Source: Steroidobacteraceae bacterium (lineage in GTDB: Bacteria; Pseudomonadota; Gammaproteobacteria; Steroidobacterales; Steroidobacteraceae). Taken from it: DNA of 64,000 nt. Within the stretch, counting starts at the first letter, position 1, and each line of letters opens with the position of its first letter. The position numbers were made by a program, and so were the translations under genes. Below the pieces are notes generated by a model. It searched no databases and was not told the DNA's origin. It was given only the letters and a program-made list of their open reading frames with translations. The DNA is taken from positions 1 to 64,000 of the forward strand of contig JANWJS010000044.1 in the NCBI GenBank assembly GCA_025451845.1. The letters are read 5' to 3'. Shown one piece after another: positions 1-64,000 of the stretch.

Positions 1-5
1 CCACC

Positions 6-354
6 TGGTGCCCGGGGCCGGACTCGAACCGGCATGGGGTTGCCCCCGAGGGATTTTCTTACCAACTACAGCTTTCGCTGCTGCGAGGTCGCCGATCAAA
101 CGACCGCGACCGGTCCCGCATTTGTGGTCTGGACTTTACCTTCACCCTGCCGCGCGCCCTCACGAGTCGCGCAGTTTAGGCGGGGGCCGTCAAGTCTCTA
201 CACTTTCCGCGACTCATCGCGGCTTAGCTCGGTATTGCAGCCACCCTGACGTGCTGCTGTTCCACCGAATTTGACCCCATTCACGCCGGGCGTTTCCGCG
301 CCGGGTGCTCAAAGCTCTCAAGTCCCTTGCGTCTACCGATTTCGCCACCCGGGC
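6..354 (-). tRNA. tRNA-Leu(UAA), interrupted by a group I intron
   Basis: Read on the minus strand, positions 354-320 give the 5' half of a leucine tRNA: acceptor strand GCCCGGG, D arm and the first half of the anticodon arm, ending C-U-U. Positions 57-9 give the other half: AAAA, the closing anticodon stem UCCCU, a long variable arm with GGGG/CCCC pairing, T arm GGTTCGAGTCC, acceptor CCCGGGC and discriminator A. CCA is encoded at 8-6. Joining the halves gives a seven-base anticodon loop CUUAAAA with anticodon UAA. The acceptor strands pair 7/7, so both exons belong to one gene. The long variable arm fits a class II tRNA such as Leu. The mature tRNA needs removal of the 262 bases between U34 and A35. 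Confidence 0.95.
58..319 (-). ncRNA. Group I self-splicing intron in the tRNA-Leu(UAA) anticodon loop
   Basis: The 262-base insert lies between U34 and A35 of the UAA anticodon. The last exon base is U and the last intron base is G (omega-G, position 58), as expected for group I splicing. Core elements are visible on the minus strand: an R-like segment containing GACUU (196-192) and an S-like segment containing AAGUC (136-132), which pair perfectly as P7, and a hairpin CAGC-GAAA-GCUG (80-69) just before the 3' splice site. GAG soon after the 5' splice site can pair with exon CUU through a terminal G-U to form P1. Sequence blocks resemble the cyanobacterial tRNA-Leu(UAA) intron as I remember it. 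There is no long ORF on the intron strand, so no homing endonuclease. Subgroup IC3 is inferred. Confidence 0.93.
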
Positions 355-369
355 AGCGGGTGCGCGGCG

Positions 370-375
370 ATTCTA
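370..375 (-). promoter_or_regulatory. Possible -10 element for tRNA-Leu
   Basis: On the minus strand TAGAAT lies 15 bases before the mature 5' end of the tRNA, a workable distance for a short-leader tRNA promoter. No convincing -35 is present at the right spacing, so this is weak. Confidence 0.3.
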
Positions 376-527
376 CCGAACTTGCGGCCGGGCGAGCCGG
401 TGCCTTTCAGCGAGGATGCGGGGCCGACGGCCTGCCGCCATGGACGGCCAGTGGCACAGCTCGACGTTTACCGCGGGCTATGGTGATAAGCTCCTGAATT
501 GATGACGCTTCTCGGCGACAACTAGTC

Positions 528-1160
528 ATGTCCGATTTCTGCCTCAAGGGGGAGAACGTGCACCTCTGGCGCGGCGACCATCATGTGCTGCGCGGGGTAC
601 GGTTTCAGGTCGAGGGAGGGGAATGCCTGCAGCTCACGGGGGCCAATGGGGCGGGCAAGACCACGCTCCTGCGCACGGCCTGCGGCCTGGCCTACCCGGA
701 GGGAGGGGAGATCACCTGGCGCGGGGAGAATATCCGCAAGGACCTGCATGCTTTCCACGCACAGCTGGCCTACCTGGGGCATGAGCCGCCACTGAAGGCG
801 GAGCTGACTGCGCGCGAGAACCTTCGCTATTGGATCGGTACGCGACGTCGACTCCAACCGCAGGAGCTGGACGGCGCGCTGGAGCGCGTCGGCGCGGACC
901 AGTGGGCGGACCGTCCGGTACGAACTCTTTCCGCGGGACAGAAACGCCGGGCCGCTCTCGCGGGACTCACGCTGATGCGTGTCCCTCTTTGGCTGCTGGA
1001 CGAGCCGACCACGAATCTCGATGCCGAGGGGCAGAAGCTGGTCGGCGCGCTGATAGATGAGCACTTGCAGGCAGGAGGAGTCGCGCTCGCGGCGGTGCAC
1101 CACGGGCTCGCCATGTCAACGGCCAGTGGACTCAAGCGGATGGAATTGACAGTTGGCTAA
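528..1160 (+). CDS. ccmA: Haem exporter ATP-binding protein CcmA
   Basis: 210-residue ABC ATPase of the CcmABCD complex, which drives release of haem-loaded CcmE at the inner membrane during cytochrome c maturation. Walker A GANGAGKTT is at residues 38-46, the ABC signature LSAGQ at 134-138 and Walker B LWLLDEP at 154-160. The length matches family members of about 205-215 residues. It is the first gene of a nine-gene ccm operon, and ccmB follows in the same orientation. The name rests on the ATPase motifs together with operon position; out of context it could be read as a generic ABC ATPase. Confidence 0.96.
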   Translation: MSDFCLKGENVHLWRGDHHVLRGVRFQVEGGECLQLTGANGAGKTTLLRTACGLAYPEGGEITWRGENIRKDLHAFHAQLAYLGHEPPLKAELTARENLRYWIGTRRRLQPQELDGALERVGADQWADRPVRTLSAGQKRRAALAGLTLMRVPLWLLDEPTTNLDAEGQKLVGALIDEHLQAGGVALAAVHHGLAMSTASGLKRMELTVG

Positions 1161-1254
1161 CTCGGGCGCAATAGGACAACGGGATCCTGCAGCGCCTCTT
1201 CGCAAGCCCGAAACAGCGAAGATTCCGGGGCACGGTATCTATGAAGGGAGCGCC

Positions 1255-1929
1255 GTGTCGGCTCTGAGCGCGGCGCGCCTGATGCTCGCGCGCGATCTCA
1301 AGCTCGCCTTCCGCAAGCGCAGCCAGCTCGTGCAGCCGCTCGCGTTCTTCGCCATCGTCACCACGCTCTTCCCGCTCGGCGTCAGCCCTGAGCTCACGCG
1401 CCTGAAGCCCATGGCTGCAGGTGTGGTCTGGGCTGCAGCCTTGCTATCCTCACTTCTGGCGCTCGAGCTGCTCTTCCGCGACGACGCACAGGATGGGACG
1501 CTCGAGCAGTACGCGCTCTGCGGACGCTCGCTGACTTGGCTGCTCGCTGCGAAGACGGCAGCCCACTGGCTGCTCACCGGATTGCCGCTCGCTTTGATGG
1601 CGCCGCTCGCCGGGTTGGCGCTGGGCGCCCCGGCCGCGGCAGTGCCGGGCATCGTCGCGTCCGTTGCGGTCGGGACGGTGGCGCTCAGTCTCATCGGTGC
1701 GATCGGCGCCGCCCTGACATTGGGCATCCGGCGCTCAGGGGCGTTGCTGTCGCTCCTCACGTTGCCGCTCGAGATCCCCGTGCTGATCTTCGGGGCGCGC
1801 GCCACGGAACTCGCGATCGACGGAACAGCCTATGGGGCACCGCTGCAGCTCCTGGCAGCGCTCGCCGTGCTGGGACTGACGCTCGCACCGCTAGCGGCCT
1901 CGGCAGCGGTGCGCATCAACCTGGAGTGA
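1255..1929 (+). CDS. ccmB: Haem exporter membrane protein CcmB
   Basis: Integral membrane partner of CcmA. The frame is open from a TTG at 1153, but GTG at 1255 is preferred: it has a GAAGGGA ribosome site about six bases upstream and gives a 224-residue protein, close to the usual 220. The residues before it carry no membrane segment. The N-terminus (SALSAARLMLARDLKLAFRK) matches the cytoplasmic CcmB lead-in. It is followed by about six hydrophobic segments with an early LFPLGVSPE loop. It sits between ccmA and ccmC with short gaps. Confidence 0.93.
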   Translation: MSALSAARLMLARDLKLAFRKRSQLVQPLAFFAIVTTLFPLGVSPELTRLKPMAAGVVWAAALLSSLLALELLFRDDAQDGTLEQYALCGRSLTWLLAAKTAAHWLLTGLPLALMAPLAGLALGAPAAAVPGIVASVAVGTVALSLIGAIGAALTLGIRRSGALLSLLTLPLEIPVLIFGARATELAIDGTAYGAPLQLLAALAVLGLTLAPLAASAAVRINLE

Positions 1930-1942
1930 GACGACAAAACCG

Positions 1943-2680
1943 ATGGCCTGGACCTGGTTTCACAAACTCGCCTCGCCGCCGCACGTCTACCGCGTCGCGG
2001 GGCGACTGACGCCCTGGCTGGCATGGCCGGCCGCTCTGCTCATCGGCGCCGGTCTCATCGGCGGGCTGGTGCTCGCCCCGCCGGACTATCAGCAGGGCGA
2101 TGGCTATCGCATCCTCTATGTCCATGCCCCGAGCGCCTGGATGTCCCTCATGGTGTATACGACCATGGCCGTAGCCGCGGCGATCGGGCTCATCTGGCGG
2201 ATGAAAGTGGCACACGCGGTGGCCGCGAGCTGCGCGCCGATCGGCGCCTCCTTCACCTTTGCTGCGCTCGTCACCGGGTCGCTCTGGGGCGCGCCCATGT
2301 GGGGCACCTACTGGCAGTGGGATCCGCGGCTGACTTCGGAGCTGATCCTGCTCTTCCTGTATCTTGGCTACATGGGCCTGCGGTCGGCGTTCGAGGAAGT
2401 GCAGCGGGCCGACCGGGTGAGCGCCGTCCTGGCGATCGTGGGTGTGGTGAACGTTCCGATCATTCATTATTCGGTCATCTGGTGGAACTCCCTGCACCAG
2501 GCCCCCTCCGTGATGAGGCTGGGTGAGCCGACCATGCCGCTACCGATGCTCGTTCCGCTTCTCATGATGCTGCTCGGATTCACGCTTTTTTTCGGTGCGC
2601 TGCTGCTCGTCAGGCTGCGCGGCGAGGTCCTGAGCCGGGAGCGCGCGGCCAGCTGGATCAGTGCGGCGGTGCGGCCTTGA
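1943..2680 (+). CDS. ccmC: Haem handling protein CcmC
   Basis: 245-residue six-helix membrane protein that delivers haem to CcmE. The periplasmic tryptophan-rich WWD motif is clear at about residues 114-133 (WGAPMWGTYWQWDPRLTSEL). Conserved periplasmic histidines flank it (YVHAPSAW upstream, WWNSLHQ downstream). It begins 13 bases after ccmB and its stop overlaps the start of ccmD. Confidence 0.97.
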   Translation: MAWTWFHKLASPPHVYRVAGRLTPWLAWPAALLIGAGLIGGLVLAPPDYQQGDGYRILYVHAPSAWMSLMVYTTMAVAAAIGLIWRMKVAHAVAASCAPIGASFTFAALVTGSLWGAPMWGTYWQWDPRLTSELILLFLYLGYMGLRSAFEEVQRADRVSAVLAIVGVVNVPIIHYSVIWWNSLHQAPSVMRLGEPTMPLPMLVPLLMMLLGFTLFFGALLLVRLRGEVLSRERAASWISAAVRP

Positions 2681-2841
2681 GTGCCTTCCTGGACATGGGT
2701 GGCTACGCGGCGTATGTCTGGCCGGCGTACGCGGTTACGCTCGCCGTGATAGCTCTCAATATCGTCTGGGCGCGTAGGCTGCTCAAACGCTCGCGCAAGG
2801 ACGCGCTGCAGAGACTTGCGATCGGAGGAAGTGACCAATGA
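2677..2841 (+). CDS. ccmD: Haem exporter small subunit CcmD
   Basis: A 54-residue single-helix membrane protein that stabilises the CcmABC-CcmE complex. The start is taken as TTG at 2677, which overlaps the ccmC stop by four bases and gives the family N-terminus LSAFLDMGGYAAYVWPAY. An ATG at 2695 is the alternative, but would remove the conserved AFLDMGG beginning. One hydrophobic helix is followed by a basic tail (ARRLLKRSRKD). Its TGA overlaps the ccmE ATG as ATGA, so translation is probably coupled. Confidence 0.92.
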   Translation: MSAFLDMGGYAAYVWPAYAVTLAVIALNIVWARRLLKRSRKDALQRLAIGGSDQ

Positions 2842-3341
2842 CCCCACGACGGCGCCGGCTGGTGCTGGTGCTCGGCATCCTGGCAGGAGTGAGCGTGGCG
2901 GGCGCACTGGCGCTCAGCGCTTTCCGCCAGAACGTCACGTTTTATTTCGTTCCGAGCCAGGTGGCGCAGGGCACCCTGCGGCCGGGTCAGCAGTTCCGCC
3001 TGGGCGGCCTCGTCGAGAAGGGCAGTGTCTCGCGCCAGCCGGGCAGCATGGAGGTGCACTTCACCGTCACCGACTACAAGCGCCAGATCCCCGTCATCTA
3101 TACCGGTGTGCTGCCGGATCTCTTCCGGGAGGGCGCGGGCGTGATTGCCATGGGGCAGATGCTCCCTGACGGTACCTTCCAGGCGCAGGAGGTACTCGCC
3201 AAGCACGATCAATACTACCGCCCGCCCGGCATCGGCCCGAAGCTCGATACCCGCCAGGGTGCGCCACGCGATGCCGCGCTGCAGCAGGCACCTGCGACCG
3301 CGAGCGCCGGTCCGTCACAGGCCGCCGCGGAGCATCCGTAG
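2838..3341 (+). CDS. ccmE: Periplasmic haem chaperone CcmE
   Basis: 167-residue haem chaperone anchored by one N-terminal helix (about residues 8-28) with an OB-fold domain in the periplasm. The covalent haem ligand is His123 in LAKHDQYY, with Tyr127 completing the HxxxY motif. The C-terminus is flexible and rich in Ala/Pro, as usual. It receives haem from CcmC and hands it to CcmF. It overlaps ccmD by four bases and abuts ccmF directly. Confidence 0.97.
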   Translation: MTPRRRRLVLVLGILAGVSVAGALALSAFRQNVTFYFVPSQVAQGTLRPGQQFRLGGLVEKGSVSRQPGSMEVHFTVTDYKRQIPVIYTGVLPDLFREGAGVIAMGQMLPDGTFQAQEVLAKHDQYYRPPGIGPKLDTRQGAPRDAALQQAPATASAGPSQAAAEHP

Positions 3342-5306
3342 ATGATTCCGGAGCTGGGTCAGTTCGCGTTGATCCTCGGGATGCTGCTCGCAGGGCTGCA
3401 GGCGTTCTTCGGCATCGTCGGCCCCGCGCTCCAGCGCGATCGTTGGATGGCCGCCGTAACGCCGGCTGTGTCCGGCCAGTTCGTGATGGTCGCTACCTCG
3501 ATGGGATGCCTGGTCGCTTCGTTCGTGGCGAATGACTTCTCCGTCGCCTACGTCGCGGAGAATTCCAACTCGTCGCTGCCGCTCTTCTATCGCGTGGCGG
3601 CGGTGTGGGGCTCGCACTCCGGCTCGCTCATCCTCTGGATCTTCCTGCTCGCGTGTTGGACGCTGGCCGCTGCGGTCGGCACCCAGCGGCTGCCGAAGGC
3701 CTTTGCCGCGAGAGTGCTCGGCGTACTCGGCCTCATCAGCTTCGGCTTCCTGCTCTACACCCTGGCCACTTCGAACCCGTTCCTGCGCCTCGACCCACCC
3801 TGGCCGGACGGCGAGAGCCTGAATCCGATCCTCCAGGACCCCGGGCTCGCCGGCCACCCGCCTGTGCTCTACACCGGTTATGTGGGCCTCGCGGTGGCCT
3901 TTGCCTTTGCGGGCGCGGCCATGCTCGAAGGGCGGCTCGACAAGGACTGGGCGCGCTGGACGCGGCCTTGGACTACCGCCGCGTGGGCGTTTCTCTCCTG
4001 CGGCATCGCGCTCGGCAGCTGGTGGGCGTACTACACATTGGGGTGGGGCGGCTTCTGGTTCTGGGATCCGGTGGAGAACGCGTCCTTCATGCCGTGGCTG
4101 ATGGCGACCGCGCTCATCCACTCCCTCGCCGTGACCGAGAAGCGGGGGCTCTTCAAGAGCTGGACCCTGCTCCTCGCTGTGCTCGCCTTCTCGCTCAGCC
4201 TCGTGGGGACGTTCCTGGTGCGCTCAGGTGTGCTCGTCTCCGTCCATTCGTTCGCGGCAAGCCCGACCCGCGGCACGTTCATCCTGGCGTTTCTCATCGT
4301 GATGATCGGCAGCGCGCTCGCGCTCTATGCCTGGCGCGCGCCGCTCCTCAAGTCCGACGCCGGCTTCGAGCTCACTGCACGCGAGTCGTTCCTCCTCTTC
4401 AACAACATCCTGCTCGTCACCGCCTGCGCGACGGTCTTCGCCGGCACGATGGCGCCGCTCATCTCCTCCGCGCTCAATCTCGGCAAGCTCTCCGTCGGGC
4501 CGCCATATTTCAACCCGACGTTCCTCCTGTCGATGCTGCCGCTGCTCGCGCTGCTCCCCATCGGCATCCATGCCCGCTGGAAGCGCGGCAACCTGTCTGA
4601 GCGCACGCGCCCGCTCATTCTGACAGTCATCGCCGCGGCGGTGATCGGCTGTGCGATCGTCTTCGGTCTCTTCACCGGCGGCCGTGTGCTCTCGCCGGTG
4701 GGCGTCGCGCTCGGCGTGTGGATCATTCTCTCCTCGCTCATCGACCCCCTCGATCGCCTGCGCCGGCACATCACCATCCCGCGCGCGGTCCTTGGCATGA
4801 CGTTGGCGCACATCGGGCTCGGAATGTTCGTCATCTCGATCACTTCGGTGGAGGCGTTCACGGCGGAGCGCGACGTGGCGCTCGCGCAGGGAGAGACGGC
4901 GCAGCTCGGCGCGTATGATTTCCGGTTCGAGGGCGTGCAGCCTGTCGAAGGACCGAACTACAGCGGGGTGGGCGGCACCGTCATCGTCACCCGTAACGGT
5001 GCGCCCGTAGGGGTGATGCACCCCGAGAAGCGCGAGTATTGGGTACAGCACACCGTCACGACCGCATCCTCGATCAAGATGTACCGCACGAGCAACGTCC
5101 TGGTCGCGCTGGGTCAGGACTTGGGCGACGGCCGTTGGAGTCTGCGCCTGCAGGTGCGCCCGCTCGTCTCCTTCATCTGGCTCGCCGCCTTCATCATGGC
5201 CGCCGGCGGCATGCTCGGCATCTCGGACCGCCGCTACCGCCTGCAGAGGGCCGAGGCGCCGGCGATCGCTCCGGTCGCGGCCATCACCCGGAGCGAACCC
5301 GGATGA
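3342..5306 (+). CDS. ccmF: Cytochrome c haem lyase subunit CcmF
   Basis: 654-residue polytopic membrane protein that transfers haem from CcmE to apocytochrome c. The WWD domain is at about residues 225-255 (SWWAYYTLGWGGFWFWDPVE). About fifteen hydrophobic segments and a late periplasmic domain (from about EAFTAERDVALAQGE) match the family, whose usual length is 640-660. It starts on the base after the ccmE stop and overlaps ccmG by four bases. Confidence 0.98.
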   Translation: MIPELGQFALILGMLLAGLQAFFGIVGPALQRDRWMAAVTPAVSGQFVMVATSMGCLVASFVANDFSVAYVAENSNSSLPLFYRVAAVWGSHSGSLILWIFLLACWTLAAAVGTQRLPKAFAARVLGVLGLISFGFLLYTLATSNPFLRLDPPWPDGESLNPILQDPGLAGHPPVLYTGYVGLAVAFAFAGAAMLEGRLDKDWARWTRPWTTAAWAFLSCGIALGSWWAYYTLGWGGFWFWDPVENASFMPWLMATALIHSLAVTEKRGLFKSWTLLLAVLAFSLSLVGTFLVRSGVLVSVHSFAASPTRGTFILAFLIVMIGSALALYAWRAPLLKSDAGFELTARESFLLFNNILLVTACATVFAGTMAPLISSALNLGKLSVGPPYFNPTFLLSMLPLLALLPIGIHARWKRGNLSERTRPLILTVIAAAVIGCAIVFGLFTGGRVLSPVGVALGVWIILSSLIDPLDRLRRHITIPRAVLGMTLAHIGLGMFVISITSVEAFTAERDVALAQGETAQLGAYDFRFEGVQPVEGPNYSGVGGTVIVTRNGAPVGVMHPEKREYWVQHTVTTASSIKMYRTSNVLVALGQDLGDGRWSLRLQVRPLVSFIWLAAFIMAAGGMLGISDRRYRLQRAEAPAIAPVAAITRSEPG

Positions 5307-5860
5307 GCCGCCTCCGCTTCATCCTTCCGCTGCTCCTATTTGCGCTGCTCGTGGCCGTGTTCGCGATCGGCATCAGGGAGTCGCCCGACAAGGACCTCAT
5401 TCCCTCACCACTCATCGGCAAGCCGGCGCCGGATTTCTCGCTGCCGAACCTGACCGATCCCGCGCAGAGGGTCAGCTCCACCCAGCTTCGCGGCCACTGG
5501 TATCTTTTGAACGTCTGGGGCACCTGGTGCGGCTCCTGCCGCATGGAGCATTCGATGCTCCTGAGGATCAAACAGTCGGGCCTCATCCCCCTGGTGGGGC
5601 TCGACTGGAAAGACGACAGAGACGATGCGCTCTCGTTCTTGAAGCAAGAGGGCGATCCCTACGCGACGATCGCCGTGGATCGGGACGGCAGTGAGGCGAT
5701 CATGTGGGGCGTGTACGGCGCGCCCGAGACCTTCCTGGTGAACCCGCAAGGCATCGTCATCTACAAGTACATTGGCCCGATCACGGAGCAGGCCTGGACG
5801 CAGCAGATCCTGCCGCGCCTGCCGATGAATCAGACAGCAGCCGCGGGTGCGAGCTCCTGA
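5303..5860 (+). CDS. ccmG: Thiol:disulfide oxidoreductase CcmG/DsbE
   Basis: 185-residue membrane-tethered thioredoxin-fold protein that reduces the CxxCH cysteines of apocytochromes. ATG at 5303 overlaps the ccmF stop (ATGA); a longer frame upstream is antisense-like noise inside ccmF. An N-terminal helix (residues 5-24) anchors it. The active site is WCGSC, with Cys76 and Cys79; the dipeptide between the cysteines differs from the PT or PP common in CcmG proteins. The GVYGAPETFLV segment, with its cis-proline, is typical of CcmG. Confidence 0.95.
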   Translation: MSRLRFILPLLLFALLVAVFAIGIRESPDKDLIPSPLIGKPAPDFSLPNLTDPAQRVSSTQLRGHWYLLNVWGTWCGSCRMEHSMLLRIKQSGLIPLVGLDWKDDRDDALSFLKQEGDPYATIAVDRDGSEAIMWGVYGAPETFLVNPQGIVIYKYIGPITEQAWTQQILPRLPMNQTAAAGASS

Positions 5861-6309
5861 TGCCCCTGCGCACCGCCTCCCTCTTCATGGCCGCCATCAT
5901 GGCGGCGCTGTTGCTCGGGACTTCCGTGGCGTATGCCATTGCGCCGGAGCAAATGCCGACGCCGCAGCTGGAGACGCGCTACCTCGCGCTCATCCAGGGA
6001 TTTCGCTGCATGCAGTGTCAGGACGAGTCGCTCGCCGACTCGCCGGTGAACCTCGCCGCCGACATGCGCCGGCAGATCCGTGACATGTTGCTGGCAGGCA
6101 AGACAGACCAGCAGATCCGCGACTTCATGGTTTCCCGCTATGGTTACTTCATCCTCTTCAAGCCGCCGTTCGTCCTGAAGACGGCGTGGCTCTGGCTGAC
6201 ACCCGGGGTGCTCCTCCTCGTCGGAGTGCTCGTCGCGCTGCGAGTCATCCGCCAGCGCGCGGCGCTCGCCGCGACGGACCTGGAAGACAACGATCTGACC
6301 GATGCCTAG
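5860..6309 (+). CDS. ccmH: Cytochrome c maturation protein CcmH
   Basis: 149-residue protein with a cleavable signal peptide (about residues 1-26), a small three-helix periplasmic domain and a C-terminal membrane helix. The redox motif is FRCMQC, Cys50 and Cys53, followed by QDESLADS, the family signature. It presents reduced apocytochrome to the lyase. The ATG shares its A with the ccmG stop (TGATG). In E. coli this domain is fused to a TPR domain; here the TPR part is a separate gene immediately downstream. Confidence 0.95.
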   Translation: MPLRTASLFMAAIMAALLLGTSVAYAIAPEQMPTPQLETRYLALIQGFRCMQCQDESLADSPVNLAADMRRQIRDMLLAGKTDQQIRDFMVSRYGYFILFKPPFVLKTAWLWLTPGVLLLVGVLVALRVIRQRAALAATDLEDNDLTDA

Positions 6310-6312
6310 CCG

Positions 6313-6981
6313 ATGATTGCCTTCATCCTGGTTGCCGTGACGTTGGCATCGGTCTGCGTGGCCGTCATCGCCGTGCCGTTGCTCAAGCCTCTGCCGTCCA
6401 AGGCCGCCACCGCACCCTGGACGGCAGTCGCGGCCACGGGCGTGTTGGCCATTGGCGCGGCGGCGCTCTATGGCACGTGGAGCAACTGGTCGTGGCACAA
6501 GTCACCGGGCATCCGCTCGCCCGAGGGAATGGTCGAGCAACTGGTCCATCGGCTCAATGACCACCCCAATGACCTCACGGGCTGGCTCATGCTCGGACAC
6601 TCGTATGTCGTGCTGCAGGAGTATCCCCTGGCGGTCCGCGCCTACGAGCGCGCGGACCGCGTGGCCGGGGGCCGCAGCGCCGATGCGCTCCTCGGCGAGG
6701 CCGAGGCGCTCACCCTGATCGATGACGCGCAGCTCACCGGCCAGGCGGGCCGGCTCATCGAGCGGGCGCTCGCGATCGCGCCCACCTCGCCGCAGGCGCT
6801 CTTCTTCGGAGCGGCCGCGGCGATGCGCCGCGGCGAATTGCCGCTTGCGCGCACGCGCTTCACCAAGCTTCTCTCCCTCAATCCGCCGCAGCGCATCAAG
6901 ACCATCCTCGAGCAGGAAATCTCCGGCATCGATCGCCAGCTCGCCGCCGCCCATCCCGATCCGGCGCCCAGGGCGCCCTGA
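6313..6981 (+). CDS. ccmI: TPR cytochrome c maturation protein CcmI
   Basis: 222-residue apocytochrome chaperone. Two hydrophobic segments lie near the N-terminus (residues 1-22 and about 35-50), followed by TPR-like helices (NDLTGWLMLGHSYVVLQEYP, then repeats about residues 110-200). It is shorter than many CcmI proteins and lacks a large C-terminal domain, resembling the TPR half of E. coli CcmH. It starts three bases after ccmH and is the last gene of the operon. Confidence 0.87.
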   Translation: MIAFILVAVTLASVCVAVIAVPLLKPLPSKAATAPWTAVAATGVLAIGAAALYGTWSNWSWHKSPGIRSPEGMVEQLVHRLNDHPNDLTGWLMLGHSYVVLQEYPLAVRAYERADRVAGGRSADALLGEAEALTLIDDAQLTGQAGRLIERALAIAPTSPQALFFGAAAAMRRGELPLARTRFTKLLSLNPPQRIKTILEQEISGIDRQLAAAHPDPAPRAP

Positions 6982-7185
6982 CCGATCCAACGCAAGTTGG
7001 AGGAACCGGCTGACCCTCGCGCGGCAGCAACCGGGAGCGGGGATGCGGCCGGCATGCCTCTTGCTGGGTCCTAGCTGCTCGCTGGCCGGGATTTTCTCGA
7101 TGAAGTCCGTGGGCCGCACATCGATTGCTGCCGCTGTGGGTGCCCGCGAGCCCCAACGAACCCAGCTTGTGTGAGGAGAGAAGTG

Positions 7186-7575
7186 ATGGCTCAGGTATCA
7201 GGTCACGACGGACGCAGCTCGGAGAGCCGCACGTCAAATCGAGGATTCGCCTCGATGAATGCGGAGCGGCAGCGCCAGATCGCCAGTATGGGCGGCAAGG
7301 CAGTGCCCGACGAGAAGCGTAGTTTTTCGCAAAATCGGCGTCTAGCCGCGGAAGCCGGCCGCAAGGGCGGGCAGAGCGTGCCCGGCGCAAAACGCAGTTT
7401 CTCGCAAAATCGCGAGCTTGCGGCCACGGCCGGCCGCAAGGGCGGGCAGAGCGTCCCGGACGAGAAGCGCAGCTTCTCGCAGAATCCGGAGCTTGCCGCT
7501 GAAGCGGGCCGCAAAGGCGGACAAGCCAGCCACGGAGGCGGCGGAGGCGACACGCACCGCGACACGAGGTCGTAG
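7186..7575 (+). CDS. KGG-repeat stress-type protein
   Basis: 129-residue hydrophilic, glycine- and lysine-rich protein. ATG at 7186 follows a strong GAGGAGAG ribosome site; an in-frame ATG fifteen bases earlier has no such site. The core is a 25-residue unit ending in KRSFSQN and carrying AGRKGGQ, present about three and a half times. KGG proteins of this type (GsiB and conidiation-10-like) are linked to desiccation and general stress in other bacteria; that role is inferred here. The tail is Gly/His-rich. It stands alone between the ccm operon and the thi riboswitch. Confidence 0.85.
   Translation: MAQVSGHDGRSSESRTSNRGFASMNAERQRQIASMGGKAVPDEKRSFSQNRRLAAEAGRKGGQSVPGAKRSFSQNRELAATAGRKGGQSVPDEKRSFSQNPELAAEAGRKGGQASHGGGGGDTHRDTRS
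7336..7524 (+). repeat. 75-base tandem coding repeat
   Basis: Units at 7336-7410 and 7411-7485 plus a partial copy at 7486-7524 encode the 25-residue KGG modules. A diverged 23-residue version precedes them. The copies differ at several bases, including third positions, so the duplication is not recent. Confidence 0.85.
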
Positions 7576-7744
7576 CGAGCCCCTCAGGGCATCGAGATTG
7601 CCGGCGGCCATCGCGCTGCCGGCCCCCTTGAGGCATTCTTTGTTGCAAAGATTGCCCTCCCGATTGCAGTTCTTACCGGTCCGCTTGCGTCCAAGGTGTG
7701 CTTGACCCCTAAGGACCAGTGGACTATGTTCCCGCCAGCAGAAA

Positions 7745-9727
<1,983 letters not shown>

Positions 9728-9729
9728 GC

Positions 9730-10761
9730 ATGCGCGCCATCGTCCTCGGTGCGGGTGTGGCGGGGCTCGCCTGCGCGGTCGAGCTCGCCGAGCGCGGCGT
9801 GGCGGTGGAGGTGTTGGAGCGGGCAGAGCGGTTGGGCGCCGGCGGCTGCTCCTGGTATGCGGGGGGCATGCTCGCGCCCTGGTGCGAGCGCGAGAGTGCC
9901 GAGCCGCCGGTGGTGGCGCTCGGCGCGCAGAGCCTGGCCTGGTGGCCGGCCCACTTCCCCGACACGGTCATCAAGGGCAGCCTCGTCGTCGCCCATGGAC
10001 GCGACGCCGGGGAGCTGCGGCAGTTCGCGCGCCGCACGGAGCGGTACGAATGGCGGGAGGGTGAGGGGATCACGGCGTTGGAGCCCGACCTCGCCGGCCG
10101 CTTCAGCCAGGCGCTCTACTTCCCGGAGGAGGGCCATCTCGATCCGCGCCGTGCTCTGGCGGCATTGGCCGGGCGGCTCGCGGCCCTCGGCGCGCCGATC
10201 CGCTTCGGCACGGACACGAACGCTTCTCGGGAGACGGCGCGCGCGGCTGAAGCATCCGGCGGTGCTGTCATAGACTGCCGCGGCCTCGAGGCGCGCGATG
10301 TATTACCGGAGCTGCGCGGCGTCAAGGGCGAGATGTTGGTCGTGCGGCTCCCGGAAATCAGCCTCTCCCGCCCCGTGCGGGTGCTGCATCCGCGCGTGCC
10401 CGTGTACATCGTGCCGCGGGGGGATGGGCATTACATGATCGGCGCGACCATGATCGAGAGCGACCAGCCGACGCGCATCACCGCGCGCTCGCTGTTGGAG
10501 CTCCTGGGCGCCGCCTACGCGCTGCACCCCGCATTCGGCGAGGCGGAGATCGTCGAGATCGGTACCGGGGTGCGGCCTGCGTTTCCCGACAATCTTCCGC
10601 GCGTCTGCCGGATCGGCGGCACCGTCTACGTGAACGGCCTCTTCCGGCACGGCTTTCTGCTGGCCCCCGCGCTCGCGCGTCAGGCGGCGCAACAGGTGCT
10701 CGCGGCCGGTCCATCTATCGAGGTACTGAATGCGGATTGTCGTCAACGGCGCCTCGCGTGA
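9730..10761 (+). CDS. thiO: Glycine oxidase ThiO
   Basis: 343-residue FAD-dependent D-amino-acid-oxidase-like enzyme that turns glycine into the imine needed for thiazole formation. The dinucleotide-binding motif is GAGVAGLACAVELAERG, residues 6-22, followed by the RLGAGGCSWYAGGMLAPW family segment. ATG at 9730 comes two bases after the thiC stop region; the much longer open frame upstream lies over thiC and is noise. The 3' end overlaps thiS by 32 bases in another frame. Having thiO rather than thiH suggests an aerobic route to the imine. Confidence 0.95.
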   Translation: MRAIVLGAGVAGLACAVELAERGVAVEVLERAERLGAGGCSWYAGGMLAPWCERESAEPPVVALGAQSLAWWPAHFPDTVIKGSLVVAHGRDAGELRQFARRTERYEWREGEGITALEPDLAGRFSQALYFPEEGHLDPRRALAALAGRLAALGAPIRFGTDTNASRETARAAEASGGAVIDCRGLEARDVLPELRGVKGEMLVVRLPEISLSRPVRVLHPRVPVYIVPRGDGHYMIGATMIESDQPTRITARSLLELLGAAYALHPAFGEAEIVEIGTGVRPAFPDNLPRVCRIGGTVYVNGLFRHGFLLAPALARQAAQQVLAAGPSIEVLNADCRQRRLA

Positions 10762-10927
10762 AATCCGGGCGGCGGATCTTTTCAGTGCGCTCGAGGAGCT
10801 GGGCTACGGCGGGGCCGTGGTCGCGACGGCCCTCAACGATGAATTCGTGCCGGCCGCCGAGCGGCAGACGGCCCGGCTGGCCGAGGGCGATCGGATCGAA
10901 GTGCTGGCGCCCATGCAGGGCGGGTAA
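10730..10927 (+). CDS. thiS: Sulfur carrier protein ThiS
   Basis: 65-residue ubiquitin-fold carrier ending in the required Gly-Gly (residues 64-65). Its C-terminal thiocarboxylate gives sulfur to ThiG. The start MRIVVNG is the first beta strand, so it cannot be moved downstream, which makes the 32-base overlap with thiO real. ThiF, encoded downstream, should adenylate it. Confidence 0.95.
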
Positions 10928-10941
10928 GGAGGGGAGCGGCC

Positions 10942-11715
10942 ATGTTGCGATTCTATGAGACGGAGCTGCGCTCGCGGCTGCTGCTCGGCACCGCCCGCTA
11001 CCCTTCACCGTCGATCCTCACCGAGGCCGTGAAGGCGAGCGGCACGCAGGCCGTCACGGTGTCGCTGCGGCGCGAGTCGGGTGGGGAGCGCGCCGGGCAG
11101 GGATTCTGGTCGCTCATCCGCGATCTCGGCGTGCAGGTGTTACCCAATACCGCGGGCTGCCATTCGGTGAAGGAGGCCGTGACCACGGCGCACATGGGGC
11201 GCGAGGTTTTCGGCACTTCCTGGGTGAAACTCGAAGTGATCGGAGACGACGAGACGCTGCAGCCGGATGTATTCGGCCTCGTGGAGGCGGCACGCATCCT
11301 CTGCAAAGAGGGCTTCCAAGTCTTTCCCTACACCACCGAGGACCTCATCGTCGCGGAGCGGCTGCTCGAGGCGGGCTGCCGCGTGCTCATGCCCTGGGGC
11401 TCGCCCATTGGCTCGGGGCGCGGGCTGCACAATCTCTTCGGCCTGAACGTGCTACGGGCCCGATTTCCCGAGGTGCCTCTGGTGGTCGACGCCGGAATCG
11501 GTGTGCCGTCGCACGCGGCGCAGGCGTTGGAGCTCGGCTGCGACGCAGTGCTCATCAACACGGCCGTCTCGCAGGCGCGCGACCCGGTCGCCATGGCCGG
11601 CGCTTTCGCGCAAGCGGTAGCGGCGGGCAGGGCAGCGTACGAGGCCGGACCCATGGAGCCGCGCGATCTGGCGGTTCCCTCCACGCCGGTCATCGGCAAG
11701 GCGTTCCTGGGATGA
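10942..11715 (+). CDS. thiG: Thiazole synthase ThiG
   Basis: 257-residue TIM-barrel enzyme that joins deoxyxylulose phosphate, the glycine imine and ThiS sulfur into the thiazole phosphate. The Schiff-base lysine is Lys96 in WVKLEVIGD. The phosphate-binding region ([20 protein letters not shown]) and the [12 protein letters not shown] segment are intact. A ribosome site (AGGGGAG) precedes the ATG. It overlaps thiE by four bases. Confidence 0.97.
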
Positions 11716-12314
11716 TCCTACCGCGGGTCTATCCGGTCGTTGACAGTGCGGCGTGGATACGACGCCTGCTGCCCGCAGGCGCACGCCTGGTGCAGCTTCG
11801 CCTCAAGGATCGCTCGGCCTCGCAGCTGCGAGGCGAGATCCGCGCATCCCGGGATCTTTGCGCACGCGCGGGCGCGCAGCTCATCGTCAACGATCACTGG
11901 CAGCTGGCCCTCGAGGAGGGCTGCGACTTCGTTCACCTGGGCCAGGGCGATCTGGATTCGGCCGACGTGCCGGCGCTGCGTCGTGCCCAGGTGCGCATCG
12001 GCATCAGCACCCACGATGACGCGGAGCTCGCGCGCGCCCTGGGTCTCGCACCGGACTACGTCGCATTGGGTCCCATCTATCCAACACTCCTCAAGGTCAT
12101 GGCCTTTGCCCCGCAGGGACTCGGCCGCATCGGCGAATGGAAGCGCCGCATCGGCGCGATCCCGCTCGTCGCCATCGGCGGCATCACCCTGGAGCGCCTG
12201 CCGGGCGTGCTGGCAGCTGGGGCGGATTGCGCGGCCGTCGTGACGGATATCGTGAGGAACGCGCAGCCCGAGAGACACATGGAAGCGTGGGTCCGGCAGA
12301 GCGCACTCGCATGA
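11712..12314 (+). CDS. thiE: Thiamine-phosphate synthase ThiE
   Basis: 200-residue TIM barrel that couples HMP pyrophosphate to thiazole phosphate. The substrate and diphosphate motifs [25 protein letters not shown] and [10 protein letters not shown] are present. It overlaps thiG and thiF by four bases each, so the operon is tightly coupled. Confidence 0.96.
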
Positions 12315-13285
12315 GCGACCGCTACGTGCGACAAATGGTGTTGCCCGAAGTTGGCGCGCAAGGGCAGGCGCTCCTCGCTGCTGCCAGCGTCCTGGTCGCC
12401 GGCGCCGGCGGGTTAGGCTGTCCCGTACTGCAGTACCTCTGCGCGGCGGGCGTCGGACGGCTGCTCATCGTCGATCACGACCGAGTCGACGAATCCAACC
12501 TGCACCGCCAGCCGCTCTTTCGCATGAGCGACCTCGGCGCGCCGAAGGCCCGCGCGGCAGCGGCAGCCCTACGGCTGCTGAACCCACAGGTGTCAGCGGA
12601 GGCTGCCGTGGAGCGGTTGACGCCAGCGAATGCGGCGGCCTGGGTTTCTCGCGCTGACGTCATCGTCGATGCCGCAGACAGCCTCGCGCTGGCTTACATT
12701 TTGAGCGATGAGTGCCTGCGCCAAGGCAGACCCCTCGTCAGCGCCTCCGTATTGGGGCTCTCGGGGTACGTCGGGGCCTTCTGCGGCGGCGCCCCCAGCT
12801 ACCGGGCGGTATTCCCCGAAATGCCGCGCCAGGCGGGCTCCTGTGCGCAGTCCGGTGTCCTGGGCACGGCCGTGGGCGTGATGGGGACATTGCAGGCGCA
12901 TCTGACCCTCGCGATTCTCCTGAAGCTCACCCCTACGGTGCTCGGTCAGTTGGTCAGCGTTGATTTCCGCACGCTGCGCTTCAGCGGATTCTCCTTCGCC
13001 TCGGCGCGTGAGCCTGCGGGTCCGGTATTGCGCTTCATCGCGCCCGAGGAAGTGCGCGCGGCCGATCTCGTGGTCGACCTGCGCAGCCTCACCGAGGCGC
13101 CGGTGTCGCCGTTTCCGGGCGCACTGCGGATCGGTGTCGAAGAGGTCGAGGGAGCAGGGCTTCCCGATGCATTGGCCGCGCGCGTGGTGCTCTGCTGCCG
13201 TTCCGGCATTCGAGCCTGGCGCGCCGCGCAGTTCCTGCGCCGGACGGGACATGCCGACCTGGCGCTGATTGCCCTAGGAGACTGA
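12311..13285 (+). CDS. thiF: ThiS adenylyltransferase with C-terminal rhodanese domain
   Basis: 324-residue E1-like enzyme that activates ThiS. ATG at 12311 overlaps the thiE stop as ATGA; the frame upstream lies over thiE. Residues 1 to about 240 are the ThiF/MoeB domain, with RYVRQ near the start, the nucleotide-binding GAGGLGC and DHDRVDESNLHRQ. From about residue 255 a rhodanese domain follows, with Cys295/Cys296 in CCRSGIRAW as the likely sulfur-carrying site. The first zinc CxxC is replaced by SYRA (163-166) and the second pair is absent. The mechanistic cysteine is kept in SCAQSGVLG, Cys178. A MoeB role is possible, but the operon argues for ThiF. Confidence 0.9.
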   Translation: MSDRYVRQMVLPEVGAQGQALLAAASVLVAGAGGLGCPVLQYLCAAGVGRLLIVDHDRVDESNLHRQPLFRMSDLGAPKARAAAAALRLLNPQVSAEAAVERLTPANAAAWVSRADVIVDAADSLALAYILSDECLRQGRPLVSASVLGLSGYVGAFCGGAPSYRAVFPEMPRQAGSCAQSGVLGTAVGVMGTLQAHLTLAILLKLTPTVLGQLVSVDFRTLRFSGFSFASAREPAGPVLRFIAPEEVRAADLVVDLRSLTEAPVSPFPGALRIGVEEVEGAGLPDALAARVVLCCRSGIRAWRAAQFLRRTGHADLALIALGD

Positions 13286-13289
13286 GGCC

Positions 13290-14048
13290 GTGAGCGGCCG
13301 GCCCGCCGTGCTCGTCATTGCCGGCTCCGACTCCAGCGGCGGTGCGGGGATCGTCCGCGATCTCGAGGCGCTGGCGGATTTCGATTGCGAGGCGCTCTGT
13401 GCCCTATCCGCAGTTACCGCTCAGACACACGGTCAGCTCGTCAGCGTGCATCACGTTCCGCCGCAGATCGTGCGCACTCAGATCCGCGCGGCGCTCGAGT
13501 CGCGTGCCGTCGGCGCCATCAAGATCGGCATGCTCGGCACTGGCGCAACGGTGAGCGCGGTAGCCGAGAGCCTCCCCCGCGGCGGCGGCATCCCCATCGT
13601 TCTCGATCCGGTGCTGCTCTCCTCATCAGGAGGGGTGCTGCTCGATGAGGAAGGCCGCGAGCAGATGCGCGCGCGGCTCTTTCCGCTCGTGACCGTGTTG
13701 ACTCCCAACATTCCGGAGGCCGCGAGTCTCTGCGGCGTCGCGCCCGCCGCAAGCCGTGAGGCCCTGCTCGAGCAGGCCCGCTCGCTGCTCACGACGGGCG
13801 TACATGCGGTGTTGCTGAAAGGCGGTCATGCCGAGGGCGCCGAGGCCATCGACCTGCTGGTCACTGAACATGACGCCCCGCAGTGGCTCGCCTCACCGCG
13901 CCTCCGGGCTCGATGCCGCGGCACCGGGTGCGCACTCGCCTCGGCCATCGCGGCGGGTCTGGCGAGCGGTCAATCCGTGGAGGACGCTTGCCGCAACGGC
14001 AAGGAATACGTGCTTTCCATGCTCTACGCAAGAGCACCAGCGGGTTGA
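13290..14048 (+). CDS. thiD: HMP/HMP-phosphate kinase ThiD
   Basis: 252-residue ribokinase-fold enzyme that phosphorylates HMP twice to give the pyrophosphate used by ThiE. Motifs are AGSDSSGGAGI near the start, LDPVLLSSSG, VLTPNIPEA, VLLKGGH and the catalytic anion-hole region RCRGTGCALASAIA. GTG at 13290 is four bases after thiF. It is the last gene of the thi operon. Confidence 0.95.
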   Translation: MSGRPAVLVIAGSDSSGGAGIVRDLEALADFDCEALCALSAVTAQTHGQLVSVHHVPPQIVRTQIRAALESRAVGAIKIGMLGTGATVSAVAESLPRGGGIPIVLDPVLLSSSGGVLLDEEGREQMRARLFPLVTVLTPNIPEAASLCGVAPAASREALLEQARSLLTTGVHAVLLKGGHAEGAEAIDLLVTEHDAPQWLASPRLRARCRGTGCALASAIAAGLASGQSVEDACRNGKEYVLSMLYARAPAG

Positions 14049-14138
14049 CGCGTGCGCGATTCCGCCGGCCACGGTTCGCCAACAACTCCTTCAGCATCAC
14101 GCTGAACAGCGGCACGACACCGGGAACGACCGAAGGAG

Positions 14139-14166
14139 TTGCGCAACACGGGCGTTGGGCTATAGT
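14139..14166 (+). promoter_or_regulatory. Putative sigma-70 promoter
   Basis: TTGCGC and TATAGT are separated by 16 bases, about 80 bases before the S41 peptidase start. The -35 sits inside a perfect ten-base palindrome (GTTGCGCAAC, 14138-14147) that could be an operator. The rest of the thiD-peptidase gap shows only a TTCAGC/GCTGAA stem at 14090-14106 with no T run. Confidence 0.45.
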
Positions 14167-14245
14167 GCTGCGATTGACAGCAACTGAGCGGCGTGGCGGC
14201 TGGCCAGGTGGCCTCCCGCGACGCCGCGTTGACGTGAGGTCACGG

Positions 14246-15859
14246 GTGTTGGGAGCGAAACGGTCGGGGTGGGCGCGCACGGCGCGCTGGGTGCTCCCGC
14301 TGGCAGGGCTGCTGGCCTTGTGCGGGTGCGGTGGGGGCGGGAGCGCCGCGCCTGCGGGAAGCGGGGGCAGCGCAGACGGCTGGACTCCCGGCGTCTTTCA
14401 GCCGTCCTCGAAATTTGCGGCACTCTGCCAGTCACCCCGTACGGGCACCGACTCCTTCACGGGGCGGGCGTATCCGGACCGCCAGGGCTCGACCCTGGAC
14501 GAGAACAATTGGTTACGCTCCTGGACCCATGAGCTCTACCTCTGGTACGACGAGGTACAGGACGCAGATCCCGGGCTCTCCACCACGCCAAACTACTTTC
14601 AGCTCATGAAGACGATGCAAACGACGTCGTCGGGGGCTCCGAAGGACCGTTTCCACTTCACTTACCCGACCTCGACCTGGGAACAGTTGTCACAGGCGGG
14701 GGTGGAGGTCGGGTACGGGGTGGGGTGGGAGATCGTCAACTCCAACCATTCCTCCACGGTGACGATCGCTTACCTCGAGCCGGCGGGGAGCCTGCCGGCC
14801 GCAACGGTCGCGGCGAATCTCGTGCGCGGCGACGAGGTGCTGGCGGTGGATGGCGTTTACCTCACCAGCGCCACTGATCAAACCAGCGTCGATAAGATCA
14901 ATGCCGGTCTCAATCCGGCGACGGCAGGAGAGCCACACACCTTCACCGTCCAGGATCCGGGATCGGGCAGCAGCCGCACCGTGCAACTGCAGTCGGCCGC
15001 CGTCACCTCCTCACCGGTTCTCCTGGAGACGACGGTCACGGGCGCCAATGGCAGCACGGTGGGATATATCCTTTACAACGACCAGGTCGCGACCGCGGAG
15101 TCGGAGCTGATCAGCGCCATCCAGGATCTCGAGTCCAAGAACGTCACCGACCTCGTCCTCGACTTGCGCTACAACGGCGGCGGTCTGCTCGATCTCGCGA
15201 GCGAGCTCGGCTACATGATCGGCGGCAGCCAGACCGCGGGTCAGACGTTCGAGCTCGAGCAGTTCAGCAACCAGTACCCGACCACCAATCCGATCACCGG
15301 CCAGCCCATCACTCCGACGCCCTTCTACACCACCACGCAGGGCTATTCGACCCCCGCCGGTCAGCATCTGCCGACATTGAATCTGACGCGAATCGCCGTC
15401 ATTACCGGCCAGGACACCTGCTCGGCGAGCGAGTCCATCATCAACTCCCTGCAGGGCGTGGGGGTCACGGTCTATCAGATCGGCTCGACGACCTGCGGCA
15501 AGCCCTACGGCTTTTATCCGCAGGACAACTGCGGCACGACGTATTTCTCGATCGAGTTCCAGGGCGTCAACGCCAAGGGTGTCGGCGGTTATGGCGACGG
15601 CTTCTCTCCGGCGAACACCACGCCCGCCGCCGGGGTGCCGGTGCCGGGCTGCTCGGTCGCAGATGATTTCGGGCATGCGCTCGGCGATCCGAGCGAAAGC
15701 CGGCTCGCCGCCGCGCTCGCCTACCTGGCGAATCCACAGCCTTCCACCTGTGCCGCCCCCACCGGCAATGCGGCCCCCGCGACCCTCACGCAGCGGCAGA
15801 TCATGGAGCGTATCTTCGTCCGCTCGCCGCTGAGGCAAATGCGCATCCTGCGCAGGTGA
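14246..15859 (+). CDS. S41 family C-terminal-processing-type peptidase, lipoprotein
   Basis: 537-residue secreted protease. GTG at 14246 has a GAGG ribosome site seven bases upstream and starts the signal peptide; the frame is open from 13883, but that part lies over thiD. A hydrophobic stretch ends LCGCGGGGS, a plausible lipobox with Cys acylated. A PDZ-like segment (VRGDEVLAVDGVYLTS) precedes the catalytic region, which has LDLRYNGGG, the Ser in TCSASESIINSL and the Lys in TTCGKPYGF. This is the Ser-Lys arrangement of tail-specific proteases. The substrate is unknown. It has its own putative promoter. Confidence 0.87.
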   Translation: MLGAKRSGWARTARWVLPLAGLLALCGCGGGGSAAPAGSGGSADGWTPGVFQPSSKFAALCQSPRTGTDSFTGRAYPDRQGSTLDENNWLRSWTHELYLWYDEVQDADPGLSTTPNYFQLMKTMQTTSSGAPKDRFHFTYPTSTWEQLSQAGVEVGYGVGWEIVNSNHSSTVTIAYLEPAGSLPAATVAANLVRGDEVLAVDGVYLTSATDQTSVDKINAGLNPATAGEPHTFTVQDPGSGSSRTVQLQSAAVTSSPVLLETTVTGANGSTVGYILYNDQVATAESELISAIQDLESKNVTDLVLDLRYNGGGLLDLASELGYMIGGSQTAGQTFELEQFSNQYPTTNPITGQPITPTPFYTTTQGYSTPAGQHLPTLNLTRIAVITGQDTCSASESIINSLQGVGVTVYQIGSTTCGKPYGFYPQDNCGTTYFSIEFQGVNAKGVGGYGDGFSPANTTPAAGVPVPGCSVADDFGHALGDPSESRLAAALAYLANPQPSTCAAPTGNAAPATLTQRQIMERIFVRSPLRQMRILRR

Positions 15860-15866
15860 TCCGCCC

Positions 15867-16304
15867 ATGCCGAGTGTCCCGGTCCCCCACAACGCGCCGC
15901 AGCGGCTCTCCCGGTGGGCGGGCGTCCTGTTGGGGCTGATGTTGATAGCGTTACCGGCCTGCCGCGCATGGCCTGCTGCGGCGGCGCCCGCTCCGGCGAT
16001 CATCACCCATCCCACGGCGGCGAGCCGCACGGATCTCGAGCGCGCCGTGGCGCGAGCCCTCGGCGCAGCGCCCGTGAGGCTCGCTGACGATGCGCTGACG
16101 CATGACAGTCAGTTGATCATCGCGCGAGCCCAGGCGCGCGATGCGCACGGGCTGCCGCTCAACGGACGCGAGCTGGGACGGCCGCAGCATTTCCGGTTGT
16201 TGCGGCGGGGCTCGCAGTGCACATTGCTGCACGTCGAGACAGGCAGGTCGCGCGTGCTCGCGCACACGACCTGCCGGGTGTTGCCGAGTGGCCACACACG
16301 CTGA
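15867..16304 (+). CDS. Hypothetical exported protein
   Basis: 145 residues with an N-terminal hydrophobic segment (about 15-32) ending near PACRAWPAAAA, which suggests a signal peptide or lipoprotein. The mature part is short, Arg-rich and has two cysteines (CTLLHVE and TCRVLP) that could form a disulfide. It begins seven bases after the S41 protease stop and is probably co-transcribed with it. I do not recognise the family. Confidence 0.6.
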   Translation: MPSVPVPHNAPQRLSRWAGVLLGLMLIALPACRAWPAAAAPAPAIITHPTAASRTDLERAVARALGAAPVRLADDALTHDSQLIIARAQARDAHGLPLNGRELGRPQHFRLLRRGSQCTLLHVETGRSRVLAHTTCRVLPSGHTR

Positions 16305-16423
16305 ATTTCCGACTCCAAAGACAGACAGCTTGCGACCTGCATCACATTTGAGTTGAGATATGTCACCGGCCGGCGTTTGGTCTATCGCGCGGCAGGAAAT
16401 ACGGGCGGCTAAATGGAGGCGTC

Positions 16424-17506
16424 ATGAAGACGAAGAGCGCAAGCACTCGCAACCCGCACCGGGCGTTGTATGTTGGTCTGGCGCTGACGCTTCCCGCGTC
16501 ATTGGCGCTTGCTGGGGTCGGCCTGTGGCTGGCATTCGATCCCGCAGCGCGCATCGCCGGCGGCGTCAGCGCCGCGATCGCGAGCGACGCGCTGGCCTGC
16601 TTCATCGGGGTAATGCTCGTGGTCACCTCGGTGCAGCGCGAGCGCGCGAGACCTGCAGGCGGCGTGCCGCGGCCGCGCAGCGAGGAGGAGGCGGCGGCGC
16701 TGGCACACGCGCAGAAAATGGAGGCGCTCGGACTTCTCGCCGGCGGCGTCGCGCATGGCTTCAACAATCTCCTGCACGTGATCCGCAATTCCCTCGAGAT
16801 CCTGCAGGGGCAGGGGCAGGGGCAAGGGGCCGACGCCCAGCGCTATCTGGAGATGATCCGCCGCAGCGCCGATCAGGCCACGGCACTCACCGGCCGGCTG
16901 CTCGCATTCTCGCGGCGCCAGCCCATCGAGGTGCGGCCGATCGACCCCAACGAGCTGGTGGCGCAGATGACGGAGCTGCTGCGCAACTCGCTCGGAGAGC
17001 GGATCACGGTCGCGACCGTCCTCGGCCGGGGAGTGGCGAGCGTGGCCGCGGATGCCGGGCAGCTCGAGACGGCGCTGCTCAACCTCGCGATCAACGCGCG
17101 CGATGCGATGTCGCAGGCGGGCCTGCTCACCATCGAGACCGCCAACGCCATGTTGGATGAGCAGTACGTGATGATCGCGGTGTCCGACACCGGCACGGGC
17201 ATGCCGCCCGAGGTTGCGCAGCGCGCGTGCGAGCCTTTCTTCACCACCAAGAAGCCCGGCCAGGGCACGGGGCTCGGCCTCTCGCAAGTCGCCGGCTTCG
17301 CGCAGCAGTCGGGCGGGCATGTGCACATATCGAGCGCGCCGGGGAAGGGGACGACGGTGCGACTCTACCTGCCAAAGATCGGCGGGGTCGAATGTCTCCC
17401 GGAGCGCGTGCTCGCGCGCCAGCAGGGCGGCGGCGCCCCCGCCTGGTCGATCAAGGAAGCGACCCAGAGCATCCCGCTGGCGGTGGGCGCGGGAGGGGAG
17501 GGATAA
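16424..17506 (+). CDS. Orphan sensor histidine kinase
   Basis: 360 residues: two N-terminal membrane helices (about 14-38 and 44-70) with almost no periplasmic loop, then dimerisation and ATPase domains. The H-box reads GGVAHGFNNLL, with His111 the phospho-acceptor; the acidic residue that normally follows (HDFNN) is Gly. The N-box (LNLAINARDAM), G1 (DTGTGMP), F (FFTTK) and G2 (GTGLGLS) boxes are intact. A QG repeat (QGQGQGQG, CAGGGG repeats near 16804) sits between the first two helices of the kinase core. There is no receiver domain and no neighbouring response regulator. An AGG-type ribosome site precedes the ATG. The signal is unknown. Confidence 0.88.
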   Translation: MKTKSASTRNPHRALYVGLALTLPASLALAGVGLWLAFDPAARIAGGVSAAIASDALACFIGVMLVVTSVQRERARPAGGVPRPRSEEEAAALAHAQKMEALGLLAGGVAHGFNNLLHVIRNSLEILQGQGQGQGADAQRYLEMIRRSADQATALTGRLLAFSRRQPIEVRPIDPNELVAQMTELLRNSLGERITVATVLGRGVASVAADAGQLETALLNLAINARDAMSQAGLLTIETANAMLDEQYVMIAVSDTGTGMPPEVAQRACEPFFTTKKPGQGTGLGLSQVAGFAQQSGGHVHISSAPGKGTTVRLYLPKIGGVECLPERVLARQQGGGAPAWSIKEATQSIPLAVGAGGEG

Positions 17507-17626
17507 TAGGGGGGCAGCCTTGTAGGCAGGCCGCACGCCCCCAGGATTCGGGCCGGAATCCCGGCCGGTGCGGGATGCCCAAGGGCTCGGATCTTCCCCG
17601 GGTGCTGAATGGAGAGCTCACCTTCT

Positions 17627-18481
17627 ATGCGCAAGCGAATCACTCTGGTTCTTGGCGGTCTCCTCCTCCTGGCCAGCGCGCTGCCCGTGCTCGCGGCCGA
17701 CCCCAGCCCCGCGCAGGTCTACCAGACGGCGCGCAGCGGCAACCTCGCCCAAGCGCAGCAGATGATCGCGCAGGTGCTGCGCGATCATCCCCGAAGCGGC
17801 CAGGCCCATTACGTGGCCGCGGAACTTGACGCGCGGGCCGGCAATCTCGGTCTCGCACGCCAGGAGCTGAACACCGCCGAATCGCTGGAGCCGGGACTCC
17901 CCTTCGCCAACCCCCGCGCCGTACAAGCGCTGCAGCAGCAGCTCGGCGAGCCGTCCGCCACGACCTCGCCCATCACGACCTCGATCCTGCGGCCGGTTCG
18001 CGTCATGAGCCATTCAGCGCACTTCGGGCTCTTCCTGATCCTCATCGGCGCGGCCGTGGTGCTCTGGCTGGTGCTGCGCGGCCGCGCACGGGCCATGGGC
18101 TATCCGCAGTACCCGGGTCAATATCCCGGCCAGTACCCGGGTGGCTTCCCGCCGGGCGCTCCGCCGGGAGGCTATGGGCCGGGCGGCTATGCCTCGGGGG
18201 GTTACCCGGGCGGCTACATGCCGGGTGGAGGCTCGGGCATCATGGGGAGTGTCGCTTCGGGCCTCGCCCTGGGCGCAGGTGTCGCCGCCGGAGAGGAGCT
18301 GGTGGAGCACCTAACGGGCGGTGGCAGCCATCCGGGCGGCGGCTTCGTGCCGCCCGCTGAAGCCGCACCGGCGCCCGACCCCAACGCGGACATGGGCGGC
18401 AACGACTTTGGCCTCAATGACCCCGGCTCCTGGGATGACAGCGGAGCCGCCGGCGGTGACAGCGGCGGAGGATGGACGTAG
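17627..18481 (+). CDS. TPR and glycine/tyrosine-rich membrane protein
   Basis: 284 residues from ATG 17627, with GGAGAG upstream; an ATG at 17609 is an alternative. A signal peptide (about 1-24) leads to a TPR-like region (AQVYQTARSGNLAQAQQMIA, then a second helix pair), a central membrane helix (about 128-148), YPGQYPGQYPGG-type repeats, then a Gly-rich motif GIMGSVASGLALGAG. The C-terminus is acidic (DDSGAAGGDSGGG). It could scaffold envelope proteins; no enzyme motif is seen. It converges on the antiporter gene, with ten bases between stops. Confidence 0.75.
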   Translation: MRKRITLVLGGLLLLASALPVLAADPSPAQVYQTARSGNLAQAQQMIAQVLRDHPRSGQAHYVAAELDARAGNLGLARQELNTAESLEPGLPFANPRAVQALQQQLGEPSATTSPITTSILRPVRVMSHSAHFGLFLILIGAAVVLWLVLRGRARAMGYPQYPGQYPGQYPGGFPPGAPPGGYGPGGYASGGYPGGYMPGGGSGIMGSVASGLALGAGVAAGEELVEHLTGGGSHPGGGFVPPAEAAPAPDPNADMGGNDFGLNDPGSWDDSGAAGGDSGGGWT

Positions 18482-18491
18482 CGAGAGCGGT

Positions 18492-19775
18492 CTACGCTTT
18501 CTGTCTCATCCAACGTCGTGCCAGGTGCTCGACGGTGGTCGCTTGCACCAGGATGCTGAAAATCGCGATCACGTAGGTTGCCGTGACAATCAGCTCCTTG
18601 GCAGGTCCTTCCGCGAGTGACAGCGCGAGTGCGATCGGCAACGCTCCGCGCACACCCGCCCAGGTCATCAGCTTCACCGTGTGCGGCTCGAAGCGCTGGA
18701 AGCGGCGCAGCACCGCGATCGGTGCACCGACGCTGATATAACGTGCCATCAGCACGATCGGAAGGGCGGCCACGGCGGGGAGCAGATACGCTCGCACGGT
18801 GCCGGCGAGGGCGGTGAGCTCCAGGCCCACCAGGCCGAAGAGAATGAGATTGAGCAGATCGTCCGCGAGCTCCCAGAACATGAAGAGACGCTCGCGCGTC
18901 AACTCGGACATCGCGTACTCACGGCCGCTGCCGACGACCAGACCCATCACGACAGTCGCGATGGGAGCGGAGACATTGATACTCTCCGCGGCAGCGTAGC
19001 CCCCTGTGGCCATCGCGAGAGTGATCAACGTCTCGACCGGATAGCTGTCCACGCTGCGCAGCAGCAGAATGCCGACGTAGCCGACCCCCAATCCGAAGGC
19101 ACCGCCTCCCAGCACTTGCTGCGCAAACATCTGCGCAACGGCGGACGCTCGCGGCAGAGACGCGATGGGACTCGCCCCATGCAGGGCGGGACTCAATCCG
19201 TGTGCGCCGCCGGCAACACCGAGCAGCACCACGAACGCGACGACACCGGTACCGTCGTTGAAAAGCGCCTCGCCCGTGATCTTCGTGAGAAGTGACGGCG
19301 GAACGCCCGCTTTGCTGAGAAGACCCATCGCGGCGATCGGATCCGTCGGAGAAATGAGTGCTCCGAAGATGAAGCATTCGAGCAGTGTCAACGGCATGCC
19401 GAGGAAGTGCGCTACATAGAAGAACGCGAACCCGATGAGCACCGTAGAGATCACGACGCCCACCGTGGCGAGCACGATCACCAGCCACCGCGCACGGGCG
19501 AGGCCGGCGACATCGACATGGAGGCTGCCGGCGAAGAGCAGCAGGCCGAGCAGGCCGTGAAAGACCAGATCCGGAAAATCGAGGCGGCCCACGGCGAGCT
19601 GACCCCAGGCGCTGACCTGCGGCACGACCTGTCCTACTGCTACGGTCGCCGCCGAGATGAGGAGCGCCACCGCCGTGATCCCGACCGTATCGGGCAGATG
19701 CACGAGCTTGTGGTTCGCGTAGCCGCACAGGGCGACCACCGTGATCACGGCTGAAACGATTGTGAAGAGGGTCAT
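18492..19775 (-). CDS. Na+/H+ antiporter, CPA1 (NhaP-like) family
   Basis: 427-residue polytopic membrane protein with about twelve helices. The start ATG at 19775 is taken from MTLFTIVSAVITVV; the frame extends further upstream, but that part is Arg-rich and non-membrane. CPA1 ion-binding motifs are SPTDPIA (142-148) and GEALFNDGTGVV (168-179). It exchanges cytoplasmic Na+ or K+ for protons. Its promoter would lie in the divergent 136-base gap shared with the ECF sigma gene. Confidence 0.9.
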   Translation of the reverse strand: MTLFTIVSAVITVVALCGYANHKLVHLPDTVGITAVALLISAATVAVGQVVPQVSAWGQLAVGRLDFPDLVFHGLLGLLLFAGSLHVDVAGLARARWLVIVLATVGVVISTVLIGFAFFYVAHFLGMPLTLLECFIFGALISPTDPIAAMGLLSKAGVPPSLLTKITGEALFNDGTGVVAFVVLLGVAGGAHGLSPALHGASPIASLPRASAVAQMFAQQVLGGGAFGLGVGYVGILLLRSVDSYPVETLITLAMATGGYAAAESINVSAPIATVVMGLVVGSGREYAMSELTRERLFMFWELADDLLNLILFGLVGLELTALAGTVRAYLLPAVAALPIVLMARYISVGAPIAVLRRFQRFEPHTVKLMTWAGVRGALPIALALSLAEGPAKELIVTATYVIAIFSILVQATTVEHLARRWMRQKA

Positions 19776-19911
19776 GACCGATGAACGATATCGGTTTCCG
19801 GCTGCTGCCGTCGAGGCGTGTGCCGCCTGGTAGTGACGGCGGACGCGCGGCCGGCGTTGCGCGTACACTACGAGTATAAACCCTTCACGCCCGGAGCGGA
19901 GGCACGCCACA

Positions 19912-20496
19912 GTGGCCGACGAGCGTCGCAAACGGCTGTTGGATCAAATATTGAGCCATCGAGTTGCGCTGCAGAAATTCCTGCGCAGATTCACCGCGGG
20001 CGCGGAGGATATCGAGGACTTGGTGCAGGAAGCATACGTGCGCGTGTGCGCCATGCCGCCCGCACAGGCAGTGGACTCCCCCCGGGCGTTGCTCTTTCGC
20101 ATCGCCCGCAACCTGGCCGTCGACCGGGCCCGCCAGAAAGCGACCCGCGCGACCGACGATGTAGCGGATTTCGAGCCGCTGCACGTCTCTTCTGAAGAGG
20201 CGGAGCCGGATGAGCAGGTCGACCTGCGCCGGCGATACGAGTCGTTCTGTGCCGCCGTGGACAGCCTGCCGCCGCTTTGCCGGCGCGTGTTCGTGCTGCG
20301 CAAGGTGTATCAGCTGTCACATGCCGAGATCGCGCAGATGCTCGGGCTCTCGCACAGCACGATCGAGAAGCACGTCGCCAAAGGGCTGCTGCGCTGCCGG
20401 GACCGGCTGCGCAGTCTCGGATTGCTGGAGGGGTTGGAAGCCGTCGCCGACGAACCTTTGCCGCGGCGGCAGGCCAAGGACGTGGAGTCAAGATGA
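19912..20496 (+). CDS. ECF RNA polymerase sigma factor, FecI-like
   Basis: 194 residues with sigma region 2 (FLRRFTAGAEDIEDLVQEAYVR, about 24-45) and region 4 with its helix-turn-helix (QLSHAEIAQMLGLSHSTIEKH). GTG at 19912 follows a GGAGG site. It overlaps the FecR gene by four bases, and the TonB receptor follows, which is the standard cell-surface signalling order. It should direct transcription of the receptor when the receptor is occupied. Confidence 0.93.
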   Translation: MADERRKRLLDQILSHRVALQKFLRRFTAGAEDIEDLVQEAYVRVCAMPPAQAVDSPRALLFRIARNLAVDRARQKATRATDDVADFEPLHVSSEEAEPDEQVDLRRRYESFCAAVDSLPPLCRRVFVLRKVYQLSHAEIAQMLGLSHSTIEKHVAKGLLRCRDRLRSLGLLEGLEAVADEPLPRRQAKDVESR

Positions 20497-21530
20497 GCGA
20501 CATCGTCAGATTGAAAACACAGACGCAGATCGACAACGAGGCCGCGGTTTGGACCTGGCGACTCGATTCCGGCAGCCTCAGCGCCACGGCGCGCAGCGAG
20601 CTCGAGGCTTGGTTGCGCGCGGACGGCCGGCACCGCCGCGCCTTCGAGGAGCTGAGCCGCACCTGGAGCGCTCTCGACCGCCTGGCGGAGCGGGCGCAGG
20701 GTGATGCGAAAATCGTCCCTCTTGAGCGCCCGCAGCGCCGCCGCGGCTTCTTCATGGCGAAACGGTCCTGGCAGACAGCCGCGGCCGCAGTGCTCGTGCT
20801 CGGCCTCGGGGCGGCCCTCTGGATCGCGGGCCGGCCCGCCACGCAGGTCATGTCGACCGCTGTCGGTCAGCAGCGCCAGGTGAGGCTGACGGATGGCTCG
20901 CAGCTCACGCTCAATACCAACACCCTGGTCGCAATCACGCTCACTGCGACGCGCCGCGACATTTATCTGCGCAGGGGCGAGGCGCACTTTGACGTCGTGC
21001 ACGACGCCTCGAGGCCGTTCTTCGTCCATGCAGGAGATGCGGTAATTCGCGACGTCGGCACGCGATTCGAGGTGCGGCTGAACTCCGCCAGGAACATCGA
21101 CGTGCTCGTCGATGAAGGCCAGGTAGAGGTGCGAGGACCCCGAGCGGCGGCAGGACCGGCGGGTCCGCAGAGGGAGACTGCCGGCGCCGCCGATGGCTGG
21201 GTCCGGGCGCTGAGCGCCGGTGAGCAGCTGCGCATCGCCGGACCGCGCCTCGAGATCAATTCCGTGAGCCCGCGGCAGGTCGCCGATGACCTCGCCTGGC
21301 GTGAAGGCGCGCTGGTCTTCCAGGGCGAGCCGCTCGCCCAGGCGCTCGCGGAAGTCGGACGCTACACCCGCACCCGCATTGTGCTCACGGGGCCCAAGAT
21401 CGCTTCTCTGCCTATCAGCGGACGCTTCAGAACGGATGACGTGCCCGGCTTCTTTCAGGCCCTGCAGGCGGCCCTGCCGGTGCGGGTGAGCCGGCCGGGG
21501 CCGGGACTCGTGTTCATTGCGCCGCGCTAG
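20493..21530 (+). CDS. FecR family anti-sigma regulator
   Basis: 345 residues. The N-terminal DUF4880-type cytoplasmic domain (AAVWTWRLDSGSLSATARSE) binds sigma. One membrane helix follows (about 88-108), then the periplasmic FecR domain (VRLTDGSQLTLNTNT and DVGTRFEVRL) and a C-terminal STN-like segment. ATG at 20493 overlaps the sigma stop. It relays the receptor signal to the adjacent sigma factor. Confidence 0.92.
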   Translation: MSDIVRLKTQTQIDNEAAVWTWRLDSGSLSATARSELEAWLRADGRHRRAFEELSRTWSALDRLAERAQGDAKIVPLERPQRRRGFFMAKRSWQTAAAAVLVLGLGAALWIAGRPATQVMSTAVGQQRQVRLTDGSQLTLNTNTLVAITLTATRRDIYLRRGEAHFDVVHDASRPFFVHAGDAVIRDVGTRFEVRLNSARNIDVLVDEGQVEVRGPRAAAGPAGPQRETAGAADGWVRALSAGEQLRIAGPRLEINSVSPRQVADDLAWREGALVFQGEPLAQALAEVGRYTRTRIVLTGPKIASLPISGRFRTDDVPGFFQALQAALPVRVSRPGPGLVFIAPR

Positions 21531-21639
21531 CGGCGGCTGCCCGTGCTCCACAGCGTGGCTGCTGCCGTTGCGCACGCGCCACAGACTGCCGCAAGGCTGC
21601 GCATTCGGGGGCGGAGTAGCGTATTTTTAGCGCCCACTC

Positions 21640-24561
21640 ATGGGCACCCTGAGCACGGTCTTTCGCGGCTGGCCTGCGGCTGCCCTCCTGCTCGGCACGC
21701 TGGTCCTCGCGCTCGGTCCTGCGGGGGCCCGGGCCGCGGATGTCTCGCACCACTTCGATATTCCGGCTGAGCCCCTCGGCGCGGCGCTGGATGAGTTCGC
21801 GCGTCAGGCCAACGTGACGCTGCTCTCATCATCCACTCTGGTCGCCCATGGGCATACCCGAGGGGTTCACGGTGAGCTTGCTGTACGAGCCGCCCTCGGC
21901 CGGCTCCTCGGCGGCACTGGCCTCAGCTTCCGCCAGGTGAGCCCGTCGGCGATCGCGATCATCGCCCCCTCGAGACCGGAGGCGGTGGCATCGAGCCCCG
22001 GCCCGCCCAGGCAACCCTCACCGAGCGCCCTCACGCCTCCTGCGGGCGGCAGACTCCGCAGGGCATTGCAGCGGCTCGGCGGGGTGCTCAGCGGCGCGGC
22101 TCAGGCACTCGGCGGCAGCAGCAGGGGCCGGGCTGCGCCCGCGGATGCGCAGGGCGCGCCGGGCTACAACAGCTTGCAGGAGGTCGTGGTGACCGGCACT
22201 CCGGAGGTCAGCGGCGTCAGACTCCTCGATGCCAGCTTCCCGGTGAGCTCGGCGAGCCTGCAGCAGATCCAACTTGCGCAACCCTCGAGCGCTGCCGATC
22301 TGCTCAAGATCGTACCCGGCCTATGGGCGGAATCGAGTGGCGGCGAGACGGGCGCCAACATCGAAGTGGCGGGCTTCCCCGGCGGCGGCGATGCACCCTA
22401 CGTCACCTACCAGATCGAAGGCTCCCCGGTGTATCCGGCACCGACGCTGTCGTTCATGGACAACTCATCGCTCCTGCGGCTCGACGATACCATCGCGAGA
22501 ATGGAGGTCGTGCAGGGAGGACCATCGGTGGTGTACTCCAACGGCCAGATCGGAGCCACGACCAACATCATCCTCCGTCACGGCACGCAAACGGCGCATG
22601 GCGACATTGGGCTGACGTTGGGAGACGAAGGCCTTTATCGGCTCGACGGATTCTATGGCGGACCGCTCGCGGCAGGCTGGGTCGCAAGCATCGGCGGCTT
22701 CTATCGTGTATCGAACGGCATCCGCAGCTCGCAATTCCCGGCCGACGACGGCGGCCAGCTCACCGAGACGCTCTTTCATCCGATGGCAAACGGCAGCCTG
22801 CTCTTCTGGGCGCGGCAACTGCACGACAAGAACCTTTTCATCACGGACGTGCCGGTGGCGGTGAGCCCGGATGGCAGGACCGTGTCGGCGTTTCCGGGCT
22901 TCGACCCGCTGACCGGCACGTTCGCAGGCAATGCGACACGCAACATCACGGTCGAGGAGTTCCCATGCAGCGCGCCCGGCTGCACGCCCGGTAAGATCTC
23001 AGCCGATCTGGCGAACGGGCGGGGATCGGACATCCGGATGTTCGGCAGCGATCTCAGTCTGAGGATCGGCTCCTGGACGATGAGCAACCGGCTGGGCTAC
23101 ACCGCCGGCCGCATGCCGACCAACGCGCTCTTCAACAACTTCAATCCTGAGACGCTGGGAAGCTTCATTGCGAACGAGATTACGGCTGCCAATGCGGACC
23201 CGTCGATGATGGCGGCGACGGGAGGTGTGCCGTTTACCCAGGGAAGCGCGGCGTACGTGCGAAGCGGGGCGGCGGCGTCTACCGACACATATGTCGCGTC
23301 GCTGGGTTTCTGGATCGTCGACAAGAAGGTCCGGGCCTTCACCGATGACCTGCGCTTCAGCCGCGCTCTATTCGCGGGTAACACGGCGACGCTCGGGGGC
23401 TACTTCGCCGACTACTCTTCCGAGGACACCTGGTATCTCGGCAACTACGAGCTGATGACCGCAACGACGAATGCAAGGCTCATCAACGTAGCGCTCTACA
23501 CGGCCGCCGGGCCGGCCGGGCCGGTGGGTCTGGTAACGCAGAACGGCATACTGAGCGGGACGTTCTACGCGCTGGTAGACCACTACGATGGCCGCAATGC
23601 CGCGCTTTTCCTCTCCGATCAATGGCGTATCGGCCCTTGGTTGCTCGACGCGGAATATCGGGCCGAAAACGAGCACATTGACGGCGCGGTCGAAGACGAC
23701 TCGATAATCGATCTGGACGCCAACCCGCTCACCCTCTACAACGCCGGCACCAGCGTTGCCAACGGCGTCTGGTCACCCTCGACCTACGGCCATACGCTCG
23801 GCGCGTGGAGCGCGGGCGCCAACTACGAGATCAACCCGCACATGAGCGTCTATGGCCGCATCAACCGCGGCGTGCACTTCCCCGGCTTCGATGACCTGCG
23901 CAGCGGCGCAGCGGCATCGCAACATATCGAGAACTATCAGGTGGGCTACAAGGCGCAGGCGGACTCGCTCTACGCTTCCATCGACGCCTTCCATCGGCTC
24001 TTCGACGGCGTCCCGTACCCGCAGATCCTGGGCAATGGGACGCAGATACTGGCTATCTCCGGTGCGTCCTCCTGGGGCGTGGACTTCCAGGCCGATTGGT
24101 TTCCGCTCGAGCGCTTGAGCCTGGGACTCACAGGCGACTGGCAGCACGCGATCTATACGCATCTAAGCTCGTTCGCGGGTCTCGGCACCGCCGCCTTCGA
24201 CGACGACGGCAACATCCTGCAGCGCCAGCCGCGGCTGCAAGTGAGATTCACGCCGGAATACACGATTCCGCTGCGATGGGGCCAGCTGAAAGTGTTCGCG
24301 ACGGTGAGTCACGTCGACCTGCGCTACTCCGACCCGGAGAACATGCAGGTGCTGCCGGCTTACACGACGCTCGATGCCGGTCTGATCGCGAAGATCGGTG
24401 CGCACCTGGAGGCGCGCATCCAGGGCACCAATCTCACCGACGCGCTGGGCCTGACGGAGGGCAACTCGCGCATCCTGACCTCGGGGATTTCGACGGGCTT
24501 TGAGATGGCCCGGCCGATCTTCGGCCGCGAGATTCAGGGCCAGCTGAAATACTATTTCTGA
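21640..24561 (+). CDS. TonB-dependent receptor with STN signalling domain
   Basis: 973 residues: signal peptide (about 1-33, ending GARAA), STN domain (about 36-112, HHFDIPAEPLGAALDEFARQ), an Ala/Pro/Gly linker, TonB box LQEVVVTGT, plug (ASLQQIQLAQPSSAADLLKI to TTNIILRHGTQ) and a 22-strand barrel ending in the outer-membrane F (QLKYYF). The STN domain marks it as a transducer contacting the FecR encoded upstream. The substrate cannot be read from sequence. No good ribosome site is visible at 21640, so the exact start is uncertain. Confidence 0.92.
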   Translation: MGTLSTVFRGWPAAALLLGTLVLALGPAGARAADVSHHFDIPAEPLGAALDEFARQANVTLLSSSTLVAHGHTRGVHGELAVRAALGRLLGGTGLSFRQVSPSAIAIIAPSRPEAVASSPGPPRQPSPSALTPPAGGRLRRALQRLGGVLSGAAQALGGSSRGRAAPADAQGAPGYNSLQEVVVTGTPEVSGVRLLDASFPVSSASLQQIQLAQPSSAADLLKIVPGLWAESSGGETGANIEVAGFPGGGDAPYVTYQIEGSPVYPAPTLSFMDNSSLLRLDDTIARMEVVQGGPSVVYSNGQIGATTNIILRHGTQTAHGDIGLTLGDEGLYRLDGFYGGPLAAGWVASIGGFYRVSNGIRSSQFPADDGGQLTETLFHPMANGSLLFWARQLHDKNLFITDVPVAVSPDGRTVSAFPGFDPLTGTFAGNATRNITVEEFPCSAPGCTPGKISADLANGRGSDIRMFGSDLSLRIGSWTMSNRLGYTAGRMPTNALFNNFNPETLGSFIANEITAANADPSMMAATGGVPFTQGSAAYVRSGAAASTDTYVASLGFWIVDKKVRAFTDDLRFSRALFAGNTATLGGYFADYSSEDTWYLGNYELMTATTNARLINVALYTAAGPAGPVGLVTQNGILSGTFYALVDHYDGRNAALFLSDQWRIGPWLLDAEYRAENEHIDGAVEDDSIIDLDANPLTLYNAGTSVANGVWSPSTYGHTLGAWSAGANYEINPHMSVYGRINRGVHFPGFDDLRSGAAASQHIENYQVGYKAQADSLYASIDAFHRLFDGVPYPQILGNGTQILAISGASSWGVDFQADWFPLERLSLGLTGDWQHAIYTHLSSFAGLGTAAFDDDGNILQRQPRLQVRFTPEYTIPLRWGQLKVFATVSHVDLRYSDPENMQVLPAYTTLDAGLIAKIGAHLEARIQGTNLTDALGLTEGNSRILTSGISTGFEMARPIFGREIQGQLKYYF

Positions 24562-24589
24562 CGGGCTCAAAGTCGCCGGGTTCGGACCC

Positions 24590-24991
24590 CTACCAGGCGT
24601 TGAAAATGCTGCTGACCAGATCGCTGGCAAGGCCGAAGCCCGCGCCCATGCCCAGACCCGACACCACGTTGCCCATGAATCCGCCGCCCCTGCCCGCATA
24701 GGGCTGTGCGGCCCAGCCGCGCGTCTGATAGGTCGGCTGCGGCAGTGAATTGACGTGCGTCTCCAGCGTATGAATGTATTCCGCCATCTGCTGGATGAGC
24801 ATCAGGGCCGACTGGTTCTGCCGCTGGATGGCGAGGGTGGCCTCCTTGAGGTCGAGTATCAGCTCGCGCGAGAGCATCGGGTCGCTGATCTTCGCCTGCA
24901 GCTTCTCGGCCAGGGCCTTGATGCCCTGTCCCACCTGGTCAGCCTGCTGCTGCAGTTGCACGGCCTGATTCTCGGCGGTCTGGTAGTCCAC
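24590..24991 (-). CDS. Coiled-coil protein with glycine-rich C-terminal motif
   Basis: 133 residues from GTG 24991, which follows a GAGGGGA ribosome site; the open frame further upstream lacks protein-like features. Residues 1-80 are Gln-rich amphipathic helix (QLQQQADQVGQGIKALAEKL), probably a coiled coil. Residues 85-105 are Tyr/Gly/Gln linker. The end, GFMGNVVSGLGMGAGFGLAS, is a small-residue helix like that of the TPR protein at 17627. It may be a DUF2076-like or glycine-zipper protein. It lies downstream of two membrane-protein genes on the same strand. Confidence 0.7.
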   Translation of the reverse strand: MDYQTAENQAVQLQQQADQVGQGIKALAEKLQAKISDPMLSRELILDLKEATLAIQRQNQSALMLIQQMAEYIHTLETHVNSLPQPTYQTRGWAAQPYAGRGGGFMGNVVSGLGMGAGFGLASDLVSSIFNAW

Positions 24992-25064
24992 GATACGGTC
25001 CCCTCGGAGTACTTGAGCTGAGCTCGATGAAGGTTCGACCGGCGAATGGTACCTTTGTTCGGCC

Positions 25065-25226
25065 CTAGATGGCCTGCAGAGCCGCCGCGACGAGGAGGAG
25101 GAGGGCGAGCACCGCGCCTGCGGCACCCGGCGCCACCCGCGACACGCCATAAGCCGCAAGGAGCGCGGCCGCTACCGAAATGACGATGCGCAGATCACCG
25201 AAGATGAGCTGCAGAAGCTTCTTCAT
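25065..25226 (-). CDS. Small 53-residue membrane protein
   Basis: MKKLLQLIFGDLRIVI is followed by two hydrophobic segments (about 12-28 and 33-51), ending LLLLVAAALQAI. The ATG overlaps the stop of the larger membrane protein upstream by four bases (ATGA), a coupling arrangement that suggests the two act together. The proposed start discards a longer, Arg-rich frame. No family recognised. Confidence 0.65.
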   Translation of the reverse strand: MKKLLQLIFGDLRIVISVAAALLAAYGVSRVAPGAAGAVLALLLLVAAALQAI

Positions 25227-25966
25227 GCCCGCGCTCCGGCTGCTGCCGAGCCTGATGCACGCGAGCGCCACGCGATGATCCTGCCGCCCGCCGCGTACGC
25301 GGCGAAGAGCAGCAGCAGAGTGACATCGCCGAGCGGCCACACGGCCTGCTCACCCGCGAGCCCCCCGAGCCCCCAAAAGCTGCCGAAGGAGAGAATCGCG
25401 CAGGCCACCACGTACTTGAGGGTGTTCTCGGGTACGCGCGTCAACGGCGCCCGCAGCGCCAGGCCCGCCACGATCACGGCGGCGAGGGAAGCCGCCGCGC
25501 TGCCCGCGGCTGCCGCGTAGGAGAGCGTATGACCGAGAGCCACCACGAGCAGCCACACCTCGAGCCCTTCGAGCAACACACCCTTGAACGCTACCCCCCA
25601 CGCGGCGCGCCCCTCCGCGCGCTCCAGGTGCTCGCGGGTGTCCGCGAACTCCTTCTCCTCGTCGTGCAGCGCGGTGCGGCCGGAGTAGCGGCGGATGGCC
25701 TTGATGTACCAACGCAGGCCGAAGAGCAGGAGAAAGATGCCGATCGCCGCCCTGATCCGCACGATGTCGGCCTGCGCCGCCTCGAGGCCGGCGCCGGTGA
25801 TCACGATCAGTACCGCGACCACTGCAAGCCCCGCTACCGCAGCACCCGTGGCACGTCGCCAGCCGATGGTAAGCGCCACGGCCAGCACGATGGTGAACGC
25901 CTCCACCCACTCGACCGCGGAGGCGAGAAAAATGGCGCTGGCGCCGCCCCATTGGGCGCCAGTCAT
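25223..25966 (-). CDS. Polytopic membrane protein with two ExxE motifs
   Basis: 247 residues, six or seven hydrophobic segments. ATG 25966 begins MTGAQWGGASAIFLASAVEW; the longer open frame upstream reads through probable non-coding sequence. Two similar halves carry Glu pairs within helices: EWVEAFTIVLA (Glu19, Glu22) and LEGLEVWLLVVALG (Glu133, Glu136). A basic/acidic cytoplasmic loop (about 90-120, HDEEKEFADTREHLERAEGR) separates them. The layout recalls the REGLE repeats of FTR1 iron permeases and the uncharacterised COG4280 family as I remember it. A cation transport role is inference only. It is the first gene of a possible three-gene unit. Confidence 0.8.
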   Translation of the reverse strand: MTGAQWGGASAIFLASAVEWVEAFTIVLAVALTIGWRRATGAAVAGLAVVAVLIVITGAGLEAAQADIVRIRAAIGIFLLLFGLRWYIKAIRRYSGRTALHDEEKEFADTREHLERAEGRAAWGVAFKGVLLEGLEVWLLVVALGHTLSYAAAAGSAAASLAAVIVAGLALRAPLTRVPENTLKYVVACAILSFGSFWGLGGLAGEQAVWPLGDVTLLLLFAAYAAGGRIIAWRSRASGSAAAGARA

Positions 25967-26122
25967 GGGAAAGAAGACTCCATAGCGAACGGGACGGTGC
26001 CACAGCGCAGAGCGGCTGTCGAGTCGTCCCCGGTGTTTGACCGTCCGCTGCGGGGTGCATGCCCGCGGGTCCCGCTCTAGGGCCGCACGAGGACCTCCTG
26101 CTCGGGCCGCGGCGCGGGCCGC

Positions 26123-26338
26123 TGTTATCTTACCGCGGTTGCCAACACCGGCGGCCCGGTGCTCGGTGTCGTGGACTCCGTCACCAACCGCTGGATCGGC
26201 AACTGGCCCACTGGGCTCCATGCCCATCCCGTCGCCGCCGATCCGCCGACCGGAAAACGGTTCGTGCCGCTTGCGGCCGGCGCGGCGGCCGACTGCGTAC
26301 GCGGCTGCGTCGCCGTGTTGGATCCCCGCGGTAAGTGA
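26123..26338 (+). pseudogene. C-terminal remnant of a YVTN beta-propeller protein
   Basis: This plus-strand frame reads CYLTAVANTGGPVLGVVDSV, then TNRWIGNWPTGLHAHPVAAD, PPTGKRFVPLAAGAAADCVR and GCVAVLDPRGK before TGA. It closely follows the last repeats of YVTN-family beta-propeller proteins (the HSVAADP, VFVP and GCxAVF pattern). No start codon, signal peptide or earlier propeller blades are found upstream, where a membrane-protein gene begins on the other strand. It is best read as the decayed 3' end of a lost gene of perhaps 300 or more residues. Confidence 0.65.
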
Positions 26339-26685
26339 CGATCCGTGCGCACCGCTCGGGCTCTCGTTCGCACCGCGCCCTGGCGGCGGAAAAGAACCAT
26401 GAGCTCCCGGACTACGGGTGGCGCAAACTCGCACCACTCGATGCCGACGCCGCTGGCGGTTTCGCGCACCACATAGGCGAGAACCCGCCGGGGGTGCCTG
26501 CGGCCGGAATCTTCGTCCCGCAGAACGACTTCCACGGGCCCGCGGGGCGGGCCGTGGCCCTCGGTGCGCACGAATGCCCCGCTCGAGCTCACGTTCTCCA
26601 GCGAGCCGGCTACGGGCGCTGCGGAGCCGGAGGCCAGCTCCACGGCATGACGCACTGCGACGCGCTCACCCCATCGATGCTCCAT
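26125..26685 (-). CDS. PilZ domain protein
   Basis: 186 residues. ATG 26685 follows a GAGAGG site; an upstream in-frame start adds fourteen residues. Residues 1 to about 100 form a PilZ domain with both cyclic-di-GMP motifs: RWGER (RxxxR, Arg4/Arg8) and NVSSSG (N/DxSxxG). It should therefore bind cyclic-di-GMP. Residues after about 115 are low-complexity Arg/Ser/Thr/Pro and lie antisense to the YVTN remnant, so the tail is probably accidental read-through with no conserved role. Its target is unknown. Confidence 0.85.
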   Translation of the reverse strand: MEHRWGERVAVRHAVELASGSAAPVAGSLENVSSSGAFVRTEGHGPPRGPVEVVLRDEDSGRRHPRRVLAYVVRETASGVGIEWCEFAPPVVRELMVLFRRQGAVRTRARAVRTDRHLPRGSNTATQPRTQSAAAPAASGTNRFPVGGSAATGWAWSPVGQLPIQRLVTESTTPSTGPPVLATAVR

Positions 26686-26737
26686 GACCGCCTCTCTTCC
26701 ACGTACGTGACATACGTGGTGGCCCACAAAGGCTGCG

Positions 26738-26756
26738 TGAGCGCATTATGCGCTCA
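26738..26756. promoter_or_regulatory. Perfect 19-base palindrome upstream of the PilZ gene
   Basis: TGAGCGCA-TTA-TGCGCTCA is an exact 8-3-8 inverted repeat about 55 bases before the PilZ ATG on the minus strand. Without a T run it looks more like an operator than a terminator. A second exact repeat, CTGCGT-GTA-ACGCAG, is at 26786-26800, and a ten-base palindrome CACGTACGTG is at 26700-26709. The bound protein is unknown. The rest of the 26686-26992 gap shows nothing else I can interpret. Confidence 0.5.
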
Positions 26757-26992
26757 TCTTCTCAGCAGGGAAGAGCTATCCAACACTGCGTGTAACGCAG
26801 GAGAAAAATTCTGACGCACGCCCGAAATTGCCAGCAGCCGTATCGCAGGCGAGACAGCACTTCGCGACGTCGCGCCCGCTGACAGCGGTGGCATCGAGAG
26901 CGGGGCCGTTGAAATCAACATTGCTGTTTCACGGCCAGGAGGCCGTCGGGCGGAGGTGGCGGGTGACGCGCCAGTGCTCCGGGCTTGGATTT

Positions 26993-28336
26993 CTACGCGC
27001 TTCGTGCCACGTGCCGTTCGCTCTCCGCCACGCGCTGCCGCGAGTCGAGGTCCGGTTCGGGCGCTGCCTCCCGCAGCACCACACTGCGGTACAACTCCTC
27101 CAGCCGGGCGACGCTGTGGTCCCAGGTGAAGAGTTGTTGCACGCGCCGCCGCCCGGCGGCGCCCATGCGCGCGCGCAGACCCGGGTCCGCGAGCAGTGTG
27201 CGAATGGCGGCGGCGAGCCCCTCGCCATCGCCCCGCTCGACCAGGATGCCGGTCTCGCCGTCGACCACGACTTCGGGTAGGGCCCCGCCCCGCGTAGCCA
27301 CCACGGGTAAACCCGCGGCCATCGCCTCGATCACCGGGATGCCGAACGGCTCGTGCCAGAGCGAGGGGAAGACAAAGATCCCGGCCCGGGCGTAATGTGA
27401 GCAGATCTCGTCATTGGCGACGCGGCCATGGAGGAACGCACGTCCGCCGAGCGCACTCACGCGCTTGCACAAGAGCTCGTAGTACGCGTCCGGGCGACTG
27501 TAATAGCAGGTCAGGTCGTTGAAGATCGGATCGCGGCCATGCGGGTCGACGTACTCGCGCGGCGAGAGATCCAGGGGACCCACGAGACTGACGCTCGCGC
27601 GCGGATGCGACCGCAGTACTTCGCCCATCGCGGAGAGGAGCAGGTGCACCCCTTTCTCGGGGCACAGCCGTCCGACGAAGAGCACGGTGCTCGAGGCGGC
27701 CGGGTCGGAGGTCACCTCCAGAAAGCGCTGATCGACTCCGTTGTAGAGCGTATGACAGCGTTCTGCTGCAGCGGGGTGGAGGCGCCGGATGGCGTCCGCG
27801 ACGAACCGGCTGCAGGCGAGGATCAGCGCCGCCTCCTGCAACCGTGGCCCGACCACCGCCGGGTCGAAATCGGTGAGCGAGTGGTCGTGCATGTGTAAGA
27901 CGATCCGCGCATCGGGATTGGCGTGGCGGATCGGATCGACGAAGTTGCAAACGGTATGCAGGTGTACCAGATCGCAGCCGCGCTCGCGGATGTCACGCGC
28001 CACTTCGCGCGCGTAATGGGCGTAGTAGAAGGGGGTCAGCCTGAAGGGGCGTCCAGGGTTCAGCAATCGCGCGAGATCGAAAATCTTCAGGCCGTTCAGC
28101 GCCCGGTCGATCCCTTGAGGGATGCGGCGGTAGGTGACGCCCTCGTGCTCCTCGACCTCTTTTTGGCCCGGGACCCATTTCGGGTAGGTCACGATCTCGT
28201 GACGGCGGGCGAGGCGGCGGCCGATCTCGTAGTTCACGATCGCCAGAGCGTCGTAAAGTTGGGTATGCGGCACCGGGATATCGGCGTGCGGATACACCTG
28301 TGCGATTCTGATGCCCACGGATGGGGTAGACAGCAA
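26993..28336 (-). CDS. Family 4 glycosyltransferase
   Basis: 447-residue GT-B enzyme. The N-terminal acceptor domain (IRIAQVYPHADIPVPHTQLY) leads to the donor domain with LFVGRLCPEKGVHLLLSA and the EX7E motif region HEPFGIPVIEAMAAGLPVVA. The sugar donor is probably a nucleotide-activated hexose. The first ATG is used; GTG six codons later is possible. No neighbouring polysaccharide genes are found, so a role in glycolipid or surface glycan assembly is inference. Confidence 0.87.
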   Translation of the reverse strand: MLSTPSVGIRIAQVYPHADIPVPHTQLYDALAIVNYEIGRRLARRHEIVTYPKWVPGQKEVEEHEGVTYRRIPQGIDRALNGLKIFDLARLLNPGRPFRLTPFYYAHYAREVARDIRERGCDLVHLHTVCNFVDPIRHANPDARIVLHMHDHSLTDFDPAVVGPRLQEAALILACSRFVADAIRRLHPAAAERCHTLYNGVDQRFLEVTSDPAASSTVLFVGRLCPEKGVHLLLSAMGEVLRSHPRASVSLVGPLDLSPREYVDPHGRDPIFNDLTCYYSRPDAYYELLCKRVSALGGRAFLHGRVANDEICSHYARAGIFVFPSLWHEPFGIPVIEAMAAGLPVVATRGGALPEVVVDGETGILVERGDGEGLAAAIRTLLADPGLRARMGAAGRRRVQQLFTWDHSVARLEELYRSVVLREAAPEPDLDSRQRVAESERHVARSA

Positions 28337-28395
28337 ATGTCATGCCCAAGCCTGGCCTGGCGCAGCCCTGGTACCGGGAGCCTCGGGGAGGGGGA

Positions 28396-29073
28396 TCAGG
28401 TGAGCGGCGGACCCATGCGGCCGTGGAGGTAGAACGCGACGGCGTAGAGCACGAGGGCGGCGACGATCCGCCATGCGCCGATCTCAGCCAGCCCGGGCCC
28501 CAGGCGGTTGGCCCCGCGCGCGATGGCGGCGAACGGGACGCTCGAGGTCACATGCTCGAATTTCTGCCATTGCTCGGGAAACTTGCGACGCCGCTTGGCA
28601 TCGATCGAGGCCGTGCCGCCGAGCGCGAGCAGGAGGAAGGTGCCGAAGAGGATCAGTGAAGCGACATCGCCGTTGAGCACGAGGTGCGTGGCCGCCCAGA
28701 GCGCGACGCCCCAGAGAAAAGGATGGCGCGTGATGCGCACCATCCCGCGGGCCTTCTCCGGATCGAGGCGCGACTCCATTCCAACTTGCGTCGGATTCGG
28801 AGTCATGACGCCGATCACGGCGAAGAGGAACGCAATGAAGACCAACGCGTAGGCCGCCGGCCTGAAGCCCAACATCAATCCCCAGGTGGCGACGAGCGGC
28901 GCATGACGGTAGGCATAGATCAGCCAGCCGATGCCGATGAAGGAAGCCAGCGCGAAGAGGCCCCGATACCGTCTCTCACCGAGCGTGCCGGTGAGCGCAT
29001 CGCGCAGCCGGGTCCCGGATACTCCGAAATGAATCAGCAGGAAGTAGGCGCATGCGGCGATCAGATCTGGCAT
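28396..29073 (-). CDS. NnrU family membrane protein
   Basis: 225 residues, six or seven membrane helices. The family segments TRHPFLWGVALWAATHLVLN (about 115-134) and SIDAKRRRKFPEQW are clear; this region is shared with isoprenylcysteine methyltransferase-like and NnrU proteins. NnrU was named from nitrite/NO reductase regions, but here there are no denitrification genes nearby, so the function is open. Confidence 0.85.
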   Translation of the reverse strand: MPDLIAACAYFLLIHFGVSGTRLRDALTGTLGERRYRGLFALASFIGIGWLIYAYRHAPLVATWGLMLGFRPAAYALVFIAFLFAVIGVMTPNPTQVGMESRLDPEKARGMVRITRHPFLWGVALWAATHLVLNGDVASLILFGTFLLLALGGTASIDAKRRRKFPEQWQKFEHVTSSVPFAAIARGANRLGPGLAEIGAWRIVAALVLYAVAFYLHGRMGPPLT

Positions 29074-29111
29074 GGAGAGGCCCTCGGTCCCACGCGATTA
29101 GGGGGCATGGA

Positions 29112-29351
29112 TTGTACCGCTACGGCCACGCCCTGGTGATTGCCGTGCTGCTGGCTGCGATCGTCACGAAGCGGCCCTTGGTGCTGGTGGCGGCGCCGAT
29201 CGTCGGCTACGGGTGCGCCTGGGTCGGCCACTTCTGCTTCGAGAAGAACAGGCCCGCCACCTTCCGCCAGCCCGGGTACAGCCTGGCGGGAGACTGGGTG
29301 CTCTGGTGGCAGATCACGACCCGCAGGAGGTCACTCGGCGGCCGCGAATGA
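29112..29351 (+). CDS. Mpo1/DUF962-like protein, N-terminally shortened
   Basis: 79 residues from TTG 29112, preceded by AGGGGG. The sequence AWVGHFCFEKNRPATFRQPG with a following YSLAGDWVLWW matches the C-terminal part of DUF962 proteins, which are linked to 2-hydroxy fatty acid oxidation in yeast Mpo1. The usual N-terminal half (a YxxxHxxxxNRxLHxxG-type stretch with its histidines) is missing or reduced to GLYRYGH. It is therefore a truncated gene or a degenerate copy. The 3' end overlaps the convergent flippase-like gene. Confidence 0.55.
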   Translation: MYRYGHALVIAVLLAAIVTKRPLVLVAAPIVGYGCAWVGHFCFEKNRPATFRQPGYSLAGDWVLWWQITTRRRSLGGRE

Positions 29352-30309
29352 TGGCGCGGTCCGTGCCGACCGCGACACCGAGCGTAGCCGCGCCCATCGT
29401 CAGGTCCCGTGCGCGACGGGCGAGGGAGGCGGCCACCGCCGTTGCCGGTGCGATGCCGAACACGGCGCAGGCGAGCACGTAGCTCGCCTCCTGCACGCCG
29501 GCCGCCGCCGGCACCATGAAGACGAAGGTTCGCAGGCCGGCCACCGCGCAGTCGATGACCAGTGCGCGCGCCGCGCTCACCGGCTTGCCGAGCAGGTCGA
29601 ATACCAGCCACAGCTCCGCGGCGCCGAGAAACCAACACAGCAGGTGCAGCGCGAATCCCGATCTCAACCGCGTGGGGTGACTCAGGATGTCGTCCAGGAC
29701 CGTGTTGATATCACCGTGCGCGTGCACGCGCCGGAGTGAAGCCAACACGGGCCATCGCTGTGAGACTTTGCGGATCAGGCGTTGGAAGGCGGCGCCGAGG
29801 CGCCGCCGCGCCAGCACCGGGACGGCCACGGCCACCGCGGTCAGCGCGAGCCCGAGACTCAGCGGAAGCACGAGTCCGGAGCCCGGTGCGAGGGTGAGCA
29901 GCGCCAGCACGCCCGCGAGGACATAGGGCAGCTTCGCTCCCAGCTCCACGATCAGATCGACGCTCATCGAGAGTACCCCGCGCAGGGCCGCGGGACCCTC
30001 GAGGCACAGCGCCCGCACCCCGAGCACGAAGCCGCCGATTTGCGAGAAGGGCAGGGTCTCCGCGGCGGCATCGCGCACCAGCCGCGCCCAGATGAACCGG
30101 CGCGGCGGCGGCGGAACACTCCCTGCGGCCTGGCGCCAGGCGATCCCCATGAGCGCCACGACCGGCAGGTGCGCGAGCGCGATGACGAGGAGTCCCGAAA
30201 GGCGCAGTCCCTCCAGCGTGCGCATCACGGCGCCCGCGCCGGCGTAGATCAGAGTCGCGGTCAGGACCGCAGCCCCGAGTATCAGGCCGACGGCCGAGCG
30301 CCATTTCAC
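29314..30309 (-). CDS. UPF0104/lysylphosphatidylglycerol synthase-like membrane protein
   Basis: 331 residues, about eight helices. GTG 30309 starts VKWRSAVGLILGAAVLTATL, four bases after the sulfotransferase stop; the frame further upstream lies over that gene. Family features include the PFSQIGGFVLGVRAL segment and GVQEASYVLACAVFG near the C-terminus (compare the GGxGxxE signature; here the conserved Glu is kept as QEAS). Members include the flippase part of MprF and hopanoid-linked HpnL. The partner sulfotransferase suggests handling of a modified lipid. Confidence 0.8.
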   Translation of the reverse strand: MKWRSAVGLILGAAVLTATLIYAGAGAVMRTLEGLRLSGLLVIALAHLPVVALMGIAWRQAAGSVPPPPRRFIWARLVRDAAAETLPFSQIGGFVLGVRALCLEGPAALRGVLSMSVDLIVELGAKLPYVLAGVLALLTLAPGSGLVLPLSLGLALTAVAVAVPVLARRRLGAAFQRLIRKVSQRWPVLASLRRVHAHGDINTVLDDILSHPTRLRSGFALHLLCWFLGAAELWLVFDLLGKPVSAARALVIDCAVAGLRTFVFMVPAAAGVQEASYVLACAVFGIAPATAVAASLARRARDLTMGAATLGVAVGTDRAIIRGRRVTSCGS

Positions 30310-30313
30310 CGGG

Positions 30314-31564
30314 TCAGTTCCGCGCGCCGCGAGCGGGGCGCGCCTTGGGCGGCCATTCGAGCTCGATGCCGAATGTGTCCGTGTACGGCTTGAATTGGGC
30401 ACGCAGGGCTTCGGGATCGAGACCGAAGCTCTGCAAATTGTAACGGCGCAGCCGATGGCGGCGGTTCGAGCGATTGCCGAGCCATTTGCGCATTCGCCGG
30501 GCGGCATCGCCGCTCGATACATGGCCGCCGTGGCGCAAGAGGCGATCCGCGGCGCGCTCAGGTGCTGACACGATCTCGCGGAAATGCAGCTGCAGAATGG
30601 AGGCCGAGGATGCCGCCGCACGCATCATCCGCTGCGCACCGTCGAGCCAGGAAGCGCAGACCTGTTGTCCGATCTCCGCGAGGTCGACGCTATGGGCGAA
30701 CGGGCGCCGCAGTACCTCCGTCAGGCGGGCGACGGAAGCCAGCACCGCGACCGGGTCACGATGGATGAACACCCAATACGCATCCGGATAGACGGCGCGG
30801 ATATCATCCAGCGCAAATACATGGTCGGGCGACTTGAGGATCCACCGCCGCCCGGGCGCCTGGGCGTCCAGGTGCTGCAGGAAGCGTTTGTGGAATCCAT
30901 ACGCCTCGAGGTGGCCGTGTTGCTGCAGCCAGCTCTGATAGCTCGGCACACGATAGACGCTGTCGTAACGCAGACTCTGAAATATCTGGGCGGTGATGTC
31001 GGTGCATTCCTCCGGCTCACCTGCCGCCACCTCGTGGAGGGAGTTGAGCTCGGGCGCGAGCAGGCGCATCAGATGGAACTGGGCCTGCACCCTGGCGCGA
31101 TGGAAGCTCTCTCCCACCCGTCCCGCCACGGAGGGATGGGGATGGACCAGGCGCCAGGAAAGGGGCGCCGCCACGGCCGGGTCGCGCACCAGCAAGCGGT
31201 GCAGGAAGGTCGAGCCGCTGCGCGGCATGCCCGTGATGAAGATCGGCCGCTCGAGGGGCCGCGCGAGCAGCGCCGGGTCCTCGCGCTCGCGGCGCTCGAA
31301 CTCGAGGAGGTTGTGGAGGCTGCGCCGGATTTCGAACCTGACGGCGTTGCGGCCGAGCCCGTTGAGGTCGCTCTCCGCATTGCATGAAGCGATCAGGCGC
31401 CGCAGCGCCAGCACGAACGAAGAGTCGTCAAATCCCTCGCGCCCGGCGCGCTTCAGTGCCGCCGCGAGCACTTCCTCGGCATTGAGCGCCGGCCCCCTGC
31501 CACGCCCGAAAATCCCTGGCCCGAGGGCCCGATCCTGCCCGTCCATCAATACGCCTTTCGCCAT
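30314..31564 (-). CDS. PAPS-dependent sulfotransferase family protein
   Basis: 416 residues. ATG 31564 has AGGAGCC upstream; the longer frame has no ribosome site. The 5'-phosphosulfate-binding loop is FITGMPRSGSTFLHRL (109-124). The 3'-phosphate-binding region is likely in YWVFIHRDPVAVLASVARL, with its Arg. A typical bacterial member of the PF13469-like group. It probably sulfates a small molecule or glycan. It forms a two-gene unit with the downstream membrane protein. Confidence 0.86.
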   Translation of the reverse strand: MAKGVLMDGQDRALGPGIFGRGRGPALNAEEVLAAALKRAGREGFDDSSFVLALRRLIASCNAESDLNGLGRNAVRFEIRRSLHNLLEFERREREDPALLARPLERPIFITGMPRSGSTFLHRLLVRDPAVAAPLSWRLVHPHPSVAGRVGESFHRARVQAQFHLMRLLAPELNSLHEVAAGEPEECTDITAQIFQSLRYDSVYRVPSYQSWLQQHGHLEAYGFHKRFLQHLDAQAPGRRWILKSPDHVFALDDIRAVYPDAYWVFIHRDPVAVLASVARLTEVLRRPFAHSVDLAEIGQQVCASWLDGAQRMMRAAASSASILQLHFREIVSAPERAADRLLRHGGHVSSGDAARRMRKWLGNRSNRRHRLRRYNLQSFGLDPEALRAQFKPYTDTFGIELEWPPKARPARGARN

Positions 31565-31789
31565 ATCGGCTCCTGTGCGGCGATGCGCCCGCTCCGCTGC
31601 GGGGACGCCGGGCCGCTCAAAGGGATTGCCGCCGCAAGAACGCGGCCCGACAGCTGAGACGCCGGCTCGTCGCATCCCGCGAGGCCACTGCAAATTTACA
31701 TCCAGCCGCCTCATTGTGCCTCCGCGCGGAGGCTTCTCCGCTACGGCAATGCGACAGCGGGCGAGGCGCCGACTCCGCTAAGATAGAGC

Positions 31790-32455
31790 ATGCGCATCGA
31801 ACTCGATCCCCTGGAAGCACGCGTGATCGGCTGCATGCTGGAAAAGCAGATCACGACGCCCGATCAGTATCCACTGTCACTCAACTCCCTGGTGAGCGCC
31901 TGCAACCAGAAGAGCAATCGGGATCCCGTCATGAGCGTGGACGAAGCTGCGGTCCAGGGCACACTCGATGCGCTGTCGCGTAAGCACCTGGTGCTCGAGC
32001 GCTCCGGCTTCGGCAGCCGGGTGCCGAAGTACCAGCACCTCTTCTGCAACACCGAATTCGGCAGTCTGAAGTTTTCCCCACAGGAGCTTGCGATCGTATG
32101 CGAGCTGCTGCTGCGCGGCGCGCAGACGCCCGGCGAGCTGCGCTCCCGAGCCAGCCGCATGGCGTCTTTCACCGACGTATCGGAGATCGAGGCGGCACTG
32201 CAGGCTCTTCTCGAGCGCGAATCCGGCCCCCTCGTCGCCAGGCTGCCGCGCGAGCCGGGGCGGCGCGAGTCGCGCTACATGCAACTCTTTGGCGGCTCGC
32301 CGCCGCCCGAGGCTATAGCGGCGGCGAGTGCGGACACGCAAGAGACACCTACGGCAACCGCTGACTCAACACTGGCGCACCGAGTAGGCAAACTCGAGGA
32401 AGAAGTGCGCGAGCTTCGGGCCGAGCTCGACGAGCTGAGAGCACGCTCCCGGTAG
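31790..32455 (+). CDS. YceH family (UPF0502) protein
   Basis: 221 residues. The N-terminus LDPLEARVIGCMLEKQITTP and the following YPLSLNSLVSACNQKSNRDP are diagnostic for YceH/DUF480, a pair of winged-helix domains. The C-terminal 35 residues form a heptad coiled coil (HRVGKLEEEVRELRAELDEL). The function of the family is unknown. No strong ribosome site precedes the ATG; TAAGAT at 31779-31784 is placed so that transcription could begin at the start codon itself. Confidence 0.92.
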   Translation: MRIELDPLEARVIGCMLEKQITTPDQYPLSLNSLVSACNQKSNRDPVMSVDEAAVQGTLDALSRKHLVLERSGFGSRVPKYQHLFCNTEFGSLKFSPQELAIVCELLLRGAQTPGELRSRASRMASFTDVSEIEAALQALLERESGPLVARLPREPGRRESRYMQLFGGSPPPEAIAAASADTQETPTATADSTLAHRVGKLEEEVRELRAELDELRARSR

Positions 32456-32783
32456 CGTGCCGCCCGCCCTCCGGCGGTAATGCGAAATCCGGTATGGCGG
32501 CGCCCGCGGCCGCCGCGAGACGGTCGGCCGGCTTGCTGGCCTGGCAGAACGTTAGGTTCATATCCCATACAAAATCGTAGTCGGTTGCCCTGCTTGAGGT
32601 CCGCGGTTGCGCGACGGCTCCTTCGGAAACGGAGAGTCATCGCGATGACTACACAGGGTCCGCAGGACCGCTCGGCGGGGCCATGGCTACGCGCCACAAT
32701 TTGCAAGATCGTGACCTGCGCAGGGCAGAGTCGACGCTGCAGGTAGTGCGCCGGCTATATTCTGCGCAGGTGAGGAACTGCCT
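32456..32783. other. Intergenic region between yceH-like and CPBP genes
   Basis: No convincing gene in 328 bases; short frames here lack ribosome sites or protein-like composition. A GC-rich stem near 32460-32478 may end the upstream transcript. TATATT at 32756-32761 may be a -10 for the CPBP gene; no good -35 is seen. Confidence 0.5.
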
Positions 32784-33593
32784 TTGACATCCGCCCCGCC
32801 GGGCAGCCAGCCGCCCTCGGATTCAGCCCTCGGCCGCTCGCCGTTTAATTCCTGGCTATCGCGTTCCAGCCGGGACACCCGCTGGCTGCTCAGGGTAGTG
32901 CTGAGGACTATTCTTCTGACGGCGGCAGCCGCTCTTCTTTTTGGCGGCACCGCCTTCGGGTTCGGGTCGCGAGCCGCCATCTATGGGGTTCAAGTCTCGG
33001 TTCTGCTACTGGTATGGCTCCGGGTCGGCAACTCCCTGAGGAGCCCCCGCCAGCGAATAGTGCTCAGGGGCGTGCGCCCGAGGCACTTCCTGATCGCCTG
33101 CATGATCCTGACTTGCGTGGCGGCAGCCCTTGGCGCGCTGCTCGGCGGCGATACCTTCCTGAGGTGGGGCTGGTGGTCCATTCTCGGCGGCAGCGGTAAC
33201 GTGATCCTCGGCCAGGCGCAGGGGTCCGGTCAGATCGTCTCCGACCTGATCCTGCCGATCCTGATCGTGACTCCGCTCGCTCTATCGCTCGGCCGATTCG
33301 CGTTGTACGAGGAACGAATTTTCCGCCGTGGAGACGAAAAGCGCGGAATCGGCGGGCGACTGTCGCGTTCTCTGGTATTCGGTCTCGCCCATTTGGTCAT
33401 GGGCATCCCCATTGGAGCCGGGATAGCGCTAGGTGTAGGCGGGTTCGGCTTCAGTCAGGTCTATCTACGGCGCTGGCGTAAGAGCGCCTCCCGGTACCAG
33501 AGCGTGCTGGAGGCGGCCCGGGTGCACGTGGCGTACAACTTCATCATCATCGGCGTAGCGATTGCCGCACTGGTCGTGCAGGCCAGTAGCTGA
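32784..33593 (+). CDS. CPBP family intramembrane metalloprotease
   Basis: 269 residues, about seven helices. TTG 32784 is used because GAGGAAC stands at the right distance. The glutamyl-protease (CAAX/Rce1-like) motifs are present: EERIFRR (Glu176/Glu177...Arg181), FGLAH with His203, and HVAYN (His248, Asn252). Bacterial members act on peptides or unknown membrane substrates; no bacteriocin genes are adjacent, so the role is open. Confidence 0.85.
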   Translation: MTSAPPGSQPPSDSALGRSPFNSWLSRSSRDTRWLLRVVLRTILLTAAAALLFGGTAFGFGSRAAIYGVQVSVLLLVWLRVGNSLRSPRQRIVLRGVRPRHFLIACMILTCVAAALGALLGGDTFLRWGWWSILGGSGNVILGQAQGSGQIVSDLILPILIVTPLALSLGRFALYEERIFRRGDEKRGIGGRLSRSLVFGLAHLVMGIPIGAGIALGVGGFGFSQVYLRRWRKSASRYQSVLEAARVHVAYNFIIIGVAIAALVVQASS

Positions 33594-33612
33594 GGGCGCG
33601 GCGCTCGAGACT

Positions 33613-34461
<849 letters not shown>

Positions 34462-34541
34462 GGCAGTGAGACTCGCAGATGTACGCCTGGTGGGGCGCAA
34501 GTGCGGCCATTATCGCCGTTCCGGACGTCCCCGACGAGAAG

Positions 34542-35426
34542 TCAATCCCCGACGAGCGACCACCCCTCGCCGCGTAGCCAACACTTCTCCTGCGGGACCG
34601 TCTCGCCCCTAACCAGCCGAGTCACGCTCTGCCCGCCCTCTACGGCAAAAGCTGCGGCAAGGGCGGCTTCCGCCCGTTTCTGCCGCACTCCCTCGGCGGG
34701 AATGAGGGCCACCGGAAGGAGCCACCGGGCCTCGAATGTGGTGCCGCGCCGTCGAATCCGGAAGTAGGCGCCGGTTCGCATTGCCATGGCGGGAGCCGAG
34801 GCGATCCGCTTCATGGATGGGATGTTCTCATCGGTGGTCAGCGGCAGAAGCAACCGCCCGCCATCAGTAAGCCCGTCAAGCCAAGCCTCCGCGGGATGGG
34901 TGACACCGGCATTGACGTAGATGACATCCGCGGCATCAAAGCTACCAGCTGCACCATTACCATGAATCACGCGGACGTTCCGGAAGGTGGAGAGGTTCTG
35001 GCGAGCGCGCAAAGCGAGCTCCGGGTCGCATTCGATGGCGGTGACGCGACCCTTTGAGCCTGCGAGATCGGACATGATGGCCGTGTAGTAGCCGGTGCCG
35101 GATCCCACATGCACGACGTGCTCACCCTCGCTGATGCCGACGGCCGCGAGAAGCATGGCGTGAAGCGAAGGCTGGCCGTTGTTGATGGCGCGATCGGGCA
35201 GGATTCCGACCAGCTGATTGGTGTAGACATAGACCGGATCCGCTTCCGGAGTCGGTGTGTATACCCCGGGGGCTCTCATGATCTGCCAGGGCCCCGGGCC
35301 GAGGAAGTCCTCGCGGGGCACATGCGCAAACGCCGCACGGATCCGCGGATCCTGGACTCTGGCTTCTGCCAGGATCTGCTTGGCATACGCCCGGCGGACG
35401 ATTGCCAGCTCTGCCTCTCGTTCCAC
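34542..35426 (-). CDS. PCMT-like methyltransferase (protein-L-isoaspartate O-methyltransferase family)
   Basis: 294 residues. GTG 35426 is chosen because a perfect GGGAGGA site precedes it; an upstream start adds 23 residues. SAM-binding motif I is VVHVGSGTGYYTAI (104-117), preceded by QPSLHAMLLAAV, where isoaspartyl methyltransferases carry SQPY. The N-terminal helices and a C-terminal extension of about 70 residues fit bacterial PCMT relatives. True repair activity is not certain. Confidence 0.82.
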   Translation of the reverse strand: MEREAELAIVRRAYAKQILAEARVQDPRIRAAFAHVPREDFLGPGPWQIMRAPGVYTPTPEADPVYVYTNQLVGILPDRAINNGQPSLHAMLLAAVGISEGEHVVHVGSGTGYYTAIMSDLAGSKGRVTAIECDPELALRARQNLSTFRNVRVIHGNGAAGSFDAADVIYVNAGVTHPAEAWLDGLTDGGRLLLPLTTDENIPSMKRIASAPAMAMRTGAYFRIRRRGTTFEARWLLPVALIPAEGVRQKRAEAALAAAFAVEGGQSVTRLVRGETVPQEKCWLRGEGWSLVGD

Positions 35427-35525
35427 GGGTCCTCCCGAAGTGAGATGGTTGGGTACGGTAAACGGCGCCCCTACATGGATAGCTCTCTCAGACACCCGCC
35501 GGGGACTCGATCCCGGGGTCAGTGA

Positions 35526-37739
35526 TCAGCCGCGGGCAATCTCGGCATTCACGACAGGGAGCTCCCGCAAGCGCACGCCGGTTGCCGCGAAGATCGCATT
35601 GACGACAGCCGGCGCAACAGGAGGAACGCCTACCTCGCCGGCGCCACCCATGGTTCCGTCGCTCTCGATGATGTGCACGTCGATATCCGGGCAGTCGGCG
35701 AGGCGGATGACCGGGTAGTCGGGAAAGTTGCGCTGCACGACTGCGCCGTGCTCGAGCGTGATGGCCCCGTACAGCGCCGCGCTCAGGCCAAAAATGATGC
35801 CGCCCTCGACTTGTGCCCGGAATCCGTCCGGATTGACCACCGCGCCGCAGTCCGCGGCGCAGGTGATCCGACGCACCCTCACGGAGCCCAGCTTCGCCAC
35901 CTCGACCTCAGCCACCTGCGCCACGATGGTGCCAAAGCACTCGACCAGCGCAATGCCGCGGCCCACCCCGGCATCGAGCGGCGCCGCCCAGCCAGCCTTG
36001 TCGGCTGCCAGATTCAGCGCCGCCAAGTGGCGCGGCTTGTGCGCGAGAAGCGCTCTGCGGTACTCGAGCGGATCCCGCCGGGCTTCGTGTGCCAGCTCGT
36101 CGACGAAAGATTCCACGAAGAATCCGTGCCAGGAAGACTCGATGCTGCGCCACGAGCCAGTGGGCACGGGACTGGCGATCTTCACCGCGCGGTAGGCTTG
36201 GTGAGGCACGCCATAGATGATGTGCGCCTCAGTGTCAGCACTATCTACCGTGGTGTAGTCGTTCACCCAGACGCGCGGCCTACCGTCCGTACTCAGCGAC
36301 CCCCGGAACCGGCTCGTTACAGCGGGGCGGTAGTAGTCGTGCTGGATGTCTTCTTCTCGCGTGAATATGAGTTTGACCGGGGTGCCGGGCACCGCCATGG
36401 CGGCCCTGACGGCGTACTCGAAGAAGTTCCAACTGCCCGGAAGCCGCCGTCCGAAGGCGCCGCCGCTCGGCAGCTGATGAAATATCACCTGGCTCATGGG
36501 CATTCCGGCGACCTCCGCGCAGAAGGCACGCGCCGCGAGCGCATCCTGGGAGCCTCCCCAAACTTCGAGCCCGCGCGGCGGGCGAAAAAGAGCGGTTGCA
36601 TTCACAGGCTCCATTGCGGCGTGCGCAAGGTAAGGCACGTGGTAGAGCCTCTCGATGACATGGCTGCCCAGAGCGTCCACTCCGCGTCCCACGGTGAGAT
36701 CGGTGGTGGTGCTTTCCTTGCCGCCGAGCGCGGAGACCTGCCGCGCACGCAAGGCCGCCGAGAATACCGCGGCCTTCTTGCCCGCGTCGAAAGTCGGCCT
36801 CAGCGCGTCGAGCGCCTTTTGCGCGCGCCAGAAGCGGTCGGCGACGACAACCACTGCGTCATCGAGCCTCACGATGCGGCGCACTCCCCGCATCTGCGCC
36901 GCCGAAGCTTCATCGACGGAGCGCAGCTTCCCGCCCGTTGCCGGCGCGATCCGGATCGCCGCGTAGCACAGGTCCGGCGGACTCACGTCGATGCCGTATA
37001 TCGTGGCGCCGTTGACTTTGGCCGGGATGTCGAAGCGCGCCAGCGAAGCGCCGACGAGTGTGTATGCGTTCCGCGCCTTCAAGGGCGGGTGCGCAGAGGG
37101 CCGGTGATTCGCCGCCTCGGCCGCCAGCTCCCCGAAGCCGAAGCTTTGGCCCGAGGTATGAATCACGCGGCTCATCGCAGTATGAAAAGAGCCGCGCGAG
37201 GCACCGACACGGGCGGCCGCCGCCCTCACCAACAGCTCGCGTGCGGCGGCCGCTGAGATGCGTATGCCGTAGACTCCCGTCATGCGCACGGCCGGTGAGC
37301 CTCCTGTCGTCTGCAGGTCCATATAACGTGCGATCGCGCCCGTGGCATCCGCTGCCGTGCCGCGAAGAAAGGCGGGAATGGAGCTCAGCGTGAGGTTCTT
37401 CGACTCGAACAGAAACCCTTCCGCCAGGGCGCCATTTGCGAACAACGCGTCGGCAGGGGCGATCTGCGCACGGACTCGGCTCCAGTCAGCGTCGAGCTCC
37501 TCGGCCGCCATCTGCGCCAGCGCGGTCGATGTGCCGGTGCCCATCTCACAATGCGGGATCATTACGGTGACGAGGCCATCGCCGGCGATCTTGATCCAGG
37601 TCGCGAGAAACCGCTCCCCGGGCTGGGCGGCGAGCCCATCGGCACGAGCCAGGCGGTCGTCGGGCCAAAGCGCGTAGCCCACTACGAGGGCGCCTGCCAC
37701 ACCCGTAGTCCCGAGCAACATACGACGGCGCGTGATCAT
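35526..37739 (-). CDS. Xanthine dehydrogenase-family molybdopterin subunit (IorB-like), Tat-exported
   Basis: 737 residues. ATG 37739 overlaps the stop of the iron-sulfur subunit gene by four bases; the frame further upstream lies over that gene. A Tat signal is visible ([20 protein letters not shown]). It has the two-domain molybdopterin layout of isoquinoline 1-oxidoreductase beta subunits, including GGAFGRRL and the catalytic Glu in [20 protein letters not shown]. It likely oxidises an N-heterocycle or aldehyde in the periplasm. No cytochrome subunit or XdhC-type maturation gene is adjacent. Confidence 0.9.
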
Positions 37740-38200
37740 GCGGCGTCTCCCGCAGGCTTCCCAAGCGCGCTGACCGCCGCACGGATCCGTGGGTAGGTGC
37801 CGCAGCGGCAGATGTTGGTGACCGCGGCGGCGAGGTCCTCCTCTGTCGGCGCCGGGTTGCGGGCGAGGAGGGCGCTCACCGCCATGATCATCCCGGACTG
37901 GCAATAGCCGCACTGCGGAACCTGATGCTCGATCCACGCCCGCTGCAGCGCTGTCAGCGTGCCTGCGCCGAGACCCTCGATGGTCGTGATCGGCTGCCCA
38001 CTGACAGCGGATACCGGAATCTGGCAGCTGCGCACCGCCGCGCCATTGAGGTGCACCGTGCAGGCGCCACACGAGCCGATGCCGCAGCCAAATTTGGTGC
38101 CGGTGAGTTTCAGCTCGTCGCGCAGCACCCAAAGCAGCGGCACATCGTCTTCAATGTCGAGTTCGTGCGACGTCCCGTTTACATTCAGGTTGATTCCCAT
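37736..38200 (-). CDS. Two-[2Fe-2S] subunit of molybdenum hydroxylase (IorA-like)
   Basis: 154 residues with two clusters. The plant-ferredoxin type has Cys39, Cys44, Cys47 and Cys59 ([17 protein letters not shown]). The second, four-helix domain has Cys97, Cys100, Cys131 and Cys133 ([18 protein letters not shown]). It passes electrons from the molybdenum site of the partner subunit. It is the first gene of a two-gene unit and lacks its own signal, so it is probably co-exported with the Tat-tagged subunit. Confidence 0.95.
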
Positions 38201-38368
38201 GCGGGGTGCTCCAGGCAGGGCGGCAAGCGCTCATCAACTATACCGCCGGATCTTGCGCGGGCAATGAGCGGGAGTATACCGCCGGCGGATGAGCGGAAAT
38301 TCATCGCCACGCTCGCAGCGACGATCCTGCAGGGACTTGCGCCCCGCGCCTGAGGCGCGGCGGGGCAC

Positions 38369-39985
38369 TCAGTCCTGGTAATCCTCGTTGCCCGGGGTCG
38401 GAACCGGCTGCAACTTCGCGATCTCCTGCCGGTTCTCGAACTTGAGCGTGTAGAAGCCGCCGTGGCTCGAGGTGACCCAGAGGTAGAGCTGGCCGTTCTC
38501 CCACACGAAGCGGCTGTGCGCCTTCGACCATGCGAAGTTGATCGGCGGCGTGATGCGTTGGAACGCGTTCATCAGCGAGCCGGCATCGATCTCGTTCGGA
38601 TTGGGCGGGGCGGGGCCCACGAAGTAGGCGATCTCCCGCGGCCGGTGCGGATCGTGAATATCGAACACCCGGACACCCGCCTGGTGGCCGGAGCAGGCGA
38701 GCAGCTTGGCATCGCGCGGATTGTCGAAGGTGCAGTCGTGCAGGCTGTAACCGTAGCTGCCCATGGTGGCCGTGATGTCGTGCTCCGTCCGCGCACAATT
38801 CTTGGGATCATCCACGCCGATCATCAGCTGTGCGACGAGCTTCGGCCGCGCGACATGGCTGATGTCGATGAGCCGTTCGAAGCCGAAGGGCGGCAGCCCG
38901 GCGCCGCAGGCGTCGATCGCGGCCTTGGGAAAGTTGCCGCCGCCCGCGCCGTATTCGTCACCGGCCCCGAGGAACGGCTTGCCGTGGATGAAGGCGAGGT
39001 CGGGCTGGATCGCAATATCGCCGTTCTTCCAGTAGAACGAGCTGACGACTTTGATGACGGGATTCGGGCGTCGGTCCTGCACCTGGCTGACATCGTAGAT
39101 GACTACGCCATCGCCGGAGCTGAAGACTCCCGGGCTGATCAGCTTGCCGATGACTCCGCAGAAAAGCAGCGAGCCGGGCGGATGACCATCGACCGTGAAC
39201 TGGTTGAGGGAGATCCGGTGACACATCTGCTGCGCCCCGGCACCGCCGGCCTGATCCTGAGGAAAGTCCCAATTGATCAGCTCCTTCGGATGGCTCGGGT
39301 CGCTCACGTCGACGGCGGCAAGACGAGCGTTCTCCATCGAGGCGATCCAGTAGGTTTTGCCGTCGAATGCGAAATTTCCGCCGTGCGGCAGCAGATTTGG
39401 GTCCGGCAGCTGCACGCTCGCGAGAAGCCGCGGATGCGCGCAATCGGAGAGGTCATAGAAAGCGACCGCCGGCTGCGGTCCGGAGCCCCACCAGCTCTCC
39501 GCAGTTCCCAATAGCTCGCGACCGGCGCTCACCGCCCCATCCTCCCAGTCGTAGAGGGCTGCCGGGCCGTCCAGGTTGGTGACGTACTTCGGATCGCTCT
39601 CGCTCGTGACATCGAGTACCTGGATGCCCGGGTGCAGCAGCGGGGGGACCCCCTTCTGCCCAGCCTCGAAGCCCTCCGTGGTGACATAGGCGCAATGGTC
39701 GTACCACATGAGCTGGTGGCCGGCGCCCTGTCCGGCATATTCGCCGACGATCGCGAGATTGCAGTTGTAAGGCTTGGTCGATGCGCCGCTGTCGCGCTCG
39801 CCCTGGGTGAGCTGTCCGTCCACGCCTTGCTCCGTCCGATCTCCCGGCTGGCAGACGGGCGGGGGCACTGGGCCGAGAAATGGGCTCGTTCGCGCGCCAG
39901 CGGTTTGAGGGGCAGCCGACAGCCCCAAGACGCCCGCGGCCAGTGACAGCCCGAGTGCAAAGCCCATTCGACGAATCACGAGCAT
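38369..39985 (-). CDS. Secreted LVIVD-repeat protein
   Basis: 538 residues from ATG 39985 (MLVIRRMGFALGLSLAAGVL), giving a clear signal peptide of about 30 residues. The mature protein shows beta-propeller-like repeats of the LVIVD type: IQVLDVTSESDPKYV, VAFYDLSDCAHPRLLASV, LAAVDVSDPSHPKEL, VRVFDIHDPHRPREIAYF. Several cysteines could form disulfides in the periplasm. Binding partner or substrate is unknown. Confidence 0.85.
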   Translation of the reverse strand: MLVIRRMGFALGLSLAAGVLGLSAAPQTAGARTSPFLGPVPPPVCQPGDRTEQGVDGQLTQGERDSGASTKPYNCNLAIVGEYAGQGAGHQLMWYDHCAYVTTEGFEAGQKGVPPLLHPGIQVLDVTSESDPKYVTNLDGPAALYDWEDGAVSAGRELLGTAESWWGSGPQPAVAFYDLSDCAHPRLLASVQLPDPNLLPHGGNFAFDGKTYWIASMENARLAAVDVSDPSHPKELINWDFPQDQAGGAGAQQMCHRISLNQFTVDGHPPGSLLFCGVIGKLISPGVFSSGDGVVIYDVSQVQDRRPNPVIKVVSSFYWKNGDIAIQPDLAFIHGKPFLGAGDEYGAGGGNFPKAAIDACGAGLPPFGFERLIDISHVARPKLVAQLMIGVDDPKNCARTEHDITATMGSYGYSLHDCTFDNPRDAKLLACSGHQAGVRVFDIHDPHRPREIAYFVGPAPPNPNEIDAGSLMNAFQRITPPINFAWSKAHSRFVWENGQLYLWVTSSHGGFYTLKFENRQEIAKLQPVPTPGNEDYQD

Positions 39986-40343
39986 GGCGAGTCTCCGCGC
40001 AATGTTGAGGGCGTGTCCGGCCAACCCCCCGGGGCAGCGGCGCTGCCGCGAATCCAATTATTACGCCGCCGATGCGCCTGGTGGAACCGCGGGCGCTACG
40101 GTTCGCCGAGTCTCAGGCTCGTTCCGTCGCCGACTCGAACCGCTCGCAGTGATCACCGGCACCCGGGCCGAACGCACCGCGGGCATCAGGCCGCCGATCG
40201 GCTTTATGCTTGAGCTCGACGTGCAGCGCCGGGCCGCTTTCAGTTCCCGGTGCAGGGCGGCGAGCCCTCCGTCCCGATAGGCGCGCTATCATTGAGGCCG
40301 CGGAGTCGGGTTGCTCGCCTGAGTCGTGTCCTGAGGGGAAACC
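39986..40343. other. Divergent intergenic region
   Basis: 358 bases between the LVIVD gene (minus) and the beta-oxidation operon (plus), so it should hold both promoters. TATCAT at about 40287-40292 could be a -10 for the rightward operon, but no matching -35 is clear. GAGGGGAAACC before 40344 is the ribosome site. No gene or repeat seen. Confidence 0.5.
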
Positions 40344-42719
40344 ATGTCGGATACAAAGTTCGTCGTGAGGCGCGCCGCCGTGCTCGGCGCCGGGGTGATG
40401 GGCGCGCAGATCGCGGCGCATCTCGTCGATGCCCGTGTCCCGACGCTCCTCTTCGATCTGCCGGCCCAGGAGGGAGACAAGAGCGCCATCGTCAAAAAAG
40501 CCATCGAAGGGCTGAAGAAGCTGCAGCCTTCGCCCCTGGCCGGCCGCGAGACGACAGCCTTCATGCAGGCCGCCAACTACGACGAGCACCTGGCGCGGCT
40601 CGCCGAGTGCGACCTCGTGATCGAAGCGATCGCGGAGCGCATGGACTGGAAGAGGGACCTGTACGGCAGGATCGCGCCTCATCTCGGCGCACATGCAATC
40701 TTTGTATCGAACACTTCGGGGCTGTCGATCAACGACCTCGCCGCGGCGCTGCCGCAGGAGCTGCGCCCGCGGTTCTGCGGCGTGCACTTCTTCAATCCGC
40801 CGCGCTACATGCGGCTCGTCGAGCTCATTCCCTGCAAGGATTCCCGGCCGGCCGTTCTCGATGATCTCGAGCGCTTCCTCGTGAGCACGCTCGGCAAGGG
40901 CGTCATCCGCGCCAAGGACACGCCGAACTTCGTCGCCAACCGGGTCGGGGTGTTCTCCATGTTGGCGACGATCGCCAACGCGGCCAAATTCGGCATCCGT
41001 TTCGATGTCGTGGACGATCTGACCGGGCCGCGCCTCGGCCGGCCGAAGTCGGCGACTTTCCGCACGGCCGATGTCGTGGGCCTCGACACCTTCGCCCACG
41101 TGGTGAAAACCATGCAGGACGGACTGCAGCAGGATCCCTGGCACAGCCTCTTCCAGTCGCCGCCCTGGCTCACCGGGTTGATCGCGGCCGGGGCGCTCGG
41201 CGCCAAAACCAAGAATGGCATTTATCAGAAGAAGGGCAAGGCTCTGCGGGTGCTCGACCCCGCGAGCGGTCAGCACGTCGAGGCGGGCGCTGCAGCCGAT
41301 GCGAGCGTCATCGAGATCCTGAAGATGGGCGACCCGGCGCAGAAGCTGCGGCGCCTGCGCGCCAGCGATCACACCCAAGCGCAGTTCCTGTGGGCGTCCT
41401 TTCGGGACACGTTCCACTACATCGCCTATCACTTGAAAGACATCGCGCACTGCGCGCGCGACGTGGATCTGGCGATGCGGTGGGGATTCGGCTGGAAGCT
41501 CGGTCCCTTCGAAACGTGGCAGGCAGCCGGCTGGTCGCAAGTGACGGGCTGGGTCGAGGAAGACATCGCCGCAGGCAAGGCTCTGGCGAGTGTGCCGCTG
41601 CCAGCCTGGGTGCGAGAGGGGGAACGCACGGGCGTGCACTTCCCGCAAGGCTCTTACGATGCCGCTGGCAAGGCGCTGGTCCGTCCCTCGACGCTCGACG
41701 TATATTCACGGCAACTCTGGCCCGACGCGGTGCTCGGAGAGGGCAGAGCGGCACTGGGCGAGACCGTCTATGAGAACGCGGGGGTACGCGCCTTCACGAC
41801 GGGCGATAACGTGCTGGTAGTCTCCTTCAAGAGCAAGGCGCATTCGATCAGCCCGGAGGTCCTCGAAGGCCTGAACCGCGCGATCGACGTCGCGGAAGAG
41901 CGGTTCAGGGGCTTGGTCATCTGGCAGACGGAGGCTCCGTTTTCCGTCGGCGCCAATCTCGAGTCTCTGCGGCCGCAGCTCGAGGCCGGCAACTGGCAGA
42001 GCATCGAGGGCATCATCGCGCTCTTCCAGAAGACCTCGATGCACTTGCGCTACAGCCGGATCCCGACAGTGGCGGCAACACAGGGCTACGTGTTCGGCGG
42101 CGGCTGCGAGTTCGTGATGCACTGCGACCGGGTGGTCGCAGCGCTCGAGTCCTACGTCGGCCTGGTGGAGGCAGGCGTGGGACTCCTGCCGGCGGGCGGC
42201 GGCTGCAAGGAGCTCGCGCGGCGGGCCGCGCGGGAGAGCAAGGGCGACCTCCTCGCCTCGCTCAAGGACTACTACATGATGGTCGCCACGGCCAGAGCGG
42301 CCGCGAGCGGCATCGAGGCGCAGGAGCTCGGTTTCCTGCAAGCCAGCGATACCGTGCTATTCAATCCCGCCGAGCTGCTTCATGTTGCCAAGCAGCAGGC
42401 GCTTGCGCTCGACGACGCGGGGTACCGTCCGCCGTTGCAGGGTCGGCGCTTTGCGGTCGCCGGCCGCGCGGGCGCCGCCTCGATCAAGGGACAGCTCGTC
42501 AACATGTTGGAGGGGCATTTCATCAGCCAGTATGATTTCGAGATCGGCTCGCGGATCGCCGAGGTCATGACCGGAGGCGACGTGGAGCCCGGCACCGAGG
42601 TCGACGAGGACTGGCTCCTCGCCCTCGAGCGCCGGCACTTCCTCGCGCTCCTTCAGAATCCCAAGACTCAGGAGCGCATCGTGCATACGCTCGCGACCGG
42701 CAAGCCGCTGCGTAACTGA
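40344..42719 (+). CDS. 3-hydroxyacyl-CoA dehydrogenase/enoyl-CoA hydratase fusion (FadN-type)
   Basis: 791 residues catalysing the middle two steps of fatty-acid beta-oxidation. The order is dehydrogenase first: NAD motif LGAGVMGAQIAAHL (residues 14-27), then VHFFNPPRYMRLVELI. A crotonase domain follows from about residue 490 (YVFGGGCEFVMHCDRV, and VEAGVGLLPAGGGCKE with its Glu). This order and length match Bacillus FadN rather than E. coli FadB. It is followed fourteen bases later by a thiolase gene, completing the cycle except for the acyl-CoA dehydrogenase. Confidence 0.94.
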   Translation: MSDTKFVVRRAAVLGAGVMGAQIAAHLVDARVPTLLFDLPAQEGDKSAIVKKAIEGLKKLQPSPLAGRETTAFMQAANYDEHLARLAECDLVIEAIAERMDWKRDLYGRIAPHLGAHAIFVSNTSGLSINDLAAALPQELRPRFCGVHFFNPPRYMRLVELIPCKDSRPAVLDDLERFLVSTLGKGVIRAKDTPNFVANRVGVFSMLATIANAAKFGIRFDVVDDLTGPRLGRPKSATFRTADVVGLDTFAHVVKTMQDGLQQDPWHSLFQSPPWLTGLIAAGALGAKTKNGIYQKKGKALRVLDPASGQHVEAGAAADASVIEILKMGDPAQKLRRLRASDHTQAQFLWASFRDTFHYIAYHLKDIAHCARDVDLAMRWGFGWKLGPFETWQAAGWSQVTGWVEEDIAAGKALASVPLPAWVREGERTGVHFPQGSYDAAGKALVRPSTLDVYSRQLWPDAVLGEGRAALGETVYENAGVRAFTTGDNVLVVSFKSKAHSISPEVLEGLNRAIDVAEERFRGLVIWQTEAPFSVGANLESLRPQLEAGNWQSIEGIIALFQKTSMHLRYSRIPTVAATQGYVFGGGCEFVMHCDRVVAALESYVGLVEAGVGLLPAGGGCKELARRAARESKGDLLASLKDYYMMVATARAAASGIEAQELGFLQASDTVLFNPAELLHVAKQQALALDDAGYRPPLQGRRFAVAGRAGAASIKGQLVNMLEGHFISQYDFEIGSRIAEVMTGGDVEPGTEVDEDWLLALERRHFLALLQNPKTQERIVHTLATGKPLRN

Positions 42720-42733
42720 CCGGGCCGCGGAGA

Positions 42734-43945
42734 ATGAAGCCCATGGCAAGACAGATTCAAGAAGCCTACATCGTTGCCGCAACCCGCACGCCAGTCGGCA
42801 AAGCCCCTCGCGGCATGCTGCGCCACGTGCGACCCGACGACATGATCGCTCATGTCATCAGGCGCGCTCTCGCCCAGGTGCCGGAGATCGAGCCCAAGCA
42901 GGTTGCGGATGTCGTCGTCGGCTGCGCGTTCCCCGAGGCGGAGCAAGGCCTCAACATGGCGCGCATTGGCGCCCTGCTGGCGGGCCTCCCGGACACGGTC
43001 GCCGGTGTCACCGTGAACCGGTATTGCTCCTCAGGCCTCAATGCCGTGCAGATCGCGGCCGACCGCATCCGCGTGGGCGAGGCCGACGTGGTCATTGCCG
43101 GCGGCTCCGAGTCGATGTCCATGGTACCCATGATGGGCAATAAGGTGGCGCTGAACCCTGAGATCTTCGCCAAGGACGAGAACTACGCGATCGCCTACGG
43201 CATGGGCATCACGGCAGAAAAGGTGGCGCAACAATGGAAAGTCTCGCGCGAGGATCAGGACGCCTTTGCGCTGGAGTCACACCGGCGCGCGGTGGCGGCC
43301 ACCGCCTCGGGAGCCTTCACTGCCGAGATCTCGCCCCTGGAGGTCACCTACCGCTCGCCGGACCTGCATTCCGGCGAGGTGCGGTATTCAAAGAAGACCC
43401 TGCTGCACGATGAGGGTCCGCGAGCCGACACCTCGCCCGAGGCGCTCGCCAAGTTGAAAACGGTCTTCGATGCGAACGGGACCGTCACGGCCGGTAACAG
43501 CTCACAGACCTCCGACGGCGCGGCCGCAGTAGTGCTCGTTTCGGAGGCTATTCTCCAGCGATTCGGCCTGACACCGCTCGCGCGCTACGTGACATTCGCG
43601 GTCAAAGGCGTTCCACCCGCCATCATGGGCATCGGTCCCAAGGTGGCGATCCCCGCTGCGCTCGAGTCCGCTGGCATCGGACGCGATCAGTTGAAGTGGA
43701 TCGAGCTCAACGAAGCTTTCGCCGCCCAGGCGCTGGCGGTCATTCGCGACGTCGGCCTCGATCCGACACTCGTCAATCCCCACGGCGGCGCGATCGCGCT
43801 GGGTCACCCTCTCGGCGCCACGGGCGCGATCCGCACCGCGACTCTGGTGCACGGGATGCGCGGCAAGGGTCAGAAGGGCTATGGCATGGTGACCATGTGC
43901 ATCGGTACCGGTATGGGGGCGGCCGGCATCCTCGAGGTGCTCTGA
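42734..43945 (+). CDS. Acetyl-CoA C-acyltransferase (thiolase)
   Basis: 403 residues, cleaving 3-ketoacyl-CoA. Catalytic residues are Cys in RYCSSGLNAVQIAADRI (about residue 97), His in NPHGGAIALGHPLGATGAI and the second Cys in TMCIGTGMGAAG. The first ATG (42734) is used; ATG nine bases later is equally possible. Operon with the FadN-type gene. Confidence 0.94.
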   Translation: MKPMARQIQEAYIVAATRTPVGKAPRGMLRHVRPDDMIAHVIRRALAQVPEIEPKQVADVVVGCAFPEAEQGLNMARIGALLAGLPDTVAGVTVNRYCSSGLNAVQIAADRIRVGEADVVIAGGSESMSMVPMMGNKVALNPEIFAKDENYAIAYGMGITAEKVAQQWKVSREDQDAFALESHRRAVAATASGAFTAEISPLEVTYRSPDLHSGEVRYSKKTLLHDEGPRADTSPEALAKLKTVFDANGTVTAGNSSQTSDGAAAVVLVSEAILQRFGLTPLARYVTFAVKGVPPAIMGIGPKVAIPAALESAGIGRDQLKWIELNEAFAAQALAVIRDVGLDPTLVNPHGGAIALGHPLGATGAIRTATLVHGMRGKGQKGYGMVTMCIGTGMGAAGILEVL

Positions 43946-44008
43946 GACTCGCAGCGCCTCAGGCCGCAGCCTTCCGCGGGCGCATACCGCGGCTCGCAAG
44001 AACCTGCC

Positions 44009-44863
44009 TCAGCGCGACTTCACATTCGCGAGTCTGGCCCATGCCTTTCCCCGCTCGAAATCGATCGTCAGCTCAATCTGCCGCAAAAAGGCGGGGTCGA
44101 GCTGGCCGTCGAAGATCAGCTCTCGCGATGCAGCGGTAACAGGCACGGGACCGAGCCCTACTACATCGACGTCGAGCTGCCGTTTGCCGTGCTTCGGGAT
44201 CGAGATCCCGAGCTGCCGCTGCGCGTGCGGCGCGAGGAACACGGGGCCGTCGTTGCCGCTATCGACTTCCAGCCACAGAGTCCCGGTTTTGGCCTGCGCC
44301 TCGATGAACGGCACCACATCACCTCCCGCCCCGCGCGCGATACGAATCCTGATGGGCCGCATGCCCCGAATGCGCCGGGCGAGGCTATGGCGCGTTTCGA
44401 TCGTCACGCGATCATGTGCCAGGTCGAGGGTCACCGCGGTGCCGTCGAAGGAGGCGAGCCCGAGGATGCCGCCGATCGGCGGCGCCCCCTTGCCGAGCAG
44501 CTTGCCGAGATCGAACTGCGCGACCTCGCGGTCGACTCGATAATTTCCGACTTGGAGTGTCACCGGTCCGCAGCGGGACGCCGTCACCTTGCCACCATCG
44601 GCCCGGAACCCGGTGATTTGCCCGAAAGGCGTGCAGCCGGCATACCTACTTTCGCCTGGCGTGAGCACCGTATCACCGGCGCCGGTGTCGAAGATGAACG
44701 GGGTTTCGTGTCCATTCACGGTTACTTCCACGGTGCGCAGATCGCTGTTCGCGTAAGGGCTCAACGTCAATTGAGCCGGCCGCGCTTCGACACCATTGCA
44801 CACGGCCAGGGCGAGCAACGCAGCACAGAACACGAAGTCGTGAGCAGGGTTCTTGGCTCTCAT
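44009..44863 (-). CDS. Secreted pepsin/retropepsin-like aspartic protease
   Basis: 284 residues from ATG 44863; a signal peptide is visible (FVFCAALLALAVCNGVEARP). The longer open frame upstream has no such feature. Two aspartate motifs are found: DTG at 59-61 in FIFDTGAGDTVL, and DSG at 201-203 in LWLEVDSGNDGPVFL. Each is followed by the hydrophobic pattern of an aspartic-protease lobe. Bacterial retropepsin-like proteins often show one DTG and dimerise; two motifs suggest a two-lobed monomer. Divergent from the SYLF gene. Confidence 0.82.
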   Translation of the reverse strand: MRAKNPAHDFVFCAALLALAVCNGVEARPAQLTLSPYANSDLRTVEVTVNGHETPFIFDTGAGDTVLTPGESRYAGCTPFGQITGFRADGGKVTASRCGPVTLQVGNYRVDREVAQFDLGKLLGKGAPPIGGILGLASFDGTAVTLDLAHDRVTIETRHSLARRIRGMRPIRIRIARGAGGDVVPFIEAQAKTGTLWLEVDSGNDGPVFLAPHAQRQLGISIPKHGKRQLDVDVVGLGPVPVTAASRELIFDGQLDPAFLRQIELTIDFERGKAWARLANVKSR

Positions 44864-45041
44864 GGTCCTTAGAACCCGGATTCGGGGGATAAGTTGCCCA
44901 GCATTGGCGGCGCGCGCGAATCGCAATAACCGGCCGAGCCCCGCTAGCGCGCAAAACAAGGATCCTGCTGCGAAGGGGGCACGGGTGGGCCCCGGCCGGG
45001 CATCGCGTACAATGTGGGTCTGGAGCGAGAGGAGTGCGGTC

Positions 45042-45638
45042 ATGAATCGATTCGAACGTGCGCTCAGAGCGTCAGTCTTGATAGGCCTCCTGATCATCGG
45101 TCTGGCATTGCCCGCCGGGTACGCGTTTGCCGATGATTACGACTATGCTGACACCATCTCGGCCTTCAAACATGCCGGCGCGAGCGCCGAGTTTTTCAAG
45201 TCGAGCTACGGCTACGCGGTGTTCCCGACGATTGGCAAAGGCGGGTTCGTTGTCGGTGGGGCGCTGGGCAAGGGGCGGGTATACAAGCATGGCCACTACG
45301 TCGGCGACGCCACGCTGACGCAGGTCAGCGTAGGATTTCAGGCCGGCGGCCAGGCCTACAGCGAAATCATATTCTTTCAGACGCGGCTGGATCTCGCCCG
45401 CTTCGAGTCGGGGAAGTTCGCGCTTGGCGCGCAGGTGAGCGCCGTTGCGATCACCGCGGGTGCATCGGCGAGTGCCAGCACGGCGGGCTCGAGCGCCGGC
45501 ATGAGTGGGGCGCAGAAGAACGCGGTGACTATCGGCCAATACCAGGATGGCATAGCGGTGTTCACCATCGCCAAGGGAGGGCTCATGTACGAGGCAGCCG
45601 TGGCCGGCCAGAAATTCTCCTACGACTCGCGCGAATAG
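45042..45638 (+). CDS. SYLF/YSC84 family lipid-binding protein
   Basis: 198 residues. ATG 45042 is preceded by GAGAGGAG. A signal peptide (about 1-31, ending GYAFA) leads to the SYLF domain with SSYGYAVFPTIGKGGFVVGG, YVGDATLTQVSVGFQAGGQA and the IAKGGLMYEAAVAGQKF end. Family members bind phosphoinositides or other lipids; in bacteria they are periplasmic or surface proteins of unclear role. TACAAT at 45008-45013 may be its -10. Confidence 0.88.
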   Translation: MNRFERALRASVLIGLLIIGLALPAGYAFADDYDYADTISAFKHAGASAEFFKSSYGYAVFPTIGKGGFVVGGALGKGRVYKHGHYVGDATLTQVSVGFQAGGQAYSEIIFFQTRLDLARFESGKFALGAQVSAVAITAGASASASTAGSSAGMSGAQKNAVTIGQYQDGIAVFTIAKGGLMYEAAVAGQKFSYDSRE

Positions 45639-45671
45639 CTGCAGGCACCGGGGAGATCGGCCGAACGGCTA

Positions 45672-45731
45672 ATGTTATTTCGAGAAAGAATCAATAAACG
45701 AATGATAAATAAGATGCTTATTATGTAATCT
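45672..45731. other. AT-rich patch with a small inverted repeat
   Basis: By eye this 60-base stretch is only about a quarter G+C, against roughly two thirds around it. It contains the exact inverted repeat AATAAG-ATG-CTTATT (45708-45722). No gene is seen. It ends just before a reading frame that opens without a start codon. Confidence 0.7.
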
Positions 45732-45826
45732 TTCGGTGTTGACGGGAAAGGGGGGGCGAACTCCCGGACTATGAATGGCTCTTCGTCGATAGCGGCCAAT
45801 ACAGCCGCGAGGGTCTCGATGACACC

Positions 45827-46648
45827 TTGACCGCGGCCGCAGGGGCACGGGACGGATTGCTCATGCAGAAACTCCTCGCGGCAGGCGCGGACGCGGATAC
45901 CCGATCGGCCGGGCGCCCGATGTTGTGCAGCACTCTGCTCTTCAACGAGCAGCAGACGGCCGCACTCGCGCTGGTCGCTCACGGTGCCAATGTGAATGCG
46001 GACTGCGGCATCGGCCAGACCCCACTCACGCTCGCAGACGACGCCGACCACCCATTGATCGACAGGCTGGTCAGCCGGGGCGGGCGGCTAGGAGTACCCG
46101 GTACCGACAGACCGGATCTTGCGGCTCACGGCGTTTTTCCTGGACCGCTCACCTGGGCGGTGGTGCATCATCATGACTGCACCGCGGCACGGCTCCTCGC
46201 GCACAACCCGCAATCGGCGCAGGCCGAATGCGGGCTGGTCATGTACGCCGCCGCATCCGGAGCAAAATGGACGCTGGCTGAGCTGCTCAGGCGAGGGGCA
46301 GACCCAAACGCGAGCACGGCATCCGGCGTCACTGCTCTGATGGCAGCGGCCTATCACGGTGACATGGGCGTACTGCAGGTATTGGTCTCCCAGCCGGGAA
46401 TCGACATCAACCGCACGACTCCCTGGCACTTCAACCGTGAATTCTTCACCCCACCCCTCGAAGGTCAAAAACCACCGCTGCGATCCGGATCGCGCACCGC
46501 GCTGATGGATGCGGCCCTCGGCGGGTCCTTGCAGGCGACTGAGCTGCTGCGTCGCGGCGCCTACGCGTATGAGAGGGACGCCGAAGGACTGCAGGCCGTC
46601 GACTTCGCCAGAAACGACGATGTCGTCGCGGTGTTATCGGCCAGGTAA
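45827..46648 (+). CDS. Ankyrin-repeat protein, probably missing its 5' end
   Basis: 273 residues from a weak TTG; ankyrin units include LLMQKLLAAGADADTRS, ALALVAHGANVNADCGIGQT, LAELLRRGADPNASTASGVT and TELLRRGAYAYERDAEGLQA. The protein-like frame actually opens at 45743 (ELPDYEWLFVDSGQYSREGL) directly after an in-frame TGA and the AT-rich patch, with no ATG or GTG and no signal peptide. So the gene seems to have lost its beginning. It may be expressed from TTG 45827 or be a pseudogene. Confidence 0.7.
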   Translation: MTAAAGARDGLLMQKLLAAGADADTRSAGRPMLCSTLLFNEQQTAALALVAHGANVNADCGIGQTPLTLADDADHPLIDRLVSRGGRLGVPGTDRPDLAAHGVFPGPLTWAVVHHHDCTAARLLAHNPQSAQAECGLVMYAAASGAKWTLAELLRRGADPNASTASGVTALMAAAYHGDMGVLQVLVSQPGIDINRTTPWHFNREFFTPPLEGQKPPLRSGSRTALMDAALGGSLQATELLRRGAYAYERDAEGLQAVDFARNDDVVAVLSAR

Positions 46649-46775
46649 GTCCACACGCACAACATAGCGTCTGATACCGCACGCCTTGACGACGTCGAAA
46701 TGAACTAACTTTGTTGTGCCGCATAAGCGAGGCGCCTATGATTCCCTGATGCTGGGCACGAAACGGAGTACATCC

Positions 46776-47360
46776 ATGGCACTTCCCAGGCGCGACACAC
46801 TGCTGCACACTTACGGCGAATATCTTACGTGGCCTCAGGGCGAGCGCGATGAGCTGATCGACGGCATCGCCTATGTCAGAGAGCCTCCGGCCCCTTCGCG
46901 ATTCCATCAGGAATTGGCGGGAGAGCTGTATCTCCAGGTCAGATTAGCTCTCGAAGGCCAGTCCTGCCGTGCCTATATCGCTCCCTTCGACGTGCGCCTG
47001 CCGAAAGCCGCAGAAGCTGACGACCAGATCGATACGGTGGTACAACCGGACGTCCTCATCGTGTGCGACCTCGACAAGCTCGATGGCCGTGGCATGCGTG
47101 GCGCTCCCGATTGGATTGCGGAAGTTCTCTCGCCCACAACTGCCAGCCACGACCAGATTGTAAAGCTTCCAATTTACGAACGCGCTGGAGTCTTGGAAGC
47201 GTGGTTCGTCCATCCCGCCGACCGAACAGTGACCATTTATCGGCTTGATGCCGGGCGTTACGCACGTCCCGTCATCCTCGAGCTGAAAGGCCGAATGGCA
47301 ATCAGCGCGATCCCCGATGTGAGCATCGATTGGGATCGACTGCCGGCAACGGTGGCGTGA
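46776..47360 (+). CDS. Uma2 family (DUF820) nuclease-fold protein
   Basis: 194 residues from ATG 46776 (ACGGAG upstream); an ATG at 46716 is a less likely start. The PD-(D/E)xK-like pattern is visible: Asp92 in QPDVLIVCD, Glu116 in AEVLSPTT and Lys130 in QIVKLPIYERAG. Uma2 proteins are abundant in cyanobacteria and multicellular bacteria, usually in many copies with no fixed neighbours. The function is unproven; nuclease activity is inferred from fold. Confidence 0.85.
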   Translation: MALPRRDTLLHTYGEYLTWPQGERDELIDGIAYVREPPAPSRFHQELAGELYLQVRLALEGQSCRAYIAPFDVRLPKAAEADDQIDTVVQPDVLIVCDLDKLDGRGMRGAPDWIAEVLSPTTASHDQIVKLPIYERAGVLEAWFVHPADRTVTIYRLDAGRYARPVILELKGRMAISAIPDVSIDWDRLPATVA

Positions 47361-47471
47361 ATATAGCCCGCAGCAGACGAGCGGGGTAGGGCGCCGTGTT
47401 GGTGTTGTAACCGGTCGCATGGCCGCGGCATGACGCATTCTTGCGCCAATTCCTATGGGAGCAAACCAGTG

Positions 47472-49082
47472 ATGAGCCGTCTTTCCAAGAGATCCCTCGT
47501 GCGCCGCATGATCTTGCTCACGCCCATCCTGTTCCTGCTTTCGCACGCTCCCCCGAGTGCAGCCGGGGCCACGCACTCTGTCCGGCCAGGGGGGCCGGAG
47601 CAGCTCTCGATCGACACGCACGCTCCCGGCCGAGCGTTTCCGCATTTCTGGGAAACGATGTTCGGATCCGGCCGCGCGGTGCTGGTGTTGCGCGCCAATT
47701 ACCAGGACGACCTGACGAGGATGAAATCTGAGACCGGAATCGGCTACGTGCGCTTTCACGGCCTGCTGGACGACGATGTGGGCCTGGCGGGCGGCCACGA
47801 AGCTGCTTTTTACGACAAGCCCTCCGCCAAGGGTTCGCCGTACAATTTTTCGTATGTCGACCAGATCTGCGATGCACTGCTCGCTCGCGGCGTGCGCCCC
47901 TTCGTGGAGCTCGACTTCATGCCCAAGGCGCTCGCGGCCAACCCGGACATGCTGCACTCGTTCTGGTACCACCCCAACATCTCGCCGCCGGGTAACTATA
48001 AGGCATGGGACCGGCTGATCCGTGCCCTGGCGAGGCACCTGGTCGCGCGCTACGGGATCGACGAGGTTTCACAGTGGTATTTAGAGGTCTGGAACGAGCC
48101 GAATCTCGACTTCTGGGGCGGCGCGCCCAGGCAGAAGAGCTACTTCAAGCTCTACGATCAGACGGCGCGTGCTCTGAAGAGCGTGAGTGCCCGCCTCCGA
48201 GTGGGCGGGCCGGCGACAGCTCAAGCCGCATGGGTGAGCGCATTCCTCGCCCACGTGGCCAGGGTCAGCGCACCCATCGATTTCGTCAGCACGCACGTGT
48301 ACGCCAACGACACTGCTGACAACGTCTTTGGAACGAACGAGAAGATCGGTAGGCACACCATGGTATGCCGTGCGGTCCGCAAGGTACATCGGGAAATCGC
48401 GGCCTCACCGTATCCCCGCCTGCCGCTCATCATGTCCGAATTCAACGCCAGCTACGCCAATGAGCCGGACGTCACCGACACGCCCTACATGGGGCCATGG
48501 ATGGCATCCACCATTGCCCAGTGTGACGGCTTGGTGCAGGCCATGAGCTACTGGACATTTTCCGACGTGTTCGAGGAAGGGGGTGTCATTCGTTCACCGT
48601 TCTACGGTGGCTTCGGCCTCATCGCCGAGGATGACATTCCCAAGGCGGCATTCAATGTTTTCGTCTTGTTGCACAAGCTGGGCGATGTCAGACTGGAGGC
48701 TGCCACGCAATCGGCATTGATCACGCGAACGCCAGCCGGCGCGTTGGAGATCGCTCTCTGGAACTACGCGAAGCCGGATGGCACCGGACCGCGCTATAGG
48801 CCGCCGCCTGCCACCCGGACTCTGCGCACTTTCGACATCATCGTTAACGGCATTGCGCCCTCGGCAGCCGCAACGCTGTGGCGAGTGGACGATCGCCATA
48901 GTAACGTGCTGCAGGCTTACGATGCCATGGGCCGGCCCCCATGGCCAACACCGGCACAGATTACGACGCTGCGAAGGGCGGGGCAGCTATCAGCCCCGGA
49001 ACAAACCCGATTGAATCATGGCCGGGTCCAAGTGGGGGTACCACAGCATGGTCTCGTGCTGCTGCAGATCGACACCCGCTAA
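47472..49082 (+). CDS. Glycoside hydrolase family 39, secreted (beta-xylosidase-like)
   Basis: 536 residues from ATG 47472 (GGGAG upstream); ATG 47430 is an alternative. A signal peptide ends about residue 32 (SAAGA). The retaining-enzyme pair is visible: acid/base Glu209 in YLEVWNEPNLDFWGG and nucleophile Glu323 in IMSEFNASY. Both fit GH39 with a TIM barrel and C-terminal beta domain. The substrate may be xylo-oligosaccharide or a related glycoside. It stands alone, without other glycan genes. Confidence 0.88.
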   Translation: MSRLSKRSLVRRMILLTPILFLLSHAPPSAAGATHSVRPGGPEQLSIDTHAPGRAFPHFWETMFGSGRAVLVLRANYQDDLTRMKSETGIGYVRFHGLLDDDVGLAGGHEAAFYDKPSAKGSPYNFSYVDQICDALLARGVRPFVELDFMPKALAANPDMLHSFWYHPNISPPGNYKAWDRLIRALARHLVARYGIDEVSQWYLEVWNEPNLDFWGGAPRQKSYFKLYDQTARALKSVSARLRVGGPATAQAAWVSAFLAHVARVSAPIDFVSTHVYANDTADNVFGTNEKIGRHTMVCRAVRKVHREIAASPYPRLPLIMSEFNASYANEPDVTDTPYMGPWMASTIAQCDGLVQAMSYWTFSDVFEEGGVIRSPFYGGFGLIAEDDIPKAAFNVFVLLHKLGDVRLEAATQSALITRTPAGALEIALWNYAKPDGTGPRYRPPPATRTLRTFDIIVNGIAPSAAATLWRVDDRHSNVLQAYDAMGRPPWPTPAQITTLRRAGQLSAPEQTRLNHGRVQVGVPQHGLVLLQIDTR

Positions 49083-49117
49083 CCCATGCGCTGAGCCAGC
49101 CAAACGGTGCGATGGCG

Positions 49118-49543
49118 TCAAGCCTGGGCGCCCTCGGCCTTGCGCTGGTGCAACAGGGCATCCACGCTCCAGGAACCCGGGCCTGCCACCCAGAGATAGA
49201 GAAAGGTAAAGCAGAACAGGACCGCAAGGTCGCCCCCATTGAGGATAGGTACCCAGCCCCTGGGGAAATGCTCGATGAAGAACGCGACCGCCATATCACC
49301 GCTAAGGATGAAAGCGATCGGGCGGCTGAACAGCCCGATCGCCAGCAGTCCGCCGCCGACGAGCTCGATCACGCCCTGAATTCCCAGTAACGAGAGCAGC
49401 GGCAGATGGGCGAACATCGCCTGATCTGGAACATGCAGCAGCTTCGCGGAGCCATGCTGCAGGAACAGCAGGCCCGCGACGATGCGTAGCACACTGCGCA
49501 CCTCCGGCGCCCAGCCCTCGAGAGTATTGGATCTGTTGTCCAC
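49118..49543 (-). CDS. DoxX family membrane protein
   Basis: 141 residues, four helices. The DoxX start LRIVAGLLFLQHGSAKLL and the following GVIELVGGGLLAIGLFSRP are typical. GTG 49543 has a CGAGG site. Members are small quinone- or redox-linked membrane proteins; the role here is unknown. Convergent with the GH39 gene. Confidence 0.9.
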   Translation of the reverse strand: MDNRSNTLEGWAPEVRSVLRIVAGLLFLQHGSAKLLHVPDQAMFAHLPLLSLLGIQGVIELVGGGLLAIGLFSRPIAFILSGDMAVAFFIEHFPRGWVPILNGGDLAVLFCFTFLYLWVAGPGSWSVDALLHQRKAEGAQA

Positions 49544-49758
49544 GTGAACCTCGTTTGCCGCTGTTAAATACCACCCTGGATCATCTCGCGAAGGGATCGG
49601 GGGGTCAACTTTGGCGTATCCTGACCTTCATGGCGCGCCGACCGCCTGCCGTCGACGAACAAGAAAGGTAGCTCTGATGCGTCGGGATCCATACAGATAA
49701 AGCGACCACGCGCCCAGGAAGAAGAATTGCTCGCATGCGAAACCCCACGGAAGGAGAT

Positions 49759-50919
49759 TCAGGCCAGTGTTGCCCGATGTCCCGAGGCCGTGCTCGCTGT
49801 GCTTTCCATCTGGAGTGTATAGGTGGTGAATGTGGGATCCTGCGCCGGCAAGACCGCGATCTCCATTCGCCCTAAGGCAGGCACCATTACCAGCGTGATG
49901 ACCGTCGCGGTGAGATTACTGATCGCTGACGGCCGCGGCGGTCGGCAGATCGACCAGGGTGAACCCCAACCGTCGCCCAGTGCAGATTTGACGTGCTCAG
50001 TCGTAATGCTGCCAATCTTGGCCGCGAGGAGGCTGTACGCTCGGCGGTCCCGATAGAGACTGTCGGGCATGGTCATCACGCCCCGTTCCTTGAGCTTCGT
50101 GAGGGCAATTGAACTGCGCCAGTGGTTCGCATGAACCAGGAGGCCATTGACCGGCTCCACCTGGAAGGTCTCATCCGGGGCACACTCCAGGTCAAACACG
50201 AGCCCCCCGCCAGAGTGGCTGAGGACGATGTTGTTTGAAGCTGACTTGGGGGTGGAATAGGCGATGCGCAGCGCCAGGGCGAACTGCGACTGCTCGAGGA
50301 GCTGGCGGCGAATGAGCGCGAGCGGTACTCCGATCTGCGAATAGTCCCGATCGGATTCGAGGTAATTCGCAGTGACGGCGATACCCGCGGCATTGAAGCC
50401 GAAGCGGCCGAGCGCACCGGCTTCCGTAAACGTGAGGATGTCAGGACCGTCGTCCCGGTAAATGTGCAGAACGACGGATGCTTCCGCGCTTTCCACCTTC
50501 CAATCCCAGTTGTGGGCATGGATCAGCCGGCGGTCGGCAGCGGCATCGGGCTCCACCACGACCCCGGTGCAGCCGTCGGGCTCCACTTGACCGAAGAGGG
50601 CCGCCTGCAGTGACGGGTTGGCAGCGAGCTTCAAGATTTCCGTGCGGGCGTTGATCATGATGATTTCGGTGTAATCGACGGCAGCGCCGTCGGCAATCCC
50701 GCGCATCTCTTGCACCAAAGTCGGCGCGAATGCCTCGATTTTCGGCGAGTAGGCGCGCGCGATTCGCGTCAGTTCCGCATCGCTCAGCTCGAGGCCGCGG
50801 AACTGAGCACCGTAATGGGCAATGCTGCGCCTGATCTCACGCTGTGCCTGGCAGCCGTATTGGCGACCTCTTTCGTAGGGCGACCCCGATAGCTCGATCA
50901 GCGGGCAGGCTCGGCTCAC
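49759..50919 (-). CDS. C45 family NTN hydrolase/acyltransferase
   Basis: 386 residues resembling isopenicillin-N N-acyltransferase and acyl-CoA:6-APA acyltransferase. The self-processing nucleophile is Cys117 in DGCTGVVV; the N-terminal ELSGSPYERGRQYG block and LIHAHNWDWK are typical. Cleavage before Cys117 would give alpha and beta chains. Bacterial members are thought to hydrolyse or transfer acyl groups on amides. GTG 50919 overlaps the stop of a small upstream frame (GTGA). It lies next to a transaminase, suggesting use of an amine released from an amide. Confidence 0.87.
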   Translation of the reverse strand: MSRACPLIELSGSPYERGRQYGCQAQREIRRSIAHYGAQFRGLELSDAELTRIARAYSPKIEAFAPTLVQEMRGIADGAAVDYTEIIMINARTEILKLAANPSLQAALFGQVEPDGCTGVVVEPDAAADRRLIHAHNWDWKVESAEASVVLHIYRDDGPDILTFTEAGALGRFGFNAAGIAVTANYLESDRDYSQIGVPLALIRRQLLEQSQFALALRIAYSTPKSASNNIVLSHSGGGLVFDLECAPDETFQVEPVNGLLVHANHWRSSIALTKLKERGVMTMPDSLYRDRRAYSLLAAKIGSITTEHVKSALGDGWGSPWSICRPPRPSAISNLTATVITLVMVPALGRMEIAVLPAQDPTFTTYTLQMESTASTASGHRATLA

Positions 50920-51296
50920 GGCTGCAGGCTCCAGATGATGCGATCACGGCGACACGGCCGCCGTGATCGCTGAGTATCCGCCACTGAATCGGTCAGCACG
51001 AATATTTCCGCTCGTAAATTCAAAAAAGCAATTTTGTCGTGACTCATCCCTCTACCTTTCGCCCAATGCTCTCGCATCTTGATGCGCCGTTCTTCATCGA
51101 AGGCTCGACGGCCGCTTGGAATTGAGTAAGTCCAGCGCATGCTGTTCTCACCCGGAAGGCGACGGCAGCTACCGGAAAGTCCCGATATTTTGTCGAGCTC
51201 GATGCGTGCCGTGAAAAGGACGCAATCCCACTCGTGCCGCGGTTTGTATAACTTGGATGGGAGGGAATAGCCGCCGCGCGCCTGCTGGACTTGCAT
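50916..51296 (-). CDS. Possible small hypothetical protein
   Basis: 126 residues, Arg-rich, no signal peptide, membrane segment or recognised motif (MREHWAKGRGMSHDKIAFLN in the middle). Its stop overlaps the C45 gene start by four bases, the only argument that it is translated. It occupies most of the 50920-51458 gap, which would otherwise be non-coding. Could be chance. Confidence 0.3.
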   Translation of the reverse strand: MQVQQARGGYSLPSKLYKPRHEWDCVLFTARIELDKISGLSGSCRRLPGENSMRWTYSIPSGRRAFDEERRIKMREHWAKGRGMSHDKIAFLNLRAEIFVLTDSVADTQRSRRPCRRDRIIWSLQP

Positions 51297-51308
51297 TCTT
51301 GCGTAAAC

Positions 51309-51319
51309 AGTGTAACACT
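51309..51319. promoter_or_regulatory. Candidate operator, perfect palindrome
   Basis: AGTGT-A-ACACT is an exact inverted repeat 140 bases before the transaminase start, in the divergent region shared with the C45 gene. Such a site would suit a GntR-family dimer; a GntR gene is 1.4 kb away. The remainder of the gap to 51458 shows only the GGAGG ribosome site. Confidence 0.4.
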
Positions 51320-51458
51320 CATTTCGTTAGTCAATAATGCAATCTGCGCGCGCCAAGAGCCTGGTGACGCGTGGGTCGCAGACGTCCATGGGGAAAGCAC
51401 CGTGCCTGTCGACGCTTGCGCCGGCACGGCTGCGAGTTGTATAGCGGAGGTTGCAGGC

Positions 51459-52763
51459 ATGACGTCTCTCAGCGACCGATTTTGGATGCCGTTCACTCCG
51501 AACCGGCGCTTCCGGCAGGATCCGCGGCTCTTCGTGTCTGCCGACGGAATGCACTACCGCACCGCGGCTGGACGCGAGGTACTCGATTCCCTCGCTGGGT
51601 TGTGGTGCGTCAACGCCGGTCACGGTCAACGTGCAATTTCGCATGCTATAGGTCGCCAGGCGGAGCGACTTGATTTCGTCTCGTCCTTCCAGATGGGACA
51701 TCCCGACGCATTTGAATTGGCTGACCGGCTCGTCGAGCTGACGCCGGGCGATTTGAATCATGTATTTTTCTGCAACTCCGGTTCCGAAGCCGTCGATACT
51801 GCGCTCAAGATCGCCCGCGCTTACCATTTCGTGCGCGGTGAGGGCTCCCGCCGGCGATTCATCAGTCGGATCGGCGGTTACCACGGTGTCGGCTGGGGAG
51901 GCGTGTCGGTGAGCGGTATCGGCCGCCATCGCCGAGCATTCGGCCCCGCATTGGAGGTCGATCACCTACGCATCCCCTATGATCGCTCTCAATCGGCGTT
52001 TTCCCGTGGGCAGCCCCCGCGCGGCGCCGAATACGCCGAGGAATTGACGCAGCTCATCGGCCTCCATGACGCCTCGAGCATCGCGGCAGTGATCGTGGAG
52101 CCGGTCATCGGCTCCGGCGGTGTCTATCCGCCGCCCGTCGGGTATCTCGATCGCCTGCGTGAGATTTGCTCTGCACACGGCATTCTGCTGATCTTCGACG
52201 AGGTCATCACTGCATTCGGGCGGCTCGGCACGGCCTTCGCCTGCGAGGCGCTCGGAGTCATACCAGACATCGTGACGTGCGCAAAGGGAATGACCAACGG
52301 CGCCGTCCCGATGGGTGCCGTGTTCGTGCGCGAGCCTGTCTTTGCCGCATTCATGAGCGGCGCCGAGAGGCAGATCGAGCTCTTTCACGGTTATACCTAC
52401 AGCGCGCATCCCTTGGCCTGCGCGGCCGCGCTCGCCGCGCTCGACGTATATCGTGACCAGAAGATTTTCGCGCGCGCGCGGGCATTGGCGCCCGCTTGGG
52501 AGACCGCGGTGCACTCTCTGCGCGATGAGCCCTTCGTGGCCGATATCAGGAACGTCGGCGTGCTGGCCGCCATCGACCTCACGCCGCTTCCCGGTGAACC
52601 CGCAGCGCGGGGTACTGCCTGCGGGCAGAGCTGTTTCGACGCAGGCGTTCTGGTCCGCACCAGCAGTGATACGATATTGCTCTCTCCTCCGCTCATCGCA
52701 GAAGCGAAGCACGTTGACCAAATGATTACTACCATCAGCCGGGCACTCCGCGCGCTGAAGTGA
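51459..52763 (+). CDS. Class III aminotransferase (omega-amino acid--pyruvate type)
   Basis: 434 residues. ATG 51459 follows GCGGAGG; the longer upstream frame is unlikely. PLP features are GSEAVDTALKIARAY, the Asp in LIFDEVITAFGRLG and Lys276 in TCAKGMTNGAVPMGAV. The WMPFTPNRRF start is characteristic of beta-alanine/omega-amino acid transaminases. It probably removes the terminal amino group of an omega-amino acid or amine. Five bases separate it from the GntR gene, so they are co-transcribed. Confidence 0.92.
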   Translation: MTSLSDRFWMPFTPNRRFRQDPRLFVSADGMHYRTAAGREVLDSLAGLWCVNAGHGQRAISHAIGRQAERLDFVSSFQMGHPDAFELADRLVELTPGDLNHVFFCNSGSEAVDTALKIARAYHFVRGEGSRRRFISRIGGYHGVGWGGVSVSGIGRHRRAFGPALEVDHLRIPYDRSQSAFSRGQPPRGAEYAEELTQLIGLHDASSIAAVIVEPVIGSGGVYPPPVGYLDRLREICSAHGILLIFDEVITAFGRLGTAFACEALGVIPDIVTCAKGMTNGAVPMGAVFVREPVFAAFMSGAERQIELFHGYTYSAHPLACAAALAALDVYRDQKIFARARALAPAWETAVHSLRDEPFVADIRNVGVLAAIDLTPLPGEPAARGTACGQSCFDAGVLVRTSSDTILLSPPLIAEAKHVDQMITTISRALRALK

Positions 52764-52767
52764 GGCC

Positions 52768-53733
52768 ATGGGCAATATCGACGACCATCGACGCGGTTCA
52801 TCCGCCAATGCCAAGGCACGTACCGTGAGGAAGGCGCGTGCCGCGCGTAACCCTCCGAGTCGATTGCACGAGGAAACCGCGGCCCGAATCGTGGGCTTCC
52901 TGAAGGACGAGCGCTTTTCCGTCGGGCAACATCTGGTCGCCGATGATCTCTGCAAGCGGTTCGGCATCTCTCGCACGCCGATACATGGCGCATTGAGACT
53001 TCTGGAAGCGCGAGGCCTCGTCGAGAATCGGCCTCATCGGGGCTTCGTCCTCAGCCGACCTCCGGATGCTGAAGTCGAGGTGGAACCAGCTGTAGAGCGA
53101 GAAGACGAGGACGCGCGGCTGTTCGTGGCGATCGCGGACGCGCGCATTGACGGGCAATTGCCCGACCAATGCACGCAGCAGGAGCTCGTTCGCCGCTTCG
53201 GCGTACACGTCGGCGTCGTGGTCCGCGTACTCAGAGAGCTCGCCAAGCTGGGCTTGGCCGAGCGCAAGGCCGGGAATGGCTGGCGCTTCCTGCCCACGAT
53301 GGGCTCCGCGCGCGCCGAGCTGGAGAGCTACCAATTCCGCATGACCCTGGAACCGGAAATCCTTTTGCAGCCTGGTTTCGTGCTCGATGGCGAATGGGCG
53401 CGGCGGGTGCGCGCGCATCACGAATCGTTTCTGCATCGACAGTGGAGAGACACGCTCGCCGTCGAGTTTTACGAGATGAACGCCGAATTTCATGAAGGCC
53501 TGGCGCGGGCGAGCGGCAACCGCCACATGCTCGGCGCGATACAGCAGCAGAACCAGTTGCGCCGCTTCTTGAATTACCACTGGCAGTATCCGGTGGAACG
53601 CGTGCGCGAGTCAGTCCTACAGCACTTGGCGATCCTGACGGCGCTCGAAAACGACGACCGGGATTTTGCCGCGGTGCTGATGCGTCGACACCTCGCGACC
53701 GCGCCGGGAGCCTCCCAGACTGAGCCCCGGTAA
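52768..53733 (+). CDS. GntR-family regulator with two winged-helix domains
   Basis: 321 residues. A basic N-terminal tail (1-32) leads to a GntR winged helix (about 33-97, LCKRFGISRTPIHGALRLLE). A second winged helix-like region follows at about 113-177 (QELVRRFGVHVGVVVRVLRE), then an FCD-type helical domain (EFHEGLARASGNRHMLGAI). One winged helix is usual, so the tandem is odd. It probably controls the neighbouring transaminase, receptor and transporter genes; the effector is unknown. Confidence 0.85.
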   Translation: MGNIDDHRRGSSANAKARTVRKARAARNPPSRLHEETAARIVGFLKDERFSVGQHLVADDLCKRFGISRTPIHGALRLLEARGLVENRPHRGFVLSRPPDAEVEVEPAVEREDEDARLFVAIADARIDGQLPDQCTQQELVRRFGVHVGVVVRVLRELAKLGLAERKAGNGWRFLPTMGSARAELESYQFRMTLEPEILLQPGFVLDGEWARRVRAHHESFLHRQWRDTLAVEFYEMNAEFHEGLARASGNRHMLGAIQQQNQLRRFLNYHWQYPVERVRESVLQHLAILTALENDDRDFAAVLMRRHLATAPGASQTEPR

Positions 53734-53785
53734 GCCCTGGGACCCCCAGTCATGCTGCATCCGCGATCGGTCGCTCCGGGCCATG

Positions 53786-56209
53786 TCAGAAATCCTGACT
53801 GAACTCGACTCCAACCGTGCGTGGCTGAGTCGGCGTAACGTAGAACGCCTGCGGAACCCCGGCGATGGCCGTGGAGCCGCAAGTCACCACCGCGCAGGAA
53901 GTCTGTGCGTTGACCTCGCCATGACTATTGAAGATGTTTTTGGCAAAGACCTCGACCCGCCGGGAGCCATCGCTCATGCCTGCCGACAGGCTCTCGGTCG
54001 CAAAGCCCCCTAGCCTATAGTAGGGGCCAGCGTCTCGAATGTCCGGGACCCTGAGGTAGACTGGAATCGATCCGCGGTAGGCCGCCGTCGCCTCGACGTG
54101 CGCAATCCAATCGTTCAACCCCGGAACGGGAAAGGAATAGCGCGCCGTGATGTCGCCCTTGAATCTTGGCACATAGACGAGCGGTGTGCCTTTGGTCACC
54201 TGGATTGGCAGACCCGAGCAATCCTGGATCGGCGAGTATGACGCCGAACTCACGCCGCAGAAATCCCTCGAGATTCGCGAATCGTTGAAGGCGACCGCGC
54301 CAGTCAGCTGCAAGCGCTCAGTTGCCAGCCAGTGTACGCTCGTCTCTACACCGGTAACTGCCGCAGACGGAGCGTTCTGATAAATGGAAGTGCCGTTCGG
54401 GCCTTCGAAGGTGAATTGGAAGTCGTCCCAAGTCTCCCGGTACACCGCCGCATTCCAGATCAGGCGATCCTCGAGCCATTCAGTCTTCCAGCCGATCTCG
54501 TAACTGCTCAAGCTGTCGGCTTTATAGGGGCCAATTCCCGGATTGCGGTTGGTGCCTCCCGGCCGATAGCCCGTTGAGTACGTCGCATAGAGGAGCCGGC
54601 CATGAGCCAATTTGTAGCTCAGGGTGAACTTGTGTGTTTCTCCGGAGTCGCGTGTGTCTTTATCGAACGTCGCGCATGGCGCTCCATCGAACGGACCGCT
54701 GGTCACGCACAACGATCCCGGGGCGCCCGGGGGAGCGGTGCGGGAGCCATAGTACCCTTCGAAATTATTGCGATCCTGGTACAAGCGAACGCCGGCAAGG
54801 AATGAGAGCTTGCTCGTGATGTCGTATGTCGCCTCACCGAAGGCAGCAAGATCCCGCTCCACGCGAGATTGATCGATCAGGAAAATGGTGTTTGGGAAAC
54901 CCACGACAGAATTGGCCGTCGCATAGTCATTGACCGTGTACGGCCAGAGAGAGTCCGCCGTCTGTGTTTGCTGAAAGAGCCCGGTAACGAATCGCAGCCG
55001 GTCGGTGCTCGGACTGGCGACGCGCAGCTCGTTGCTGTAATCGGAGTACTTGTCAGTCGCATAGACTTCCTGATGCGGATCAGAAATCACGTCTCCGAGA
55101 TCGTCCGTCCACGCCGCACCCGATCCGTACAGGTTGTCGTAGAAGACTGAGTAGTCCATATAGTCCGTGCTGGAGTGCGTCTGGCGGTTGAGATATGCGC
55201 CGGCGTATGTAAGATCGAAGCGGCCCACTTTCCCCTGAATCGTCAGCGCCGCCTGCCACCAGCGGTCGCGCTGATAATCCGGTCCGAAGCGCTCGACATC
55301 CAAGTAGCCGACCGCAGGCTCGTACGCATTTATTCCGGTGGCTCGAGTTTCCTGGGTGATGACGCTCGGCGTCACCGTCCAGCGGTCACTGAGGTCGACT
55401 TGCAAAGCCGCGCGACCGCCGTACTGATGTGAGCCATTGAACGCCGAGTGCACGAAATTCGAGTTATTGACGGTCGCTCCAGACGTTGCGAACGTGCGCG
55501 TCGCGGAAACGTTGTCAATGAAGCCAGGATCATATTCATCGAAGGCGACCAGGCGGATGGCTGCACGGTCACCAACGGGAACGTTCACAAACCCCTGATC
55601 CACATATCCATTGCCGCCGTGGCCGACCGAGTCCCCCTGCAGGTCTACACTGCCGTATAGGCGGTGCAATTCCGGTTTATTGGTGATGATACGCAGGGTG
55701 CCGGCCTCGGAGCTTGCGCCATACAGAGTGCCCTGTGGGCCCGGCAGCACCTCGACCCGCGAGACGTCATACATGTGCACATCGAGCGTGCCACTGATGC
55801 TCGTAACCGGCTGCTCATCGAGATACGTCGCGACCAGGGGCAGGGATCCACCAGCGCTCGTGCTGCCGTCAGCCACCCCGCGCATGTAGATCAGGTCGCC
55901 GGCATTGCCGCCGTTCAGCCCCTGATGACTCTGGAAGCTCATGCTCGGCACATAATTCGCGTAGTCGCGGAAATTATTGACTATCAGCTCCGTCAGTTGC
56001 TTCGACGGCAGCGCCTGGATGCTCATCGGCACCGCCTGCGCGTTCTCCGGGCGCTTTTCCGCAGTCACGATGACGGTCGCCAGCGTTGCGGGGGAGGGTG
56101 GTTGGACATTGGCCAACTCCTGCGCCACGGCCGCACGTACCGAGACGAGCACGGAAGTTGTCATCAGCGCCGCAGGCAGTGCCCCGCTCATGATTCTCGA
56201 TACTCTCAT
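53786..56209 (-). CDS. TonB-dependent receptor
   Basis: 807 residues: signal peptide (about 1-30), TonB box near ATVIVTAEKRPENAQ, plug (LIVNNFRDYANYVPSMSFQS to LYGASSEAGTLRIITNKPEL) and a barrel ending in FSQDF. There is no STN domain, so it does not signal through FecR. It resembles the large class of receptors in sphingomonads and steroid-degraders that import organic substrates. Divergent from the MFS gene and convergent with the GntR gene. Confidence 0.93.
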   Translation of the reverse strand: MRVSRIMSGALPAALMTTSVLVSVRAAVAQELANVQPPSPATLATVIVTAEKRPENAQAVPMSIQALPSKQLTELIVNNFRDYANYVPSMSFQSHQGLNGGNAGDLIYMRGVADGSTSAGGSLPLVATYLDEQPVTSISGTLDVHMYDVSRVEVLPGPQGTLYGASSEAGTLRIITNKPELHRLYGSVDLQGDSVGHGGNGYVDQGFVNVPVGDRAAIRLVAFDEYDPGFIDNVSATRTFATSGATVNNSNFVHSAFNGSHQYGGRAALQVDLSDRWTVTPSVITQETRATGINAYEPAVGYLDVERFGPDYQRDRWWQAALTIQGKVGRFDLTYAGAYLNRQTHSSTDYMDYSVFYDNLYGSGAAWTDDLGDVISDPHQEVYATDKYSDYSNELRVASPSTDRLRFVTGLFQQTQTADSLWPYTVNDYATANSVVGFPNTIFLIDQSRVERDLAAFGEATYDITSKLSFLAGVRLYQDRNNFEGYYGSRTAPPGAPGSLCVTSGPFDGAPCATFDKDTRDSGETHKFTLSYKLAHGRLLYATYSTGYRPGGTNRNPGIGPYKADSLSSYEIGWKTEWLEDRLIWNAAVYRETWDDFQFTFEGPNGTSIYQNAPSAAVTGVETSVHWLATERLQLTGAVAFNDSRISRDFCGVSSASYSPIQDCSGLPIQVTKGTPLVYVPRFKGDITARYSFPVPGLNDWIAHVEATAAYRGSIPVYLRVPDIRDAGPYYRLGGFATESLSAGMSDGSRRVEVFAKNIFNSHGEVNAQTSCAVVTCGSTAIAGVPQAFYVTPTQPRTVGVEFSQDF

Positions 56210-56308
56210 CGCTCTCCCCCAGTTGTCGGATCTCGCGCCGCTTGCAGCCTCAGCTTCGTGGCCGCACCAGCATTCGAGCGCCGGAGAGGCAGGGATGCAT
56301 TAGCGTAA

Positions 56309-56337
56309 TTGACAATGTAATCTAGTTTTTCTAGAAA
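56309..56337 (+). promoter_or_regulatory. Promoter with overlapping inverted repeat
   Basis: TTGACA (56309-56314) and TAGAAA (56332-56337) are 17 bases apart, a good sigma-70 match driving the MFS gene. An exact repeat TCTAG-TTTTT-CTAGA (56321-56335) covers the spacer and start of the -10, so a bound dimer would block it. Confidence 0.55.
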
Positions 56338-56429
56338 TACAAACTGATGAGATTGGATCTCAGCCGTGGCACGGCAGACGAGCTGGCCGATAAAGCAACG
56401 CATCCCGCGCAAAATAGCCGATATGCCGC

Positions 56430-57809
56430 ATGACCTGTGGCATGATGACCCATAATACGAGCGGCGTGGGCCAGCGACCAGTGGCTGCATTTACGAAGAC
56501 GGAAAGTCAATGTGCTCGAATCGACGGCTCCGGCGGTCCGCCCACGGTGACTCTCCCGCAATTGCTCGCGATCGCAGCGGGCAACGGCCTCCAGTTCTAC
56601 GATTTTCTGGTCTACGCATTCTTCGCGACCCAGATCGGTGAGACTTTTTTCCCATCGCGGGATCGCACGGCGAGCCTGCTAGCCTCGCTTGCGACCTTCG
56701 GCGTCGGCTACCTCGCCCGGCCGATCGGTGCCGTCGTCGTCGGTGTTATGGGGGATCGTGTAGGTCGCAAACCGGCGATGATCCTGTCGTTTGCGCTGAT
56801 GGGCGTCGGAATCCTGGGGCTCAGCGTCACGCCGTCGTATGCCCAAATCGGGCTCGCGGCGCCGCTGCTTGCGATCGTGTTCCGGTTGGTCCAGGGATTC
56901 GCGCTCGGGGGCGAAGTAGGGCCCAGTACCACCCTCCTGATCGAGATCGCGCCGAAGACGCACCGCGGGCGGTATGTGTCGCTACAGTACGCGACCCAAG
57001 ACGCATCCATCCTCGCCGCGGGTGTGGTCGGCATGTGTCTCGCGCACTGGCTCGATGCGTCACAACTCGCGCGCTGGGGCTGGCGACTTGCTTTCGCGCT
57101 TGGCGCAGCGATTGTCCCCTTCGGACTGCTGCTCCGTCAGCGCGTACCCGAGACTCTGGCGCCCGTCGGGGGTGCCAGGCTCGCGGCCGAGCCGCAGCAG
57201 GGAGCACGTGCAGGCCGCATCGGCCGGACTCTGGTCCTGCTTTGCGCCTCCATGATCTGCTTCGTCACTCTAAATTACCTTACGACGTATGCCGTTCACA
57301 CGCTGCGCCTCATGGCGACGCCAGCGTTCGCAGCCACGGTCGTCATAGGGCTGGTAGGGGTCTGCTGCGATTTGCTCGGCGGATGGCTGACTGACCGGTT
57401 CGGGCGCAAGCGGGTAATGATGATCCCGTGGGCCATTCTTCTTGCCGGCACCGTCCTGCTCTTTGACTACATGATTAGAGCGCACACGATCTTCAGCCTG
57501 CTGGCAACATCCGCGCTGCTGGCGCTGCTGGTTGATATTTCGACAACGTCCGTCCTGGTCTCGGTCTGCGAATTGATGCCCCATGCGTCACGCTCGGCGT
57601 CCATCGGTACGTTGTATGCCATCTCGGCGACCATCTTTGGCGGCACCACACAATTCGTCGTGACTTGGTTGATTGCCAAGACCGGTAGCCCGCTCGCACC
57701 CGCTTGGTATATGAGCGGCGCGATCGCCGCCGGACTGCTTGCCATGTGGGGACTGCCTGAGACCGCACCTTCCCGAACTCAGGCGAATCCTGTGCGGACC
57801 GATAGTTGA
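56430..57809 (+). CDS. MFS transporter, metabolite:H+ symporter (MHS) type
   Basis: 459 residues, twelve helices. After a 40-residue hydrophilic start comes AAGNGLQFYDFLVYAFFATQ, characteristic of the MHS group, then the loop motif GVMGDRVGRKPAMI and GFALGGEVGPSTTLLIEIAP. Relatives carry organic acids or betaines into the cytoplasm. With the TonB receptor and transaminase nearby, it probably brings a substrate or its fragment across the inner membrane. Confidence 0.92.
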   Translation: MTCGMMTHNTSGVGQRPVAAFTKTESQCARIDGSGGPPTVTLPQLLAIAAGNGLQFYDFLVYAFFATQIGETFFPSRDRTASLLASLATFGVGYLARPIGAVVVGVMGDRVGRKPAMILSFALMGVGILGLSVTPSYAQIGLAAPLLAIVFRLVQGFALGGEVGPSTTLLIEIAPKTHRGRYVSLQYATQDASILAAGVVGMCLAHWLDASQLARWGWRLAFALGAAIVPFGLLLRQRVPETLAPVGGARLAAEPQQGARAGRIGRTLVLLCASMICFVTLNYLTTYAVHTLRLMATPAFAATVVIGLVGVCCDLLGGWLTDRFGRKRVMMIPWAILLAGTVLLFDYMIRAHTIFSLLATSALLALLVDISTTSVLVSVCELMPHASRSASIGTLYAISATIFGGTTQFVVTWLIAKTGSPLAPAWYMSGAIAAGLLAMWGLPETAPSRTQANPVRTDS

Positions 57810-58045
57810 TGTCACTAGCCCGAAGTGTGGAGTAAGTCACAGTTAGAGCAGCGTGCTCTCGTCTTCCCCTTCCCATGCTGCACCGGCCGGCGGAGCCTCG
57901 GCGGCTGCGCGATGGTGATGCGCGCCCGGATCACTGCTCCCGCGCATCTATAATAGAACGCAGATCGGTAGAATCGCGCTTGCACATTGCGGCCGCGAAA
58001 CACAGGCGCGAAGTGGCAATCGCCGCCTCCGCACCCGCGACGCGG

Positions 58046-58528
58046 TCAACCTTGTGTGCGCTCGTAGAGGCTGGCCTTCGAGGGAATCTGTGCTTCCATT
58101 TCGCGGGCGATCTTGCTCCCCTTGGCAATCACGCTCCTTTTAGTCTCTCGGGATTGCAGCCGAAACTCCATCGCGAGCGAGCCGATCAGCTTCCCCGATG
58201 CGTCATGAAGCGGCAGCGACACGTCGAATCCATCACTTTCCTTGACGGCATAGGGTCGGCTCGTCCTCATCACGCGAAGATCGCCGCTCTCGCAGCGTTC
58301 GCCGACATCTCCCGCGTCAGTGGACGCAATCGAATGGCAGCCATGAGCCGAATGAACGGAAATACCGACCTCGGTCAATTCCGGATGCGCCGACATGGCC
58401 TTGATGACCAGATGCTGCGCGAGGCTCTCTTTGGCCGCACCGGCGATGCTGACACTGACTCCGGTCAGCAGGCATAGCGCCCCAAGGATCACGGGCTTCC
58501 AGGGCGCGGAATGACTCAAAACTTTCAT
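58046..58528 (-). CDS. Small exported protein, sensor-domain-like
   Basis: 160 residues. ATG 58528 is preceded by GAGAGGGAAG. The signal peptide is about residues 1-32 (ending SIAGA). The mature part includes VSLPLHDASGKLIGSLAMEF, similar to the second half of Cache/PAS-type periplasmic sensor domains, and two cysteines (HGCHSIAST, ERCESGD). No partner domain is present. Function unknown. Confidence 0.7.
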   Translation of the reverse strand: MKVLSHSAPWKPVILGALCLLTGVSVSIAGAAKESLAQHLVIKAMSAHPELTEVGISVHSAHGCHSIASTDAGDVGERCESGDLRVMRTSRPYAVKESDGFDVSLPLHDASGKLIGSLAMEFRLQSRETKRSVIAKGSKIAREMEAQIPSKASLYERTQG

Positions 58529-58941
58529 CTTCCCTCTCAATACCACTTAGTGTCGCGATTGCCGAATGGCAACGCGTAAGGGATCCGTATCTCACGGGCT
58601 GACACGCATGTCAGTCGCTATCTGCTGGAGTGTCCTCTTCGCTCTTCGTCGTCTACTTCACTCGCTTGCTCCTCTCGGTAGTATACCAAGGGAGACTCCG
58701 AACTATTCAGGCCACCTCGGCGCGCGCTGGCCCGGATATAACGGGTAAGAGTTCAAGCGGATCGCGGCCGTGCCCAGGACAACCGAGAGAATTACACTAG
58801 CCGGCCGCGGGGCCGCCTGCTCATCTCACTGTCATGGTGTCAGGTCTTTCGGGGGTGGGGTAAGGGAAAATCGAGCGTCCCGAGGCCAGAAGGGGCGCAG
58901 AGCGGGCAAGAGGGGGGGGGCCGCTCTCCACCCCGCTGGCC
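58529..58941. other. Intergenic region with inverted repeats
   Basis: 413 bases without a convincing gene. An exact repeat TGACA-CGCA-TGTCA (58600-58613) and a CCCG/CGGG stem around 58730-58745 may regulate the leftward small exported protein. A run of nine G (58912-58920) lies in the terminator loop near the right end. Confidence 0.5.
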
Positions 58942-58943
58942 TC
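58882..58943 (-). terminator. Large stem-loop after the TonB receptor gene
   Basis: GAGGCCAG (58882-58889) pairs with CTGGCCTC (58936-58943), GGGG with CCCC, and AGAGCGG with CCGCTCT, giving about 19 pairs around a purine-rich loop. It touches the receptor stop codon. On the minus strand a short U run (ATTTTCC) follows about fourteen bases later, so it is an imperfect intrinsic terminator. Confidence 0.5.
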
Positions 58944-61900
58944 AAAACTGCGCGGTCATTTCCGCAAATATCTCGCGGCCGAAGTTATCGTAGATCCCAG
59001 TGAAGAGATTTCCGTTCAGCAGCAGCGGATTGGCGCCGTAGCCAATGATGGGCGGCTTCTTGCCAAAGAGGTTGTTGACGCCCAAGTGCACGTCGAAGTG
59101 CTCGAAGGTGTAGCCAGTGTCGAGATCGAAATAATTGTAGGCCGGCACGTGTGAGTCGATCGGGTTGACCGTCTCCCCGCTGAAGTAGGGGCTGGTGCCT
59201 TCGAAGCTCATCGCACCGATGTACCGCCAGTTGAGGGAAACCTCGACATTACCTTTCGTCCAGGTCGAGCGCAGGGTATGACGCCAGTAGGGAATCGGCG
59301 AAGTCGGTCCCACGCCGGAGCAGCTCGCGCCGTACAGGTCGGAACAGTCGACCAGCGGTACGGCGGGGTTCACCGAGATCGGATTGTCGAGGAGCCTGCT
59401 GCCGTTGAACGTGAAGCTCAGCCGGCCCGCCGGGCCCAGCGGGAGGAGGTACTGTCCGGCGATATCGATACCGCTCTCACCGTAGCTGCCCGTGTTGGCG
59501 CGGGTCTGCAGGATCCGCCCGGAGACCAGCGAGCCGCCCGCGCCGCGGATGACCAGGTTGCAGAAAATCGGGTTGCCGCTCGCCAGGCAACCGCTGAGCG
59601 ACTGCTTCGCGGCGATCGAGCCGATGTAGTCCTTGATCCGGATCCGCCAGTAGTCGACGCTGAGCAGCAGGCTCGGCGCCCAGTCGAAATTGGTGAGCAC
59701 GACGCCGGCGGTGAACGAGCTGCCCTTCTCTGGAGTGAGATTCGGATTGCCTCCGGAGAGGACAGTCACACCATTGGCCAACGGGATATGCCCGTACTGC
59801 GCGGCTGTCACGCCGGTCAGCGCGCACTCGGCCTGGCTTGCCGTTGGGGTCGGCCCGCTGCAGGGGTCGGCGATCTGCTGCGTTCCCGCGCTCTGCGCCA
59901 GGAACAGCTCGTGACCATTCGCGGCCCGGACGGCGCGGCTGTAGCTCGCCCGGAATCTCACCGTCCGGATCAGGGCCCAATCAGCGCCGAGATTGTACGC
60001 GTTGACCTTCCCTTGCGGCCGGTAGCTGGCGTACCGGTCGGCGAGGTCGAGGTTGAGCGATTCGGCGAACGGCTTGTCCTTGAGGAGCGGCACTTTCAAC
60101 TCCGAGTAGATCTCCGCGACGTGAAAACTGCCCTTGGTCGGTAGAGACCCGTACAGCACGTTGCTCGCATACATGAGGTCGCCGGCGCTCATGGCGGCGC
60201 CCGGCTGATTGTCGATCGCCTCATCCCGATACTGGGCGCCCAAGGCGAGTCCCAGGGAATCGCTCGCCCAGGGGCTCTTCAGTCCGTACGCGCCCAAGTC
60301 GCCGATGACCCCGGTGCTGAGAATCGTCTGGGTGGCAGAGCCGACGTTGCCGCCCCCTTCGGTGATGTAACCGAGCGCCGCCGGCGTCACGCCGCCGGTC
60401 CGCCAGATGTCGTACGGCACGCAGCTCGGATCGGTCCCATCGACTACGGATTGGCACGTCGGCTTGCCGCCGACGCTCACCACGTCAAGAGCGTTGGTGA
60501 CGTTGGCGATCGAGATGTCGTTGGTCACGCGCTCTTGGTAGGTGACCTTGCCGTAGTTCACGTTCGCATCGTATGTCCAGTTCTCGTCGAGGGCTCCCTT
60601 GACGCCGAGCACCAGGCGCGAGGACGTGTGACGGAATGAATCCTGCAAGGAGCCACCCTCGACGTTGCGCCTGCCGATACCGATCTGCGCAACGTCGGTT
60701 GCCGCCAGCCCGTTGGCGGAGCATAGAGTGCTCACCTCGTCGGCCGAGAGCAGCGGGTCGCTGCACGGGATGGAATAGGTCTGCGGACCGGCGTTGGTCC
60801 AGGCCGTGCCCGAGGGCTCGTATTGCAGCGTCGTGTAATCGTGCATGAACTGCCCTTCCAGGTACAGCTGCGCATGCTCGTTGAATGTATAATGGGCGAA
60901 GACGCCCGCGTTCCAGCGGGTGTCGGGCCGCTGCAAACTCTCCGGAGCCGTGAAGTTGTAGCCGTCCCCGGCCGCGTACGGACGCAGCGTGTTACCTGCT
61001 GCCCCGAGAGTGTACGCGTTGCCCGACGGGTCGACGAACTGTCCGGCGGCAGCGCTGCCGTCGAGCAGGCAGCCGTAGGAGGTGGGGGTCGTTTCCTGCA
61101 GGGTGCAGGCGCTCGTATCGCGGCTCGACGCAAGGAAGCCCGCGCTGCGGCGGTAGCCGGCGTAGAGCTCGACGTGCCCTGCGCCACCGGAGAAGCCAGT
61201 GCCGTAGACCCCCGCGAGGTTGACCGTGCCCCCGTCGAAGACGCTGCCGGTCGGCGGGTTGACGCCGCCCGCGCTCATGATGGAGTGCAGGCCGGTATCG
61301 CCGTTATTGTCATAGAAGCCGCTCCCCTGCGCGCTGAATTTGGTCCCCGTGTAATCGGTATCCATCACGAAGTTCACGACACCGGCCTCAGCGTCGGAGC
61401 CGTATATGGCGGAGGCGCCGCCCGTCAATACTTCGACCCTTTTGATGAGAAGCTCCGGGATCGTGTGGAGGTCCGCCGACGGATTGACGGCATCGCCCGG
61501 GTTGATCCGCTGCCCGTTCATGAGCACCAGGGTCCTGAACGCGCCGATACCACGCAAGTCGACCGTGGCTGTCCCGGTCAGCGGAGTCTGACTGATGCCG
61601 ACTCCGGAGTCGGTTAAGCCCGCGTCGGTCTGCGGCAGGCTGATCATCAGATCCTCGGTCTTGGCCGCGCCTTCATGCAGCAGGTCACTAGCGCCGACGA
61701 TGGTGATCGGTGCCGGACTGCTGGCGTTCGGTGTCTTGAAGCGCGTGCCGGTGACGACCACCTCCTGGAGCGAAGTTGCACTGCTGGCACCGGAGTCTGC
61801 CGCTACGGCAGGACTCCCCGCAGTCGCTCCTCCAGCCACCTGAGCCAGCCGAAACGGCCCGGAAGAGTCGCTCTTCCCCTCCTTTCGCTGCGCAACGGCT

Positions 61901-62298
61901 TCATCAGCCTCATCTGCGTGCCCAACCGTCCCAGACGCACCCGCCGGCGGGACGCGGCCGGTTGGAGGATCTGCGGGGTGCCCAGCGCCCGCGGGCACGA
62001 TGGTCACCGCGGTGGCATCGACATAGCGGTACGTCAGTCCCGTACCGCTCAGCAATCGGCTCAAGGCTTCGTCCGCCGTCAGATTGCCCGACGCTCCGGA
62101 CGTGCGCAGATCCGTCACCTCGGACGTGAAATAAAGGACCTGCATGTCCCGGCTTTGAGCGAGCTCCGTGAGCGCGGGACCCAGAGCTTGCGACGGGATG
62201 CTCGTCTCGATCCGAGTGATCGCCGCCTTCGCCCCGTCCGCGTGACACAGCCCTCCGACCGATACGCAGATACCGGTCGCGATCAGTGCCGTACGCAT
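58942..62298 (-). CDS. TonB-dependent receptor with STN signalling domain
   Basis: 1118 residues from ATG 62298 (GGGAG upstream; an earlier in-frame start adds 27 non-signal residues). Signal peptide about 1-25; STN domain about 30-105 (IPSQALGPALTELAQSRDMQ, ALSRLLSGTGLTYRY); a long low-complexity linker; TonB box SLQEVVVTGTRF; plug (VEVLTGGASAIYGSDAEAGV); barrel ending EMTAQF. The STN domain pairs it with the FecR encoded just upstream. The substrate is unknown. Confidence 0.93.
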   Translation of the reverse strand: MRTALIATGICVSVGGLCHADGAKAAITRIETSIPSQALGPALTELAQSRDMQVLYFTSEVTDLRTSGASGNLTADEALSRLLSGTGLTYRYVDATAVTIVPAGAGHPADPPTGRVPPAGASGTVGHADEADEAVAQRKEGKSDSSGPFRLAQVAGGATAGSPAVAADSGASSATSLQEVVVTGTRFKTPNASSPAPITIVGASDLLHEGAAKTEDLMISLPQTDAGLTDSGVGISQTPLTGTATVDLRGIGAFRTLVLMNGQRINPGDAVNPSADLHTIPELLIKRVEVLTGGASAIYGSDAEAGVVNFVMDTDYTGTKFSAQGSGFYDNNGDTGLHSIMSAGGVNPPTGSVFDGGTVNLAGVYGTGFSGGAGHVELYAGYRRSAGFLASSRDTSACTLQETTPTSYGCLLDGSAAAGQFVDPSGNAYTLGAAGNTLRPYAAGDGYNFTAPESLQRPDTRWNAGVFAHYTFNEHAQLYLEGQFMHDYTTLQYEPSGTAWTNAGPQTYSIPCSDPLLSADEVSTLCSANGLAATDVAQIGIGRRNVEGGSLQDSFRHTSSRLVLGVKGALDENWTYDANVNYGKVTYQERVTNDISIANVTNALDVVSVGGKPTCQSVVDGTDPSCVPYDIWRTGGVTPAALGYITEGGGNVGSATQTILSTGVIGDLGAYGLKSPWASDSLGLALGAQYRDEAIDNQPGAAMSAGDLMYASNVLYGSLPTKGSFHVAEIYSELKVPLLKDKPFAESLNLDLADRYASYRPQGKVNAYNLGADWALIRTVRFRASYSRAVRAANGHELFLAQSAGTQQIADPCSGPTPTASQAECALTGVTAAQYGHIPLANGVTVLSGGNPNLTPEKGSSFTAGVVLTNFDWAPSLLLSVDYWRIRIKDYIGSIAAKQSLSGCLASGNPIFCNLVIRGAGGSLVSGRILQTRANTGSYGESGIDIAGQYLLPLGPAGRLSFTFNGSRLLDNPISVNPAVPLVDCSDLYGASCSGVGPTSPIPYWRHTLRSTWTKGNVEVSLNWRYIGAMSFEGTSPYFSGETVNPIDSHVPAYNYFDLDTGYTFEHFDVHLGVNNLFGKKPPIIGYGANPLLLNGNLFTGIYDNFGREIFAEMTAQF

Positions 62299-62399
62299 GA
62301 TGATGGAACTCCCGCCCCCCAGGAGGCTTCTTGTGGCCGCGGCACGATGCAACGGCTCGTTGTGACAGTAGAGCGGCATGACACGAAAAGTGGGTCTAC

Positions 62400-63485
62400 C
62401 TATTGCCGTCCGCGCTTGCTGACTCTGATCTCTGTTTTGGTCTCGACAACCTGCAGGCTCGGCTGCGCCCGCAGGAAACCGATCAATGAGTTCGGGTCCG
62501 CCGAGGAATACACGCCGCTGATGCCGACCCTGCGCAAGTCGGGATCCGCTATCACCAGGCGGCGCGTGCTGTAGAGATTGAACTGCTCCGCGACCTTCTC
62601 GAGTGGCGTGTCATCGAACACGAGCTGTTGGTGTAGCCAAGCGGTGGCCGCGGCGACGTCTGCGCGCTTCGGCGGCTGTACGTCATCGGCGAGCACGATG
62701 ACCTGCTGACCCGCGGATGCTAGGACCGGTGTCAGGTCCCTGAGAGAGTGCCGTGCATCCGCCAGGAAGGAAGTCGTCCGTCCTGCTTCATAGGCTTCGT
62801 CCGGCGACTGCGCGACGGCCACTCGGCCTTCCAGTACCGTAACCACCATTCCATTGGGCTCCCGGTCCACATCAAACTGTGTGCCCACCGCCCGTACCGC
62901 GGTGTCGCCGCTGCGCACGACGAAGGGCCGGCCCGGCTCGTCAACGTCGTGGAAGAATGCCTGGCCCCGCAGGAGATCGATCTCACGATCGTGCCTGGAG
63001 ATACGCACTCTGATGGTCGTCAGCGCGTTCAGGGTCACTGTGGAGCCGTCTGCAAGAACGAGCGTGCGTTGCTCGCCGATCCCAGTGCTGTAGGTGCCGC
63101 GCTCGCCGAAGAGCCAGGCCCCTACGGCAATTAGGAGAGCGACGGCTGCGAGCGACGCTGGGAGCGCGAGCCGGTGTGCGTGACGAGGGACAGGCCGGCT
63201 CGCGGCGACCGGCCGCGACAACCGCACAACGTTGCCATCGCTGCTGCTGCGCGCCAGGGAGAGAAGCGCTTGAAGATCTATGCGACCTTCCGGGTCCACA
63301 GTCGGTAGCTCGGACCACCCCGCTGCGATCTCCAGGTACGCTTGGATGTGCTCCGGCGATGTGTGCAGCCACTTCTCGAACTGCGCGCGCAATGCGGGCG
63401 TGACATCACCCGCGCGAAAATCGACGAACCACGCAGACGCTTCCGCCAGCGTGTTCGCTCTCAAGAATGAAGTGCGGGTGACCAT
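62400..63485 (-). CDS. FecR family anti-sigma regulator
   Basis: 361 residues. N-terminal sigma-binding domain (AEASAWFVDFRAGDVTPALR), one membrane helix (about 107-125, LPASLAAVALLIAVGAWLF), FecR domain (LVLADGSTVTLNALTTIRVR, AVGTQFDVDREP) and a C-terminal STN-contact segment. It lies between the sigma gene and its receptor. Confidence 0.92.
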   Translation of the reverse strand: MVTRTSFLRANTLAEASAWFVDFRAGDVTPALRAQFEKWLHTSPEHIQAYLEIAAGWSELPTVDPEGRIDLQALLSLARSSSDGNVVRLSRPVAASRPVPRHAHRLALPASLAAVALLIAVGAWLFGERGTYSTGIGEQRTLVLADGSTVTLNALTTIRVRISRHDREIDLLRGQAFFHDVDEPGRPFVVRSGDTAVRAVGTQFDVDREPNGMVVTVLEGRVAVAQSPDEAYEAGRTTSFLADARHSLRDLTPVLASAGQQVIVLADDVQPPKRADVAAATAWLHQQLVFDDTPLEKVAEQFNLYSTRRLVIADPDLRRVGISGVYSSADPNSLIGFLRAQPSLQVVETKTEIRVSKRGRQ

Positions 63486-63499
63486 GCGGCGGTGGCCTA

Positions 63500-64000
63500 C
63501 TAGGCCTCCACGTTCCCGTCGCGGCTCTTGCGGCAGTGCTCTGCCGCGCGGGCGAGATATTTCTTGGCCGTCTCCCGGGCCACACCCATCTGATCCGCGA
63601 TCTCCTGAACGGTGAATCCACCGATCCGGTGCAGGACGAGGGCCGCTCCCACCCTCGGGGGCAGACGGGCCAGGATCCGCTCGAGCCGCTCGACCCGCTG
63701 TGCGTTTTCGGTCCTTGCCGTCGGATCCTCATCGGCAGGCGAGGTCAGATCCGATACCGCGTCCGTAATGTCGACGAATGAGGGGCCCGCCGATTGGCGC
63801 AGCGCATGCTGGTGCAGCACGTGCCCGGCCACTGTGAAGAGATAGGCCTCAGGATTGCGGATAGTCTCCTGGTGACTGACCCGCAGCAGCCGCAGAAACA
63901 CCTCCTGAGCGAGATCCGGCACATCGTGCACGTTCCGCAGGCGGACGGACAGGAAGCGGCGCAACCGCCGTCCGTACTGGCTCGCGATCGAGGCAACGAA
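63500..64000 (-). CDS. ECF sigma factor, FecI-like (5' end outside the window)
   Basis: At least 166 residues are visible; the frame stays open to the right edge (FVASIASQYGRRLRRFLSVR), so the true start is beyond 64000. Region 2 (VHDVPDLAQEVFLRLLRVSH) and the region 4 helix-turn-helix (FTVQEIADQMGVARETAKKY) are clear. The FecR gene begins fifteen bases downstream. A TTG at 63964 could be taken as a start, but it would cut region 2. Confidence 0.88.
   Translation of the reverse strand, partial: FVASIASQYGRRLRRFLSVRLRNVHDVPDLAQEVFLRLLRVSHQETIRNPEAYLFTVAGHVLHQHALRQSAGPSFVDITDAVSDLTSPADEDPTARTENAQRVERLERILARLPPRVGAALVLHRIGGFTVQEIADQMGVARETAKKYLARAAEHCRKSRDGNVEA

Follow-up and report, generated by a model that had tools for sequence, protein, structure and literature searches.

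A group I intron in the tRNA-Leu(UAA) gene of a Steroidobacteraceae bacterium, with relatives in tRNA-Leu(CAA) genes and in phages

Introduction

The group IC3 intron in tRNA-Leu(UAA) of cyanobacteria and plastids (trnL intron) is one of several described introns close to the one reported here; an intron in tRNA-Leu(UAA) is mentioned in PMC4476775. Putative group I introns interrupt tRNA-Leu-TAA in two gammaproteobacteria, Ca. Maribeggiatoa (BOGUAY) and Ca. Thiomargarita nelsonii, according to a passage of PMC4853749. Crystal structures of the Azoarcus tRNA-Ile group I intron are cited in a 2014 review (PMC3984707), where a title in the reference list gives its subtype as IC3; reference 105 of the same list is a paper on the endonuclease of the cyanobacterial tRNA-fMet intron.

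The window analysed here is a 64,000-nucleotide stretch of the genome of a Steroidobacteraceae bacterium and carries at its start an interrupted tRNA-Leu(UAA) gene. Its intron follows U34, which we take to be also the site of the cyanobacterial and plastid tRNA-Leu(UAA) intron. Compared by description only, the two are alike in the gene, the group I core and the absence of an endonuclease gene, but the host of the window intron is a gammaproteobacterium. The report of a gammaproteobacterial tRNA intron to which the initial annotation of this DNA alluded is probably that of Vepritskiy et al. (2002). Ca. Maribeggiatoa and Ca. Thiomargarita nelsonii, likewise compared by description only, share with our host both the class and an interrupted tRNA-Leu-TAA; they also have an interrupted tRNA-Arg-TCT, as stated in part of PMC4853749, whereas the companion introns of the window genome lie in Leu(CAA) and Ile2(CAU)-like genes. 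The Azoarcus intron, again by description only, is alike in being a group IC3 intron of a proteobacterial tRNA, and the Ile2(CAU)-like companion (L033) recalls its host gene; it occupies a different tRNA and a different position from the window intron. The window intron is a new member of this known kind; less ordinary are the companion intron with a C-G pair at its splice site, the empty sites in members of the genus and the phage-borne relatives, some of which bear endonuclease genes.

Results

ARAGORN found zero tRNAs in the window in a default run and, with introns allowed, a tRNA-Leu(taa) with a 262-nt intron at c[6,354]. The gene (6..354, minus strand; 349 bp with the intron, CCA encoded) begins with a 35-nt 5′ exon (320..354, minus) that terminates in ...GGGACUU, the last base being U34. 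It is followed by a 262-nt group I intron of the IC3 type (58..319, minus), which ends in G and in which no endonuclease gene was found, such genes being present in relatives, and by a 52-nt 3′ exon including CCA (6..57, minus; AAAAUCCC...ACCA) with a long variable arm of the leucine type. When the exons were joined, ARAGORN called tRNA-Leu(taa), whereas the unspliced control gave no call, in agreement with the initial annotation, which had held that the exons form one leucine tRNA only after removal of 262 bases. The features it had listed for the insert (a preceding U, a terminal G, a GACUU/AAGUC P7 and a GAAA-capped hairpin) are likewise borne out. Divergent from the tRNA gene lies a ccmA-like ABC ATPase gene (528..1160, plus); the name was assigned by inspecting its ORF together with the run of cytochrome c maturation genes that follows.

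For structural analysis, intron-bearing genes of the order, 15 of the Leu(UAA) and 15 of the Leu(CAA) type, were aligned (alignment A1), and pairing was counted in P1, P2, P3, P4, P6a, P7 and the P9 hairpin; P5 and P8 were excluded because the two sets align poorly there. Across the 30 introns, bases are able to pair as proposed in 94.5% of the 1182 cells counted, as against 30–46% when the strands were slid by 1–3 columns; 0 of 500 shuffles reached the observed pairing values, and changes on both sides occur in 20 of the 40 pairs. The pseudoknotted P3/P7 core is paired in 100% of cells (both-side changes in 3/6 pairs of P3 and 3/5 of P7), P4 in 93.9% and P6a in 94.4%; the second pair of P2 is absent in half of its cells (15/30). 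P3 reads GGGGUC/GGCCCC in the Leu(UAA) set and CCCGUC/GGCGGG in the Leu(CAA) set, and P7 reads GACUU/AAGUC and GAGCA/UGCUC, respectively. These compensations between the sets may represent a single old event counted repeatedly; covariation support within each set is given by P2, P6a and the P9 hairpin.

All elements of the window intron lie on the minus strand. The 5′ strand of P1, CUU|GAG across the exon/intron boundary (317..322; A1 columns 33–38), faces the internal guide sequence UUUGAG (308..313; A1 columns 48–53), with U34 opposite G. P3 is formed by GGGGUC (273..278) and GGCCCC (183..188), P4 by UUCGGU (264..269) and ACCGAG (228..233), and P7 by GACUU (192..196) and AAGUC (132..136), all of them included in the covariation count on A1. 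The first G of P7 is the putative guanosine-site G; its pair (A1 columns 200–265) is GC in 30/30 introns and was equated with G264–C311 of Tetrahymena by our own alignment. The P6a hairpin, CCGCGAUGAGUCGCGG (207..222), marks the region that holds an HNH gene insertion in a congener (G005), and the P9-region hairpin CAGC-GAAA-GCUG (69..80) precedes the 3′ splice site. A terminal G is present in all 30 introns of A1 and a U34·G pair at the 5′ splice site in all 15 of the Leu(UAA) type; the L2 loop is GAAA in 29/30 and the P9 hairpin loop GNRA in 29/30. The P5 region is short in all 30 rows and lacks the P5abc extension, and from this and the GNRA loops in L2 and L9 the predicted subtype is IC3. 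Exon joining and core covariation together uphold the proposal that a group I intron lies between U34 and A35 of tRNA-Leu(UAA).

The lack of a group I covariance match, which the initial annotation had named as a refutation, did occur with one model: Rfam RF00028 gave no match to the window intron up to E 10. The miss is explained by the low sensitivity of the model for these introns, as its cut-off was reached by 0/14 intron loci of this kind and by 3/17 in a second set; the Leu(CAA) companion of the same genome (L034) scored 22.8 of 50 bits. Three relatives found via our core model R1 or a core motif (L258, L225 and L278) do score above the cut-off and tie the intron family to group I. A match to RF00028 is a database-model criterion and not a defining feature of group I introns, and a passage of PMC6125680 notes that a single alignment such as RF00028 seemed unlikely to capture their diversity. 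Single-sequence folding, which has no means of modelling the P3/P7 pseudoknot, contributed little: the thermodynamic fold of the window intron is only weakly better than shuffles (z −2.1; 2/100 shuffles equally good).

Apart from RF00028, a sub-threshold match to the LOOT motif (RF03000; 20.4 of 46.4 bits) runs from 182 to 49 on the minus strand of the window, over the part from P8 to the 3′ exon, and another such match occurs in L056:1678-1798 (31.1 bits). The LOOT consensus CCUAAaC...GCAUGGcaAAA resembles J3/8-P8-J8/7 of these introns; 17 further loci gave no LOOT match at E 0.1.

The host genome contains a second interrupted leucine tRNA gene (L034, C29:13057-13380), the only tRNA-Leu(CAA) gene found in it, which ARAGORN calls tRNA-Leu(caa) after splicing and whose 237-nt intron occupies the same position as that of the window. 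The last base of the 5′ exon is U in 19/19 Leu(UAA) genes parsed in relatives, to which the window adds one, and C in 29/29 Leu(CAA) genes of relatives, to which L034 adds one; with the Leu(CAA) introns of two loci from other families (L216 and L219), all 32 parsed copies have C. On the intron side, the pairing partner of this base is G in either set (A1 pair 35–51: UG 15, CG 15). As the anticodon fixes C34, the Leu(CAA) intron appears to tolerate C-G in place of U·G at its 5′ splice site.

This intron type seems rare outside the genus. A Leu(CAA)-intron DNA pattern with one mismatch allowed, which is blind to copies with another start, matched 3/369 genomes of the class, our own included, and 2/369 after inspection. 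The match that was discarded, L366 (G851:C1), is by inspection a tRNA-Leu(UAA) gene, and its intron, as judged by eye, apparently follows base 33 and so sits one position closer to the 5′ end than in the other genes. Among the titles listed by searches of an open library, to which most subscription journals do not belong, none concerned a Leu(CAA) group I intron or phage tRNA introns.

The host assembly is a draft of 58 contigs and 4.4 Mb, 97% complete. Its 40 intact tRNA matches include leucine anticodons CAG, UAG and GAG only, with no second Leu(UAA) gene among them, and the Leu(UAA) and Leu(CAA) genes were seen only in the interrupted form. In 29 long ORFs of the window, putative genes picked mechanically by length and GC, UUA accounts for 10 and UUG for 147 (157 together) of 1402 leucine codons, and 28 of the 29 use UUA or UUG. 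With no uninterrupted UAA or CAA gene seen, UUR decoding should depend on intron removal, every UUR-reading leucine tRNA seen in the host requiring splicing, if the assembly is representative. On the same proviso, the initial suggestion that the sole UAA-reading tRNA may depend on self-splicing stands. Elsewhere in the window, positions 7171–7575 of the plus strand encode a small protein of tandem repeats around SFSQN...AGRKGGQ, which resembles stress-induced KGG-repeat proteins.

A third intron of the genome (L033, C20:196257-196540) scores above the RF00028 cut-off and interrupts an Ile2(CAU)-like tRNA gene; 1 of 18 exon joins tried yields a CAU anticodon, and ARAGORN labels the product Met. 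Its core is distant from those of the leucine introns (29.5 bits with R1).

To assess how common such introns are, genomes were searched with R1 at E 0.001, which gave matches in 204/396 genomes of the order and 41/398 of the phylum, the host included in both. The 33 loci taken from these searches (L211–L243) were, L214 excepted, the top-scoring ones from beyond the genus. Joining the exons gave Leu(UAA) for 22 of them and Leu(CAA) for 2, and 8 were unassigned by the leucine test; ARAGORN with introns reported tRNA-Arg for at least five of these 8, and Leu(taa) for L212, which had been miscalled as a stop tRNA. Leu(UAA) accounts for 19/29 loci from the phylum search alone. Twelve of 80 loci around ccmF were also scored with R1, and L109 alone matched. 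Searches of plasmid and phage collections with the window gene returned exon or partial matches only, none spanning 80%. The window intron is thus not rare, contrary to what the initial annotation had implied, and is of a kind already known: interrupted tRNA-Leu-TAA is in print for Beggiatoaceae, in the passage of PMC4853749 cited above.

Within the genus, the Leu(UAA) site is filled in 21 of 37 genomes (our own included), exactly empty in 5, and in 11 neither state was seen, several of these being incomplete MAGs; in every genome the search scored a dozen candidates. The Leu(CAA) site is filled in 34 of 58 genomes, empty in 14 and, among the matches listed, in neither state in 10. The exact empty sites argue that the intron has been gained or lost among members of the genus. 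In the empty Leu(UAA) genes L067–L069, the exon join reads GGGACUUAAAAUCCC; these and L072 adjoin the ccmA-like gene, as do most filled ones. The exons of the window gene match those of the uninterrupted L067 exactly; they also match L068 and L069 exactly except for the CCA, which those two genes lack. Empty Leu(CAA) genes are 97–100% identical to the interrupted gene over their first 36 bases, which fits an intron entering, or leaving, a resident gene.

At two Leu(CAA) loci, L376 (G073:C69) and L377 (G005:C200), 3′ halves of the tRNA gene are repeated about 5–11 kb apart. The former includes an integrase gene and JetD/Wadjet-like genes, the latter a TOTE-primase-like gene, and both are probably islands inserted at tRNA-Leu(CAA). 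In L376, a complete Leu(CAA) gene with its intron is preceded, at a distance of 249 bp, by the 5′ half of a copy that has none.

For phylogenetic analysis, 100 loci were run against R1 (52 of 80 viral ones, with near-duplicates and weak ones omitted, 2 phage records and 46 bacterial). Six of the 102 rows of a first FastTree tree (L297, L255, L065, L364, L274 and L282b) were then dropped, either because an endonuclease gene interrupts them or because their branches are long. In the final IQ-TREE tree of 96 introns and 123 columns, 28 of the 93 inner branches are open. The Leu(UAA) introns of the genus form one clade (99/95), which groups with introns from three further families of the order (100/99); this assemblage is nested in a larger clade together with phage introns (96/97). 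Those of the Leu(CAA) type cluster with introns that interrupt either Leu(UAA) or Leu(CAA) genes in other families of the class (100/98). A recent within-genome copy of the Leu(UAA) intron as the source of the Leu(CAA) intron was rejected, as the two fall in different clades and an AU test, framed after the first tree had been viewed, argues against one clade (p 0.0023). The tree thus indicates that the two introns of the genome descended separately.

A 19-base core motif retrieved at least 120 stretches from IMG/VR, of which 80 (L244–L323) were analysed. R1 matches 77 of them. In 38 the joined exons give tRNA-Leu(taa), and the splice-site base is U in every one of these; the other 42 did not resolve as leucine. 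The introns of the 38 fall into about 21 groups, with 30 different sequences among them. Seven of ten proteins from seven of the viral contigs have PHROGs matches, including DNA polymerase, DnaB, rIIA and tail fibre; those of the L300 and L261 contigs (one protein each) had none. Leu(taa) introns also occur in phage records, namely Agrobacterium phage Atu_ph07 (L364) and the uncultured-phage assemblies LR756501 (L365) and LR756511 (L375). According to the 2014 review (PMC3984707), every phage intron observed up to then lay in a gene for a protein, although phage tRNA genes are numerous.

HNH genes are located inside the 688–700 nt introns of L255, L281, L297 (three of the 38 viral-contig Leu(UAA) introns) and L375, on the basis of Pfam for L255 and L297. 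In the genus of the window, the Leu(UAA) intron of G005 (L065, G005:C65:48621-49410) is 703 nt long and contains, on the opposite strand, an HNH homologue broken by one stop. Its identity to the L297 protein is 46%, and 59% for the C-terminal piece; overall, the two pieces are 34–59% identical to HNH genes carried by phage introns that occupy this tRNA site. A search for the HNH gene found it in 1/99 relatives and in two viral contigs, the query's own and a second with an identical copy. A tRNA intron carrying its own homing endonuclease is also represented by the cyanobacterial tRNA-fMet intron, whose enzyme is presumably I-Ssp6803I; here the HNH genes are in phage tRNA-Leu(UAA) introns, with the broken copy in G005. 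The decayed homologue in a genus member points to homing, with phages as possible vectors.

Discussion

Taken together, the data make it very probable that the window gene is the cell's tRNA-Leu(UAA), with a minimal, endonuclease-free, self-splicing IC3 group I intron between U34 and A35 that belongs to a mobile-looking lineage. By analogy with the established group I mechanism, P1, formed with exon CUU and intron GAG, would set the 5′ splice site at the U·G pair; a guanosine bound at P7 would attack after U34, and the freed U34 would then attack after the last G of the intron and join A35, yielding the mature tRNA. The two transesterifications, protein-free splicing and the need for it in the living cell are all inferred from that mechanism.

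We weighed this interpretation against three others that concern the gene itself. The window gene begins at base 6 of contig C44, the extreme contig start, as an assembly chimera might, but 20 other members of the genus carry the same intron at the same site with at most 89% identity across the whole gene, and only a few of these copies likewise lie at contig ends (that of G027 does; that of G006 is at contig base 56,007, and many others are deep within contigs), so the chance of an artefact is practically negligible. In archaea and eukaryotes, tRNA introns are known that proteins splice out. Removal by a tRNA endonuclease and ligase of that type, rather than by group I chemistry, would suit the position in the anticodon loop (for archaea, such introns are mentioned in part of PMC6125680), yet it is highly improbable in a gammaproteobacterium and for an insert with a group I core, covarying P3 and P7, a U before it and a G at its end. 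Slightly less remote, though still very unlikely, is a decaying, non-splicing relic in a silent tRNA gene, with UUR codons read through an unassembled second gene. The 58-contig, 97%-complete draft leaves room for such a gene and some sister species lack the intron; however, the exons are identical to those of an intact gene, the core pairs are maintained across 30 sequences, the arrangement is retained in 20 other members of the genus, and no other Leu(UAA) gene was seen in the genome.

How the intron reached the gene is less clear-cut. The lineage looks mobile, given HNH-bearing copies in phage genes, a decayed HNH gene in a genus member, endonuclease-free copies and empty sites, and such HNH-bearing, endonuclease-free and empty states are those expected in the life cycle of a homing intron. 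Under one scenario, which we put forward tentatively and at distinctly less than even odds, phages serve as reservoir and vehicle: by homing, an HNH-bearing IC3 intron invades tRNA-Leu genes at the anticodon, passes between phage and chromosome and later sheds the endonuclease. One of its branches would have come to reside in tRNA-Leu(CAA) and would splice there with a natural C-G, so that all UUR decoding here might run on two ribozymes. Old vertical inheritance within the order with repeated loss, phages being recipients and not donors, comes close to an even chance. The single genus clade, its grouping with three other families and the same flanking ccmA at filled and empty loci speak for it; the phage introns in the enclosing clade (on 123 columns, which leave direction open), the resemblance of the G005 HNH pieces to phage-intron genes at the same tRNA site and the patchy distribution of the intron speak against it.

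Interrupted leucine tRNA genes are widespread in Pseudomonadota and are missed by ARAGORN in default mode and often by the Rfam group I model, so that genomes can appear tRNA-deficient. The U·G pair at the 5′ splice site of group I introns is highly conserved, and the occurrence in one genome of a Leu(UAA)/Leu(CAA) pair, with U·G in one and C-G in the other, offers a natural test of this conservation.

With phage-borne copies at hand, some with an endonuclease, the movement of tRNA introns becomes directly testable. Three further phage loci deserve mention. In Gordonia phage Daredevil, whose host is an actinobacterium, a tRNA-Lys(ttt)-like gene (L373, 41197-42670) has an intron of the same kind, as found by ARAGORN with introns. 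In one viral contig (L306:13038-13774), R1 matches twice at a spacing of about 600 bp, which may reflect a pair of adjacent genes that each contain an intron. In Pelagibacter phage HTVC120P, a similarity to the intron core (L374, 19653-19807) lies between two ORFs annotated as capsid protein, which is perhaps a protein-gene host for this intron family.
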